A program made the position numbers and the translations under genes. A stretch of DNA of 36,852 nt from Acidobacteriota bacterium (GTDB taxonomy: Bacteria > Acidobacteriota > Terriglobia > Terriglobales > Acidobacteriaceae), in NCBI GenBank assembly GCA_003225455.1, contig QIAB01000056.1:61644-98495 (forward strand), given 5' to 3'. The notes below the pieces were generated by a model that saw only the letters and a program-made list of their open reading frames with translations, did not search any database and was not told the origin of the DNA. Below are positions 1-36,852 of the stretch, in pieces (position 1 is the stretch's first letter; the number at the start of each line of letters is the position of its first letter).

Positions 1-580
1 GATCAATTACGCCGTTAACAACCGTAACGCAATCGTTGAAAGGCGCGGGAGATTGCTGGAACGGAAAAGCTGGATCGCAGCCCGGGTTGGTGGCTGCGGC
101 GCCGGGAGGAGTATTGAACTGTGGCAGACCGTCGAAAGTCCCTGGAATGCCATTTTGTGTCCGATACTGCTGCAACGCGCCGAAGTAGTGGTCGAGCCCA
201 CGGTTTTCCTGCACCATGAAAACAATGTGATTAACGGATTGCAGACTGGCTCCGAAAGTCGCTGTCACCGAACCGCCGCTGTTGGCATTCACGTCACAGG
301 AGCCGGTTCCCGTGCAAGCACCGCTCCAGCCTGCAAAAGTGAAGCCGGTATCGGCCGTGGCTGTTAGCGCTACCTGCGATCCGGACTGAAAAGTCGCGCT
401 GCAAGTTGTCGGACAATTTATCGCCGACGGATTGCTCGACACTGTGCCCGAGCCGCCTCCAGCTACGGTCACATTTAAGGTAAACGGGCCGGAATTGTGA
501 ACCAACCCCTGGCAACCCGACAGAAACAGAGCCGCGCAAATCGTAACGCAAGCAAAACTCACTTTGGCGAACATTCCCAT
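1..580 (-). CDS. Lipoprotein phosphoesterase with InlB-type repeat (partial, 3' end off window)
   Basis: The reading frame is open from the ATG at 580 to the window edge, so the C-terminus is missing. Residues 1-23 form a lipoprotein signal ending in the lipobox LSGC (Cys23). Residues about 35-105 match a Divergent InlB B-repeat, with the signature FAGWSGACTGTGSC. Then comes HIVFMVQENRGLDHYFGAL, the opening motif of the phosphoesterase family (PF04185; phospholipase C and acid phosphatase AcpA). By family, it should cleave phosphate esters and act anchored outside the inner membrane. The start at 580 is supported by AAAGGTG seven bases upstream; a second in-frame ATG lies at 574. It is divergent from the deiodinase-like gene. 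The substrate cannot be told because most of the catalytic domain lies outside. Confidence 0.85.
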   Translation of the reverse strand, partial: MGMFAKVSFACVTICAALFLSGCQGLVHNSGPFTLNVTVAGGGSGTVSSNPSAINCPTTCSATFQSGSQVALTATADTGFTFAGWSGACTGTGSCDVNANSGGSVTATFGASLQSVNHIVFMVQENRGLDHYFGALQQYRTQNGIPGTFDGLPQFNTPPGAAATNPGCDPAFPFQQSPAPFNDCVTVVNGVID

Positions 581-676
581 TCAACTTCACCTTTGTTGAA
601 GCTGGATTTGGATGAGCAGAGGGCAGAGCTGGTTGGCTGTTTAGGCTGTTCCTAACATGAACCTACTAGAGATGGA

Positions 677-1431
677 ATGACGCACAACTGGTATGCTAGG
701 CGGGTCATGACGCGGGTATTTACTCGAAAATTACTCCTTCGGCTGGGCGCAGCTATTGCCCTGATTTACCTGGTTTTCATCGCGGCCATCTGGTGGGCCA
801 TGCGTCAGCCGCCGGAAACATTCGGCCGGGCCATGTCGCGCATGCCAGGAGTTGCTTACCTACTTCTGCCGTTTGAGACGATGTGGACTCACGCCCGCGC
901 TGGAAATGGAATGCAACGCCAGATTTCTCGCTCACGAAGTTAGACAGATCCGGTACCGTTCAGCTTTCGGCCTTGACCGCGAAGCAACCAGTCGTGCTGG
1001 TATTCGGCAGCTACACCTGACCTCCGTTCCGGCGGGAGGTTCCTGCCTTGAACAAACTCTACGAGGAATATGGGAACCACGTTTCTTTCCTTGCGGTCTA
1101 CATTCTCGAAGCACATCCCAGCGATGTGTGGCAGATGGAAAGCAATGTACGCGACAAAGTGGTGTTCGCCAGCCCCAAAGACTTTGAGGAGCGCGCCTCT
1201 GTCGCTGGAACTTGTGTTCGCAAACTAGGAATCAAGTTTCCTGCCGTGATCGATGGGTTTGGGAATACCGCAGAAAAGGCTTACACCGGCTGGCCTGATC
1301 GGATTTACCTCATCGACAATAACGGACGAATCGCTTACAAGAGCCGGCCCGGCCCGTTTGGATTTAAACCGGAGGAGTTGAAAGCCGCGCTGGGCCGCTT
1401 GCCGCAAACGCAAAGCCGGATTCAGCCCTGA
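677..1431 (+). CDS. Deiodinase-like selenoprotein, TGA-encoded Sec, with a frameshift
   Basis: Seen: frame 1 reads PVVLVFGSYT, then TGA at 1018-1020, then PPFRREVPALNKLYEEYG, and continues unbroken to 1431. Vertebrate iodothyronine deiodinases have the same Cys/Thr-Sec-Pro-Pro-Phe site. The motifs VYILEAHPSDVW and YKSRPGPFGFKPEEL are also those of the T4_deiodinase family (PF00837; thioredoxin fold). TGA is therefore best read as selenocysteine. The N-terminal membrane segment (ALIYLVFIAAIWWAM) and LLPFETMWTHARAG are in frame 2 from 677 or 707. They join frame 1 near 910, where one base seems missing (GGA-AT-GCA, where GGA-GAT-GCA would give GDATPDF). The start is uncertain: neither 677 nor 707 has a strong ribosome site. 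By family it is a thiol/selenol redox enzyme; no iodinated substrate is implied in a bacterium. It may be an inactive gene if the frameshift is real. Confidence 0.82.
1018..1041 (+). promoter_or_regulatory. Candidate bacterial SECIS hairpin after the Sec codon
   Basis: The last base of the TGA starts a perfect 6-bp stem: ACCTCC (1020-1025) pairs with GGAGGT (1035-1040) around the 9-nt loop GTTCCGGCG, and G1019 can wobble-pair with T1041. Bacterial SECIS elements sit immediately 3' of the UGA within the coding sequence and need a G at the start of the apical loop; both are met. The arms also encode conserved residues (PPFRREV), so pairing alone is not proof. Confidence 0.6.
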
Positions 1432-1448
1432 TTCCTATCGGGGAAACT

Positions 1449-3131
1449 CTAATTGGATTTGGCCGCCCTGGTGATTGCCCCTTCCGACGCCGACGAGACC
1501 AGTGCCGCATATTTCGCGAATACTCCGTTCGGATAACGCGGCTCAGGTGGCTTCCATTCCGATAGACGCTGATGCAAAGCCGCGTCGCTCACCTCAATCT
1601 CCAGGACGCGCTGGTTTACATCGATGTGGATAGTATCGTCTTGGTGCACGGCGGCGATTGGCCCGCCGAGCGCAGCCTCGGGCGAGACATGTCCCATCAT
1701 GAGTCCATGCGTGGCGCCACTGAAGCGCCCATCAGTTAGAAGGGCGACCGACTCACCCAAACCTTCGCCGACAATCGCTCCGGTCACACTGAGCATCTCG
1801 CGCATTCCAGGCCCGCCCTTGGGTCCTTCGTTACGGATCACAACAACATCGCCTGGCCGAATTTTCTTTGCAGTCACGGCGGCCATGGCTTCTTCTTCCG
1901 ATTCGAAAACCCGTGCCGGCCCGCGATGACTCAGCCGTTCGTGCCCGCTGATTTTGGCCACGCAACCTTCGGGTGCAAGGTTGCCTCGCAGGATCACCAG
2001 ACCGCCTGTCGCTTTGAGAGGTTTCTCCAAGGGCGCGATGACTTCCTGGCCCGGAGTCTCCTGGGCGCTTTCGGTTTCCGAACGGATCGTCAGTCCTGTC
2101 ACTGTACGCGGTTCAGGATGAATGTGCTTTCCCCGAAGCAAGCGGCGAGCCAACAGGCGCACGCCTCCGGCCCGGTGCATATCGGTGGCAACAAATCGCC
2201 CGGAGGGTTTCAGGTCAGCCAGGAGCGGCGTGCGCTCGCTGACTTCTTGGAAATCGTCAATATCGAGTGGGACGCCCGCCTCGCGAGCAATCGCCAGAAG
2301 ATGTAGGACCGCGTTGGTTGAGCCGCCGGTAGCGGCAACTCCTGCTATGGCATTCTCGAACGCCTGACGAACCAATATGTCCCGGGCCGTTGTTCCGTTC
2401 TTCAAGAGATCCATCACCAGCTTGCCGCAATCAAAAGCAACTTGATCTTTGGCCGGATCCATTGCCGGGACACTGTTGAAGCCCATCGGCGAGAGCCCGA
2501 TCATCTCCATGACCGTAGACATCGTATTCGCCGTATATTGTCCGCCGCACGCGCCCGCGCCCGGGCAAGCAACATTCTCCAATTCGCGCAGGTCATTGTC
2601 AGTGATCTTTCCGGCCGCGTTCGCTCCCACCGCTTCGAAGACGTCCTGAATAGTGACATCCTTGCCCTTGTAGCTTCCTGGCGCAATCGTGCCGCCATAG
2701 AGCACAAGCCCAGGAAGATTCATGCGCGCCAGAGCCATCGCCGCAGCAGGGATAGTCTTGTCGCAGCCGACAACGCAAACCACCGCGTCAAACATCTGCC
2801 CGCGGCAAACCAGTTCGATCGAGTCTGCAATGATCTCCCGGCTCACCAGCGACGCGCGCATGCCCTCGGTGCCCATCGTCTCGCCGTCAGAGATCGCGAT
2901 GGTGTTGAACTCCATCGGCGTGCCACCCGAGGCCCGAATGCCCTCCTTTACCTTGGCCGAAAGCCGGCGCAGATGAAAATTGCACGGCATGGTTTCGATC
3001 CAGGTGTTGGCTACTCCGATGATCGGCTTACTCAGATCGCTGTCGGTGAATCCGACGGCCTTGAACATGGCGCGCGCGCCGGCGCGATCGCGTCCATCGG
3101 TGATACCACGGCTGCGGTGTTTGGGGTCCAT
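1449..3131 (-). CDS. ilvD: Dihydroxy-acid dehydratase
   Basis: Converts 2,3-dihydroxy-isovalerate and 2,3-dihydroxy-3-methylvalerate to the 2-keto acids, the third common step of valine and isoleucine synthesis, in the cytoplasm. At 560 residues it has the normal length. Iron-sulphur ligand motifs are visible: [10 protein letters not shown] near residue 50, [16 protein letters not shown] near 120 and [16 protein letters not shown] near 190; the C-terminal substrate loop is [18 protein letters not shown]. It is the last gene of the ilvC-ilvB-ilvN-ilvD operon, 116 bases after ilvN, and that gap holds an interspersed repeat. It ends 17 bases from the convergent deiodinase-like gene, with no clear terminator between them. 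Confidence 0.97.
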
Positions 3132-3193
3132 GGGAAATGATTATGCCAGAAGGAGAGTTGCGGGTCGCTCGATCTGATGCTTTACGAATACGA

Positions 3194-3224
3194 TGTCATT
3201 CTGAGCGAAGCGAAGAATCTGTGC
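3194..3224 (+). repeat. Interspersed CATTCTGAGCGAAGCGAAGAAT-type repeat
   Basis: The core (TTCTGAGCGAAGCGAAGAAT) has arms ATTCT and AGAAT with GCGAAGCGA between. I recognise it as a short repeat found in many copies between genes in acidobacterial and other soil bacterial genomes. It lies in the gap between ilvN and ilvD, so it is transcribed within the operon. It is the likely source of spurious small ORFs here. Confidence 0.7.
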
Positions 3225-3247
3225 ATCGATACAACAGCCACACACTA

Positions 3248-3571
3248 TTACGCCATCGCGGCACGCGCAGAACCGCCTGCGCCGGCCGAGGCCGGTGGAT
3301 GCCGGGCTGCGTCCCAGCTCTCCGCCAGCTCCATCATGTCCTCCGTAGGAGCGCCGGCGCGAACCTCTACGACATCCACGATCGCATGCCAGTCACGGAA
3401 GAGCTGTCCGATCTGCTTCGTATTAAGTTCAAGCAACAGCGAAACTCTGTGGTTGTACCCGTGAGGCTCAGCCTGGACATAGGGCATCTCGACTCCGCGG
3501 CGCGAAATCGCGTTCAGTATGCGCATTAGTGTGCCCTGCGTGTTGCGATAGTGGACATGAAAGGCATGCAT
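3248..3571 (-). CDS. ilvN: Acetolactate synthase small (regulatory) subunit, ACT domain
   Basis: 107 residues. Residues 1-75 form one ACT domain (FHVHYRNTQGTLMRILNAIS, then VSLLLELNTKQIGQLFRDW), the fold that binds valine and stabilises the large subunit. It is short like IlvM and lacks the second domain of IlvH/IlvN. It is the third gene of the operon, directly after ilvB, which supports the role. The last about 20 residues (PPASAGAGGSARAAMA) are of low complexity and are encoded by a palindromic repeat, so the original C-terminus was probably shorter or different. Confidence 0.85.
   Translation of the reverse strand: MHAFHVHYRNTQGTLMRILNAISRRGVEMPYVQAEPHGYNHRVSLLLELNTKQIGQLFRDWHAIVDVVEVRAGAPTEDMMELAESWDAARHPPASAGAGGSARAAMA
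3281..3295. repeat. GC-rich palindrome inside the ilvN 3' end
   Basis: CCGGCC-GA-GGCCGG (3282-3295) is a perfect inverted repeat of the same style as the hairpin at 3587-3603. It supplies part of the low-complexity C-terminal tail of the ACT protein. Confidence 0.5.
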
Positions 3572-3581
3572 ATAGTTCTCC

Positions 3582-3630
3582 GTAGCGCCGGCCTCTGGCC
3601 GGCTGTGCGACGGGCGTCCGCGCCCGCCGA
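3582..3630. repeat. Double-hairpin palindromic element between ilvB and ilvN
   Basis: Two hairpins lie side by side: GCCGGCC-TCT-GGCCGGC (3587-3603) and CGGGCG-TCCG-CGCCCG (3611-3626). The element fills almost the whole 59-base gap and abuts the ilvB stop codon at 3631. The architecture, with GACGGGCGTC as an arm, is the same as in the element at 32600-32639 inside the amidohydrolase gene. In the mRNA it could act as a stability or attenuation hairpin between the two acetolactate synthase subunits; that is inference. Confidence 0.65.
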
Positions 3631-5325
3631 CTATTCTTCTTCGAACATCATCTCTGACAACGCTGCCCCGGCCGGCACCATTGGGAAAACGTTCGCTTCT
3701 GGATGCGTGTCGAACACTAGCAGCTCCGGCTCGGACGAATTCAAAAAACGATCCAGTTCATCTCCCGTCTCTTGCGACACCGGAAATTCCCGCACGACCG
3801 CTTCGCTAATTCGCTGCCCATGGATCTTGTATGCCTTCGAAATCGCCACGAAATCCGGGTTGTCGCTTAAGTCGGTCTCAGCATAATTGCGCTGATAAAA
3901 AAGCTGCTGCCATTGCCGCACCATGCCGAGATATTTGTTGTCGATGATGACCATCTTGATCGGCAGCCCTAGGCGGTGCACCGTGGCCAGTTCTTGAATG
4001 TTCATCTGGAAGCCGCCGTCACCAGAAACGCAGAGTACGGTCGCGTCCGGTTTTGCCAACTGAACTCCAATCGCCGCAGGCAGAGCGAAACCCATCGAGC
4101 CTAGCCCACCGGATGTTATGAATCCGCGAGGCAGTGACGAGCGGTAGCGCTGAGCGGCCCACATCTGGTGCTGGCCCACGTCCGCCAGAATCACGCTGTT
4201 CTCAGGAAGCCGGCTGAAAAGCTCATCGAGAAACCGAATGGTCGGCTGCGCCAGTCCACGGGGATCGAGCTCCGCGCGCTCTGGGCCGCAGGCGACCGCG
4301 CGCCAATCGCTCCAGTCAGGCAGCTTCACCTGGCGGAGCGCGTTGTGACAGGTGGGAATGGTTTCTGCCAGGTCGCCAATTATCGGCAGCTCACAAGGGC
4401 GCACGCGGTCCAACTGCGCCGGATCGATTTCAAAGTGAACAATGCGAGCATGAGGCGCAAAGCGCGTGGGATCGCCGGTTACACGGTCATCCAGGCGAGC
4501 GCCGAAAACCAGGAGAAGGTCATTCTCATGCAATGCCATATTCGCGGCGCGCGTACCGTGCATCCCAACCATGCCGAGGTAATAGGGGGTTTCAGGCGGT
4601 ATGGCGCCCAACCCGTGCACCGTCGCGAATGCCGGAACCTGCAGGTAATCCAGCAACCGCCGCAGTTCGGCAACCGCGCCCGAAAGTTTTACTCCCGCTC
4701 CCACCAGCGCGACCGGTTTTTTCGCCTGTTCCAGCAGTGTGATCAGCGTCTCTGCGAAAGTCGATTCGCCATGCACATCCGCAGGCTTGGCATGCGGCGT
4801 GAACTTCACCGGCCCAGAGAATTCCATCTTCGCTTTCAGCATGTCGGTGGGGATGTCGATCATCACCGGGCCGGGCCGCCCACTGCGCGCCCAGTGAAAT
4901 CCTTCCGCAATCACCGCAGGAATTTCTTCGATACTCTTGACCAGCCGGCTCCACTTCGTCAGTGCCAGCGTCATGCCAAAGACGTCCGTCTCCTGAAACG
5001 CATCAGTCCCGATAAGAGCGCTGCGCACCTGGCCGGTGATGCAGACCAGCGGAACCGAATCCATCTTCGCATCGGCGATTCCAGTGACAAGGTTGGTCGC
5101 CCCCGGCCCGCTGGTGGCAAAGGCCACGCCAACCTTGCCGCTGACGCGCGCCAAGCCTTCGGCCGCAAAAACCGCTCCCTGCTCGTGGCGGGTGAGAACG
5201 TGCTTGATCCCGCTGCCCTCGAGCGCGTCATACAACGGCATGATCGCGCCGCCGGGATAGCCGAATACCAGATCAACGCCCTCAGCTCGCAAGCACTGCA
5301 GAACGATTTCTGCTCCTCTAAGCAT
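3631..5325 (-). CDS. ilvB: Acetolactate synthase large subunit
   Basis: Joins two pyruvates to 2-acetolactate, or pyruvate and 2-ketobutyrate to acetohydroxybutyrate, using thiamine diphosphate and FAD. 564 residues, normal length. Visible: the N-terminal pyrimidine-binding domain with [16 protein letters not shown] and the catalytic Glu in [13 protein letters not shown] (about residue 48), the middle FAD/DHS-like domain, and the C-terminal cofactor motif [12 protein letters not shown] followed by [11 protein letters not shown]. The ATG at 5325 overlaps the end of ilvC by eight bases, so the two are probably translationally coupled. ilvN follows after the double hairpin. Confidence 0.96.
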
Positions 5326-6364
5326 TCACGACCTTCGCCTCGGGCTTCTGAGCCAATCCGGGCTTCTTGGTGTCTTTCTGCAGCCATGACATCATGCCCC
5401 GCAACTTCGCCCCAACTTGCTCAATCTGGTGCTGTTTTTCTTTCTCTCGAAGCGCGGCAAAATTCTTACCGCCTTTCTTGTTCTCTTCGACCCATTCCTT
5501 GGCAAATGACCCATCTTGAATGCGCGCGAGGATATCTTTCATTGCCTTGCGAGTTTCGTCGCCGACAACTTTTTCGCCGCGAGTCAGGTCACCATACTCG
5601 GCCGTATTGGAAATTGAGTAGCGCATCCGGGCGAGTCCGCCTTCATAAATCAGATCGACAATCAGCTTCATCTCATGGAGGCACTCGAAGTAAGCAATCT
5701 CGGGCGCGTAGCCAGCCTCGACCAAAGTCTCAAAGCCTTTCTTGATGAGCGAAGTCAACCCGCCGCAGAGCACCGCCTGCTCGCCAAAAAGATCACTTTC
5801 GGTTTCTTCTTTGAAGGTCGTCTGCAGAACGCCCGCGCGCGTCGATCCGATCCCATAGGCATAGCAGAGCGCGTATTCGTGGGCGCGGCCGCTGGCATCC
5901 TGATGAATTGCCAGCAGGGACGGCACGCCTCTGCCTTCTGTATAGACGCGCCGCAGCAGATGCCCCGGGCTCTTCGGCGCGATCATGACCACATCAACGT
6001 CTTTGGGCGGAACGATGGTTTTGAAGTGAATGCTGAAGCCGTGAGAAACGCCAAGAATTTTGCCTGCGCGGAGAGCAGGCTTGATCTGCGACTCATAGAA
6101 GTCGCCTTGCGTTTCATCCGGCGTCAGAATCTGAATCCAATCGGCTCGTTTAGCAGCCTCAGCCGGCGGCAACACGGTCATGCCGTCTGCTTTCGCCTGC
6201 TGGGCGCTGGCGCGCTGCGGATCGAGCCCGACAATCACGTTATAGCCACTGTCGCGCAGATTTTGTGCCTGGGCGTGGCCCTGGCTTCCGTATCCAAAAA
6301 TGGCGATGGTTTTGCCCTTCAGGGCTGAAGGATTGGCGTCATGTTCGTAGAAAATTGTGGCCAC
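5318..6364 (-). CDS. ilvC: Ketol-acid reductoisomerase (class I)
   Basis: NADPH- and magnesium-dependent isomerisation and reduction of acetolactate or acetohydroxybutyrate. 348 residues, the class I length. The Rossmann motif [17 protein letters not shown] is near residue 25. [14 protein letters not shown] and the knotted C-terminal domain with [19 protein letters not shown] (metal-binding acidic residues) and [15 protein letters not shown] are all present. The start is GTG at 6364, with AGGAG five bases upstream. It is the first gene of the ilv operon, with its own sigma-70-type promoter and a palindromic operator upstream. The last about 20 residues ([15 protein letters not shown]) are a weakly conserved tail. 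Confidence 0.96.
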
Positions 6365-6404
6365 GTTTTCTCCTGGAATTCCAAATGCTCGCGAGTCTTA
6401 AGGA

Positions 6405-6418
6405 ACCGACCGGTCGGT
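6405..6418. promoter_or_regulatory. Perfect 14-bp palindromic operator in front of ilvC
   Basis: ACCGACCGGTCGGT is a perfect palindrome. It begins 12 bases past the predicted -10 box, so it covers roughly +5 to +18 of the ilvC transcript, where a bound repressor would block RNA polymerase. GACCGGTC-centred palindromes of this size are typical of TetR-family operators. No TetR gene is in the window. Confidence 0.6.
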
Positions 6419-6429
6419 CGGCTGATAGA

Positions 6430-6459
6430 ATCTTAGCTATTTTCCCAAATCGCTGTCAA
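6430..6459 (-). promoter_or_regulatory. Sigma-70-type promoter of the ilv operon
   Basis: On the minus strand TTGACA (6459-6454) is followed after 18 bases by TAAGAT (6435-6430). The start would be near 6423, giving a leader of about 60 bases before the ilvC GTG. The -35 box is a perfect match to consensus. Confidence 0.7.
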
Positions 6460-6505
6460 TATCGATCTCACTTCTGCCTCCTGGTAACCACCGTAATTCC
6501 CTCTC

Positions 6506-6542
6506 AAAGCAAAAACCCATCACGAGGACCTCTGGCGATGGG
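6506..6542 (-). terminator. Terminator-like hairpin upstream of the ilvC promoter
   Basis: Read on the minus strand, CCCATC and GATGGG (6 bp) enclose a loop that holds an inner GAG/CTC pairing, and the hairpin is followed by TTTTTGCTTT. This is the form of an intrinsic terminator. No minus-strand gene that I can support ends upstream of it (6543-6715), and it lies before, not after, the predicted ilvC promoter. It may end an unrecognised short RNA, or be the remnant of an attenuator. Confidence 0.45.
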
Positions 6543-6763
6543 CCATAAGAGCTTATAAATTCTGTTACTTAGCTGAATATTTTCTTCGCGCCAGAGTTCG
6601 GGAGATTTGTAGCTTGCAAATGCCCCCATTTTCTGGCCGAAGTCCAACCGTCCTAAGAACCTTGCATCTTTAAGAAGTAAGGCCGCTTCGGATTGGACCG
6701 GACCCGCTACCCAGCTTGACCGCAGCAATTGCCGTTAAACGCGGCTTCGGAAAATGGCCTGTT

Positions 6764-8221
6764 ATGTCCCGACCTCATAGGTGTTTTTCTATCTCTTTCT
6801 TGTTCGCTTTCTTATTCGCAGCTTTACCGTGCTCCCTACACGCCCAAGTTACATATTCCGCAATCGTTGGCAACAACACCAGCGCATGCTCAGAGCGGGG
6901 AGTGCCGCCGTATTGCCGATCGCCATTCACCGGCAACAGCACGAAGGCGGCGAATACTGAAGCTCAAACGGTTGTTGTGAATCCCGTCCCGGGCAATGTG
7001 AATTTCTCTGACCTCCACTCCATGCTCTACCCGGGCTCGACGAGCAAAATCCTGTTTCACTATCAGCCCTGGTTTGGGAGTTCCGAGCACATCGATGTCG
7101 GTTACAACGAGAACAACAAAACTGTCGTTGCCAATCAGATCGCAAGAATGATTGCCTTGGGTGGCTACGGAGTGATTGTCGATTGGTACGGCAGCACCAA
7201 TCCGGCGCGCGGCTTCCACTTGAACACGACCAATGTGATCGCCAAATATCTGAATAGTTGCTTCTCGACGACCTGCCCCTTCCGCATGGCGATCATGGTA
7301 GACAAAGGCGCGTTCTCTTCTCAGTGTCCGAAAGGAAAGAAGGACCAAACTTCCTGCATTACAAAAAACCTGACCCGCGACATGGATTACATCAACAACC
7401 ATTATGCGAAGGAACCTTGGTACGTCACTGATCGTGATAACCCGATTGTGCTGTTTTTTCTACATGAGCCTGAATGGTCCGGCACGGATTGGCAGCGAGT
7501 GTGGTCGGAAGTGAAGTCGCACACCAATTCTTTTGAGCGCCCGTTTAAGTTCGTTTTTGAGGAAGAGGACGTGAACTGTTGGCGTCACTACCTCGGCGAT
7601 GGCTGCTATGTTTGGATGAATCCAGCCAAATGGTCTCCGCAGTCCCAGTTCGACTGGGGCGCGAGCAGCAATCCGAAACCTGTGTATTACGAGGATTTCT
7701 ACAAGAATGCCGTTGCGAATCCGGAAAAGATTGCCATCGGCGCAATCAAAAAAGGCTTCGACGACAACAACGCGAGTTGGGGCACGAATCGGGTTACTGC
7801 CCAACAGTGTGGCCAGACGCTGCTCAACACCAAGGATCTGATCTCGAACTATTACAACTCGCGCTATCAGCTCGAATATCTTGGCGTGCCGACCTGGAAC
7901 GATTACGAGGAAGGCAGCGAAGTCGAAACCGGAATCGACAATTGCTACACCGTTTCAGCCTCAATCAGCGGCCACAAACTGAACTGGACGCTAGACGCAA
8001 GTAGTTCCTACGCAACTCCTGCGACGGTTGATCATTTCACCATCTATTACGGCGACCGAGCCACGCTGTACGTCGCGAAGGACAGTATTTCTGCTAACGT
8101 GACCTCGATTGATCTGGCGCGCTTGGTGCCTGCAGGAAACTGGAACATTTACGTTCGTATGGTGGCGAAGCCACTGTTCACGAACCGAATTTCGGACCCG
8201 GTTGCATACAGATCGAGATGA
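6764..8221 (+). CDS. Secreted glycoside-hydrolase-like protein (GH99/GH71-like)
   Basis: About 485 residues with a signal peptide (MSRPHRCFSISFLFAFLFA, cleavage after SLHA). The segment ILFHYQPWFGSSEHIDVGY and then MIALGGYGVIVDWYGS is the pattern of barrel enzymes of the GH99/GH71-like group, which contain a 'walk to the site' Trp/Asp strand; FVFEEEDVNCW and PTWNDYEEGSEVE carry acidic residues that could be catalytic. The last about 90 residues look like a fibronectin-III-type beta domain. It probably acts on polysaccharide outside the cell; the substrate is unknown. The ATG at 6764 is preferred because it gives a proper signal peptide; the frame is open from a TTG at 6716. It is divergent from the ilv operon. 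Confidence 0.65.
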   Translation: MSRPHRCFSISFLFAFLFAALPCSLHAQVTYSAIVGNNTSACSERGVPPYCRSPFTGNSTKAANTEAQTVVVNPVPGNVNFSDLHSMLYPGSTSKILFHYQPWFGSSEHIDVGYNENNKTVVANQIARMIALGGYGVIVDWYGSTNPARGFHLNTTNVIAKYLNSCFSTTCPFRMAIMVDKGAFSSQCPKGKKDQTSCITKNLTRDMDYINNHYAKEPWYVTDRDNPIVLFFLHEPEWSGTDWQRVWSEVKSHTNSFERPFKFVFEEEDVNCWRHYLGDGCYVWMNPAKWSPQSQFDWGASSNPKPVYYEDFYKNAVANPEKIAIGAIKKGFDDNNASWGTNRVTAQQCGQTLLNTKDLISNYYNSRYQLEYLGVPTWNDYEEGSEVETGIDNCYTVSASISGHKLNWTLDASSSYATPATVDHFTIYYGDRATLYVAKDSISANVTSIDLARLVPAGNWNIYVRMVAKPLFTNRISDPVAYRSR

Positions 8222-8254
8222 AAGCCAGCAAGAAGAAGCCCGCCAATTTGCTCG

Positions 8255-8263
8255 TGCTATAAT
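8255..8263 (+). promoter_or_regulatory. Extended -10 promoter of the CoA ligase
   Basis: TGCTATAAT gives a TG-N extension plus a perfect TATAAT at 8258-8263. There is no clear -35 box, as is usual for extended -10 promoters. Transcription would start near 8270, about 57 bases before the ligase start. Confidence 0.55.
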
Positions 8264-8326
8264 CCGCCCGCACGCTGGCGTTTTCAACAATAGCGTATTC
8301 CTGCCAGTTGTGAGGACTTTGCCTCC

Positions 8327-9892
8327 TTGCTTGACCTGCCGGAACAGTTCAACGTCGCCACTTACTTCGTTGATCGCAATGTCTCGGAAGGCCGAGGAGA
8401 GAAAATCGCCATTGAATGCGGCGATGAACGTGTTAGCTATCGCGATCTTCTGGAACGAACAAACCGAGTAGGCAACGCACTTCGGGGCTTGGGTGTTCGT
8501 GCCGAGGAGCGAGTATTTTTGCTTCTTCCCGACACGCCCGAATTCCTGTACTGCTTCTTTGGCGCGATCAAGATCGGTGCGGTGGCTGTTCCCACGAATA
8601 CTCTACTCAAGCCGCACGAGTATGAGTATCTGTTGAATGACACCCATGCACGCATCGCCATCGTCAGCGAAATTCTCCTCCCGCAATGGCAGCAAATTCC
8701 AAGAGACAGACTTCAATATTTGGGAAAGACGGTACTTGTTGGGGCGCCGACCGGCGGATTTATCAATCTTCGCGAGTTGATCGCTGCTGCCTCGCCCAAA
8801 CTGGACCGCGCGGCGCCCACTAGCAAAGACGATCCCGCATTCTGGCTCTACTCCTCCGGAAGCACAGCGACTCCAAAGGGCTGCGTTCATCTGCATCACG
8901 ACATGGTGGTGTGCTCCGAACTTTACGCAAAAGCCATTCTTCGTATTAACGAGCATGATCGCTGTTATAGTGTGGCCAAACTGTTCTTCGCTTACGGCCT
9001 CGGGAACGCCGGATATTTTCCGCTTGCCGTTGGCGCGACCAGCATCCTCTCGCCGCACCGCCCGACTCCTGAAAACGTCTACGCAGATATCGAGCGTTAC
9101 CGCCCGACGTTGTTTTTCTCCGTCCCGACGAATTACGCCGCGCTTCTGGCGCATCATCGCGACGACGGCCGTGAATTTGATCTGTCCAGCATTCGACATG
9201 CGGTTTCTGCCGGAGAACCCTTACCTGCGGCTTTGTTTGAGCGCTTCAAGCAGCGCTTCGGCGTAGAGATCCTGGATGCCCTCGGCTCAACCGAAACACT
9301 GCATATGATCACCTCCAACCTCCCCGGCGAGGTGCGGCCGGGATCGAGCGGGAAGATACTCCCCGGATTGGAAGCCAGAATCGTTGACGACCAGGATCGG
9401 GATGTTGCTTCGGGTGAGATCGGCACCCTGCTGATGAAGTCTGACGCCACATGCTCCTGCTACTGGAATAAACACGAAAAAACCAAAAACGCGATCATGG
9501 GCCACTGGTTCCGAACCGGAGACAAGTATTATCAGGACGAAGACGGCTATCTGTGGTATGCCGGCCGCGCCGATGATTTATTCAAAGTAAACGGCCGCTG
9601 GGTCAGTCCCGCCGAAGTTGAGAGCGCGCTGATTTCGCATCCTGCCGTGCTCGAAGCAGCAGTGGTTGCCCGCAAAGATGAGAACGACTTGGAGAAGCCA
9701 GCCGCTTACGTGGTTTTAAACAAAGATTTTCATCCCGGCCCTCCTCTCGCCGGCGAGCTGCAGGACCTGGTAGCAGAAAAGCTAGGCGCGTATAAGCGCC
9801 CGCGCTGGATAGAATTTCTCCCGGAACTCCCCAAGACCGCCACAGGAAAGCTGCAACGCTACAAATTGCGCAATCGGAAAAAGGTCGAATAA
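8327..9892 (+). CDS. Benzoate-CoA ligase family protein (AMP-forming)
   Basis: Activates an aromatic or similar carboxylic acid to its acyl-AMP and then to the CoA thioester. 521 residues, the usual length of the benzoate-CoA ligase family (BadA/HbaA type). Visible in order: the phosphate-binding loop YSSGSTATPKGCVHLHHD (about residue 180), LGSTETLHMITSN, the hinge region GYLWYAGRADDLFKVNG, and the C-terminal LPKTATGKLQR whose Lys makes the adenylate. The start is TTG at 8327, with TGAGGA ten bases upstream; no ATG fits. No aromatic degradation genes are nearby, so the true substrate is open. Confidence 0.85.
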   Translation: MLDLPEQFNVATYFVDRNVSEGRGEKIAIECGDERVSYRDLLERTNRVGNALRGLGVRAEERVFLLLPDTPEFLYCFFGAIKIGAVAVPTNTLLKPHEYEYLLNDTHARIAIVSEILLPQWQQIPRDRLQYLGKTVLVGAPTGGFINLRELIAAASPKLDRAAPTSKDDPAFWLYSSGSTATPKGCVHLHHDMVVCSELYAKAILRINEHDRCYSVAKLFFAYGLGNAGYFPLAVGATSILSPHRPTPENVYADIERYRPTLFFSVPTNYAALLAHHRDDGREFDLSSIRHAVSAGEPLPAALFERFKQRFGVEILDALGSTETLHMITSNLPGEVRPGSSGKILPGLEARIVDDQDRDVASGEIGTLLMKSDATCSCYWNKHEKTKNAIMGHWFRTGDKYYQDEDGYLWYAGRADDLFKVNGRWVSPAEVESALISHPAVLEAAVVARKDENDLEKPAAYVVLNKDFHPGPPLAGELQDLVAEKLGAYKRPRWIEFLPELPKTATGKLQRYKLRNRKKVE

Positions 9893-9916
9893 TGGCGCAA
9901 GGATCTTGCAGGTGAG

Positions 9917-10204
9917 TTAGTGTTTCAGCGTTGCCACCGTCACCGCGATAAGCAGAATATTCCAGGAAACTATCCCGGTGTAGAACAGGTTTGCCACCCA
10001 GAGCAGCTTCTGCACTCGCCATGCAATGAGAACGGCTAGCACCTTGCTGACGGCAACACCGCCGAGGGGGCCAAAAATGGCCGTCATGCGAGCTACCAGA
10101 GGATTCACTTCATAGCCGCCCAGATGAAACGCAAACAGAGTTGTTGCGAGGTCGAGGATCTGGAGCGCAATGAAGCTCCACTTAGCTTGAAAAATTTTCA
10201 CCAT
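9917..10204 (-). CDS. Small membrane protein, DUF5658-like
   Basis: 95 residues with three hydrophobic segments. The pattern LQILDLATTLFAFHLGGYEVNPLV (quoted in parts: LDLATTLFAFHLGG, EVNPLVARM) is that of the DUF5658 family, small inner-membrane proteins of unknown function. AGGGG precedes the ATG at 10204. It is convergent with the CoA ligase; a small hairpin GCAAG-GAT-CTTGC (9897-9909) lies between the stops. It lies downstream of the kinase gene on the same strand, but 215 bases away. Confidence 0.7.
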   Translation of the reverse strand: MVKIFQAKWSFIALQILDLATTLFAFHLGGYEVNPLVARMTAIFGPLGGVAVSKVLAVLIAWRVQKLLWVANLFYTGIVSWNILLIAVTVATLKH

Positions 10205-10419
10205 CTGATTTCCCCTGCGGCAAACTGAATTCTCCGCTCCCCATGCTCTCCCGCGGACCCGAGCCTGTTCCAGTCACTTAGGTCACTTGGGTTCACCAGC
10301 CGGGCCTTTTGATGCTCTGCAAACGGAACAGGTTCCAATTCGAGATTCAGTTTGTGCAGATTGCGAATAGGTGCTTCAGCGTATACAGGGAAATATGTAG
10401 CGGAGCGAAACCAGGAGCT
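10205..10419. other. Gap with three 10-bp-spaced half-repeats
   Basis: No gene is supported here. Positions 10271-10300 hold three related decamers in a row, with TCACTT, TCACTT and TTCACC at ten-base spacing. They lie between the inverted repeats CCTGTTCC (10264-10271) and GGAACAGG (10325-10332). The helical spacing would suit a binding site upstream of the DUF5658-like gene; this is weak evidence. Confidence 0.3.
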
Positions 10420-11538
10420 TCAGGCCGCGACCGTGGAAGCGCCCTGCGTAACAGGAAGACGAACAATGACGGCGGTTCCCCTTCCTTCGCCGTTAGAATT
10501 GATTTCGAGGGTGCCTCCCAGTTGCCGCACTCTCTCGCGCATGCCACGAACTCCGACCCCTGGAGTTGCCGCCTCCGCTATGGCATCCTGCTTCTTCGGA
10601 GAAAGTCCTCTGCCTTCGTCCGCTACCCTGACAATGACCTCGTCGCCGGACTGGCTGAGGCGAATTTTCGCTACCGAGCTTCCTGAGTGGCGATGAATAT
10701 TGGTAAGGCATTCCTGCACCACGCGAAAGATGGTAGTTTCCAACTCGCCCGAAAGACGTCCGAATTGGGCGGGTAGATCGAGATCGACTTGGATCTTGCT
10801 GCGTTGGGCAAATCCGTCCGAGTACCAGCGAAGCGCTGACGCAAGACCTGCTTCATCCAGCAACGGTGGGTGGAGAAGATGAGAAATTGTGCGGATTTCT
10901 TTGTTGAGTTCGTCGACCAAAGCCGCGCTGTCAGTAACAGCGTTGACCGCTTTGGTGAGCCGTTCCAAATCAGCTTTGACGGTGGAGAGATTCATTCCCA
11001 GGGCAGCCAGCATCTGCCCGACGCTGTCGTGCAGTTCGCGGGCGATGCGCCGGCGCTCGTCATCCTGCAATTGCATGAGACGCGCCGAGAGCTGGCGCAA
11101 ACCGTGGTTAGCGGCGTCCAGTTCAGCGGTGCGCTGCCTGATGCGGTTCTCCAGGTCGGCGTGAGCTAGCCGTAAGATTTCGTTGTCTCGACGGCGAGCC
11201 TCGCCCATCAGCATGAATAATCCCGATACCAGGAGGAATGTAGCCAGGCCGATCGCCTGCTCGAAGTTAGAAATCTGGAAAGAGTGGATAGGCCGAATGA
11301 ACCAATACCGCGCAGCTAGCGTGGAAATCGTGACGGCTACAACGGACGGGAGCAGCCCGCAATACCAGGCAGAAAATCCAATTGCTGCAATCAGGGTGAG
11401 ATATGGACTGTAGCCATGGAGAACACCCCTAAGTACCCACTGGACGAAAAACGCAAAAGCCACTGCCAGCAAGGCAAAGGCATAGCGTGCGGCAGAATAA
11501 CCAAGCAGCCGTGCAGACAAAGTAGAATGCGTTCTCAT
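10420..11538 (-). CDS. Orphan sensor histidine kinase, NarL class (HisKA_3)
   Basis: About 372 residues from the ATG at 11538. Residues about 15-115 hold membrane segments of the DUF4118/KdpD type (FALLAVAFAFFVQWVL to FEQAIGLATFLLVSGLFML), followed by a coiled coil. The dimerisation and phosphoacceptor helix ERRRIARELHDSVGQ has His170, and the ATPase domain has DEGRGLSPKK and GVGVRGMRERVRQLGG. It should phosphorylate a NarL/LuxR-type response regulator, but none is adjacent. The ORF is open upstream to 11625, but a candidate promoter at 11598-11625 would put the transcript start inside that extension, so 11538 is preferred. Confidence 0.85.
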   Translation of the reverse strand: MRTHSTLSARLLGYSAARYAFALLAVAFAFFVQWVLRGVLHGYSPYLTLIAAIGFSAWYCGLLPSVVAVTISTLAARYWFIRPIHSFQISNFEQAIGLATFLLVSGLFMLMGEARRRDNEILRLAHADLENRIRQRTAELDAANHGLRQLSARLMQLQDDERRRIARELHDSVGQMLAALGMNLSTVKADLERLTKAVNAVTDSAALVDELNKEIRTISHLLHPPLLDEAGLASALRWYSDGFAQRSKIQVDLDLPAQFGRLSGELETTIFRVVQECLTNIHRHSGSSVAKIRLSQSGDEVIVRVADEGRGLSPKKQDAIAEAATPGVGVRGMRERVRQLGGTLEINSNGEGRGTAVIVRLPVTQGASTVAA

Positions 11539-11597
11539 ACGCTCGGAATGAAACTTTCGACAACCCGAGAGTCTGACCCGGTCAACAAGCCCACTTA

Positions 11598-11625
11598 ATG
11601 TTATATCAATATGAATCGGAGTCAA
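11598..11625 (-). promoter_or_regulatory. Candidate promoter of the orphan kinase
   Basis: On the minus strand TTGACT (11625-11620) and TAACAT (11603-11598) are 16 bases apart. The start would be near 11591, about 50 bases before the chosen ATG. A better -10 match, TATAAC, is only 14 bases from the -35 box, so the exact hexamer is uncertain. Confidence 0.4.
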
Positions 11626-11659
11626 AGAATACTTAGTGCAGGGGGCTGCGCCTTGCCGT

Positions 11660-11698
11660 GGCGAGAGTCGTAAGTCGTTGAAAACGATGCCTCTCGCC
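11660..11698 (-). terminator. Strong hairpin behind motB
   Basis: GGCGAGAG (11660-11667) pairs perfectly with CTCTCGCC (11691-11698), and an inner TCGT/ACGA pairing extends the stem. It starts 27 bases after the motB stop codon. No T-run follows, so it could be an mRNA 3'-end stabiliser or a factor-dependent terminator. Confidence 0.45.
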
Positions 11699-11724
11699 TG
11701 GAGCGGCTTAAGCAGCGATACCGG

Positions 11725-12522
11725 CTAACGCTCGCTGGGAGCCGTGTTTGGAGCTTTTGTTTCTGCACCGCTGGCTTCTTCGCTCCGCGGCTCCTCTTTT
11801 TTATTGACGTACTGCACGATGAGCGAAATCCGGCGGTTGGAGGGATCTTGCGGATCGTTACCTTTGCGAAGCATCTGGTCGGCGAAGCCTCGGACTTGCG
11901 AGATCTGGTCCGGACGCACTCCATTCTGCTGCATCCATCGTCGTGCTGCGTTGGCGCGATCGACGGAAAGCTCCCAATTCCCGTAATCTCGGGCTTTCGC
12001 AAAAGGTCTGGAATCGGTATGGCCTTCAATAGAGATTCGATTCGGAACTCTTCCTAATTCCTGCGCCAGCAGGACGAGCAATTCTTTTCCGTTGGCACTC
12101 GGACGCGGGCTGCCGACATCAAAAAATGTCCCGGTCGCGGTTTCCAGCAGTTCGATGCGCAAGCCCTCAGAAGTAATTGTCATTTCAATCTGATGCTGCA
12201 ATTTGTCGAAGTCGGGCATTTGCTGGATGGTTTTCTGCAATTTCTGCATCAGGTCGGAAACGTTATCTTTGGTGATGGTGAAATTCTCCCCGGAACCCAC
12301 GTTCTTGCTGCCCATCTTGTTGGCCGTTCCTGAAGGATCGCGGAAATACCCGGCAATCGCTTCTCTCACCGGCTTGCTGGTGTTGAGCAACCAGAGCACG
12401 ATGAAGAGCGCCATCATCGCGGTGACGAAATCCGCGTAGGCAACCTTCCAGGCTCCGCCGTGGTGTCCGCCGTGCCCGACTTTCTTTTTAATGATGATGA
12501 TGGGGCGGGCGCTGTTCTCCAT
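11725..12522 (-). CDS. motB: Flagellar stator protein MotB (OmpA-type)
   Basis: 265 residues. The N-terminal helix contains AYADFVTAMMALFIVLWLL, with the proton-carrying Asp near residue 31, then a plug/linker region. Residues about 115-240 form the peptidoglycan-binding OmpA-like domain (IEGHTDSRPFAKARDYGNWE, then LSVDRANAARRWM). It anchors the stator to the cell wall and carries ions with MotA. The GC-rich start MENSARPIIIIKKKVGHGG is typical. It begins nine bases after motA on the same transcript. No flagellar structural gene is in the window, so an alternative use of the stator cannot be excluded. Confidence 0.92.
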   Translation of the reverse strand: MENSARPIIIIKKKVGHGGHHGGAWKVAYADFVTAMMALFIVLWLLNTSKPVREAIAGYFRDPSGTANKMGSKNVGSGENFTITKDNVSDLMQKLQKTIQQMPDFDKLQHQIEMTITSEGLRIELLETATGTFFDVGSPRPSANGKELLVLLAQELGRVPNRISIEGHTDSRPFAKARDYGNWELSVDRANAARRWMQQNGVRPDQISQVRGFADQMLRKGNDPQDPSNRRISLIVQYVNKKEEPRSEEASGAETKAPNTAPSER

Positions 12523-12531
12523 GATTGGTTC

Positions 12532-13422
12532 CTACGCGGATGCAGCTTCAGCGGCGGGCGCAGGCGATTCGGCTCCGCCACCGCGGCAGGCCTTCTCCAG
12601 CTCCTGGAAAGTGGGACGGACGTGCCCCGGTATCGCGCGGCGCGCCACTTCAACGGCCATGATGGGAGCGGTCCCTTTTAGAAAAGAGAAAATCAAAACG
12701 CGCAGCACATGAAGGAAAGCGTGCTCTTCATCGGCGGCCTTCGCCATGTTTGAAGCTAACGGGCCGACAAAGCCATAACAGAGCAGAATGCCGAGAAACG
12801 TCCCCACCAACGCGGCGGCGACTTTGTGGCCGATCTCTTCCGGCGGTCCGCCGAGCGCACCCATAGTGATTACAACGCCGAGCACGGCGGCCACGATTCC
12901 CAATCCCGGCAGCGAGTCCGCGGTCGTGCTCAGAGCGGAGATCGGGATAGCCGCTTGATGATGGTGAACTTCGAGATCAAGATCGAGACCCTGATCCAGG
13001 TCAAATGGCTCCATACCAGTGACGGCCATGCGTATGGTGTCGCAAAAAAATTGCAAAACGTGGTGATTTTTGATGAAGGCGGGATTTTTCGACAGGATGG
13101 GACTCTTCTCCGGCTCTTCGACGTCGCTCTCGAGAGAGACCAGGCCTTCGCGGCGGGCTTTGTTGAACAAATCGTAGATGGTCTTCAAGGAATCTAGATA
13201 AACCTGTTTGGTGAATTTTGATGAGCCGAAAACTCCGCCCACACCACCGGCGATTTGCTTCAAAATGTGAAGCGGATTGGCGATCAGCACGGTTCCGGCC
13301 GCGGCCCCGCCAATAATCAGGAGTTCTGCCGGCTGGATGAGCACCTTGAGGTTGCCGTGCTCCATGAGGTATCCACCCACGATGGAGCCAAAAACTACGA
13401 CGATGCCGATAATTGCAAACAT
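12532..13422 (-). CDS. motA: Flagellar stator protein MotA
   Basis: 296 residues with four membrane segments (residues about 2-22, 32-52, 170-190 and 203-223). The cytoplasmic loop carries the charged motif NKARREGLVSLES, which contacts the rotor, and the third and fourth segments carry PGLGIVAAVLGVVITMG and GPPEEIGHKVAAALVG with the conserved prolines. With MotB it forms the ion channel that powers rotation. It starts six bases after the PAS-GGDEF gene ends, so the three are one operon. The last 20 residues are an Ala/Pro-rich tail. Confidence 0.94.
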   Translation of the reverse strand: MFAIIGIVVVFGSIVGGYLMEHGNLKVLIQPAELLIIGGAAAGTVLIANPLHILKQIAGGVGGVFGSSKFTKQVYLDSLKTIYDLFNKARREGLVSLESDVEEPEKSPILSKNPAFIKNHHVLQFFCDTIRMAVTGMEPFDLDQGLDLDLEVHHHQAAIPISALSTTADSLPGLGIVAAVLGVVITMGALGGPPEEIGHKVAAALVGTFLGILLCYGFVGPLASNMAKAADEEHAFLHVLRVLIFSFLKGTAPIMAVEVARRAIPGHVRPTFQELEKACRGGGAESPAPAAEAASA

Positions 13423-13428
13423 GATCGT

Positions 13429-14367
13429 TCAGCCTGCTGATATACCGCGACTCTTAAGGTTTGAATTTTGTTGATCCGCTTTTTCATTCTGCGATTTTGG
13501 CTCCAGCATGCGTTCAGCCCGCTTCATGATGGATTCCATGCTGTCGCCTGGCTGGACCATGGCTTGGCTCAAGGAGACAGTCACGCTTAATGTGTCTCCC
13601 CACCACTGAATTCCAGAGGAGTTCACGATTCTCTTCACGTTCTCGGCTGCGCGGATGAGATCACGTGCCTCACAGTTTGGAACAATGATCAAAAAGTAGT
13701 TCTCACCCCACCGGCCCATGAATCCTGCTGCGCCGAGCGTGTGCTTCATGTTTTGAACGATGACGTGGAGAATGGCTTCCCCAGCTTCGCGGCCATGCGC
13801 GGCACGGAACTCGTCCATCTGCTCGACGCGGATGTAGAGAATGCCGAACGGAAGTTGGAATTGCAAAAAAAAGGCGAGATTTTCGCGCAAGTGCGATTGG
13901 ACCAGTTCACGGGTGAGGGCGCCACTGCCGATATCGAGCAAATTGTGGGCGGCAAGATTGGTCTGGGAATTGTCCATTTCTGAAACCAGACGCTGCTCGT
14001 CGAAACTTTCTGCAGCTCCGATCACAGAGCCGTGGCTGTCGCGAATAGCCACACTCCGCAAGTAAACAAGAATGCGGTGCCCCTTCTTATGGCGAAAATA
14101 AACCTCGCATTCGCTCGATTTTCCCTCGTGCAGGGTGCCGGTCATCGGGCAGCTGACACCACAATGCACGCAGTTATGGTCATTGCAATGAGCCAGGACA
14201 TTCTCGCGGCATAGGCGTCCCAGGGCTTCGTGGCGCAAGTAACCGGTTATTTTTTCGGCCCCCTCATTCCAGAAAAGAATTCGTCCGTCGCGTCCGACGA
14301 CATAGACACCAGTCTGGAGGCTTTCCAGAATCGTGCGGAAGATGTCCGGATCCTGAAGTTCGGGCAT
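13429..14367 (-). CDS. PAS protein with degenerate GGDEF domain
   Basis: 312 residues. A PAS domain spans residues about 8-125 and carries five Cys in a short stretch (53, 61, 66, 69, 73), which suggests a metal or redox site. A GGDEF fold follows (about 165-290), but the signature is G-E-N-Y-F at 221-225: the second Gly, the Asp and the Glu are all replaced, so it should not make c-di-GMP. It lies first in an operon with motA (six bases apart) and motB, so it may sense a signal and act on the stator or bind nucleotide as a regulator; that is inference. No strong ribosome site precedes the ATG at 14367. Confidence 0.8.
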   Translation of the reverse strand: MPELQDPDIFRTILESLQTGVYVVGRDGRILFWNEGAEKITGYLRHEALGRLCRENVLAHCNDHNCVHCGVSCPMTGTLHEGKSSECEVYFRHKKGHRILVYLRSVAIRDSHGSVIGAAESFDEQRLVSEMDNSQTNLAAHNLLDIGSGALTRELVQSHLRENLAFFLQFQLPFGILYIRVEQMDEFRAAHGREAGEAILHVIVQNMKHTLGAAGFMGRWGENYFLIIVPNCEARDLIRAAENVKRIVNSSGIQWWGDTLSVTVSLSQAMVQPGDSMESIMKRAERMLEPKSQNEKADQQNSNLKSRGISAG

Positions 14368-14449
14368 GAGGCACAGTTGTGACTACCTGTCGAGTGTTTC
14401 ATCGGCAGAAAGAAGGAGGGTCTTCAGGTTGCGGTGGGGCGGTTGACGG

Positions 14450-14491
14450 GCAGATCAACTCCATCCAGTTTCGGAGGAGGAGTTGATCTGC
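14450..14491 (-). terminator. 13-bp perfect inverted repeat behind the kinase operon
   Basis: GCAGATCAACTCC (14450-14462) pairs with GGAGTTGATCTGC (14479-14491) around a 16-base loop. It begins 15 bases after the stop codon of the last receiver gene and lies before the next operon. There is no T-run on either strand. It is the likely 3' boundary of the five-gene operon, or alternatively an operator for the GGDEF-motAB operon. Confidence 0.5.
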
Positions 14492-14506
14492 GCAATTCTC
14501 CGCGCC

Positions 14507-14908
14507 TTAGGATGCCCCGGCTGTGCCCGGCCATGCAGGATTCAAAGTGGCGCGTATGACATTCAGCAGTTCGCTGTTGTCCGCCGGCTTTTGCAGGAAG
14601 GCGGTTGCGCCGGCTTGCAATGTGCGTTCACGATTGAATTGCGGATCGCGCGCTGTCAGCACAATCACCGGAATCGCAGAAAGCGCGGCGCTTTGCTGCA
14701 AGCGATCCAGCACGACGAACCCATCGCCGGCCGGCAGACCGATATCCAGGATAATCAGGTCGGGCCGCTCTTTCTGGGCCATGGCGATGGCAGAAAAGCC
14801 ATCTGTCGCATACGAGGTTTCGTAGTGATTGGCGCGCAAGCGAAGGTTCAGTCCTTTTCTTAAATCGGGATCGTCGTCGACAATCAGAATTTTTGGTTTA
14901 GTGCTCAC
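14507..14908 (-). CDS. Single-domain response regulator
   Basis: 133 residues forming a receiver domain only: acidic pocket VDDDPD at 10-15, phosphoacceptor Asp55 in IILDIGLPAGDG, Thr in VIVLTARD and the Lys in FLQKPADN. There is no output domain. The start is GTG at 14908, with GGGAGG right behind the true stop of the preceding kinase (14919). It is the last gene of the operon and could pass phosphate on or be the target of the hybrid kinases upstream. Confidence 0.85.
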   Translation of the reverse strand: MSTKPKILIVDDDPDLRKGLNLRLRANHYETSYATDGFSAIAMAQKERPDLIILDIGLPAGDGFVVLDRLQQSAALSAIPVIVLTARDPQFNRERTLQAGATAFLQKPADNSELLNVIRATLNPAWPGTAGAS

Positions 14909-14918
14909 AAATCCTCCC

Positions 14919-16437
14919 TCAGTTGGTTTTTGTTTCCGATAAATTGCCAATGTTCCTGGCACGGCCATTGGAATTGCCGGTTCGGTGAATCTTGGCGATC
15001 GCGGCTTCGCTGATGACCTCCGCAACCCTTTGAACGATTTGCTCGATGGACTCCCCAGAGTGCTGCGAAGGAAGCTGCAATTCGGTGGTTGCGATCAACA
15101 ACCAGAAAGAGCTCGCCGCCACTAGAGTTTTCGAATGGTGGCAATACCGTGTCTTTGTCGCGAAGAATGCACGACCGGAGCAGTTGCAAACATTGAGGGC
15201 AATCGCGATCCCAATTACCCATAGACGAGGAGTGCAGCGGCGAGAGTTCGACTGTGATTAACGAAATTGAGTCACGAAGTTTCCCTTCCACCGCGATGAC
15301 CGGCTTAAGGAGTTTGGCCATGGAGAACAGCGGGAGAGTGAAAGTAAAGGCAGTGCCGTGCCCCAGCTGGCTTTCCACCCAAATCCGACCGCCGTGCAGA
15401 CGGATGAGTTCTCGCGTGATGTAGAGGCCCAGGCCAAGCCCCTTGCGGCTGTCGTCGATCGAGTTGGGATCCTGGTAGAGCCGTTCGAAAATCAGGTTTC
15501 GCGCTTCCGGAGTGATACCTCGACCTGTATCAGCGACGGAGATATAGGCAAAATCATGGTCGGCATCGACGAGGCAAGCCTTCACCATGACCGATCCCTC
15601 AGCCGGTGTAAATTTGATGGCATTTTCAAGCAGATTGAGCAGGGCTTGCAGAGTTCGCTCCGGGTCGGCATAAACCATCGGAATCCTGGTATCGACCGCG
15701 GCCTCAAGCCCGATCCGCTTTTCCTGGGCCGATGCCTTCATCATTGAAATCGCTTGCTGAATCACATCGCCTAGCACCAGGCAGCGAGGCTCAATGCTGA
15801 TCTTGCCGGACTCGGCGCGAGTGGCTTCCAGCAGATCACCAATCATGCTGCGAAGTTGATTCGAGCTGCGCAGAATTGTCTCCAGATGCTCGCGTTGTTC
15901 GCCGTTTAATTCGCCGGCAATGCCATCCAGCATGATCGTCGTAAATTGATGGATGCACGTAAGGGGCGTGCGCAGCTCATGGGAAACGTGCGACAGGAAT
16001 TGATCTTTGAATTGCAATTGCTGGCGGCGGCTCATGTCGAGCGATGTGATCAGAGCCTGACGTTCCATGGCGTAACGCATAGCACGCGCCAACTGCTTAC
16101 TATCAAAGTTGCCTTTGACGAGATAATCCTGCACGCCCTGGTGTACCGCTTTGAGGGCAAGCTCCTCATCGTCCTGCCCGGACAATACGACCACGGGCAC
16201 GCCAGGCGCCTTGCTCAGCACCTTGCGGAAGGTATCGGCTCCATGACTGTCAGGAAGATTCAAGTCCAACAGCACGACCGCAGGCTGTTGCTCGCTGAGA
16301 CGCGAGAGGCCGGCGGACAGCCGGTCCACACACTGGACATCAACGTCCGATCTGCTTTCCACTAATCGCAGGCGAACCAGGTCGGCGTCTCCGCGGTTAT
16401 CTTCAATCAGCAAAACATGCGGATGTTGATCACTCAC
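14919..16437 (-). CDS. Receiver-histidine kinase with degenerate GGDEF-like tail, frameshifted
   Basis: Receiver domain at residues 5-125 (Asp58), then HisKA with His153 in FLSHVSHELRTPLT and an ATPase domain (NLLENAIKF, ADTGRGITPEA, GLGLGLYITRELI). After residue 375 comes a third domain with LRDKD and SSGGELFLVV, which looks like a degenerate GGDEF fold. Near 15095 the frame appears to slip by one inserted base: the frame now open continues into sequence unlike any domain to 14905, whereas the neighbouring frame reads ATTELQLPSQHSGESIEQ and IVQRVAEVISEAAIAKI and stops at 14919, just before the next gene's ribosome site. The start GTG at 16437 overlaps the upstream stop by four bases. Confidence 0.8.
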
Positions 16438-16877
16438 AGTTGCTTCTCCTCTTGTGGCAGGCGCGCACAGCGAAACCAGAAATCCTGAATCGACTTCACT
16501 GCCAAAGCGAATTCCTGCAAATCGCCGGGCTTGGTGACATAGCTGTTCGCGCCCAGTTCGTAGCTGCCTAAAATGTCGCGAGCCGCTTGCGACGTGCTGA
16601 AGACCACCACCGGCGTTTTGCGCAGCGCCGGGTCATTTTTTACGTGAGCGAGCACGGCTCGGCCGTCTTTCTTGGGAAGGTTCAAATCGAGGACAATCAA
16701 ATCGGGCCGTTGAGCGCCTGCGTACTTGCCCTGCCGGTGAAGGAATGCAATAGCCTCGGCCCCGTCGTTCACAGTGCGCACTTGCCCACAAAATTCCCCG
16801 CGCGACAGCATCTCGGCGGTCAAATCAAGATCTGCCGGATTGTCGTCAACAAGCAAAATCTCACCTGCGGTCATCAT
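16434..16877 (-). CDS. Rcp1-like single-domain response regulator
   Basis: 147 residues, receiver only: acidic pocket VDDNPAD, phosphoacceptor Asp64 in IVLDLNLPKKDG, Thr/Ser in VVFSTSQA and Lys116 in SYVTKPGD. The C-terminal extension ending in FWF is the pattern of Rcp1-type regulators that pair with phytochrome-like kinases. The start is ATG at 16877 (or 16874), inside the 3' end of the upstream kinase, with AAGGGC upstream; it overlaps both neighbours, which points to coupled translation. Confidence 0.85.
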   Translation of the reverse strand: MMTAGEILLVDDNPADLDLTAEMLSRGEFCGQVRTVNDGAEAIAFLHRQGKYAGAQRPDLIVLDLNLPKKDGRAVLAHVKNDPALRKTPVVVFSTSQAARDILGSYELGANSYVTKPGDLQEFALAVKSIQDFWFRCARLPQEEKQL

Positions 16878-18063
16878 GGTTTTGCCCTTGTCTAGAGCCG
16901 GCTTCTGACGCCGGCAGCGTAAATTTGAAAGTCGAGCCAACGCCTTCCTGCGACGTGACCCAAATTCTCCCGCCATACTGCTCGATGATCTTGCGGCAGA
17001 TGGCCAAACCAATTCCGTTGCCTGGATACTCAGTGCGAGTGTGCAGCCGTTTGAAGATCACGAAGATTCCCTGGCAATATTCGGGAGCGATGCCTATTCC
17101 GTTATCGGTCACGGAGAACAGCCATTCATCAGGCTGCTTCTCAACCGTGATCTGAATCTGCGGAGCTTTCGGTCCGCGGAATTTGATGGCATTGCCGATT
17201 AAATTTTGAAATACCTGCGCCAGCTGAGTAGGATTCACCAGCACAACGGGCAAATAATCGTGAGTGATGTGGGTATCACTCTCGCGGATGGCAACCTGGA
17301 GATTGGCGATGGCGATCTCTACTGCAACATTACAATCGGTGTCTCTATTTTCGCTGTTCAACCGGCCAACGCGGGAAAATACAAGCAAATCCTGAACCAG
17401 AGTTTGCATTCGCTTGGCGCCATCAACCGCGTAGTGGATGTATTTGTCAGCCGGTTCGTCGAGTTTCCCTTTGTAGCGCTCTGCCAGGAGCTGTGTATAG
17501 GCGGCAACCATGCGCAGCGGCTCTTGCAGATCATGAGAAGCGACGTAAGCAAATTGCTCCAGTTCGCGATTGGAGCGAGCAAGTTCCTCGACTTTTTTTG
17601 CTAGATCGTCCACAGCCCGCTGCCGCTCGTCCCTTAATCGTTTTTCCTGGAGGGCGCTCAGCACCGCCATGGGAAGGCGCGCTAGCCGGTCTTTAAGAAC
17701 GTAGTCGGTTACGCCCTGCTTAATGCACTCGACGGCGGTGACATCGCCAAGCGCACCGGAGACCAGAATTACAGGGATGTCCAAGTTCTCGTTGCGCAAT
17801 ACATTCACGGCTTCCATGCCTCGCCATTGTGGGAGGTTGTAGTCGGCGAGCACGACTTGATATAAGTTCGACCGTACACGCTCGACAAATTCCTGCTCGG
17901 TTTGCGCAACTTCGAAGGTCAGATCAAATCCGCCACGCCGCAGCTCACGCGAGACAAGCTCAATGTCAGAGGGGTTATCCTCAACCAGCAACACCCGCAG
18001 CTTGCCATGCGCAGGCGCAAGCCGGATATTTTGCTCGGGGGCGAGGGTTGCGGTTGCGCTCAT
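16861..18063 (-). CDS. Receiver-histidine kinase, phytochrome-kinase type
   Basis: 400 residues. Receiver domain at about 22-140 (phosphoacceptor Asp74 in VLADYNLPQW), a coiled coil, HisKA with His177 in FAYVASHDLQEPLRM, and an ATPase domain (NLIGNAIKFRG, TDNGIGIAPEY, NGIGLAICRKIIEQYGG). The DHp motif is that of cyanobacterial-phytochrome-type kinases without the sensor. The start at 18063 forms an ATGA overlap with the upstream gene. The reading frame is open further upstream to 18126, but the overlap and conservation favour 18063. Confidence 0.88.
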   Translation of the reverse strand: MSATATLAPEQNIRLAPAHGKLRVLLVEDNPSDIELVSRELRRGGFDLTFEVAQTEQEFVERVRSNLYQVVLADYNLPQWRGMEAVNVLRNENLDIPVILVSGALGDVTAVECIKQGVTDYVLKDRLARLPMAVLSALQEKRLRDERQRAVDDLAKKVEELARSNRELEQFAYVASHDLQEPLRMVAAYTQLLAERYKGKLDEPADKYIHYAVDGAKRMQTLVQDLLVFSRVGRLNSENRDTDCNVAVEIAIANLQVAIRESDTHITHDYLPVVLVNPTQLAQVFQNLIGNAIKFRGPKAPQIQITVEKQPDEWLFSVTDNGIGIAPEYCQGIFVIFKRLHTRTEYPGNGIGLAICRKIIEQYGGRIWVTSQEGVGSTFKFTLPASEAGSRQGQNHDDRR

Positions 18064-20096
18064 GGTTTCATCTCGCCATTTGCGGGCACAACATTGCCCA
18101 CAGGCGCTTGATTGATGACCAGCCAATACAGTCCCACTTGTTTTACCGTGTTTCGGAACTGGTCGAAGTCCACGGGCTTCTGGATATAGCTATTGGCGCC
18201 CAGGTTGTAACCATTCACCAGGTCACGCTCTTCCTTTGAGGAGGTCATAATGACCACGGGAATGGTCTTGGTCCGCGGATCATTCTTGAGCTGCTTGAGG
18301 ACCTCGATTCCATCAACCTTGGGCAGCTTCTTGCCTAGAATTTCCTCGGCTGCGTAACCCTTGATGCGGGCCGCACCGGCGTTCCAGCTGATTACGCTGC
18401 CCTGTGGGTCGAGCATATATATGGCATAGTCCTTTACCCCATCGAGCAGGAGGCGAAACCGTTCCTGGCTTTCATGCAGCGCCTCTTCAGCGCGCTTTCG
18501 CTCAGTGATGTCGGCGCGGATGGCCACATACTGGCGTGGTTTGCCCTCCGTGCTCAAGGTCGGGACAATGGTGGTGTCCACCCAATAGTACGAACCATCC
18601 TTGGCGCGGTTCTTGATTTCCGCGTGCCAGACCTTGCCGTTCGCGATGGTGCGATACATCTCGTGAAAAAACTCTTTCGGATGGTGGCCGGAATTGAGGA
18701 TGCGGTGATTCTGTCCGATCAGTTCGTCCTTGGAATATTGGCTGATGGCACAGAACTTATCGTTCACATAAGTGATGGTGCCCTGAACATCAGTGACGGC
18801 CACGATGGCGTGTTGATCCAGGGCGAACTTTTGATCGGCTAGTTCCTTCAGCACTTGTTCGCTGGCAGCCAGGCTCTGCTTCAGCATCTGTTCCGCCTGT
18901 ATGCGGTCGGTGACATCGCGCAGGATCACGGTGAACAGCTTCTTACCCGCGGCGTCAACTTGGGAGATGGAAGCCTCGATCTGGAACTCTTCGCCATCGG
19001 CACGCACCGCCCAAAGCGCGCCCAACTCGCCCATGCCGCGACTGGTGACTCCGGTTTCGCCGAAGCGGCGAATATGGCCGGCATGGTGAGATCGGAAGCG
19101 TTGCGGAATAAAGCGTTCGATGGACTGCCCAACTGCATCTGAGGCTGAGCAGCGGAACATCTTCTCAGCCGCTGCATTGAACAGGGCAATGCGCTGCTGG
19201 TCGTCGACGGTGATGATGGTGTCCATCGCCGAACCGATGATGCCTTTTAGTCGTTCCTCGCTCGAGCGTAGCTGCTCCTCGGCCTTGATGCGCGCGGCAA
19301 TCTCCGACTTAACCGCTGCCGTGCGTTGTTCTACGCGCTGCTCGAGCTCTGCATTCAGTGCGATGACTTGAGCGCGGGCCCCGGCACTGACGCCAATTTC
19401 ACGATTAATCGCGAAACCGGCCAGCAGCAGAAACACTGTTCCCACGAGAGTGCCAGCAATCGTAACGAGGTTTGTCAATTGCCGGGCTGCGTGAGTCTTC
19501 TTGCTGCGCTCGTCTAACAAATGCATCTCTTCAGCCTGCATCTGATGGATCGTGTCCCGCATCGCATCTACGACTTTCTCGCTTTGCTTGATCTCATCCG
19601 CACCGGGCGCTGTGCGCGCATTGCGCCGCGCAGCCACCAGATGATCGGCGAATCCGAGGGCGGCATCGATCTGCGGTGCCAGCATTTCGAGACGGCGTTG
19701 CTGGCTAGCATTGTCCGCAGTCAAAGAGCGAAGCGTGTCGAAGTCCTGTCCGACGGTGGCACGGGCGGCCTGGTAGTGCTTAAGCAAGAGCTGTTGACCG
19801 GTGAGAGCAAAGCCGCGCGCACTGGTTTCCAGTTCGATTGCATGTTCAACGGTAACCTCAAGCGTGCCCATTACTGCGTGGGTATGTGCGACCAGATCGG
19901 CCTCTTGCGCCGCCAGACGAGTGCTGCGCCAGGAAAGGAAACCCATCAAGCTGGTCAAAAGCAAGGCCAGAATGAATCCGATAATTATTCTGCGCCTGAG
20001 AATCCTTTCAACCGGCGTTTCATCGCGCTCGTTGGCTTCGGGAAGCTTAAAGGGAACGTCAACTGTCTTCTCCCGCTCCACGTCGTTGTAGTTCAT
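18060..20096 (-). CDS. CHASE3-PAS-PAS protein fused in mid-PAS to half a receiver domain
   Basis: 678 residues. Two membrane helices (about 37-55 and 211-230) enclose a CHASE3 sensor domain; two full PAS domains follow (each ending in DVTDRI or DITERK). A third PAS begins (RFRLLLDGVKDYAIYM) but breaks off after GYAAEEILGK near residue 589. It continues directly as KLPKVDGIEVLKQLK and VVIMTSSKEERDL, the second half of an Rcp1-type receiver, up to the end. The rest of the PAS, the kinase core and the receiver's first half with its phosphoacceptor Asp are absent. This looks like an in-frame deletion joining a kinase gene to the next receiver gene (junction about 18325-18335). It is the first gene of the coupled operon. 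As it stands it can neither autophosphorylate nor be phosphorylated. Confidence 0.8.
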   Translation of the reverse strand: MNYNDVEREKTVDVPFKLPEANERDETPVERILRRRIIIGFILALLLTSLMGFLSWRSTRLAAQEADLVAHTHAVMGTLEVTVEHAIELETSARGFALTGQQLLLKHYQAARATVGQDFDTLRSLTADNASQQRRLEMLAPQIDAALGFADHLVAARRNARTAPGADEIKQSEKVVDAMRDTIHQMQAEEMHLLDERSKKTHAARQLTNLVTIAGTLVGTVFLLLAGFAINREIGVSAGARAQVIALNAELEQRVEQRTAAVKSEIAARIKAEEQLRSSEERLKGIIGSAMDTIITVDDQQRIALFNAAAEKMFRCSASDAVGQSIERFIPQRFRSHHAGHIRRFGETGVTSRGMGELGALWAVRADGEEFQIEASISQVDAAGKKLFTVILRDVTDRIQAEQMLKQSLAASEQVLKELADQKFALDQHAIVAVTDVQGTITYVNDKFCAISQYSKDELIGQNHRILNSGHHPKEFFHEMYRTIANGKVWHAEIKNRAKDGSYYWVDTTIVPTLSTEGKPRQYVAIRADITERKRAEEALHESQERFRLLLDGVKDYAIYMLDPQGSVISWNAGAARIKGYAAEEILGKKLPKVDGIEVLKQLKNDPRTKTIPVVIMTSSKEERDLVNGYNLGANSYIQKPVDFDQFRNTVKQVGLYWLVINQAPVGNVVPANGEMKP

Positions 20097-20545
20097 GCTG
20101 CGTAAATCTCTGTACTGAAAGCTATTAGTGGGAAAAGGGAAACAGAGACGACTTGGCGCGATTCATCCATGCATAAGTAGCATCGGCGGTGGGCGACAAA
20201 GGCTTTAGCTTGGAACCACGCTCTGCCTCCCAAACGGCGCGGGTGGGCCAGTCATTCGCCTTTGCGAAAAGTGCCAAGAGGCCGCTCAGCGATGAACGAA
20301 TGAACGTGTATCTCCGAGGAAATGATCCTGCCTCTTGGCTACGCAAAATTCCCTCTTCAAAGGGCTACGCGGGGCTGTGTGCCGCAAAACGTCGCGCAAT
20401 TGTGATAACTGGCTCCCATCAGCTCTCCTGCTTTAGCTCGATTCTTCGGCGGCACTTCACGCTCAGCGGCTTGCCATTACTTTCGTACCGGGCAATCAAG
20501 CAAACAAAAGTATTAGACTGATGAACCGGGAAATCGCGGAGCTAA
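20097..20545. other. Divergent intergenic region, no gene seen
   Basis: It lies between the minus-strand kinase operon and the plus-strand diguanylate cyclase and must hold both promoters. Short open frames on both strands look like chance. I searched by eye for a c-di-GMP riboswitch core and did not find one. No convincing -35/-10 pair was found for either gene. Confidence 0.4.
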
Positions 20546-21331
20546 ATGCAGCAGAAGAGTAACAGCGTTCTTGCCAAGGTCAGCCGGGAGCTCTCCCAAT
20601 TGGAAAAGCGCGATTGGGAGCTCTGGGTGATCGTGTCACTCGCCGGCGTTCTGGTAGGCATCGGATTTCTGGCGATCCTGTTCCCTGCCGCTTTTCTGAC
20701 ACAAGGCAGTTTCCGCTTCGAAATCACCGTTTCAAAGCAACTGGTTATCGCCCTCGCCACACTTCTCGTCCTCCTGAATACGTATCTGGTGACGCGGCGC
20801 TTAGAACTGCGAAGGATGCGTGAAGGTTTGGTTTCAGCGACCATCCAGAATGAACTTGTTCGCCTGCAATCGTTTACTGACCCTCTCACCGAAATCTATA
20901 ATCGCCGATCGCTCGACGACATGGCGGCTCGCTACATTAGTCACGCAAGACGTTCACATAAACCTTTGACTTTCCTTCTGGTGGATGTGGACCGGTTCAA
21001 GCAGGTAAACACACGGTTTGGTCACCTCACCGGTGACTTCGTGCTGGCCGAGATTGCGGCTTTATTGAAAACTTCGGTTCGAGGCTCAGATGCGGTGGTC
21101 CGCTACGGCGGAGACGAGTTCTTCATCATTTTGGCCGACACCGCGGGCGCGGGCGCTGTCGTGCACAGAGCCAACACCTATCTCCACGAATGGAATCGCG
21201 CTGGGCACCTGGATGATTTCGAGATTACGCTAAGCATTGGAGTTGCAGAATGGAGCGACGGAAAGACTCTCGACGAGATACTTGATGCTGCCGACCGCGA
21301 AATGTACGCCGAGAAAGCAGCTTCACGTTAG
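20546..21331 (+). CDS. Membrane-bound diguanylate cyclase
   Basis: Makes c-di-GMP from two GTP. 261 residues: membrane helices at about 27-49 and 65-83, then a GGDEF domain from about residue 108. DPLTEIYNRRSLDD starts the fold, the active site is intact as RYGGDEFF (GGDEF at 188-192), and the inhibitory product-binding site RGSD (179-182) lies five residues upstream, so feedback control is expected. There is no periplasmic sensor domain of any size between the helices. GGAG precedes the ATG. It is the only intact cyclase in this signalling island. Confidence 0.92.
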   Translation: MQQKSNSVLAKVSRELSQLEKRDWELWVIVSLAGVLVGIGFLAILFPAAFLTQGSFRFEITVSKQLVIALATLLVLLNTYLVTRRLELRRMREGLVSATIQNELVRLQSFTDPLTEIYNRRSLDDMAARYISHARRSHKPLTFLLVDVDRFKQVNTRFGHLTGDFVLAEIAALLKTSVRGSDAVVRYGGDEFFIILADTAGAGAVVHRANTYLHEWNRAGHLDDFEITLSIGVAEWSDGKTLDEILDAADREMYAEKAASR

Positions 21332-21395
21332 CTGGCGATTTCCACGGAACTGCAATCCCTATATCTGAAACTTTAATCTTCTTAGCCGAACTCGG

Positions 21396-22157
21396 CTACG
21401 TACTTGCCCGAAATCTTGAGGCAAGCGATTCGGGCAAACTGTCTTCGAGCTGCTTCGATAGCCATTCCCTTAGCTCGCCTCCTTGTTCGGCAGAGATTGT
21501 AAGAAAACGTACCCCAGCCCTGCCCTTCTCGTCGTACCAGCAGACCTCAATCCGAGCGCTGAATGCGCTCGCTTGACAAGGAATTCTTGTCTCGACAACC
21601 AGCTCTTCTCCTGGTTTCAACGGGACCGGCACAGTTACTGCCATCCCACCTTCACTGATGTTAAAGACCTGGCAGGGAATCCCGGCATTGTCCTTTAGGA
21701 TCGTAGCTGGACTAGAAATTGCGCAACGAAAATAGCGGAGGCGCTCACGCATAATCATGCCGTAAGCCTTCTCCAGCGTGCGACCGACGGACCGGGTCGA
21801 GAGCGGCCTTTCCAGGACAAAATTGCTTCCCGCTTCGAACGCTATCGCCGATTCTTTTGTAGTTTCGGTGACCGCAAACGCAATTGTGGTGCTATTCGAT
21901 GGCGATAGGCGTACGCGCTCGAGAACGTTTCTGCTCTCGTCGCCCATTTGGAGGTCTACGACCACGGTTTCGAACTTGCGGGTGTTCAGCAGCCGGACCG
22001 CGCTTGCGACATCGGTGCAGACCTGCGTCGAAGCCGCGAACTCGTGCAGCGATTCGGAAAGTTGGCCTATTGTCGGCGGATCATTCGAAATGAGCAGGGC
22101 ACGTATCACCGGCTCCTCAGAACTGCGCTTCACGTGGCTGTCTCCATGTGGGTTCAT
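21396..22157 (-). CDS. Receiver-like/PilZ protein
   Basis: 253 residues. Residues about 17-130 form a receiver-like fold with an Asp69 in VVVDLQMGD; the usual switch Lys is replaced (LERPLS), so it may be a pseudo-receiver. Residues about 137-235 form a PilZ domain with the c-di-GMP-binding motifs RYFRC (Arg141, Arg144) and NISEGG (166-171). It should bind c-di-GMP and so is a plausible effector for the neighbouring cyclase. The start is uncertain: ATG 22157 lacks a ribosome site, while an in-frame GTG eight codons later has GGAG nine bases upstream. Confidence 0.8.
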   Translation of the reverse strand: MNPHGDSHVKRSSEEPVIRALLISNDPPTIGQLSESLHEFAASTQVCTDVASAVRLLNTRKFETVVVDLQMGDESRNVLERVRLSPSNSTTIAFAVTETTKESAIAFEAGSNFVLERPLSTRSVGRTLEKAYGMIMRERLRYFRCAISSPATILKDNAGIPCQVFNISEGGMAVTVPVPLKPGEELVVETRIPCQASAFSARIEVCWYDEKGRAGVRFLTISAEQGGELREWLSKQLEDSLPESLASRFRAST

Positions 22158-22602
22158 GAAAAGCGACAGTTGTATTTCTGATAGTCTTCGGAAAAATCAT
22201 CCCTTAAACCATATGCCTTCGAGCTTGAATGAGAAATGTGGAAACCAGTTTGTTCTGATTTCGGAACAAGCGAGCGGATGGCTTTTTTGAGCATGGCAGC
22301 ATTGGTGCCAAAAAAGTTCGGTGTGTTCTCGATGCCATGTTGACTGGTTTACTGCGGATGCGGCGTTCTACGCAAAGGTTGGTCAGGCTCGGATGGCACG
22401 TCGGTGGGTCACTTCTGGCACGTCAGTGCTATTCACATCCAAGCTGCCAGCAATTAGTTTTGTTTTCGAGCAGTTCTGGGGGAGGGCTGCCCGGGCGTCC
22501 AATGACTCGCAAGAGTCGGGACGCCTGTTAAATTTTTGGCGGATTTTTTAGTAGAGAGCGTGACTAGTTAAACGTTGATTGCGGATCCCTCGCGGCGAGC
22601 GC
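22158..22602. other. Intergenic region with a terminator-like hairpin, no gene seen
   Basis: It lies between two minus-strand genes. Plus-strand open frames here (22321-22551 and others) have no recognisable family and no ribosome site. TTGTTC and GAACAA form a short inverted repeat around 22250-22270, close to the PilZ gene's promoter region. The strongest structure is the hairpin listed at 22494-22535. Confidence 0.4.
22494..22535 (+). terminator. Intrinsic-terminator-like hairpin on the plus strand
   Basis: GGCGTCC (22494-22500) pairs with GGACGCC (22519-22525), with an inner GACTC-GCAA-GAGTC stem (22504-22517), and the hairpin is followed by TTAAATTTTT. The T-tract exists only in the plus direction, yet no plus-strand gene ends nearby. 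It may end a small RNA or be a repeat copy. Confidence 0.45.
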
Positions 22603-23150
22603 CTATGACCGCTGATATTTTCCCATCCACTCAGCTTTTCCCAGAATGCTTCCTTGGATTGCTTGCTCCACTTCCTGCTTGCTCGCGCCCGGCTTCAAAT
22701 CCAGTTTTGCCTTCAAAGCGTAAAGTTTGAAGAAATAGCGATGTGGCTTTCCCGGCGGCGGACAGGGGCCGTTGTACCCGATCTTCCGAAAATCGTTGCG
22801 TCCCTGGCGCTCGCCGCCGTTGTTGAAGCGGGAATGTTGAACAAAACCCAGTGAGTCCAGGTTCCCGCCGGCGCGTCGGGATCATCGGCAATCAGCGCGA
22901 ATGCCTGCGTGCCAGAAGGCGCTCCCTTCCACGTAAGTTCAGGAGAGACATCAGCATCATCACACGTGAATTTCTTGGGAATGTCTCCACCATTGGGAAA
23001 ACTTGTACTGGAAACAGTGAATGCCATCGGTCGGGCTCCTTGCGTTTGAGCGGACGAGATTGTAGCCGCCAAAACGACAGCAGCCACGAAAATATGAAGA
23101 AAAAGGCTAGTGCCAGGGAGAAAAAGTTCAAAGCTCCGTTTTAGATGCAC
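22603..23150 (-). pseudogene. YbhB/YbcL (PEBP/RKIP family) protein, broken by an out-of-frame deletion
   Basis: The first part has a signal peptide and the PEBP signature KFTCDDADVSPELTW, then ALIADDPDAPAGTWTHWVLF. It then runs off frame. The normal C-terminal half is intact in another frame: NNGGERQGRNDFRKIGYNGP, then CPPPGKPHRYFFKLYAL and ILGKAEWMGKYQRS, ending at a TAG at 22603. About ten to fifteen residues expected between FNIPAS and NNGGERQG are missing (junction about 22820-22835), so a deletion of a length not divisible by three is the likely lesion. The start is GTG 23150 with GGAG upstream. It follows the TonB gene by 24 bases. The function of the family in bacteria is poorly known. 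Confidence 0.8.
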
Positions 23151-23174
23151 AATCGCTCCGCGCGGAAGGATCTC

Positions 23175-23975
23175 TCACTGCGTGGAAATTGTGAAGTTCA
23201 CCGTCACGCGGGCCTCTGTTTCAACGGGCTGTCCTGACACGAGGTACGGCTTGAAGCGCCACTGCAACACCGCCTCGCGCGCTGCGGTGGAAAGAATCGC
23301 CGGCCCGCTCAAAACTTGCAGATTCTGAATGTTTCCCTCTTTGCCGATGAGAACTTGCAGCACCACCGCGCCCTGCACCTTCATTTGTTTGGCAAGCATA
23401 GGATAGGCGGGATCCACCGGGCGCGAGACTACCTCCGCAGCTCCCGGAGACAGACGCACTCGTTCCGCGGCAGTGGTGACGGGAGTGCCGGCGCCTACTG
23501 AACTGCTGGTCGAAGCTCGCCCGGCGCTTCCGGATTCGAGATCGAGTTTCACCGAATTGTTGCCGGAGCGAATTGTCTGGTGCTGGTCGCCTGCAACCAC
23601 CTCCACCTCAAGCGGCGGGAGCACCGCCCGGCTGCTGAGCACAGGCTCTGTGGCCGGCGGAGTATCAGGCGGTTTGGCGGCATCGGAAACCTTGGGCGCG
23701 CTACGCGCTTTCGGCTTTGCCTTGGCAACGTTAGCTGCCGATTTGTGTAACTGCGATTTAGCGGCGTTAGTATCCGGATTCGCCTCATCTGCGATCTCTT
23801 GCTCTGACGCGGAGGGGAACCAGAAATCCCTGTCTTTTACCAGAACCACGATGAGAGCGGCCAGGAGCAGCGCAAGGGCGAGCAACATGCGGCGGCGCTG
23901 CTTCGGGCTCGACCTCTCAAGCGCCGTGAGATCAATTGCAATTTCGGGCTGGGTCTTCTCCTCCAGCAAAGGCAT
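23175..23975 (-). CDS. TonB-family energy transducer
   Basis: 266 residues. A cytoplasmic N-terminus is followed by one membrane helix (about 30-46), a long Ala/Pro/Lys-rich periplasmic linker, and a C-terminal TonB domain (about 190-266: DPAYPMLAKQMKVQGAVVLQ, AREAVLQWRFKPYLVSG). It would pass proton-motive force to outer-membrane receptors. Neither ExbB/ExbD nor a receptor is adjacent, so the partner is unknown; solitary TonB-domain genes are common in this phylum. The broken YbhB gene follows on the same strand. Confidence 0.8.
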   Translation of the reverse strand: MPLLEEKTQPEIAIDLTALERSSPKQRRRMLLALALLLAALIVVLVKDRDFWFPSASEQEIADEANPDTNAAKSQLHKSAANVAKAKPKARSAPKVSDAAKPPDTPPATEPVLSSRAVLPPLEVEVVAGDQHQTIRSGNNSVKLDLESGSAGRASTSSSVGAGTPVTTAAERVRLSPGAAEVVSRPVDPAYPMLAKQMKVQGAVVLQVLIGKEGNIQNLQVLSGPAILSTAAREAVLQWRFKPYLVSGQPVETEARVTVNFTISTQ

Positions 23976-24055
23976 ACCAAAAGCCTCCCGCCCAGTGGGG
24001 AGCCGGGCCTGATGGCATAGTATGCCTCGAAATGGCTGCCGAAGCTAGGAAAACT

Positions 24056-24093
24056 GTAAAAGCTAAAGAAGAAGGCCTCAGCTTCCGAAGGCC
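24056..24093 (-). terminator. Intrinsic terminator of the ClC gene
   Basis: On the minus strand GGCCT (24093-24089) pairs with AGGCC (24078-24074), around an inner CTTCGGAAG hairpin, and is followed by TTCTTCTTTAGCTTTT. It starts seven bases past the ClC stop codon at 24101. Confidence 0.65.
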
Positions 24094-24100
24094 GGTAAAC

Positions 24101-25837
24101 CTAAGCCCGATACGGTGGGATGACGCCGTATGAATCCAAGACATCGCGCAGGGTCACAACGCCTTCCAGCTTGTGCACATCCGCACGGCTCACTACCGGC
24201 AAGATTTCCATCTGATTTGTTCCCATGCGCTCGAGTGCCAAATCCAGCCCTTGGTCGGAGTGGACGTGTGGAAACACAAACGTACCCACGAGCTCGCTAA
24301 GCTTCTTATCAGCTCCTTCCGCCATTTCTCGCTCCAGCATCGAAACGTTGATAACGCCGACTACTCCACGTCGATCAGTCACCAGCCAGGTTCGAAGCTC
24401 ATTGGGGCGGACACGCTCCAAAGCTTCCCGAACCGTGATCTCCGCTGGCAGCGGCTCGGTCGCAGGGCGCATGATTCGGATTACCTGTCGCTGGACATGC
24501 CGCGTGCGCGACTCTGCCGAAGGCAGGTGTATGCCATCCTGTATTGCAAGAGCTTCGTAAATCGGTTGCTTCTGAAGCTGCGAGGAAATGAAAAGGCTGA
24601 CCAGGTTCGAAATCATCAACGGGACGATTACCGCATAGTCCTGGGTCATCTCGAAGATCATCACCACCGACGTCATGGGCGCACGCACGATGCCGGCGAA
24701 CGCCGCGCCCATCCCGACTAGCGCGTAGGCCCCCGCCGTTGCGGTGTGGGCGGGGAACAAACGATGTGCCAAGGTTCCCACACAACCTCCCAACATGGCG
24801 CCGATGAACAGGGCGGGGCCGAAGATGCCGCCCGCATTGCCGGAAGCGTAGCTGGCCGTCACCGTTACGAGTTTCAGAACCACCAGCAAAGCCATCAGTT
24901 TTACCGCCATGTTCCCATTTAAGGCGTGGCCGACATATTCATAACCAACGCCCAAGACCTGGGGCACAAACCATCCCAACAAACCGACTAACAAACCCCC
25001 TGCCACAGGTTGAAACCAGAGTGTCTTTTGCGGAAGACGAAGAAACCGTTCGCGCATGCGCAGCAATAGTTTTGTGAACGCCGCAGAAACCAGCCCGCCA
25101 GCTATGCCGAGGACAGCATAAACGGGGAATTCCACCGGATGGACCAGTTCGTATTGCGGAACCTTGAGCGGAACCTTGAATAGTGGGCTGTTGCCGAGCA
25201 GGAGGCGGAGCACGGCCCAGGACGTAGCCGAGGCCAGCACCACCGCGCCAATTATCGGCGCATTAAGGTCGCCCACTATCTCTTCGAGCGCAAACAGTAC
25301 TGCCGCCAAAGGAGTATTGAAGGCGGCTGCAATGGCTGCTGCTGCACCGACCGGCAAAAGCGCCTTTACCTTTTCGGAACTCAATCCTAAGAAGCGTCCG
25401 AGCACGGAAGCAATGCCCGCACCAACTTGCACGGAAGGCCCTTCGCGTCCGAGGGGGATGCCGCTCGCCAGCGTTGCGGACGTACAAAAGAACTTGCCCA
25501 GCACGGTGCGCAGCAGGATGCGTCCTTCACGTGCATACAACGCAGCCTTGGTCTGCGGTACTCCACTGCCCCGCGCGTAAGGAAAATAGCGGAATAGGAG
25601 GTAGCCGATGCCCAGGGAACCCATGACCGGGAACAGAAGACGTCGCCACCGAGTCCCGCCCACCGGGTACAGTCGCATCCCCAGTCGTTCCGTGAGCAAG
25701 ATGAAAGCGACGACCGCCAAGCCTGTCAACGCGCCTATAACCAGCGCCAGGACCAGAAACACCTGATCCTCACGTTGCTGCAACTTGGCGAAGAGACGTA
25801 ACAGCGGGGTTTTCCACCAATGCTCGCTTTCGCTCAT
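24101..25837 (-). CDS. ClC chloride channel/antiporter with CBS pair
   Basis: 578 residues. The membrane part (about 25-430) has all the ClC anion-site motifs: GSGVP (90-94), GREGP (130-134, gating Glu132) and GNAGGIFGPALFIGAML. The C-terminal about 130 residues form two CBS domains, which usually bind adenine nucleotides. It probably exchanges chloride for protons across the inner membrane. There is a terminator behind it and it is divergent from the HEAT-repeat gene. Confidence 0.93.
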   Translation of the reverse strand: MSESEHWWKTPLLRLFAKLQQREDQVFLVLALVIGALTGLAVVAFILLTERLGMRLYPVGGTRWRRLLFPVMGSLGIGYLLFRYFPYARGSGVPQTKAALYAREGRILLRTVLGKFFCTSATLASGIPLGREGPSVQVGAGIASVLGRFLGLSSEKVKALLPVGAAAAIAAAFNTPLAAVLFALEEIVGDLNAPIIGAVVLASATSWAVLRLLLGNSPLFKVPLKVPQYELVHPVEFPVYAVLGIAGGLVSAAFTKLLLRMRERFLRLPQKTLWFQPVAGGLLVGLLGWFVPQVLGVGYEYVGHALNGNMAVKLMALLVVLKLVTVTASYASGNAGGIFGPALFIGAMLGGCVGTLAHRLFPAHTATAGAYALVGMGAAFAGIVRAPMTSVVMIFEMTQDYAVIVPLMISNLVSLFISSQLQKQPIYEALAIQDGIHLPSAESRTRHVQRQVIRIMRPATEPLPAEITVREALERVRPNELRTWLVTDRRGVVGVINVSMLEREMAEGADKKLSELVGTFVFPHVHSDQGLDLALERMGTNQMEILPVVSRADVHKLEGVVTLRDVLDSYGVIPPYRA

Positions 25838-25988
25838 CTCTCAGGAATGCCCTCCCAAGAGCATATCTCACTACTTCCCTTTAGGACCGCGAGGGTTGCC
25901 GACGGCATTAGGTGTGCGAATCGAGTTTTCCGCAAGCTGCTAGAGCGAACGTGTGGAAAGGCGGTACTGAGGGCTTACTCAGGTCACC

Positions 25989-26017
25989 TTTACCGCTTTC
26001 GTCTTCCATCCTATACT
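25989..26017 (+). promoter_or_regulatory. Promoter giving a possibly leaderless HEAT-repeat mRNA
   Basis: TTTACC (25989-25994) and TATACT (26012-26017) are 17 bases apart. The expected start, six or seven bases past the -10 box, is at the GTG at 26024 itself, so the mRNA may have no leader. Confidence 0.45.
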
Positions 26018-26023
26018 TCCCGC

Positions 26024-27013
26024 GTGAATACAAATCCTGATCCGCGCCAGGAACAGGACACCTTGCAGTCGGCCTCGCTTTCTCCCGAGCCGATAGCCGC
26101 TCCTGTCGGACGCTGGCGAGTGTTCGCTTTTGCTGCTGCGGGCGTCCTGCTGGCAATGCTTTTTGTCGGGACGCGCACCGCCCGCGCTGCCTGGCAGGAA
26201 ATCGCGCAGCTCCTCAGTTTGCACGGCAAGCCGGAGCCGGCTTCGGCCAACGTCTTGTCCGAGCATGAAATCGAAGGCCTGGATGGGATGCCGCCCCAAA
26301 GCCAGGCGGAACTGCTGCTGGAGCGCTCGATCAATCATTATCGGGGAGCAAACGATCAGATCGCCGCGCGTGTGGAAAGCTGGCGCGGCAAGATCAAACT
26401 GGATGACCGGCTGAACAATTTGTTTATGACTGGTCTTAACTCGGACGATCTCCGAGTTCGTGCGGCGGCAATCGAGGTGGATATCGCATCCCGCAACTTA
26501 GAAAAGACCTCAGCGACCGTGGACCGGCTGGAGCAGGACGCCCGCTTCGGAGAGCAAGGCCCGCGGGCAAATGCGCTGTGGGATATCGGTTTGCTCGGCA
26601 GCCGCGGCATTGAGCCGGAGCGCGCCGCGCAGATTATTCTGGCTTCCATTCACGATTCGAACGTCAACGTCCGCTACTGGGCGGTCGAGGCCTTATCGTA
26701 CTTGGGAACGGACGACAGTATCTCCCCGCTTCTTGCCGTTTTTCATGACGACGCCTCGCCGATGATTCGCGAGCGCGCCGCCTGTGGGCTGGCGCAATCC
26801 GGCATGTTGAGCGAAAAGCAGCGGCGCACCACTGTCCCACGGCTGCTGGAGTTTGCCGAGGACCCGGCACTCGATCCAGAGACTCGCAAATGGGTTTATC
26901 AGGCCCTGCGCGACATCACCGGCCAGAGCTTGCCGCACGATCCCGCTGCATGGAGAAATTGGTACAACAGCAACGATGCAAGCTGGAATCCTGTGACCCA
27001 CGATTCCATGTAG
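26024..27013 (+). CDS. Membrane-anchored HEAT-repeat protein
   Basis: About 329 residues from the GTG at 26024. One membrane helix near residue 30 (VFAFAAAGVLLAMLFVGT), then alpha-helical repeats from about residue 120 to 300, including DSNVNVRYWAVEALSYLGT and SPMIRERAACGLAQSG, which fit HEAT repeats (helix pairs with Asp/Arg turns). It is likely a protein-binding scaffold on the outer face of the inner membrane; no partner can be named. The open frame reaches back to 25820, but that part overlaps the promoter and is not conserved in style. The CpsB-like gene follows 74 bases downstream. Confidence 0.7.
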   Translation: MNTNPDPRQEQDTLQSASLSPEPIAAPVGRWRVFAFAAAGVLLAMLFVGTRTARAAWQEIAQLLSLHGKPEPASANVLSEHEIEGLDGMPPQSQAELLLERSINHYRGANDQIAARVESWRGKIKLDDRLNNLFMTGLNSDDLRVRAAAIEVDIASRNLEKTSATVDRLEQDARFGEQGPRANALWDIGLLGSRGIEPERAAQIILASIHDSNVNVRYWAVEALSYLGTDDSISPLLAVFHDDASPMIRERAACGLAQSGMLSEKQRRTTVPRLLEFAEDPALDPETRKWVYQALRDITGQSLPHDPAAWRNWYNSNDASWNPVTHDSM

Positions 27014-27044
27014 CTACGTATACTGGATAACCTGATCGCTCCGG

Positions 27045-27073
27045 TTGGTATTCGCCGCCGTTTTGCTTACACT
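27045..27073 (+). promoter_or_regulatory. Candidate promoter of the CpsB-like gene
   Basis: TTGGTA (27045-27050) and TACACT (27068-27073) are 17 bases apart, in the gap after the HEAT-repeat gene. The start would be near 27080, only about eight bases before the GTG at 27088, and no ribosome site is visible between them. Confidence 0.4.
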
Positions 27074-27087
27074 GCTCTTAATCTCCT

Positions 27088-27825
27088 GTGATTGATATTC
27101 ATTGTCACATTCTTGCCGAGGTAGACGACGGTCCCAAATCCTGGGACGTCTCTGAAGCCATGTGCCGCATGGCCGCGGCCGACGGAATTGAGCACATTGT
27201 TGCCACTCCACACGCCAATGAGCGCTATCCCTACGACCGCAAATTTCTGAACGCGGAGCTGGCGCAGTTGCAGCAGCGGATCGGAACCGCGCCGCGATTG
27301 AGCCTGGGGTGCGATTTTCATCTCTCCTACGAGAATTTTCAGCAGGTGTTGCGGACGCCTGAGCTGTACACGATCGAAGGTGGACACTATTTGCTGGTCG
27401 AACTCAGCAATTACAGTATTCCGGCGCAGGTGGATGAATGCTTCACCCAGCTTGGAGATCGCGGACTTACGCCGGTGATTACGCATCCGGAGCGAAATCC
27501 GATTCTGCAACAAGATCTGCCGCGAGTTTTACGCTGGGTGGAGCTGGGATGCGCCGTGCAGGTGACCGCCTCGACTCTGACCGGCGAATGGGGAGAACGA
27601 GTGTGGCGCGCTGCCGAGTGGCTGCTCAAGCGCGACGCGGTCCACGTTCTGGCCAGCGACGCGCACGATGCCAAGCATCGCCGTCCCGTGCTTTCCGCGG
27701 CCCGCGAGGCGGCGGAAGAAACTTGCAGCGCTGACGTTGCCAAGGCGCTGGTGGACGACAATCCCCGTGCCATTATCAGCGGTCGGGTGCTGCCGTATTT
27801 TCCAAACCCGGTCGTGGGTCGTTAG
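27088..27825 (+). CDS. CpsB/CapC-type PHP tyrosine-protein phosphatase
   Basis: 245 residues, PHP fold. The metal ligands are in DIHCHILAEVDDGP (His5, His7), TPHANERY, THPERN and ASDAHDAKH. In Gram-positive bacteria and many others, CpsB-type enzymes remove phosphate from the tyrosine kinase that controls capsule or exopolysaccharide assembly. No polysaccharide genes or kinase are adjacent here. The start is GTG at 27088 and the family's N-terminal motif begins right there. Repeats fill the downstream gap. Confidence 0.85.
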   Translation: MIDIHCHILAEVDDGPKSWDVSEAMCRMAAADGIEHIVATPHANERYPYDRKFLNAELAQLQQRIGTAPRLSLGCDFHLSYENFQQVLRTPELYTIEGGHYLLVELSNYSIPAQVDECFTQLGDRGLTPVITHPERNPILQQDLPRVLRWVELGCAVQVTASTLTGEWGERVWRAAEWLLKRDAVHVLASDAHDAKHRRPVLSAAREAAEETCSADVAKALVDDNPRAIISGRVLPYFPNPVVGR

Positions 27826-27870
27826 GGTCGCGTCCCAAAACTTCGCGCCATAAGTTAGAAACGATTTGAA

Positions 27871-28027
27871 AGGGCGCGTCTTCAGGCGCGCCGTAAGTTC
27901 CGCCGGAGGAATCAAGGCTTTACGGTCTTCGGAAAAACTCACGGAAGCCTGCTGCACTGTGGTAGAGGGGCGCTTTAGCGCCGCGTAAGTCGCGCAAAAT
28001 CACTGAGGGCTTTAGCCGCTGAGGTCA
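27871..28027. repeat. Cluster of three REP-like palindromic units
   Basis: Unit 1 is GGCGCG-TCTTCAGG-CGCGCC (27873-27892) and unit 2 is GGCGC-TTTA-GCGCC (27969-27982); both are followed by (GC)GTAAGT. Unit 3 has GGC-TTTA-GCC (28008-28017) between GAG and CTGAGG. A further inverted pair, AGGCTT and AAGCCT, lies between units 1 and 2. The 310-base gap 27826-28135 between the CpsB-like gene and the CPBP protease holds this cluster and no gene that I can support. Confidence 0.6.
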
Positions 28028-28135
28028 AGCGAAATTGCGGGACACCATGCTAACAGCTCGTGTCTAAAATCGCTTTAGTGCGGACCTACACAGTCACCAA
28101 TTCGATGAATATCCTTACGCAGTACCGGATTGTTG

Positions 28136-29020
28136 CTACGAGGCAGCCGCCTTGTGGAGCCCTAAGTTGGTCGCGTCCGAGGCCCCGTCTTGACGGCTCA
28201 CTCTCGCCAGCCGCTGAAAGGCCGGAACTGCCAATACCGTAAACACGATCCCTTGCGCCAAGTGTATCCAAAACCAGTTGTCAGCCCCACTCTCCAAAAC
28301 CAGCTGTCGCGCCGCATCATGCGGCCATATCAGCGTGAAGAAGATTAGTAGACCCACGAAGTGAACAGGGATAGCCGGCAGGGTCGAATTGGTGAGGTAG
28401 GCTGTGGCGCCGAATGCTATACCAACGAGAAAGTAGAAGAGGAGCTTGGGCCACAGGAAACCTTGGGTTGGTCCATGGGCAAGCGCGAACACAACCGATG
28501 AGATCATCACAGCGACCGGACCGCGGAACTCACGTTCGAGCGCGACCTGGAAATATCCGCGAAACCCGGCCTCCTCCATGAAGGGCGCAACCAACGACCC
28601 CATCAGGATCATGAGTGCAACCGTCATTCGCGGATAGCTCGACACATCCGAGAGCGCGTTGGGTGGCATCTTGACCAGGCGGAAGAGCACGATCCAATAT
28701 CCAGCCAGCGCAACCACCGATAGAACGCCTGCGACCAATGCCCACAGGTATGTCCGCCCGGATCTTCGATTCGCTCGCAGGTGGCGGCGGCGCGCATCGG
28801 AAGTGCTGCGTGGCCAACCCCTTCCGCCAAGGTAGCTCCACATCAACCACAGCAGAAGCGCCATCGCGGGAACGGACCAAGGGAATGCCGGGCTGCTCCT
28901 AAGATTGGTGACGAGCAAAGCACTCCAGATACCGCCGGCGAGAATGGTGATGGCGAATGCCAACAAACCAAAGCCGACTACGTTCAAAGTGCGAGTAGAG
29001 AAGGAACGCGCTTCCTCCAT
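28136..29020 (-). CDS. CPBP (CAAX-type) intramembrane metalloprotease
   Basis: 294 residues with about eight membrane helices. The CPBP motifs are present: EEAGFRGYF with Glu149, Glu150 and Arg154, FALAHG with His182, and NSTLPAIPVHF with Asn211 and His220. By family it cuts within the membrane (Rce1 relatives); in bacteria many act in self-immunity or signalling, with few known substrates. The start is ATG at 29020. There is no operon partner; the peptidoglycan-binding gene upstream on the same strand ends 27 bases before it, so the two could be co-transcribed. Confidence 0.85.
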   Translation of the reverse strand: MEEARSFSTRTLNVVGFGLLAFAITILAGGIWSALLVTNLRSSPAFPWSVPAMALLLWLMWSYLGGRGWPRSTSDARRRHLRANRRSGRTYLWALVAGVLSVVALAGYWIVLFRLVKMPPNALSDVSSYPRMTVALMILMGSLVAPFMEEAGFRGYFQVALEREFRGPVAVMISSVVFALAHGPTQGFLWPKLLFYFLVGIAFGATAYLTNSTLPAIPVHFVGLLIFFTLIWPHDAARQLVLESGADNWFWIHLAQGIVFTVLAVPAFQRLARVSRQDGASDATNLGLHKAAAS

Positions 29021-29047
29021 CCTCCGCCTCCCGGCTCATGCGCAGGA

Positions 29048-29569
29048 CTAACGTTGCAATTTAATCACTTTGCGCTGAGACAGTCTCCGGTTAAGTTTGG
29101 GAAATGGCGGGTGGTGGGAGCAAATGCATAGCGTGGCTGCAGCACGTGCCGCGGGCGCCGTTGTCATGGCGCTCTCGGGATTCAGCAAATGCTCGTGGCC
29201 CGGCCCAAGGCCGAGCTTGATGAGCGCGCGAGAGTCGGGAATGACTTTGGTCTGCCATCCATTGTCGGCCTGGTAGCGCTCCATGGCCTTCTGCGAGGCG
29301 TCATTCCATACGCCGGCTGGCGTACCCTCAAGATAATGTTCGCGGATCAGGGCTTCCTGAATATCGCGGGCACGCTTGGGATCGATCTTCTGCTGTCCCC
29401 GCCGCCAGCTCGCCTGGCGCGATTTCTTGGCCTTGCGTAAATGCGTTTTCGTAGCGTGTTTCGCAGTGGAGTCGGCCGCAGTCTTTTTTGTCGCCGCCCA
29501 AGAGGCGAAGCCGCACGCCAGCACCAGTCCGCATGCCAAGGTCGCCCGGATTGGACTAAAGAGTCTCAC
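29048..29569 (-). CDS. Secreted peptidoglycan-binding-domain protein
   Basis: 173 residues with a signal peptide (cleavage near residue 25, after FASWA). A Lys/Arg-rich segment follows, then a PG_binding_1-like helical domain at about 65-128 (ARDIQEALIREHYLEGTPAG, VWNDASQKAMERYQADNGW). The last about 40 residues (after ESAMTT) are rich in Cys, His and Arg, unlike a typical end for this family, and may be read in a wrong frame. The start is GTG 29569 without a clear ribosome site. It probably binds cell wall in the periplasm. Confidence 0.65.
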   Translation of the reverse strand: MRLFSPIRATLACGLVLACGFASWAATKKTAADSTAKHATKTHLRKAKKSRQASWRRGQQKIDPKRARDIQEALIREHYLEGTPAGVWNDASQKAMERYQADNGWQTKVIPDSRALIKLGLGPGHEHLLNPESAMTTAPAARAAATLCICSHHPPFPKLNRRLSQRKVIKLQR

Positions 29570-29589
29570 TTTGGGGGCCGAATCCTACC

Positions 29590-29619
29590 ATAAAAACAAA
29601 AGCCCGGCTATGACCGGCT
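29590..29619 (-). terminator. Intrinsic terminator of htrA
   Basis: On the minus strand AGCCGGT-CATA-GCC(G)GGCT (29619-29601) forms a seven-pair stem with one bulged G, followed by TTTGTTTTTA. It lies 59 bases past the htrA stop codon and directly before the peptidoglycan-binding gene, so the two are separate transcripts. Confidence 0.7.
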
Positions 29620-29677
29620 CTCTAAATCATCCCGGATTCGGGGATTCAGCGCCAGTCACGACCGGACAAGTCCCTGG

Positions 29678-31255
29678 TTACGGAAGGGTACCGGCTAGAA
29701 AGATGGTTCCATCCTGGCGGCCAGCGCCCCGCTGGCGTACCAGGAAAACCACATCCTGCCCACTTTTCAATGTGGCAACGGCTTTGGTGAACTCCTCTTC
29801 GCTGCTTACCGGCTGCTTATTGACTTCCAGGATAATGTCCCCGCGCTGCAAGCCAGTGTCCTCAGCGAACGATCCCGGCTTCACTTCCTGCACGATGACG
29901 CCTCTGCCTGCCGGAACATCGAGCCGGTCAGCCATATCCTGTGTCAGCGCTCGCACGCTCAGGCCCAACTTGCTTTCTTTGGGCGTGTTGTCCTCATTGC
30001 CTTCCTCTTCCTCGCCCAGGCGGGAGGCGAACAACTTCGCGCGGTCGGCAACTGTAATCGTTGCGTCCTGCTTTTTGCCATTGCGGATCAGGCCAAGCGT
30101 CACCTTCGTACCCGGCTTACGGCTGGCAATATCGGCCACGAGTTCGTCGCCGTTCTTCACCGGCTTGCCGTCGACGGTCGTGATTGTGTCCCCAACTTTG
30201 AGGCCGGCCTGCTCGGCGGGACTCCCGGCTACCACGTTCGAGATGGTCACGCCGGAGTTCACGCCATACACACGGGCTATAGCAGGATTCTCCTGTGCAT
30301 TAAACTCGATTCCTATCGAGCCGCGCGAGACGCGGTGTTCAGGACCGATAAGCTGGTTGTAGACCTGCACGACAGTATTCGAGGGCAGGGCAAATCCCAC
30401 ACCGGCGTAGGCGTTTGTGTCAGTGAGGATCGCGGTGTTAATGCCGACCACTTCGCCATTCATATTCACCAGCGGGCCGCCGGAATTTCCCGGATTAATG
30501 GCAGCATCAGTCTGAATAAATGATTGGAATTGACGGTTGGGAACAATATTGCGCCCCTTGGCGGAGACGATGCCGGCGGTTACGGTTTCCTGCAAGCCGA
30601 ACGGACTGCCCACGGCGAGCACCCAATCGCCTACTTGCATGCCATCGGAATTGCCCAGCTTGGCCACAGGGAGCGGTTTGCTCGAATCGATCTTGATGAC
30701 GGCCAGATCTGTTTCCTGATCCGTGCCGATGACCTTGGCGTCGTGTAGCACACTCGGTGGGTCGTCTTGCAGCTTCACCCGAATGCGATCAGCTTTCTCC
30801 ACCACGTGACGATTGGTGACGATATAGCCCTTGGGATCAACCAGCACACCAGAGCCAAGTGATCGCTCGCGAATTGACCCTGGATTTCCACCACCCGGAC
30901 CACCGAAGAAGCGGTCAAAAAAATCATCGAACGGATTCTGTTCGTCTCCGCCCTCCGGGCCAGCGGGTCCACGCCGGCGGCGTTGCGTTTTGATTGTAGA
31001 TTCGGTGTTGATATTGACCACACTCGGCTCTAATTGCTTGGAAACCTGTGAAAACTGATTGGAAAGCTCCTTTGGAGCAGGCACGCTCAGCGGGGTGGCA
31101 TCAGAACCTTTTTTCGATTCTTGACCTTTGACTCCACGGGAAACTATCGTTCCAATCAAAATGCCGATGGCCAGCGTGGCCAGAATTGTGAGGGTGTACG
31201 TGAGACGATTTGCCTTCAAACGCACCCAAAAAGCGCTTGCGCGCGGGTCGATCAT
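29678..31255 (-). CDS. degP: HtrA/Do-type periplasmic serine protease with two PDZ domains
   Basis: 525 residues. One N-terminal membrane anchor (about 19-38), then a Gly/Arg-rich segment, the trypsin-like domain with the triad His150 (VTNRHVV), Asp183 (ETDLAVIKID) and Ser258 (NPGNSGGPL), and two PDZ domains (about 315-400 and 425-515). It degrades or refolds damaged envelope proteins. Its own promoter is good (31286-31314) and its terminator is at 29590-29619, so it is a single-gene unit. The start ATG 31255 has CGGAGGA five bases upstream. The symbol is by family; DegQ/MucD-type naming would also fit. Confidence 0.93.
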   Translation of the reverse strand: MIDPRASAFWVRLKANRLTYTLTILATLAIGILIGTIVSRGVKGQESKKGSDATPLSVPAPKELSNQFSQVSKQLEPSVVNINTESTIKTQRRRRGPAGPEGGDEQNPFDDFFDRFFGGPGGGNPGSIRERSLGSGVLVDPKGYIVTNRHVVEKADRIRVKLQDDPPSVLHDAKVIGTDQETDLAVIKIDSSKPLPVAKLGNSDGMQVGDWVLAVGSPFGLQETVTAGIVSAKGRNIVPNRQFQSFIQTDAAINPGNSGGPLVNMNGEVVGINTAILTDTNAYAGVGFALPSNTVVQVYNQLIGPEHRVSRGSIGIEFNAQENPAIARVYGVNSGVTISNVVAGSPAEQAGLKVGDTITTVDGKPVKNGDELVADIASRKPGTKVTLGLIRNGKKQDATITVADRAKLFASRLGEEEEGNEDNTPKESKLGLSVRALTQDMADRLDVPAGRGVIVQEVKPGSFAEDTGLQRGDIILEVNKQPVSSEEEFTKAVATLKSGQDVVFLVRQRGAGRQDGTIFLAGTLP

Positions 31256-31285
31256 TACTTCCTCCGAGAATGTCTGAATTTATCG

Positions 31286-31314
31286 ATTATACCTTCGCCA
31301 ACTTGGGGAACCAA
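31286..31314 (-). promoter_or_regulatory. Promoter of htrA
   Basis: On the minus strand TTGGTT (31314-31309), 17 bases, then a perfect TATAAT (31291-31286). The start would be near 31279, with the GGAGG ribosome site and ATG about 25 bases on. I saw no sigma-E-like sequence. Confidence 0.6.
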
Positions 31315-31397
31315 CCAGAGCGGATAGAATCCACCCCACTATTAGACGCCCAAACTGCCGAAAAGTGTTGGCTGAATGCACTTCACGACAGCAGTGG

Positions 31398-31426
31398 TTG
31401 CAATTTGCTCTGGACAGGACTTTAAT
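31398..31426 (+). promoter_or_regulatory. Promoter of the HdeD-like gene
   Basis: TTGCAA (31398-31403) and TTTAAT (31421-31426) are 17 bases apart; the start would be near 31433, about 34 bases before the ATG. It is divergent from the htrA promoter. Confidence 0.5.
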
Positions 31427-31466
31427 TTCTTAATCAGCGCGTGGAAACCGCGTCCAAGGAGATCTT

Positions 31467-32048
31467 ATGACAGCCACTGCATTGCTGTTCGATCTTGGGG
31501 ACCTCCGCCACAAATGGGGATGGTTTCTCGCTCTTGGAATCATCATGATCGTTTTTGGCATGATCGCTCTCGCCGTCATGCCCGCGGCCACGATAGGCAC
31601 AGTGCTGATCCTGGGCTGGCTGATGATTTTCAGCGGCATCGTGGAGACCATTCATGGCTTTCAAGTCCGCAGCTGGGGCGGATTCTTCTTGCACTTGCTG
31701 GGCGGCATTGTGGGTGTGCTGATCGGTTTGCTCGTGGTCACTCATCCCGTTGCTGGCGCGCTCGCCTGGACACTTCTGTTCGCCTCATTCTTCACAGTCA
31801 TCGGCCTGTTCCGCTTGATCGCGGCGATCAGAATGAAGTTCCCCAACTGGGGCTGGGCGGCTTTCGACGGCGCGGTTACGCTCTTGCTCGGATTCCTGCT
31901 CTGGGCGGATTGGCCGTGGTCCGGATTCTGGTTCCTCGGTCTGTCAATCGGAATTGCGTTGCTGCTGCGCGGCTGGTCGCACGTGATGCTTGCTCTGGCT
32001 CTTCGCAGCTTTCCAGCAGCGCCCAGTGAGTTACGCCGCGCCGCTTAA
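31467..32048 (+). CDS. HdeD-like membrane protein (DUF308)
   Basis: 193 residues with six membrane helices in two related halves (WGWFLALGIIMIVFGMIAL, then GFFLHLLGGIVGVLIGLLVV, then FFTVIGLFRLIAAIRM), the layout of HdeD, named in E. coli for acid resistance. The molecular role is unknown. AAGGAGATCTT gives a strong ribosome site before the ATG. It shares an upstream region with the divergent htrA, which would suit an envelope-stress role, but that is inference. Confidence 0.85.
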   Translation: MTATALLFDLGDLRHKWGWFLALGIIMIVFGMIALAVMPAATIGTVLILGWLMIFSGIVETIHGFQVRSWGGFFLHLLGGIVGVLIGLLVVTHPVAGALAWTLLFASFFTVIGLFRLIAAIRMKFPNWGWAAFDGAVTLLLGFLLWADWPWSGFWFLGLSIGIALLLRGWSHVMLALALRSFPAAPSELRRAA

Positions 32049-32067
32049 GGGAGATGATCTCTTAAGC

Positions 32068-33789
32068 TCAATTCGCTTCGTATACCGTCTTACCTCCAAC
32101 TACCGTGCGAAGGACCTTTGTTCCAAGGACTTTTTCGGGCGCTACCGCAGTGATATCCCGGTCGAGCACAACAAAGTCGGCGAGCATTCCGGGAGCGAGT
32201 GTTCCTTTGTCTTTCTCTGCAAATTCGGCAAAAGCTGACCCGGTGGTATACGCGGCGATGGCCTGCTCAATCGTCAGCTTCTGCTCAGGGAAATATTCTT
32301 TTTTGCCGTCTTCACTTTTGCGAGTGACGGCGGCGTAAAGTCCGCGGAACGGAGTGACTGGCTCGACCGGGTAATCCGTCCCAAAGGCAACCGTCACTCC
32401 CTTCCTTAGGAATTCCGCCCAGGCGTAGGAAGTTGCGGCGCGCTTGGGGCCGAGGCGGTCCATTGCCCAGTTCATATCGGTAAGAAGATGGTTGGGCTGC
32501 ATGGAGGCGATAACTTTTAGTTGTTTGAATCTCGCGATTTGGGCCGGGGTCGTTACCTGAGCGTGTTCGATGCGGAAACGATGATCCGTGCTTGAATCTG
32601 CCGAGCTTCGCTCGGCTTGGACGGGCGAGACGCCCGTCCCCACATAGCTTGTGGCGGCGAAGGCGTCCAGGGCCATCTGCACGCCCCTATCTCCGATTGC
32701 GTGGAAGCCAATCTGAAATCCCGCGTCGGCGCGCTCTTTCGACATCGCCCCGAGCTTGGCCTGGTCATATTGCGGCAGCCCGGAATTTTTGGGATCATCC
32801 GCGTACGGGTCGAGCAATGCCGCCGTGCGGGATCCAAGTGAGCCATCCATAAAGCCCTTCAACATGCCCGTGTGTAGCAGGTTGTCGCCAGCAGGATGCG
32901 CGGCGCGATGCGCTTTGAGCTTTTCGAGCGAATCGTCAAAGGCCAGCCATTCGCTGATCCGCGCGGTCAGTTTGCCCTCGCGCTCCAGCTGTTCATAAAT
33001 CTGAAAATCTTCCCAACTGGAATTGTCCTGCGCTGATGTAATTCCCCACTGCGCGAGGTCCTGCAGCGCTGCTTCAATCGCCTGACGGCGTTTTTCGCGC
33101 GTAGGCTGGGGAATGACCGCAGAGACGGCGTCCCGCGCGGTTTCACGCAGGATGCCGGTCGGGCTACCCGTCAAATCACGGTCGATTTTGCCGCCCTCGG
33201 GATCTTTACTGGCGAGAGTAATGCTCGCCAATTGCAATGCCCGAGTGTTTGCCACCGCAATGTGTCCGTCCACACGTTGCAGAAAAACCGGGTGATCTGT
33301 GGTGACTTCATCAAGGTCCCAGCGGCTGGGGAGTTCCTTCACCGGCCACAAAGTGTGATCCCATCCGCCGCCAGTGATCCACTCGCCCGGCTCGGCAGTT
33401 TGCACCCGCGCGCGAATACGATCGCGAAATTCTGTCACGGATTTCGCTCCTGTCAGGTCAACCGTCAGCCGCCTAAATCCTGCGCTCGCCAGATGGACGT
33501 GGGCGTCGTTGAATCCCGGCATCACGAAATGTCCACCCAGATTGATGACCTGTGTTTGCGGTCCCTTTAGTTTCAGGATTTCATTTTCCGCCCCCAAAGC
33601 CTGCACGCGATCGCCGCGGATAGCCATGGCTTCGACTCGTTGGATCGCATGAAATGAAGATGGGACTTCCACTCCGGTGTAGATATTGCCGTGTACCAGA
33701 ATGATGTCGGCTTTCGGTTGCGATGGTTTATCTTCCGCCAGAACCATGGAGAGTATGCAAAACAGCAGAACTGCTGTTTTTAGGGTCAT
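32068..33789 (-). CDS. Secreted amidohydrolase, YtcJ-like, with a repeat inserted in frame
   Basis: 573 residues from the ATG at 33789: signal peptide (TAVLLFCILSMVLA), the metal-binding HxH in GFNDAHVHLASAG, KGFMDGSLGSRTAAL, IGDRGVQMALDAF, HRFRIEHAQ, and GTDYPVEPVTPF. By family it is a metal-dependent hydrolase of amide or related bonds, with unknown substrate. The segment GTGVSPVQAERSSADS between the conserved ALDAF and HRFRIEHAQ is encoded by a palindromic repeat element and is not part of the family pattern. The start overlaps the M20 stop as ATGA, with GGGAG seven bases upstream, so the two genes are coupled; an in-frame start further upstream (33858) is not favoured. Confidence 0.85.
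   Translation of the reverse strand: MTLKTAVLLFCILSMVLAEDKPSQPKADIILVHGNIYTGVEVPSSFHAIQRVEAMAIRGDRVQALGAENEILKLKGPQTQVINLGGHFVMPGFNDAHVHLASAGFRRLTVDLTGAKSVTEFRDRIRARVQTAEPGEWITGGGWDHTLWPVKELPSRWDLDEVTTDHPVFLQRVDGHIAVANTRALQLASITLASKDPEGGKIDRDLTGSPTGILRETARDAVSAVIPQPTREKRRQAIEAALQDLAQWGITSAQDNSSWEDFQIYEQLEREGKLTARISEWLAFDDSLEKLKAHRAAHPAGDNLLHTGMLKGFMDGSLGSRTAALLDPYADDPKNSGLPQYDQAKLGAMSKERADAGFQIGFHAIGDRGVQMALDAFAATSYVGTGVSPVQAERSSADSSTDHRFRIEHAQVTTPAQIARFKQLKVIASMQPNHLLTDMNWAMDRLGPKRAATSYAWAEFLRKGVTVAFGTDYPVEPVTPFRGLYAAVTRKSEDGKKEYFPEQKLTIEQAIAAYTTGSAFAEFAEKDKGTLAPGMLADFVVLDRDITAVAPEKVLGTKVLRTVVGGKTVYEAN
32600..32639. repeat. Double-hairpin palindromic element inside the amidohydrolase gene
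   Basis: GCCGAGC-TTC-GCTCGGC (32600-32616) and GGACGGGCG-AGA-CGCCCGTCC (32619-32639) are two perfect hairpins only two bases apart. The layout is the same as in the element at 3582-3630. It is read in frame as GTGVSPVQAERSSADS, without a stop codon. Confidence 0.75.
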
Positions 33790-35048
33790 GCACCGGCTCC
33801 CGCGAGTGCGAGCACTGTGAGCAGAATGCGTTTGAGGCCAAGTTCGCGCCCACTGCAATCAAACCATTCTTGAAGGGTGTGCGCGCCACCACCCGTACCG
33901 CCGCCCCCAATTGCGATCCCTTCGCGGCCGAGCGAGAGAGGAATGTTGGCGTCAGTCGAAGCGCGTTGAATTTGCGCTGCATTGCCGAGGTGCGCATCTA
34001 CTGCCCGAATCACTTGCAAGATTCGTGCGTTTGGGTCGAGCTCGCCAGCGGGACGATTGCCAATGACAAGGATCTCCGAGCTCAGCCCGAATGATTTGCG
34101 GCCTGATGATACTCGTCCTTCAGTCGTGCGCGTCTCTTCTTCAATAGCTCTGTCCAAAGCCTGCCGCAAAGCGGCCTCCAGGCGCTCCATCTCAGCCATC
34201 GATGTCGAGCGAATATCCACTCGCATACTGGCCGACTCTGGAATCGAGTTCACCGAAGTGCCACCGCGAATGATCCCAATGTTGAAAGTAGTCTTCGGAG
34301 AAGTGGGAACAGGAATTTGCGCGAAACTCTCAATGGCGCGCGCCAGAACCACAATCGGATTGGGTGCGCCGAAGTCGCTCCAGGAGTGTCCACCCGGGCC
34401 GCGTACGATTACTTCGAACCGCCGGCTGCCCAGGGCTTCCGCAACAATCGTGTCCGAGCCCGCACCATCGAGCACAACATGGCAGCGGATCGATTCCTTC
34501 CAGCGCGGGACAGAAAAAATGTGTCGCATGCCGCGCAAATCGCCTTCACCCTCTTCACCTACGTTCCCAATGAATAGCAACGGCTGCGCACGGCGGATGT
34601 GTGTTGCGCCTAGAACAGCAGCGATGGCCAGCATCGCGATCACTCCCGCGCCATTATCGGAAACCCCGGGACCATAGAGCCGCGTTCCCTGCTGTCGGAT
34701 ATTCAGCGGTGTTCCGGCAGGAAACACGGTATCAATATGCGCGCTGAGTCCAATGTAATCCTTCCCGGTCGCCGGACAAACGCCGAAAACATTGCCCACC
34801 TCGTCGCTGTGAACATCCTGAAGCCCAAGCTCACGAAATTTCTGTGCCAGCCACTGGCCGCGCGTGGATTCGCCAAATGGCGGCGCTGCAATGCGAGCCA
34901 TCTCCAACTGCCACCCCGCCAACCGAGCTTCCTGCAAGCGAAGCCAGGCAAGCGCTTGACGGATTTCGGGCCGCCCTGCGAGCCGAGCGATCTCCTGCTG
35001 TAAATCGGGCAGCACTTCCGGCGCTTCGGCGCGAGAAACGGGGCTCAT
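33786..35048 (-). CDS. M20-family metallopeptidase
   Basis: 420 residues. Zinc ligands: LSAHIDTVFP (His, catalytic Asp), GVSDNGAGV (bridging Asp), GNVGEEGEGD (catalytic Glu pair), VLDGAGSD and GGGTGGGAHTLQEW (last His). The lid domain (RRFEVIVRGPGGHSW) is in the middle. By family it removes residues from small peptides or acyl groups from amino acids; the PepT/ArgE/CPG2 subgroup cannot be fixed by eye. There is no signal peptide. It is coupled to the downstream amidohydrolase, and together they suggest turnover of an amide-linked compound. Confidence 0.88.
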   Translation of the reverse strand: MSPVSRAEAPEVLPDLQQEIARLAGRPEIRQALAWLRLQEARLAGWQLEMARIAAPPFGESTRGQWLAQKFRELGLQDVHSDEVGNVFGVCPATGKDYIGLSAHIDTVFPAGTPLNIRQQGTRLYGPGVSDNGAGVIAMLAIAAVLGATHIRRAQPLLFIGNVGEEGEGDLRGMRHIFSVPRWKESIRCHVVLDGAGSDTIVAEALGSRRFEVIVRGPGGHSWSDFGAPNPIVVLARAIESFAQIPVPTSPKTTFNIGIIRGGTSVNSIPESASMRVDIRSTSMAEMERLEAALRQALDRAIEEETRTTEGRVSSGRKSFGLSSEILVIGNRPAGELDPNARILQVIRAVDAHLGNAAQIQRASTDANIPLSLGREGIAIGGGGTGGGAHTLQEWFDCSGRELGLKRILLTVLALAGAGA

Positions 35049-35179
35049 GGGCTCTCGCCATATTACAACGCGGCCACAAATTGAAGGTCTTGAATAAGCT
35101 ATGCAGAGATAGGATTTGTGCTTACAATGGACACCCTAAGTTGGATCCCAGTTCCCAGCCTTCCGAAAGCGAGCTGATT

Positions 35180-35422
35180 ATGACAACCAGCCTGCGTGGA
35201 GTTATAAGCTCTGAGATCTGTGCCAAGCTGAAAGCGCTTGGTTACGCTCGATCCAATCGCATTCGCTTGTACGGAGAGGAATACGAGGTCTTATCCGATC
35301 CGTTCAGCAGAGACGATGGAGTTGCCGTTGAAGTGGCCACGGCAAAAGAACGGACGCCGCGCGTCCTTAAACTTCCCAAGATGATTTTACGAATGGTCTC
35401 CCAGGAGCGTAGAGCAGCGTAA
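35180..35422 (+). CDS. Small conserved-looking protein of unknown function
   Basis: 80 residues from the ATG at 35180; basic, no membrane segment. The core IRLYGEEYEVLSDPFSRDDG and the end RVLKLPKMILRMV suggest a small beta-rich domain, and I recall similar short hypothetical proteins in other acidobacteria, but cannot name a family. The open frame reaches back to 34844, where it lies antisense to the M20 gene and is not credible. Ribosome site weak. The gap to the HAD gene (35423-35608) holds no gene I can support. Confidence 0.55.
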   Translation: MTTSLRGVISSEICAKLKALGYARSNRIRLYGEEYEVLSDPFSRDDGVAVEVATAKERTPRVLKLPKMILRMVSQERRAA

Positions 35423-35608
35423 GTGGTTGGATAAGCCCCGCCAACCCGCAGCTCGGGCCCAAGTATCCCTAAAGTCATCCCCAGCGCATCCGTTTTTCAG
35501 GCGGAGAGAGGGACCTTGTGTGTGTGCGGCCACGGCAATAAAGTTTTAACTGCAACATTTTTTCCGCTCACCTTGGCGGGAACTCCCCACATCTAATCAT
35601 CTCGCAAC

Positions 35609-36852
35609 ATGCGCTACATTGTTCTCGCGACCGATTACGACGGAACACTTGCCAGACAAGGCCATGTTGATAACCCTGCGCTCACGGCCTTGGAAAAAGT
35701 GCGCCAATCGGGCCGTAAGCTGATATTGGTCACTGGCCGGCATTTGCCTGATCTGCAGTCTGTCTTTTCCAGGCTAGAGCTGTTCGATCGTGCTGTGCTG
35801 GAAAACGGGGCCTTGCTCTACACGCCACAAACGAAGCAGGAGCAAGTGCTCTGCGAGCCGCCGCCCCTTAGCTTGCAGCAAGCGTTACGTCAGCGCAACG
35901 TTCCCTTCTCTGTTGGGACGCGGAATTCTCGCCAGTTGGGAGCCGAATCAGACAGAGGTGTTGCAGGCGACTCACGATCTCGGCCTCGACTTGCAGGTCA
36001 TCTTCAACAAAGGCGCGGTCATGGTATTGCCGTCGGGCATAAACAAAGCGAGCGGGCTGAAAGCCGCGCTGGATGAGCTTTCTTTGTCTTTCCACAATGT
36101 AGTGGGAATTGGCGATGCCGAAAACGATCACGCATTTTTAGCGGTTTGTGAATGTGGCGTCGCGGTCGCCAATGCGCTGCCGGCATTGAAAGATCGCGCC
36201 GATATAGTCACCGCTGGCGATCACGGCGCGGGCGTGATCGAAATTGCCAACCAGTTGCTCGACGACGATCTGGCTCGCTACGATCAGCGGCTTTCGCGGC
36301 ATTCGGTTTCCCTGGGAAAGCGAGCTGACAAATCCGCAGAAGAGGTTCGCATCAGCCCGTCCCGGAATAGCATTCTGGTGGCTGGCCCTTCCGCCAGCGG
36401 CAAGTCGACGGCTGTGTCCGGCATCGTGGAGCAACTTGCGAAGCAGGGATATCAATTCTGCCTCATCGATCCCGAGGGCGACTACGAAGGCTTCGCCCGA
36501 GCGCTAAGTTTCGGCACCGCGAAAGAGAAGCCGGACCTGAAAGCGATCTGTTAGGCACTGGCTGACCCCGATGAGAACCTGATCATCAACTTGCTCGCCG
36601 TTCCGGTGGGCGAGAGGCCAAATATGTTCGCGGGAATGTTGCCGATCATCATAGATCAGCGGTCCCGCACCGCCCGTCCACATTGGCTGATCATTGATGA
36701 GGCGCATCATCTGCTGCCCACGTCGCGGTCTTCAGTAGACGGCACGTTCCCGCAGTCGCTAGGCGGAACGATTCTGATCACCGTGCACCCGGATCGCGTT
36801 TCTGAAACGGCGCTGACGCGTGTGGACGTCGTAATCGCAACCGGCGAGTCGG
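35609..36852 (+). pseudogene. HAD phosphatase-HerA/DUF87-like ATPase fusion, frameshift and nonsense codon (3' end off window)
   Basis: The N-terminal part is a Cof-type HAD hydrolase: ATDYDGTLARQ (catalytic Asp pair) and GIGDAENDHAFL (motif IV). A P-loop ATPase follows: LVAGPSASGKSTAVSG (Walker A, about 36370) and HWLIIDEAHHLL (Walker B, about 36690). One inserted base near 35915-35921 moves the frame: RQRNVPFSVG is in frame 2, RGILASWEPNQTEV in frame 3. TAG at 36552-36554 then interrupts LKAIC-ALADPDENL, where Gln (CAG) would fit; the frame stays open from there to the window end. So the protein as encoded breaks twice. Similar long HAD-ATPase proteins are known to me from other acidobacteria, but their role is unknown. 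Confidence 0.8.

Follow-up and report, generated by a model that had tools for sequence, protein, structure and literature searches.

Deiodinase-like proteins of bacteria have been in the literature since the Sargasso Sea survey of Zhang and Gladyshev (2005), which reported Sec and Cys forms and suggested a redox role for them (PMC1088965); the GOS study (2008) counted 22 Sec forms (PMC2398784), and bacterial selenoproteins of this kind are also listed in PMC9312934 and PMC13188914. As in these proteins, the PF00837 domain of the locus described here holds Sec or Cys in its active site, and a bacterial SECIS element (bSECIS) directly follows the UGA, but the locus belongs to a soil acidobacterial branch that is membrane-anchored at the N-terminus and has the motif TUPPFRR; moreover, the example given in the recent reviews has UxxC (PMC9312934, PMC13188914), whereas ours has U-P-P-F. 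The first-pass annotation had seen here a good candidate for an undescribed redox enzyme; that the kind is undescribed is not supported, since proteins of this kind have been described since 2005. Our literature search, which covered open-licence papers, returned neither the anchored acidobacterial branch nor the selB-linked pair of selenoprotein genes presented below.

Animal deiodinases carry an N-terminal anchor, as the acidobacterial branch does. With Dio2 and Dio3, the protein shares S-x-T-U-PPF, YxxEAHPSDxW, D...AY and GP, as well as the Ser/Thr/Sec/Tyr/Glu/His network; it differs from them by an identity of about 30% only and by a SECIS of the bacterial type, located inside the coding region. 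Thiol oxidoreductases of the ResA/CcmG type and peroxiredoxins of the AhpE type have the same thioredoxin-like fold (Z 15-18), and ResA has a membrane-anchored arrangement too; unlike them, our protein has no CxxC but a single Sec accompanied by deiodinase residues. We consider it quite probable that the window (the whole stretch of DNA analysed, 36,852 nucleotides of an acidobacterial contig) holds an anchored bacterial deiodinase-like selenoprotein gene in which UGA 1018 stands for Sec and whose product would reduce its substrate by a selenol, the copy in the window being frame-broken.

Locus layout and the frame break

Standard ORF calls return only unrelated pieces here, 852-1187 in frame 3 and 1048-1431 in frame 1, just as anticipated in the first-pass annotation. 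When TGA 1018-1020 is read as a residue, frame 1 of the forward strand, which opens past the stop TGA 874-876, encodes a 182-aa thioredoxin-like domain from 883 to the stop TGA 1429-1431 (883-1431). In this translation, the string VVLVFGSYT-U-PPFRREVPALN spans the TGA, which is residue 46 of the modelled core, and is followed by YILEAHPSDVWQMESN and PDRIYLIDNNGRIAYKSRPGPFGFKPEEL; the deiodinase motifs downstream of U are YILEAHPSDVW and PDRIYLID...KSRPGPFGFKPEEL, and the active-site pieces are FGSYT-U-PPFR and VYILEAHPSDVW. The TGA, thus, does fall at the deiodinase Sec position with the downstream motifs intact, and its placement is far beyond chance, since 57/57 full-core TGA-bearing homologues have it at exactly the same codon.

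The claim that 677-1431 forms a single gene is not supported: the start codon ATG 677 shares frame 2 with the membrane segment, and the catalytic domain is in frame 1. The N-terminal membrane-anchor part (677-940, forward strand), MTRVFTRKLLLRLGAAIALIYLVFIAAIWWAMRQPPETFGRAMSRMPGVAYLLLPFETMWTHARAG, starts at ATG 677 or ATG 707 and ends at TAG 938-940, with homology only up to about 907 (HARAG). When the window and 37 relatives were aligned at the DNA level with MAFFT, one gap appeared in the window, exactly 10 nt long and placed between 907 and 908; in the relatives, the anchor segment RKLL...IWWAMRQPPETFGRxMSRMPGxxYLLLPFETMWTHARAG is in one frame with the catalytic domain, as expected of an intact member of the acidobacterial branch, and in the window the two are not in one frame. 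The membrane anchor noted at first pass is, therefore, real and proper to the family, but in the present assembly its frame is not that of the active site. Programmed frameshifting that would join frames 2 and 1 was considered and rejected: no slippery heptamer could be seen at 899-940, and the bases missing from the window are present in all the others, so we read the break as an indel. Because the lack of these 10 nt parts the anchor frame from the catalytic frame, no anchored enzyme can be made from this copy as it stands in the assembly. The gene is frame-broken in the present assembly, by either a fresh deletion or an assembly error.

Given this break, the window copy may be dead. Indeed, we give a little less than even weight to the copy being a recent pseudogene, in which a real 10-nt deletion destroyed the gene and the product is no longer made. 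The 37 relatives have exactly 10 nt more, frame 2 of the anchor is closed by TAG 938 and, although GTG 883 could start a soluble core, no homologue suggests such a protein. One has to set against this that there is no second lesion, the TGA, the hairpin and the active-site residues all looking intact, and that pN/pS after the UGA is 0.219 between the window and its relatives versus 0.229 among the relatives, so that any loss of the gene would be recent; an assembly or strain-mixture error in a draft of 195 contigs would, besides, look the same.

Further downstream, 17 bp separate the end of the deiodinase-like gene from the convergent ilvD (1449-3131), the first of a row of reverse-strand genes (1449-6364) that continues with an acetolactate synthase-like gene (TPP-dependent) and ilvC; nothing suggests a functional link between these neighbours and the deiodinase-like gene.

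Fold, active site and possible chemistry

With the TGA read as a residue, the catalytic domain matches PF00837 at 104.5 bits for a curated cut-off of 27, and in a genome-wide search (96.8 bits), it is the sole match of the 4.99-Mb, 195-contig genome. The closest solved structures by sequence are mouse Dio2 (3.4e-21) and Dio3 (1.8e-20) according to phmmer, and an AlphaFold2 model of the core (pLDDT 86.4, pTM 0.84) finds the same two as its best PDB matches (Dio2, 9h48, Z 20.3; Dio3, 4tr3, Z 19.4), followed by ResA (17.8) and AhpE (about 15.8). Profile score, T-U/C-P-P-F active site, YxxEAH motif and deiodinase fold all agree with PF00837 membership, and the Tyr, Glu and His of the YxxEAH set vary little or not at all among 69 homologues; the family assignment and the thioredoxin-like fold proposed at first pass, thus, both hold. 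The model NF038285 (deiodinase_rel, 347 aa) is matched by the catalytic domain over positions 181-340 (E 2.1e-58), but the score, 198.4 bits, is under the curated cut-off of 250, with the N-terminal 180 positions of the model unmatched: the window protein does not have the long N-terminal region seen in planctomycete Cys forms. In those planctomycete homologues (L086, L087, L089-L091, L093-L096, L098; GNFTCGPFR), this long region carries DxDxDG-type repeats that look EF-hand-like by eye, and in L086 and L098, the open frame runs on into a further domain.

The roles of Dio3 residues, namely, the catalytic network, the substrate clamp Arg275 and the proton network with His219, are documented (PMC12025243), and we mapped these residues onto the window core through the phmmer alignment. 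Ser167, Thr169, Sec170, Tyr197, Glu200 and His202 are kept, the last three in YILEAH (1099-1116); the Glu and His of the deiodinase site are found in 69/69 homologues, and the Tyr in 68/69. The substrate clamp and the proton-network histidine are not found, Arg275 and His219 being aligned to Pro156 and Pro98, respectively; the resolving-cysteine positions are lost too, with Cys168 replaced by Tyr44 and Cys239 not kept. Proline stands at the Arg275 position in 49/57 Sec forms, and arginine in 11/12 Cys forms. With His219, Arg275, Cys168 and Cys239 not kept, neither the substrate nor the recycling can be that of Dio3, and the loss of the clamp argues against iodothyronines. The only other thiol of the catalytic domain, new with respect to Dio3, is Cys111 (codon 1213-1215), present in 63 of the 69 homologues and a candidate resolving residue.

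From these sequences, we best read the acidobacterial branch as selenol reductases that are anchored in the membrane, probably face the periplasm and would work by chemistry of the deiodinase type. A single N-terminal transmembrane helix would anchor the protein; most relatives have a K/R-rich N-terminus ahead of this helix and, the positive end being inside, the catalytic domain would probably lie outside the cytoplasmic membrane, in the periplasm. The Sec46 selenol, aided by the Ser/Thr/Tyr/Glu/His set common to animal deiodinases, would reduce a small substrate, and the oxidised selenium would then be resolved by Cys111 or by an outside thiol. The invariant deiodinase residue set slightly favours reductive chemistry of the deiodinase type (dehalogenation or a related two-electron reduction) over the reduction of hydroperoxides.

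In a sample of the phylum, 22/297 genomes have a match at E 1e-25, most of them with one internal TGA; no match was found in 50,697 phage records that would point to a phage origin. ORF clustering around about 50 relatives disclosed no functional partner common to them, only partners specific to a lineage. One of these is found at three loci (L109, L110, L114), where selB, an AhpD-like gene and the deiodinase-like gene are consecutive on one strand, head to tail, and apparently form an operon of selB and two selenoprotein genes; the AhpD-like product (TIGR01926) reads NRCPY-U-LDSHAYFLR. selB lies at a similar distance in five more genomes (G185, G071, G128, G168, G174), and the selB/AhpD-like linkage is restricted to this one acidobacterial subgroup. 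In L109, the head-to-tail arrangement covers 2664-5276 plus the next gene. A second acidobacterial deiodinase-like subfamily (L107, L111, L112, L113) comprises three Sec forms and a single Cys form; it is about 40% identical to the window protein, its members being 55-74% identical to one another.

A close rival to deiodinase-type reduction, to which we nevertheless grant rather less than an even chance, is that the same selenoprotein mainly reduces peroxides or hydroperoxides, with Sec46 as the peroxidatic residue and Cys111 or the AhpD-like partner as the reductant. The AhpC-TSA and Redoxin profiles are over their cut-offs too, peroxiredoxins (e.g., AhpE, Z about 15.8) and thiol oxidoreductases (e.g., ResA) are among the fold matches, and the AhpD-like selenoprotein with its CPYU site is encoded just upstream in one subgroup; in mycobacteria, AhpC is reduced by AhpD. 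On the other hand, the core has only half of the peroxiredoxin motif P-x3-T/S-x2-C, with Ser43 at −3 and Leu39 instead of Pro at −7; YxxEAH, the invariant set, is that of deiodinases, and we know of no role for it in peroxiredoxins; no signal peptide is obvious in the AhpD-like protein, although the catalytic domain is probably outside. A bolder version of deiodinase-type chemistry, which we think unlikely, would have the branch act in the periplasm on halogenated aromatics from the environment, as a reductive dehalogenase that depends on Sec (or as another reductase of the deiodinase type). The AhpD-like selenoprotein would be its electron donor, and in some lineages the genes of both would share an operon with selB; if this were true, the branch would be a bacterial counterpart, or the source, of vertebrate deiodinase chemistry.

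Probable decoding of TGA 1018 as selenocysteine

The source genome encodes SelB (385 bits), SelA (543 bits) and SelD, and a tRNA-Sec (70 bits; ARAGORN tRNA-SeC, anticodon tca) is found on the same contig as the window (C132, 99783-99875), 1.3 kb past its end. With selA, selB, selC and selD all present, the absence of this machinery, named at first pass as something that would refute a Sec reading, does not arise. TGA stands at exactly this codon in 57/57 full-core TGA-bearing homologues, and the search for homologues with Cys in place of TGA, suggested at the same time, identified 12. Among them, the acidobacterial L107, from a genome (G055) in which no selB exceeds the cut-off, is 55-62% identical to the Sec forms L111-L113. 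Purifying selection acts on the sequence after the UGA (pN/pS 0.22). A chance or assembly origin of the TGA was discarded, the codon being the same in all 57 of these Sec relatives.

We then looked at 200 sampled genomes of the same family, 58 of which carry a TGA-bearing relative. Among these 58, 48 have selB over the cut-off, compared with 60 of the remaining 142 (Fisher p = 1.4e-7), which makes 108 genomes with selB, or 109 in an alternative tally. Seven of the ten selB-less genomes with a Sec gene are drafts at most 85% complete; in G101, another of the ten, selB is 8 bits under the cut-off and adjoins the Sec gene. G091 and G076 are nearly complete and have a TGA-bearing deiodinase-like gene with no full selB match over the cut-off, G076 having a selB fragment.

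A hairpin of the bacterial SECIS type occupies 1031-1047 (stem GGCGGGA/UCCUGCC, apical loop GGU at 1038-1040). In the family, the stem GGCGGGA/UCCYGCC, of 7 bp, starts 10 nt past the UGA and presents the GGU loop 17 nt past it, a spacing within the published bSECIS limits (PMC13188914). As no Rfam family fits this hairpin (a search of 600-1500 at E 5 gave nothing), it was detected from conservation. Over 27 distinct sequences, the covariation score is 0.381, compared to 0.141 when shuffled and at most 0.218 when slid, and 85.7% of the cells pair versus 70.2% when shuffled; six of the seven stem pairs show two-sided (compensatory) changes. The stem codons are frozen beyond what the amino acids need (CGG 49/49, GAG 48/48, GTT 44/46). 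The hairpin is not kept in the 12 Cys homologues, and it is partly kept in distant Sec homologues, with 1-7 of the 7 pairs, so the same hairpin register is not universal.

The sequence data, thus, strongly support reading TGA 1018 as Sec, as proposed at first pass: the ribosome would decode this UGA by means of SelB, Sec-tRNA and the hairpin. That TGA 1018 might be an ordinary stop between two separate small genes, as the unrelated pieces called at 852-1187 (frame 3) and 1048-1431 (frame 1) might suggest, is extremely improbable and already refuted for the family by the open frame, the family profile, the conserved TGA, the covarying hairpin, the purifying selection downstream and the full Sec machinery.

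The source genome has two selD genes, one with a TGA at the catalytic position (VKAAG-U-ASKL; L019/L118, G000:C106:111022-112032) and a second with Cys (L018, G000:C113:1775-2737), located on a 3.8-kb contig; this second gene could be a paralogue or contamination. It also has an AhpD-like gene with CVY-TGA (L119, G000:C119:840-1262), a further selenoprotein gene. Judging by the SelD VKAAG-U and the AhpD-like CVY-U, the genome appears to use several selenoproteins.

Significance for the deiodinase family

Standard gene callers split or miss this gene, and the frame break in the present assembly must not be overlooked when annotating it. For 20 years, the thyroid deiodinases have had bacterial relatives on record with no function assigned to them; the anchored branch that we describe here is common in Acidobacteria, uses Sec, has an invariant set of deiodinase catalytic residues and is intact in dozens of genomes. 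These intact acidobacterial copies are good candidates for testing the bacterial origin of deiodinase chemistry and the substrates on which it acts.
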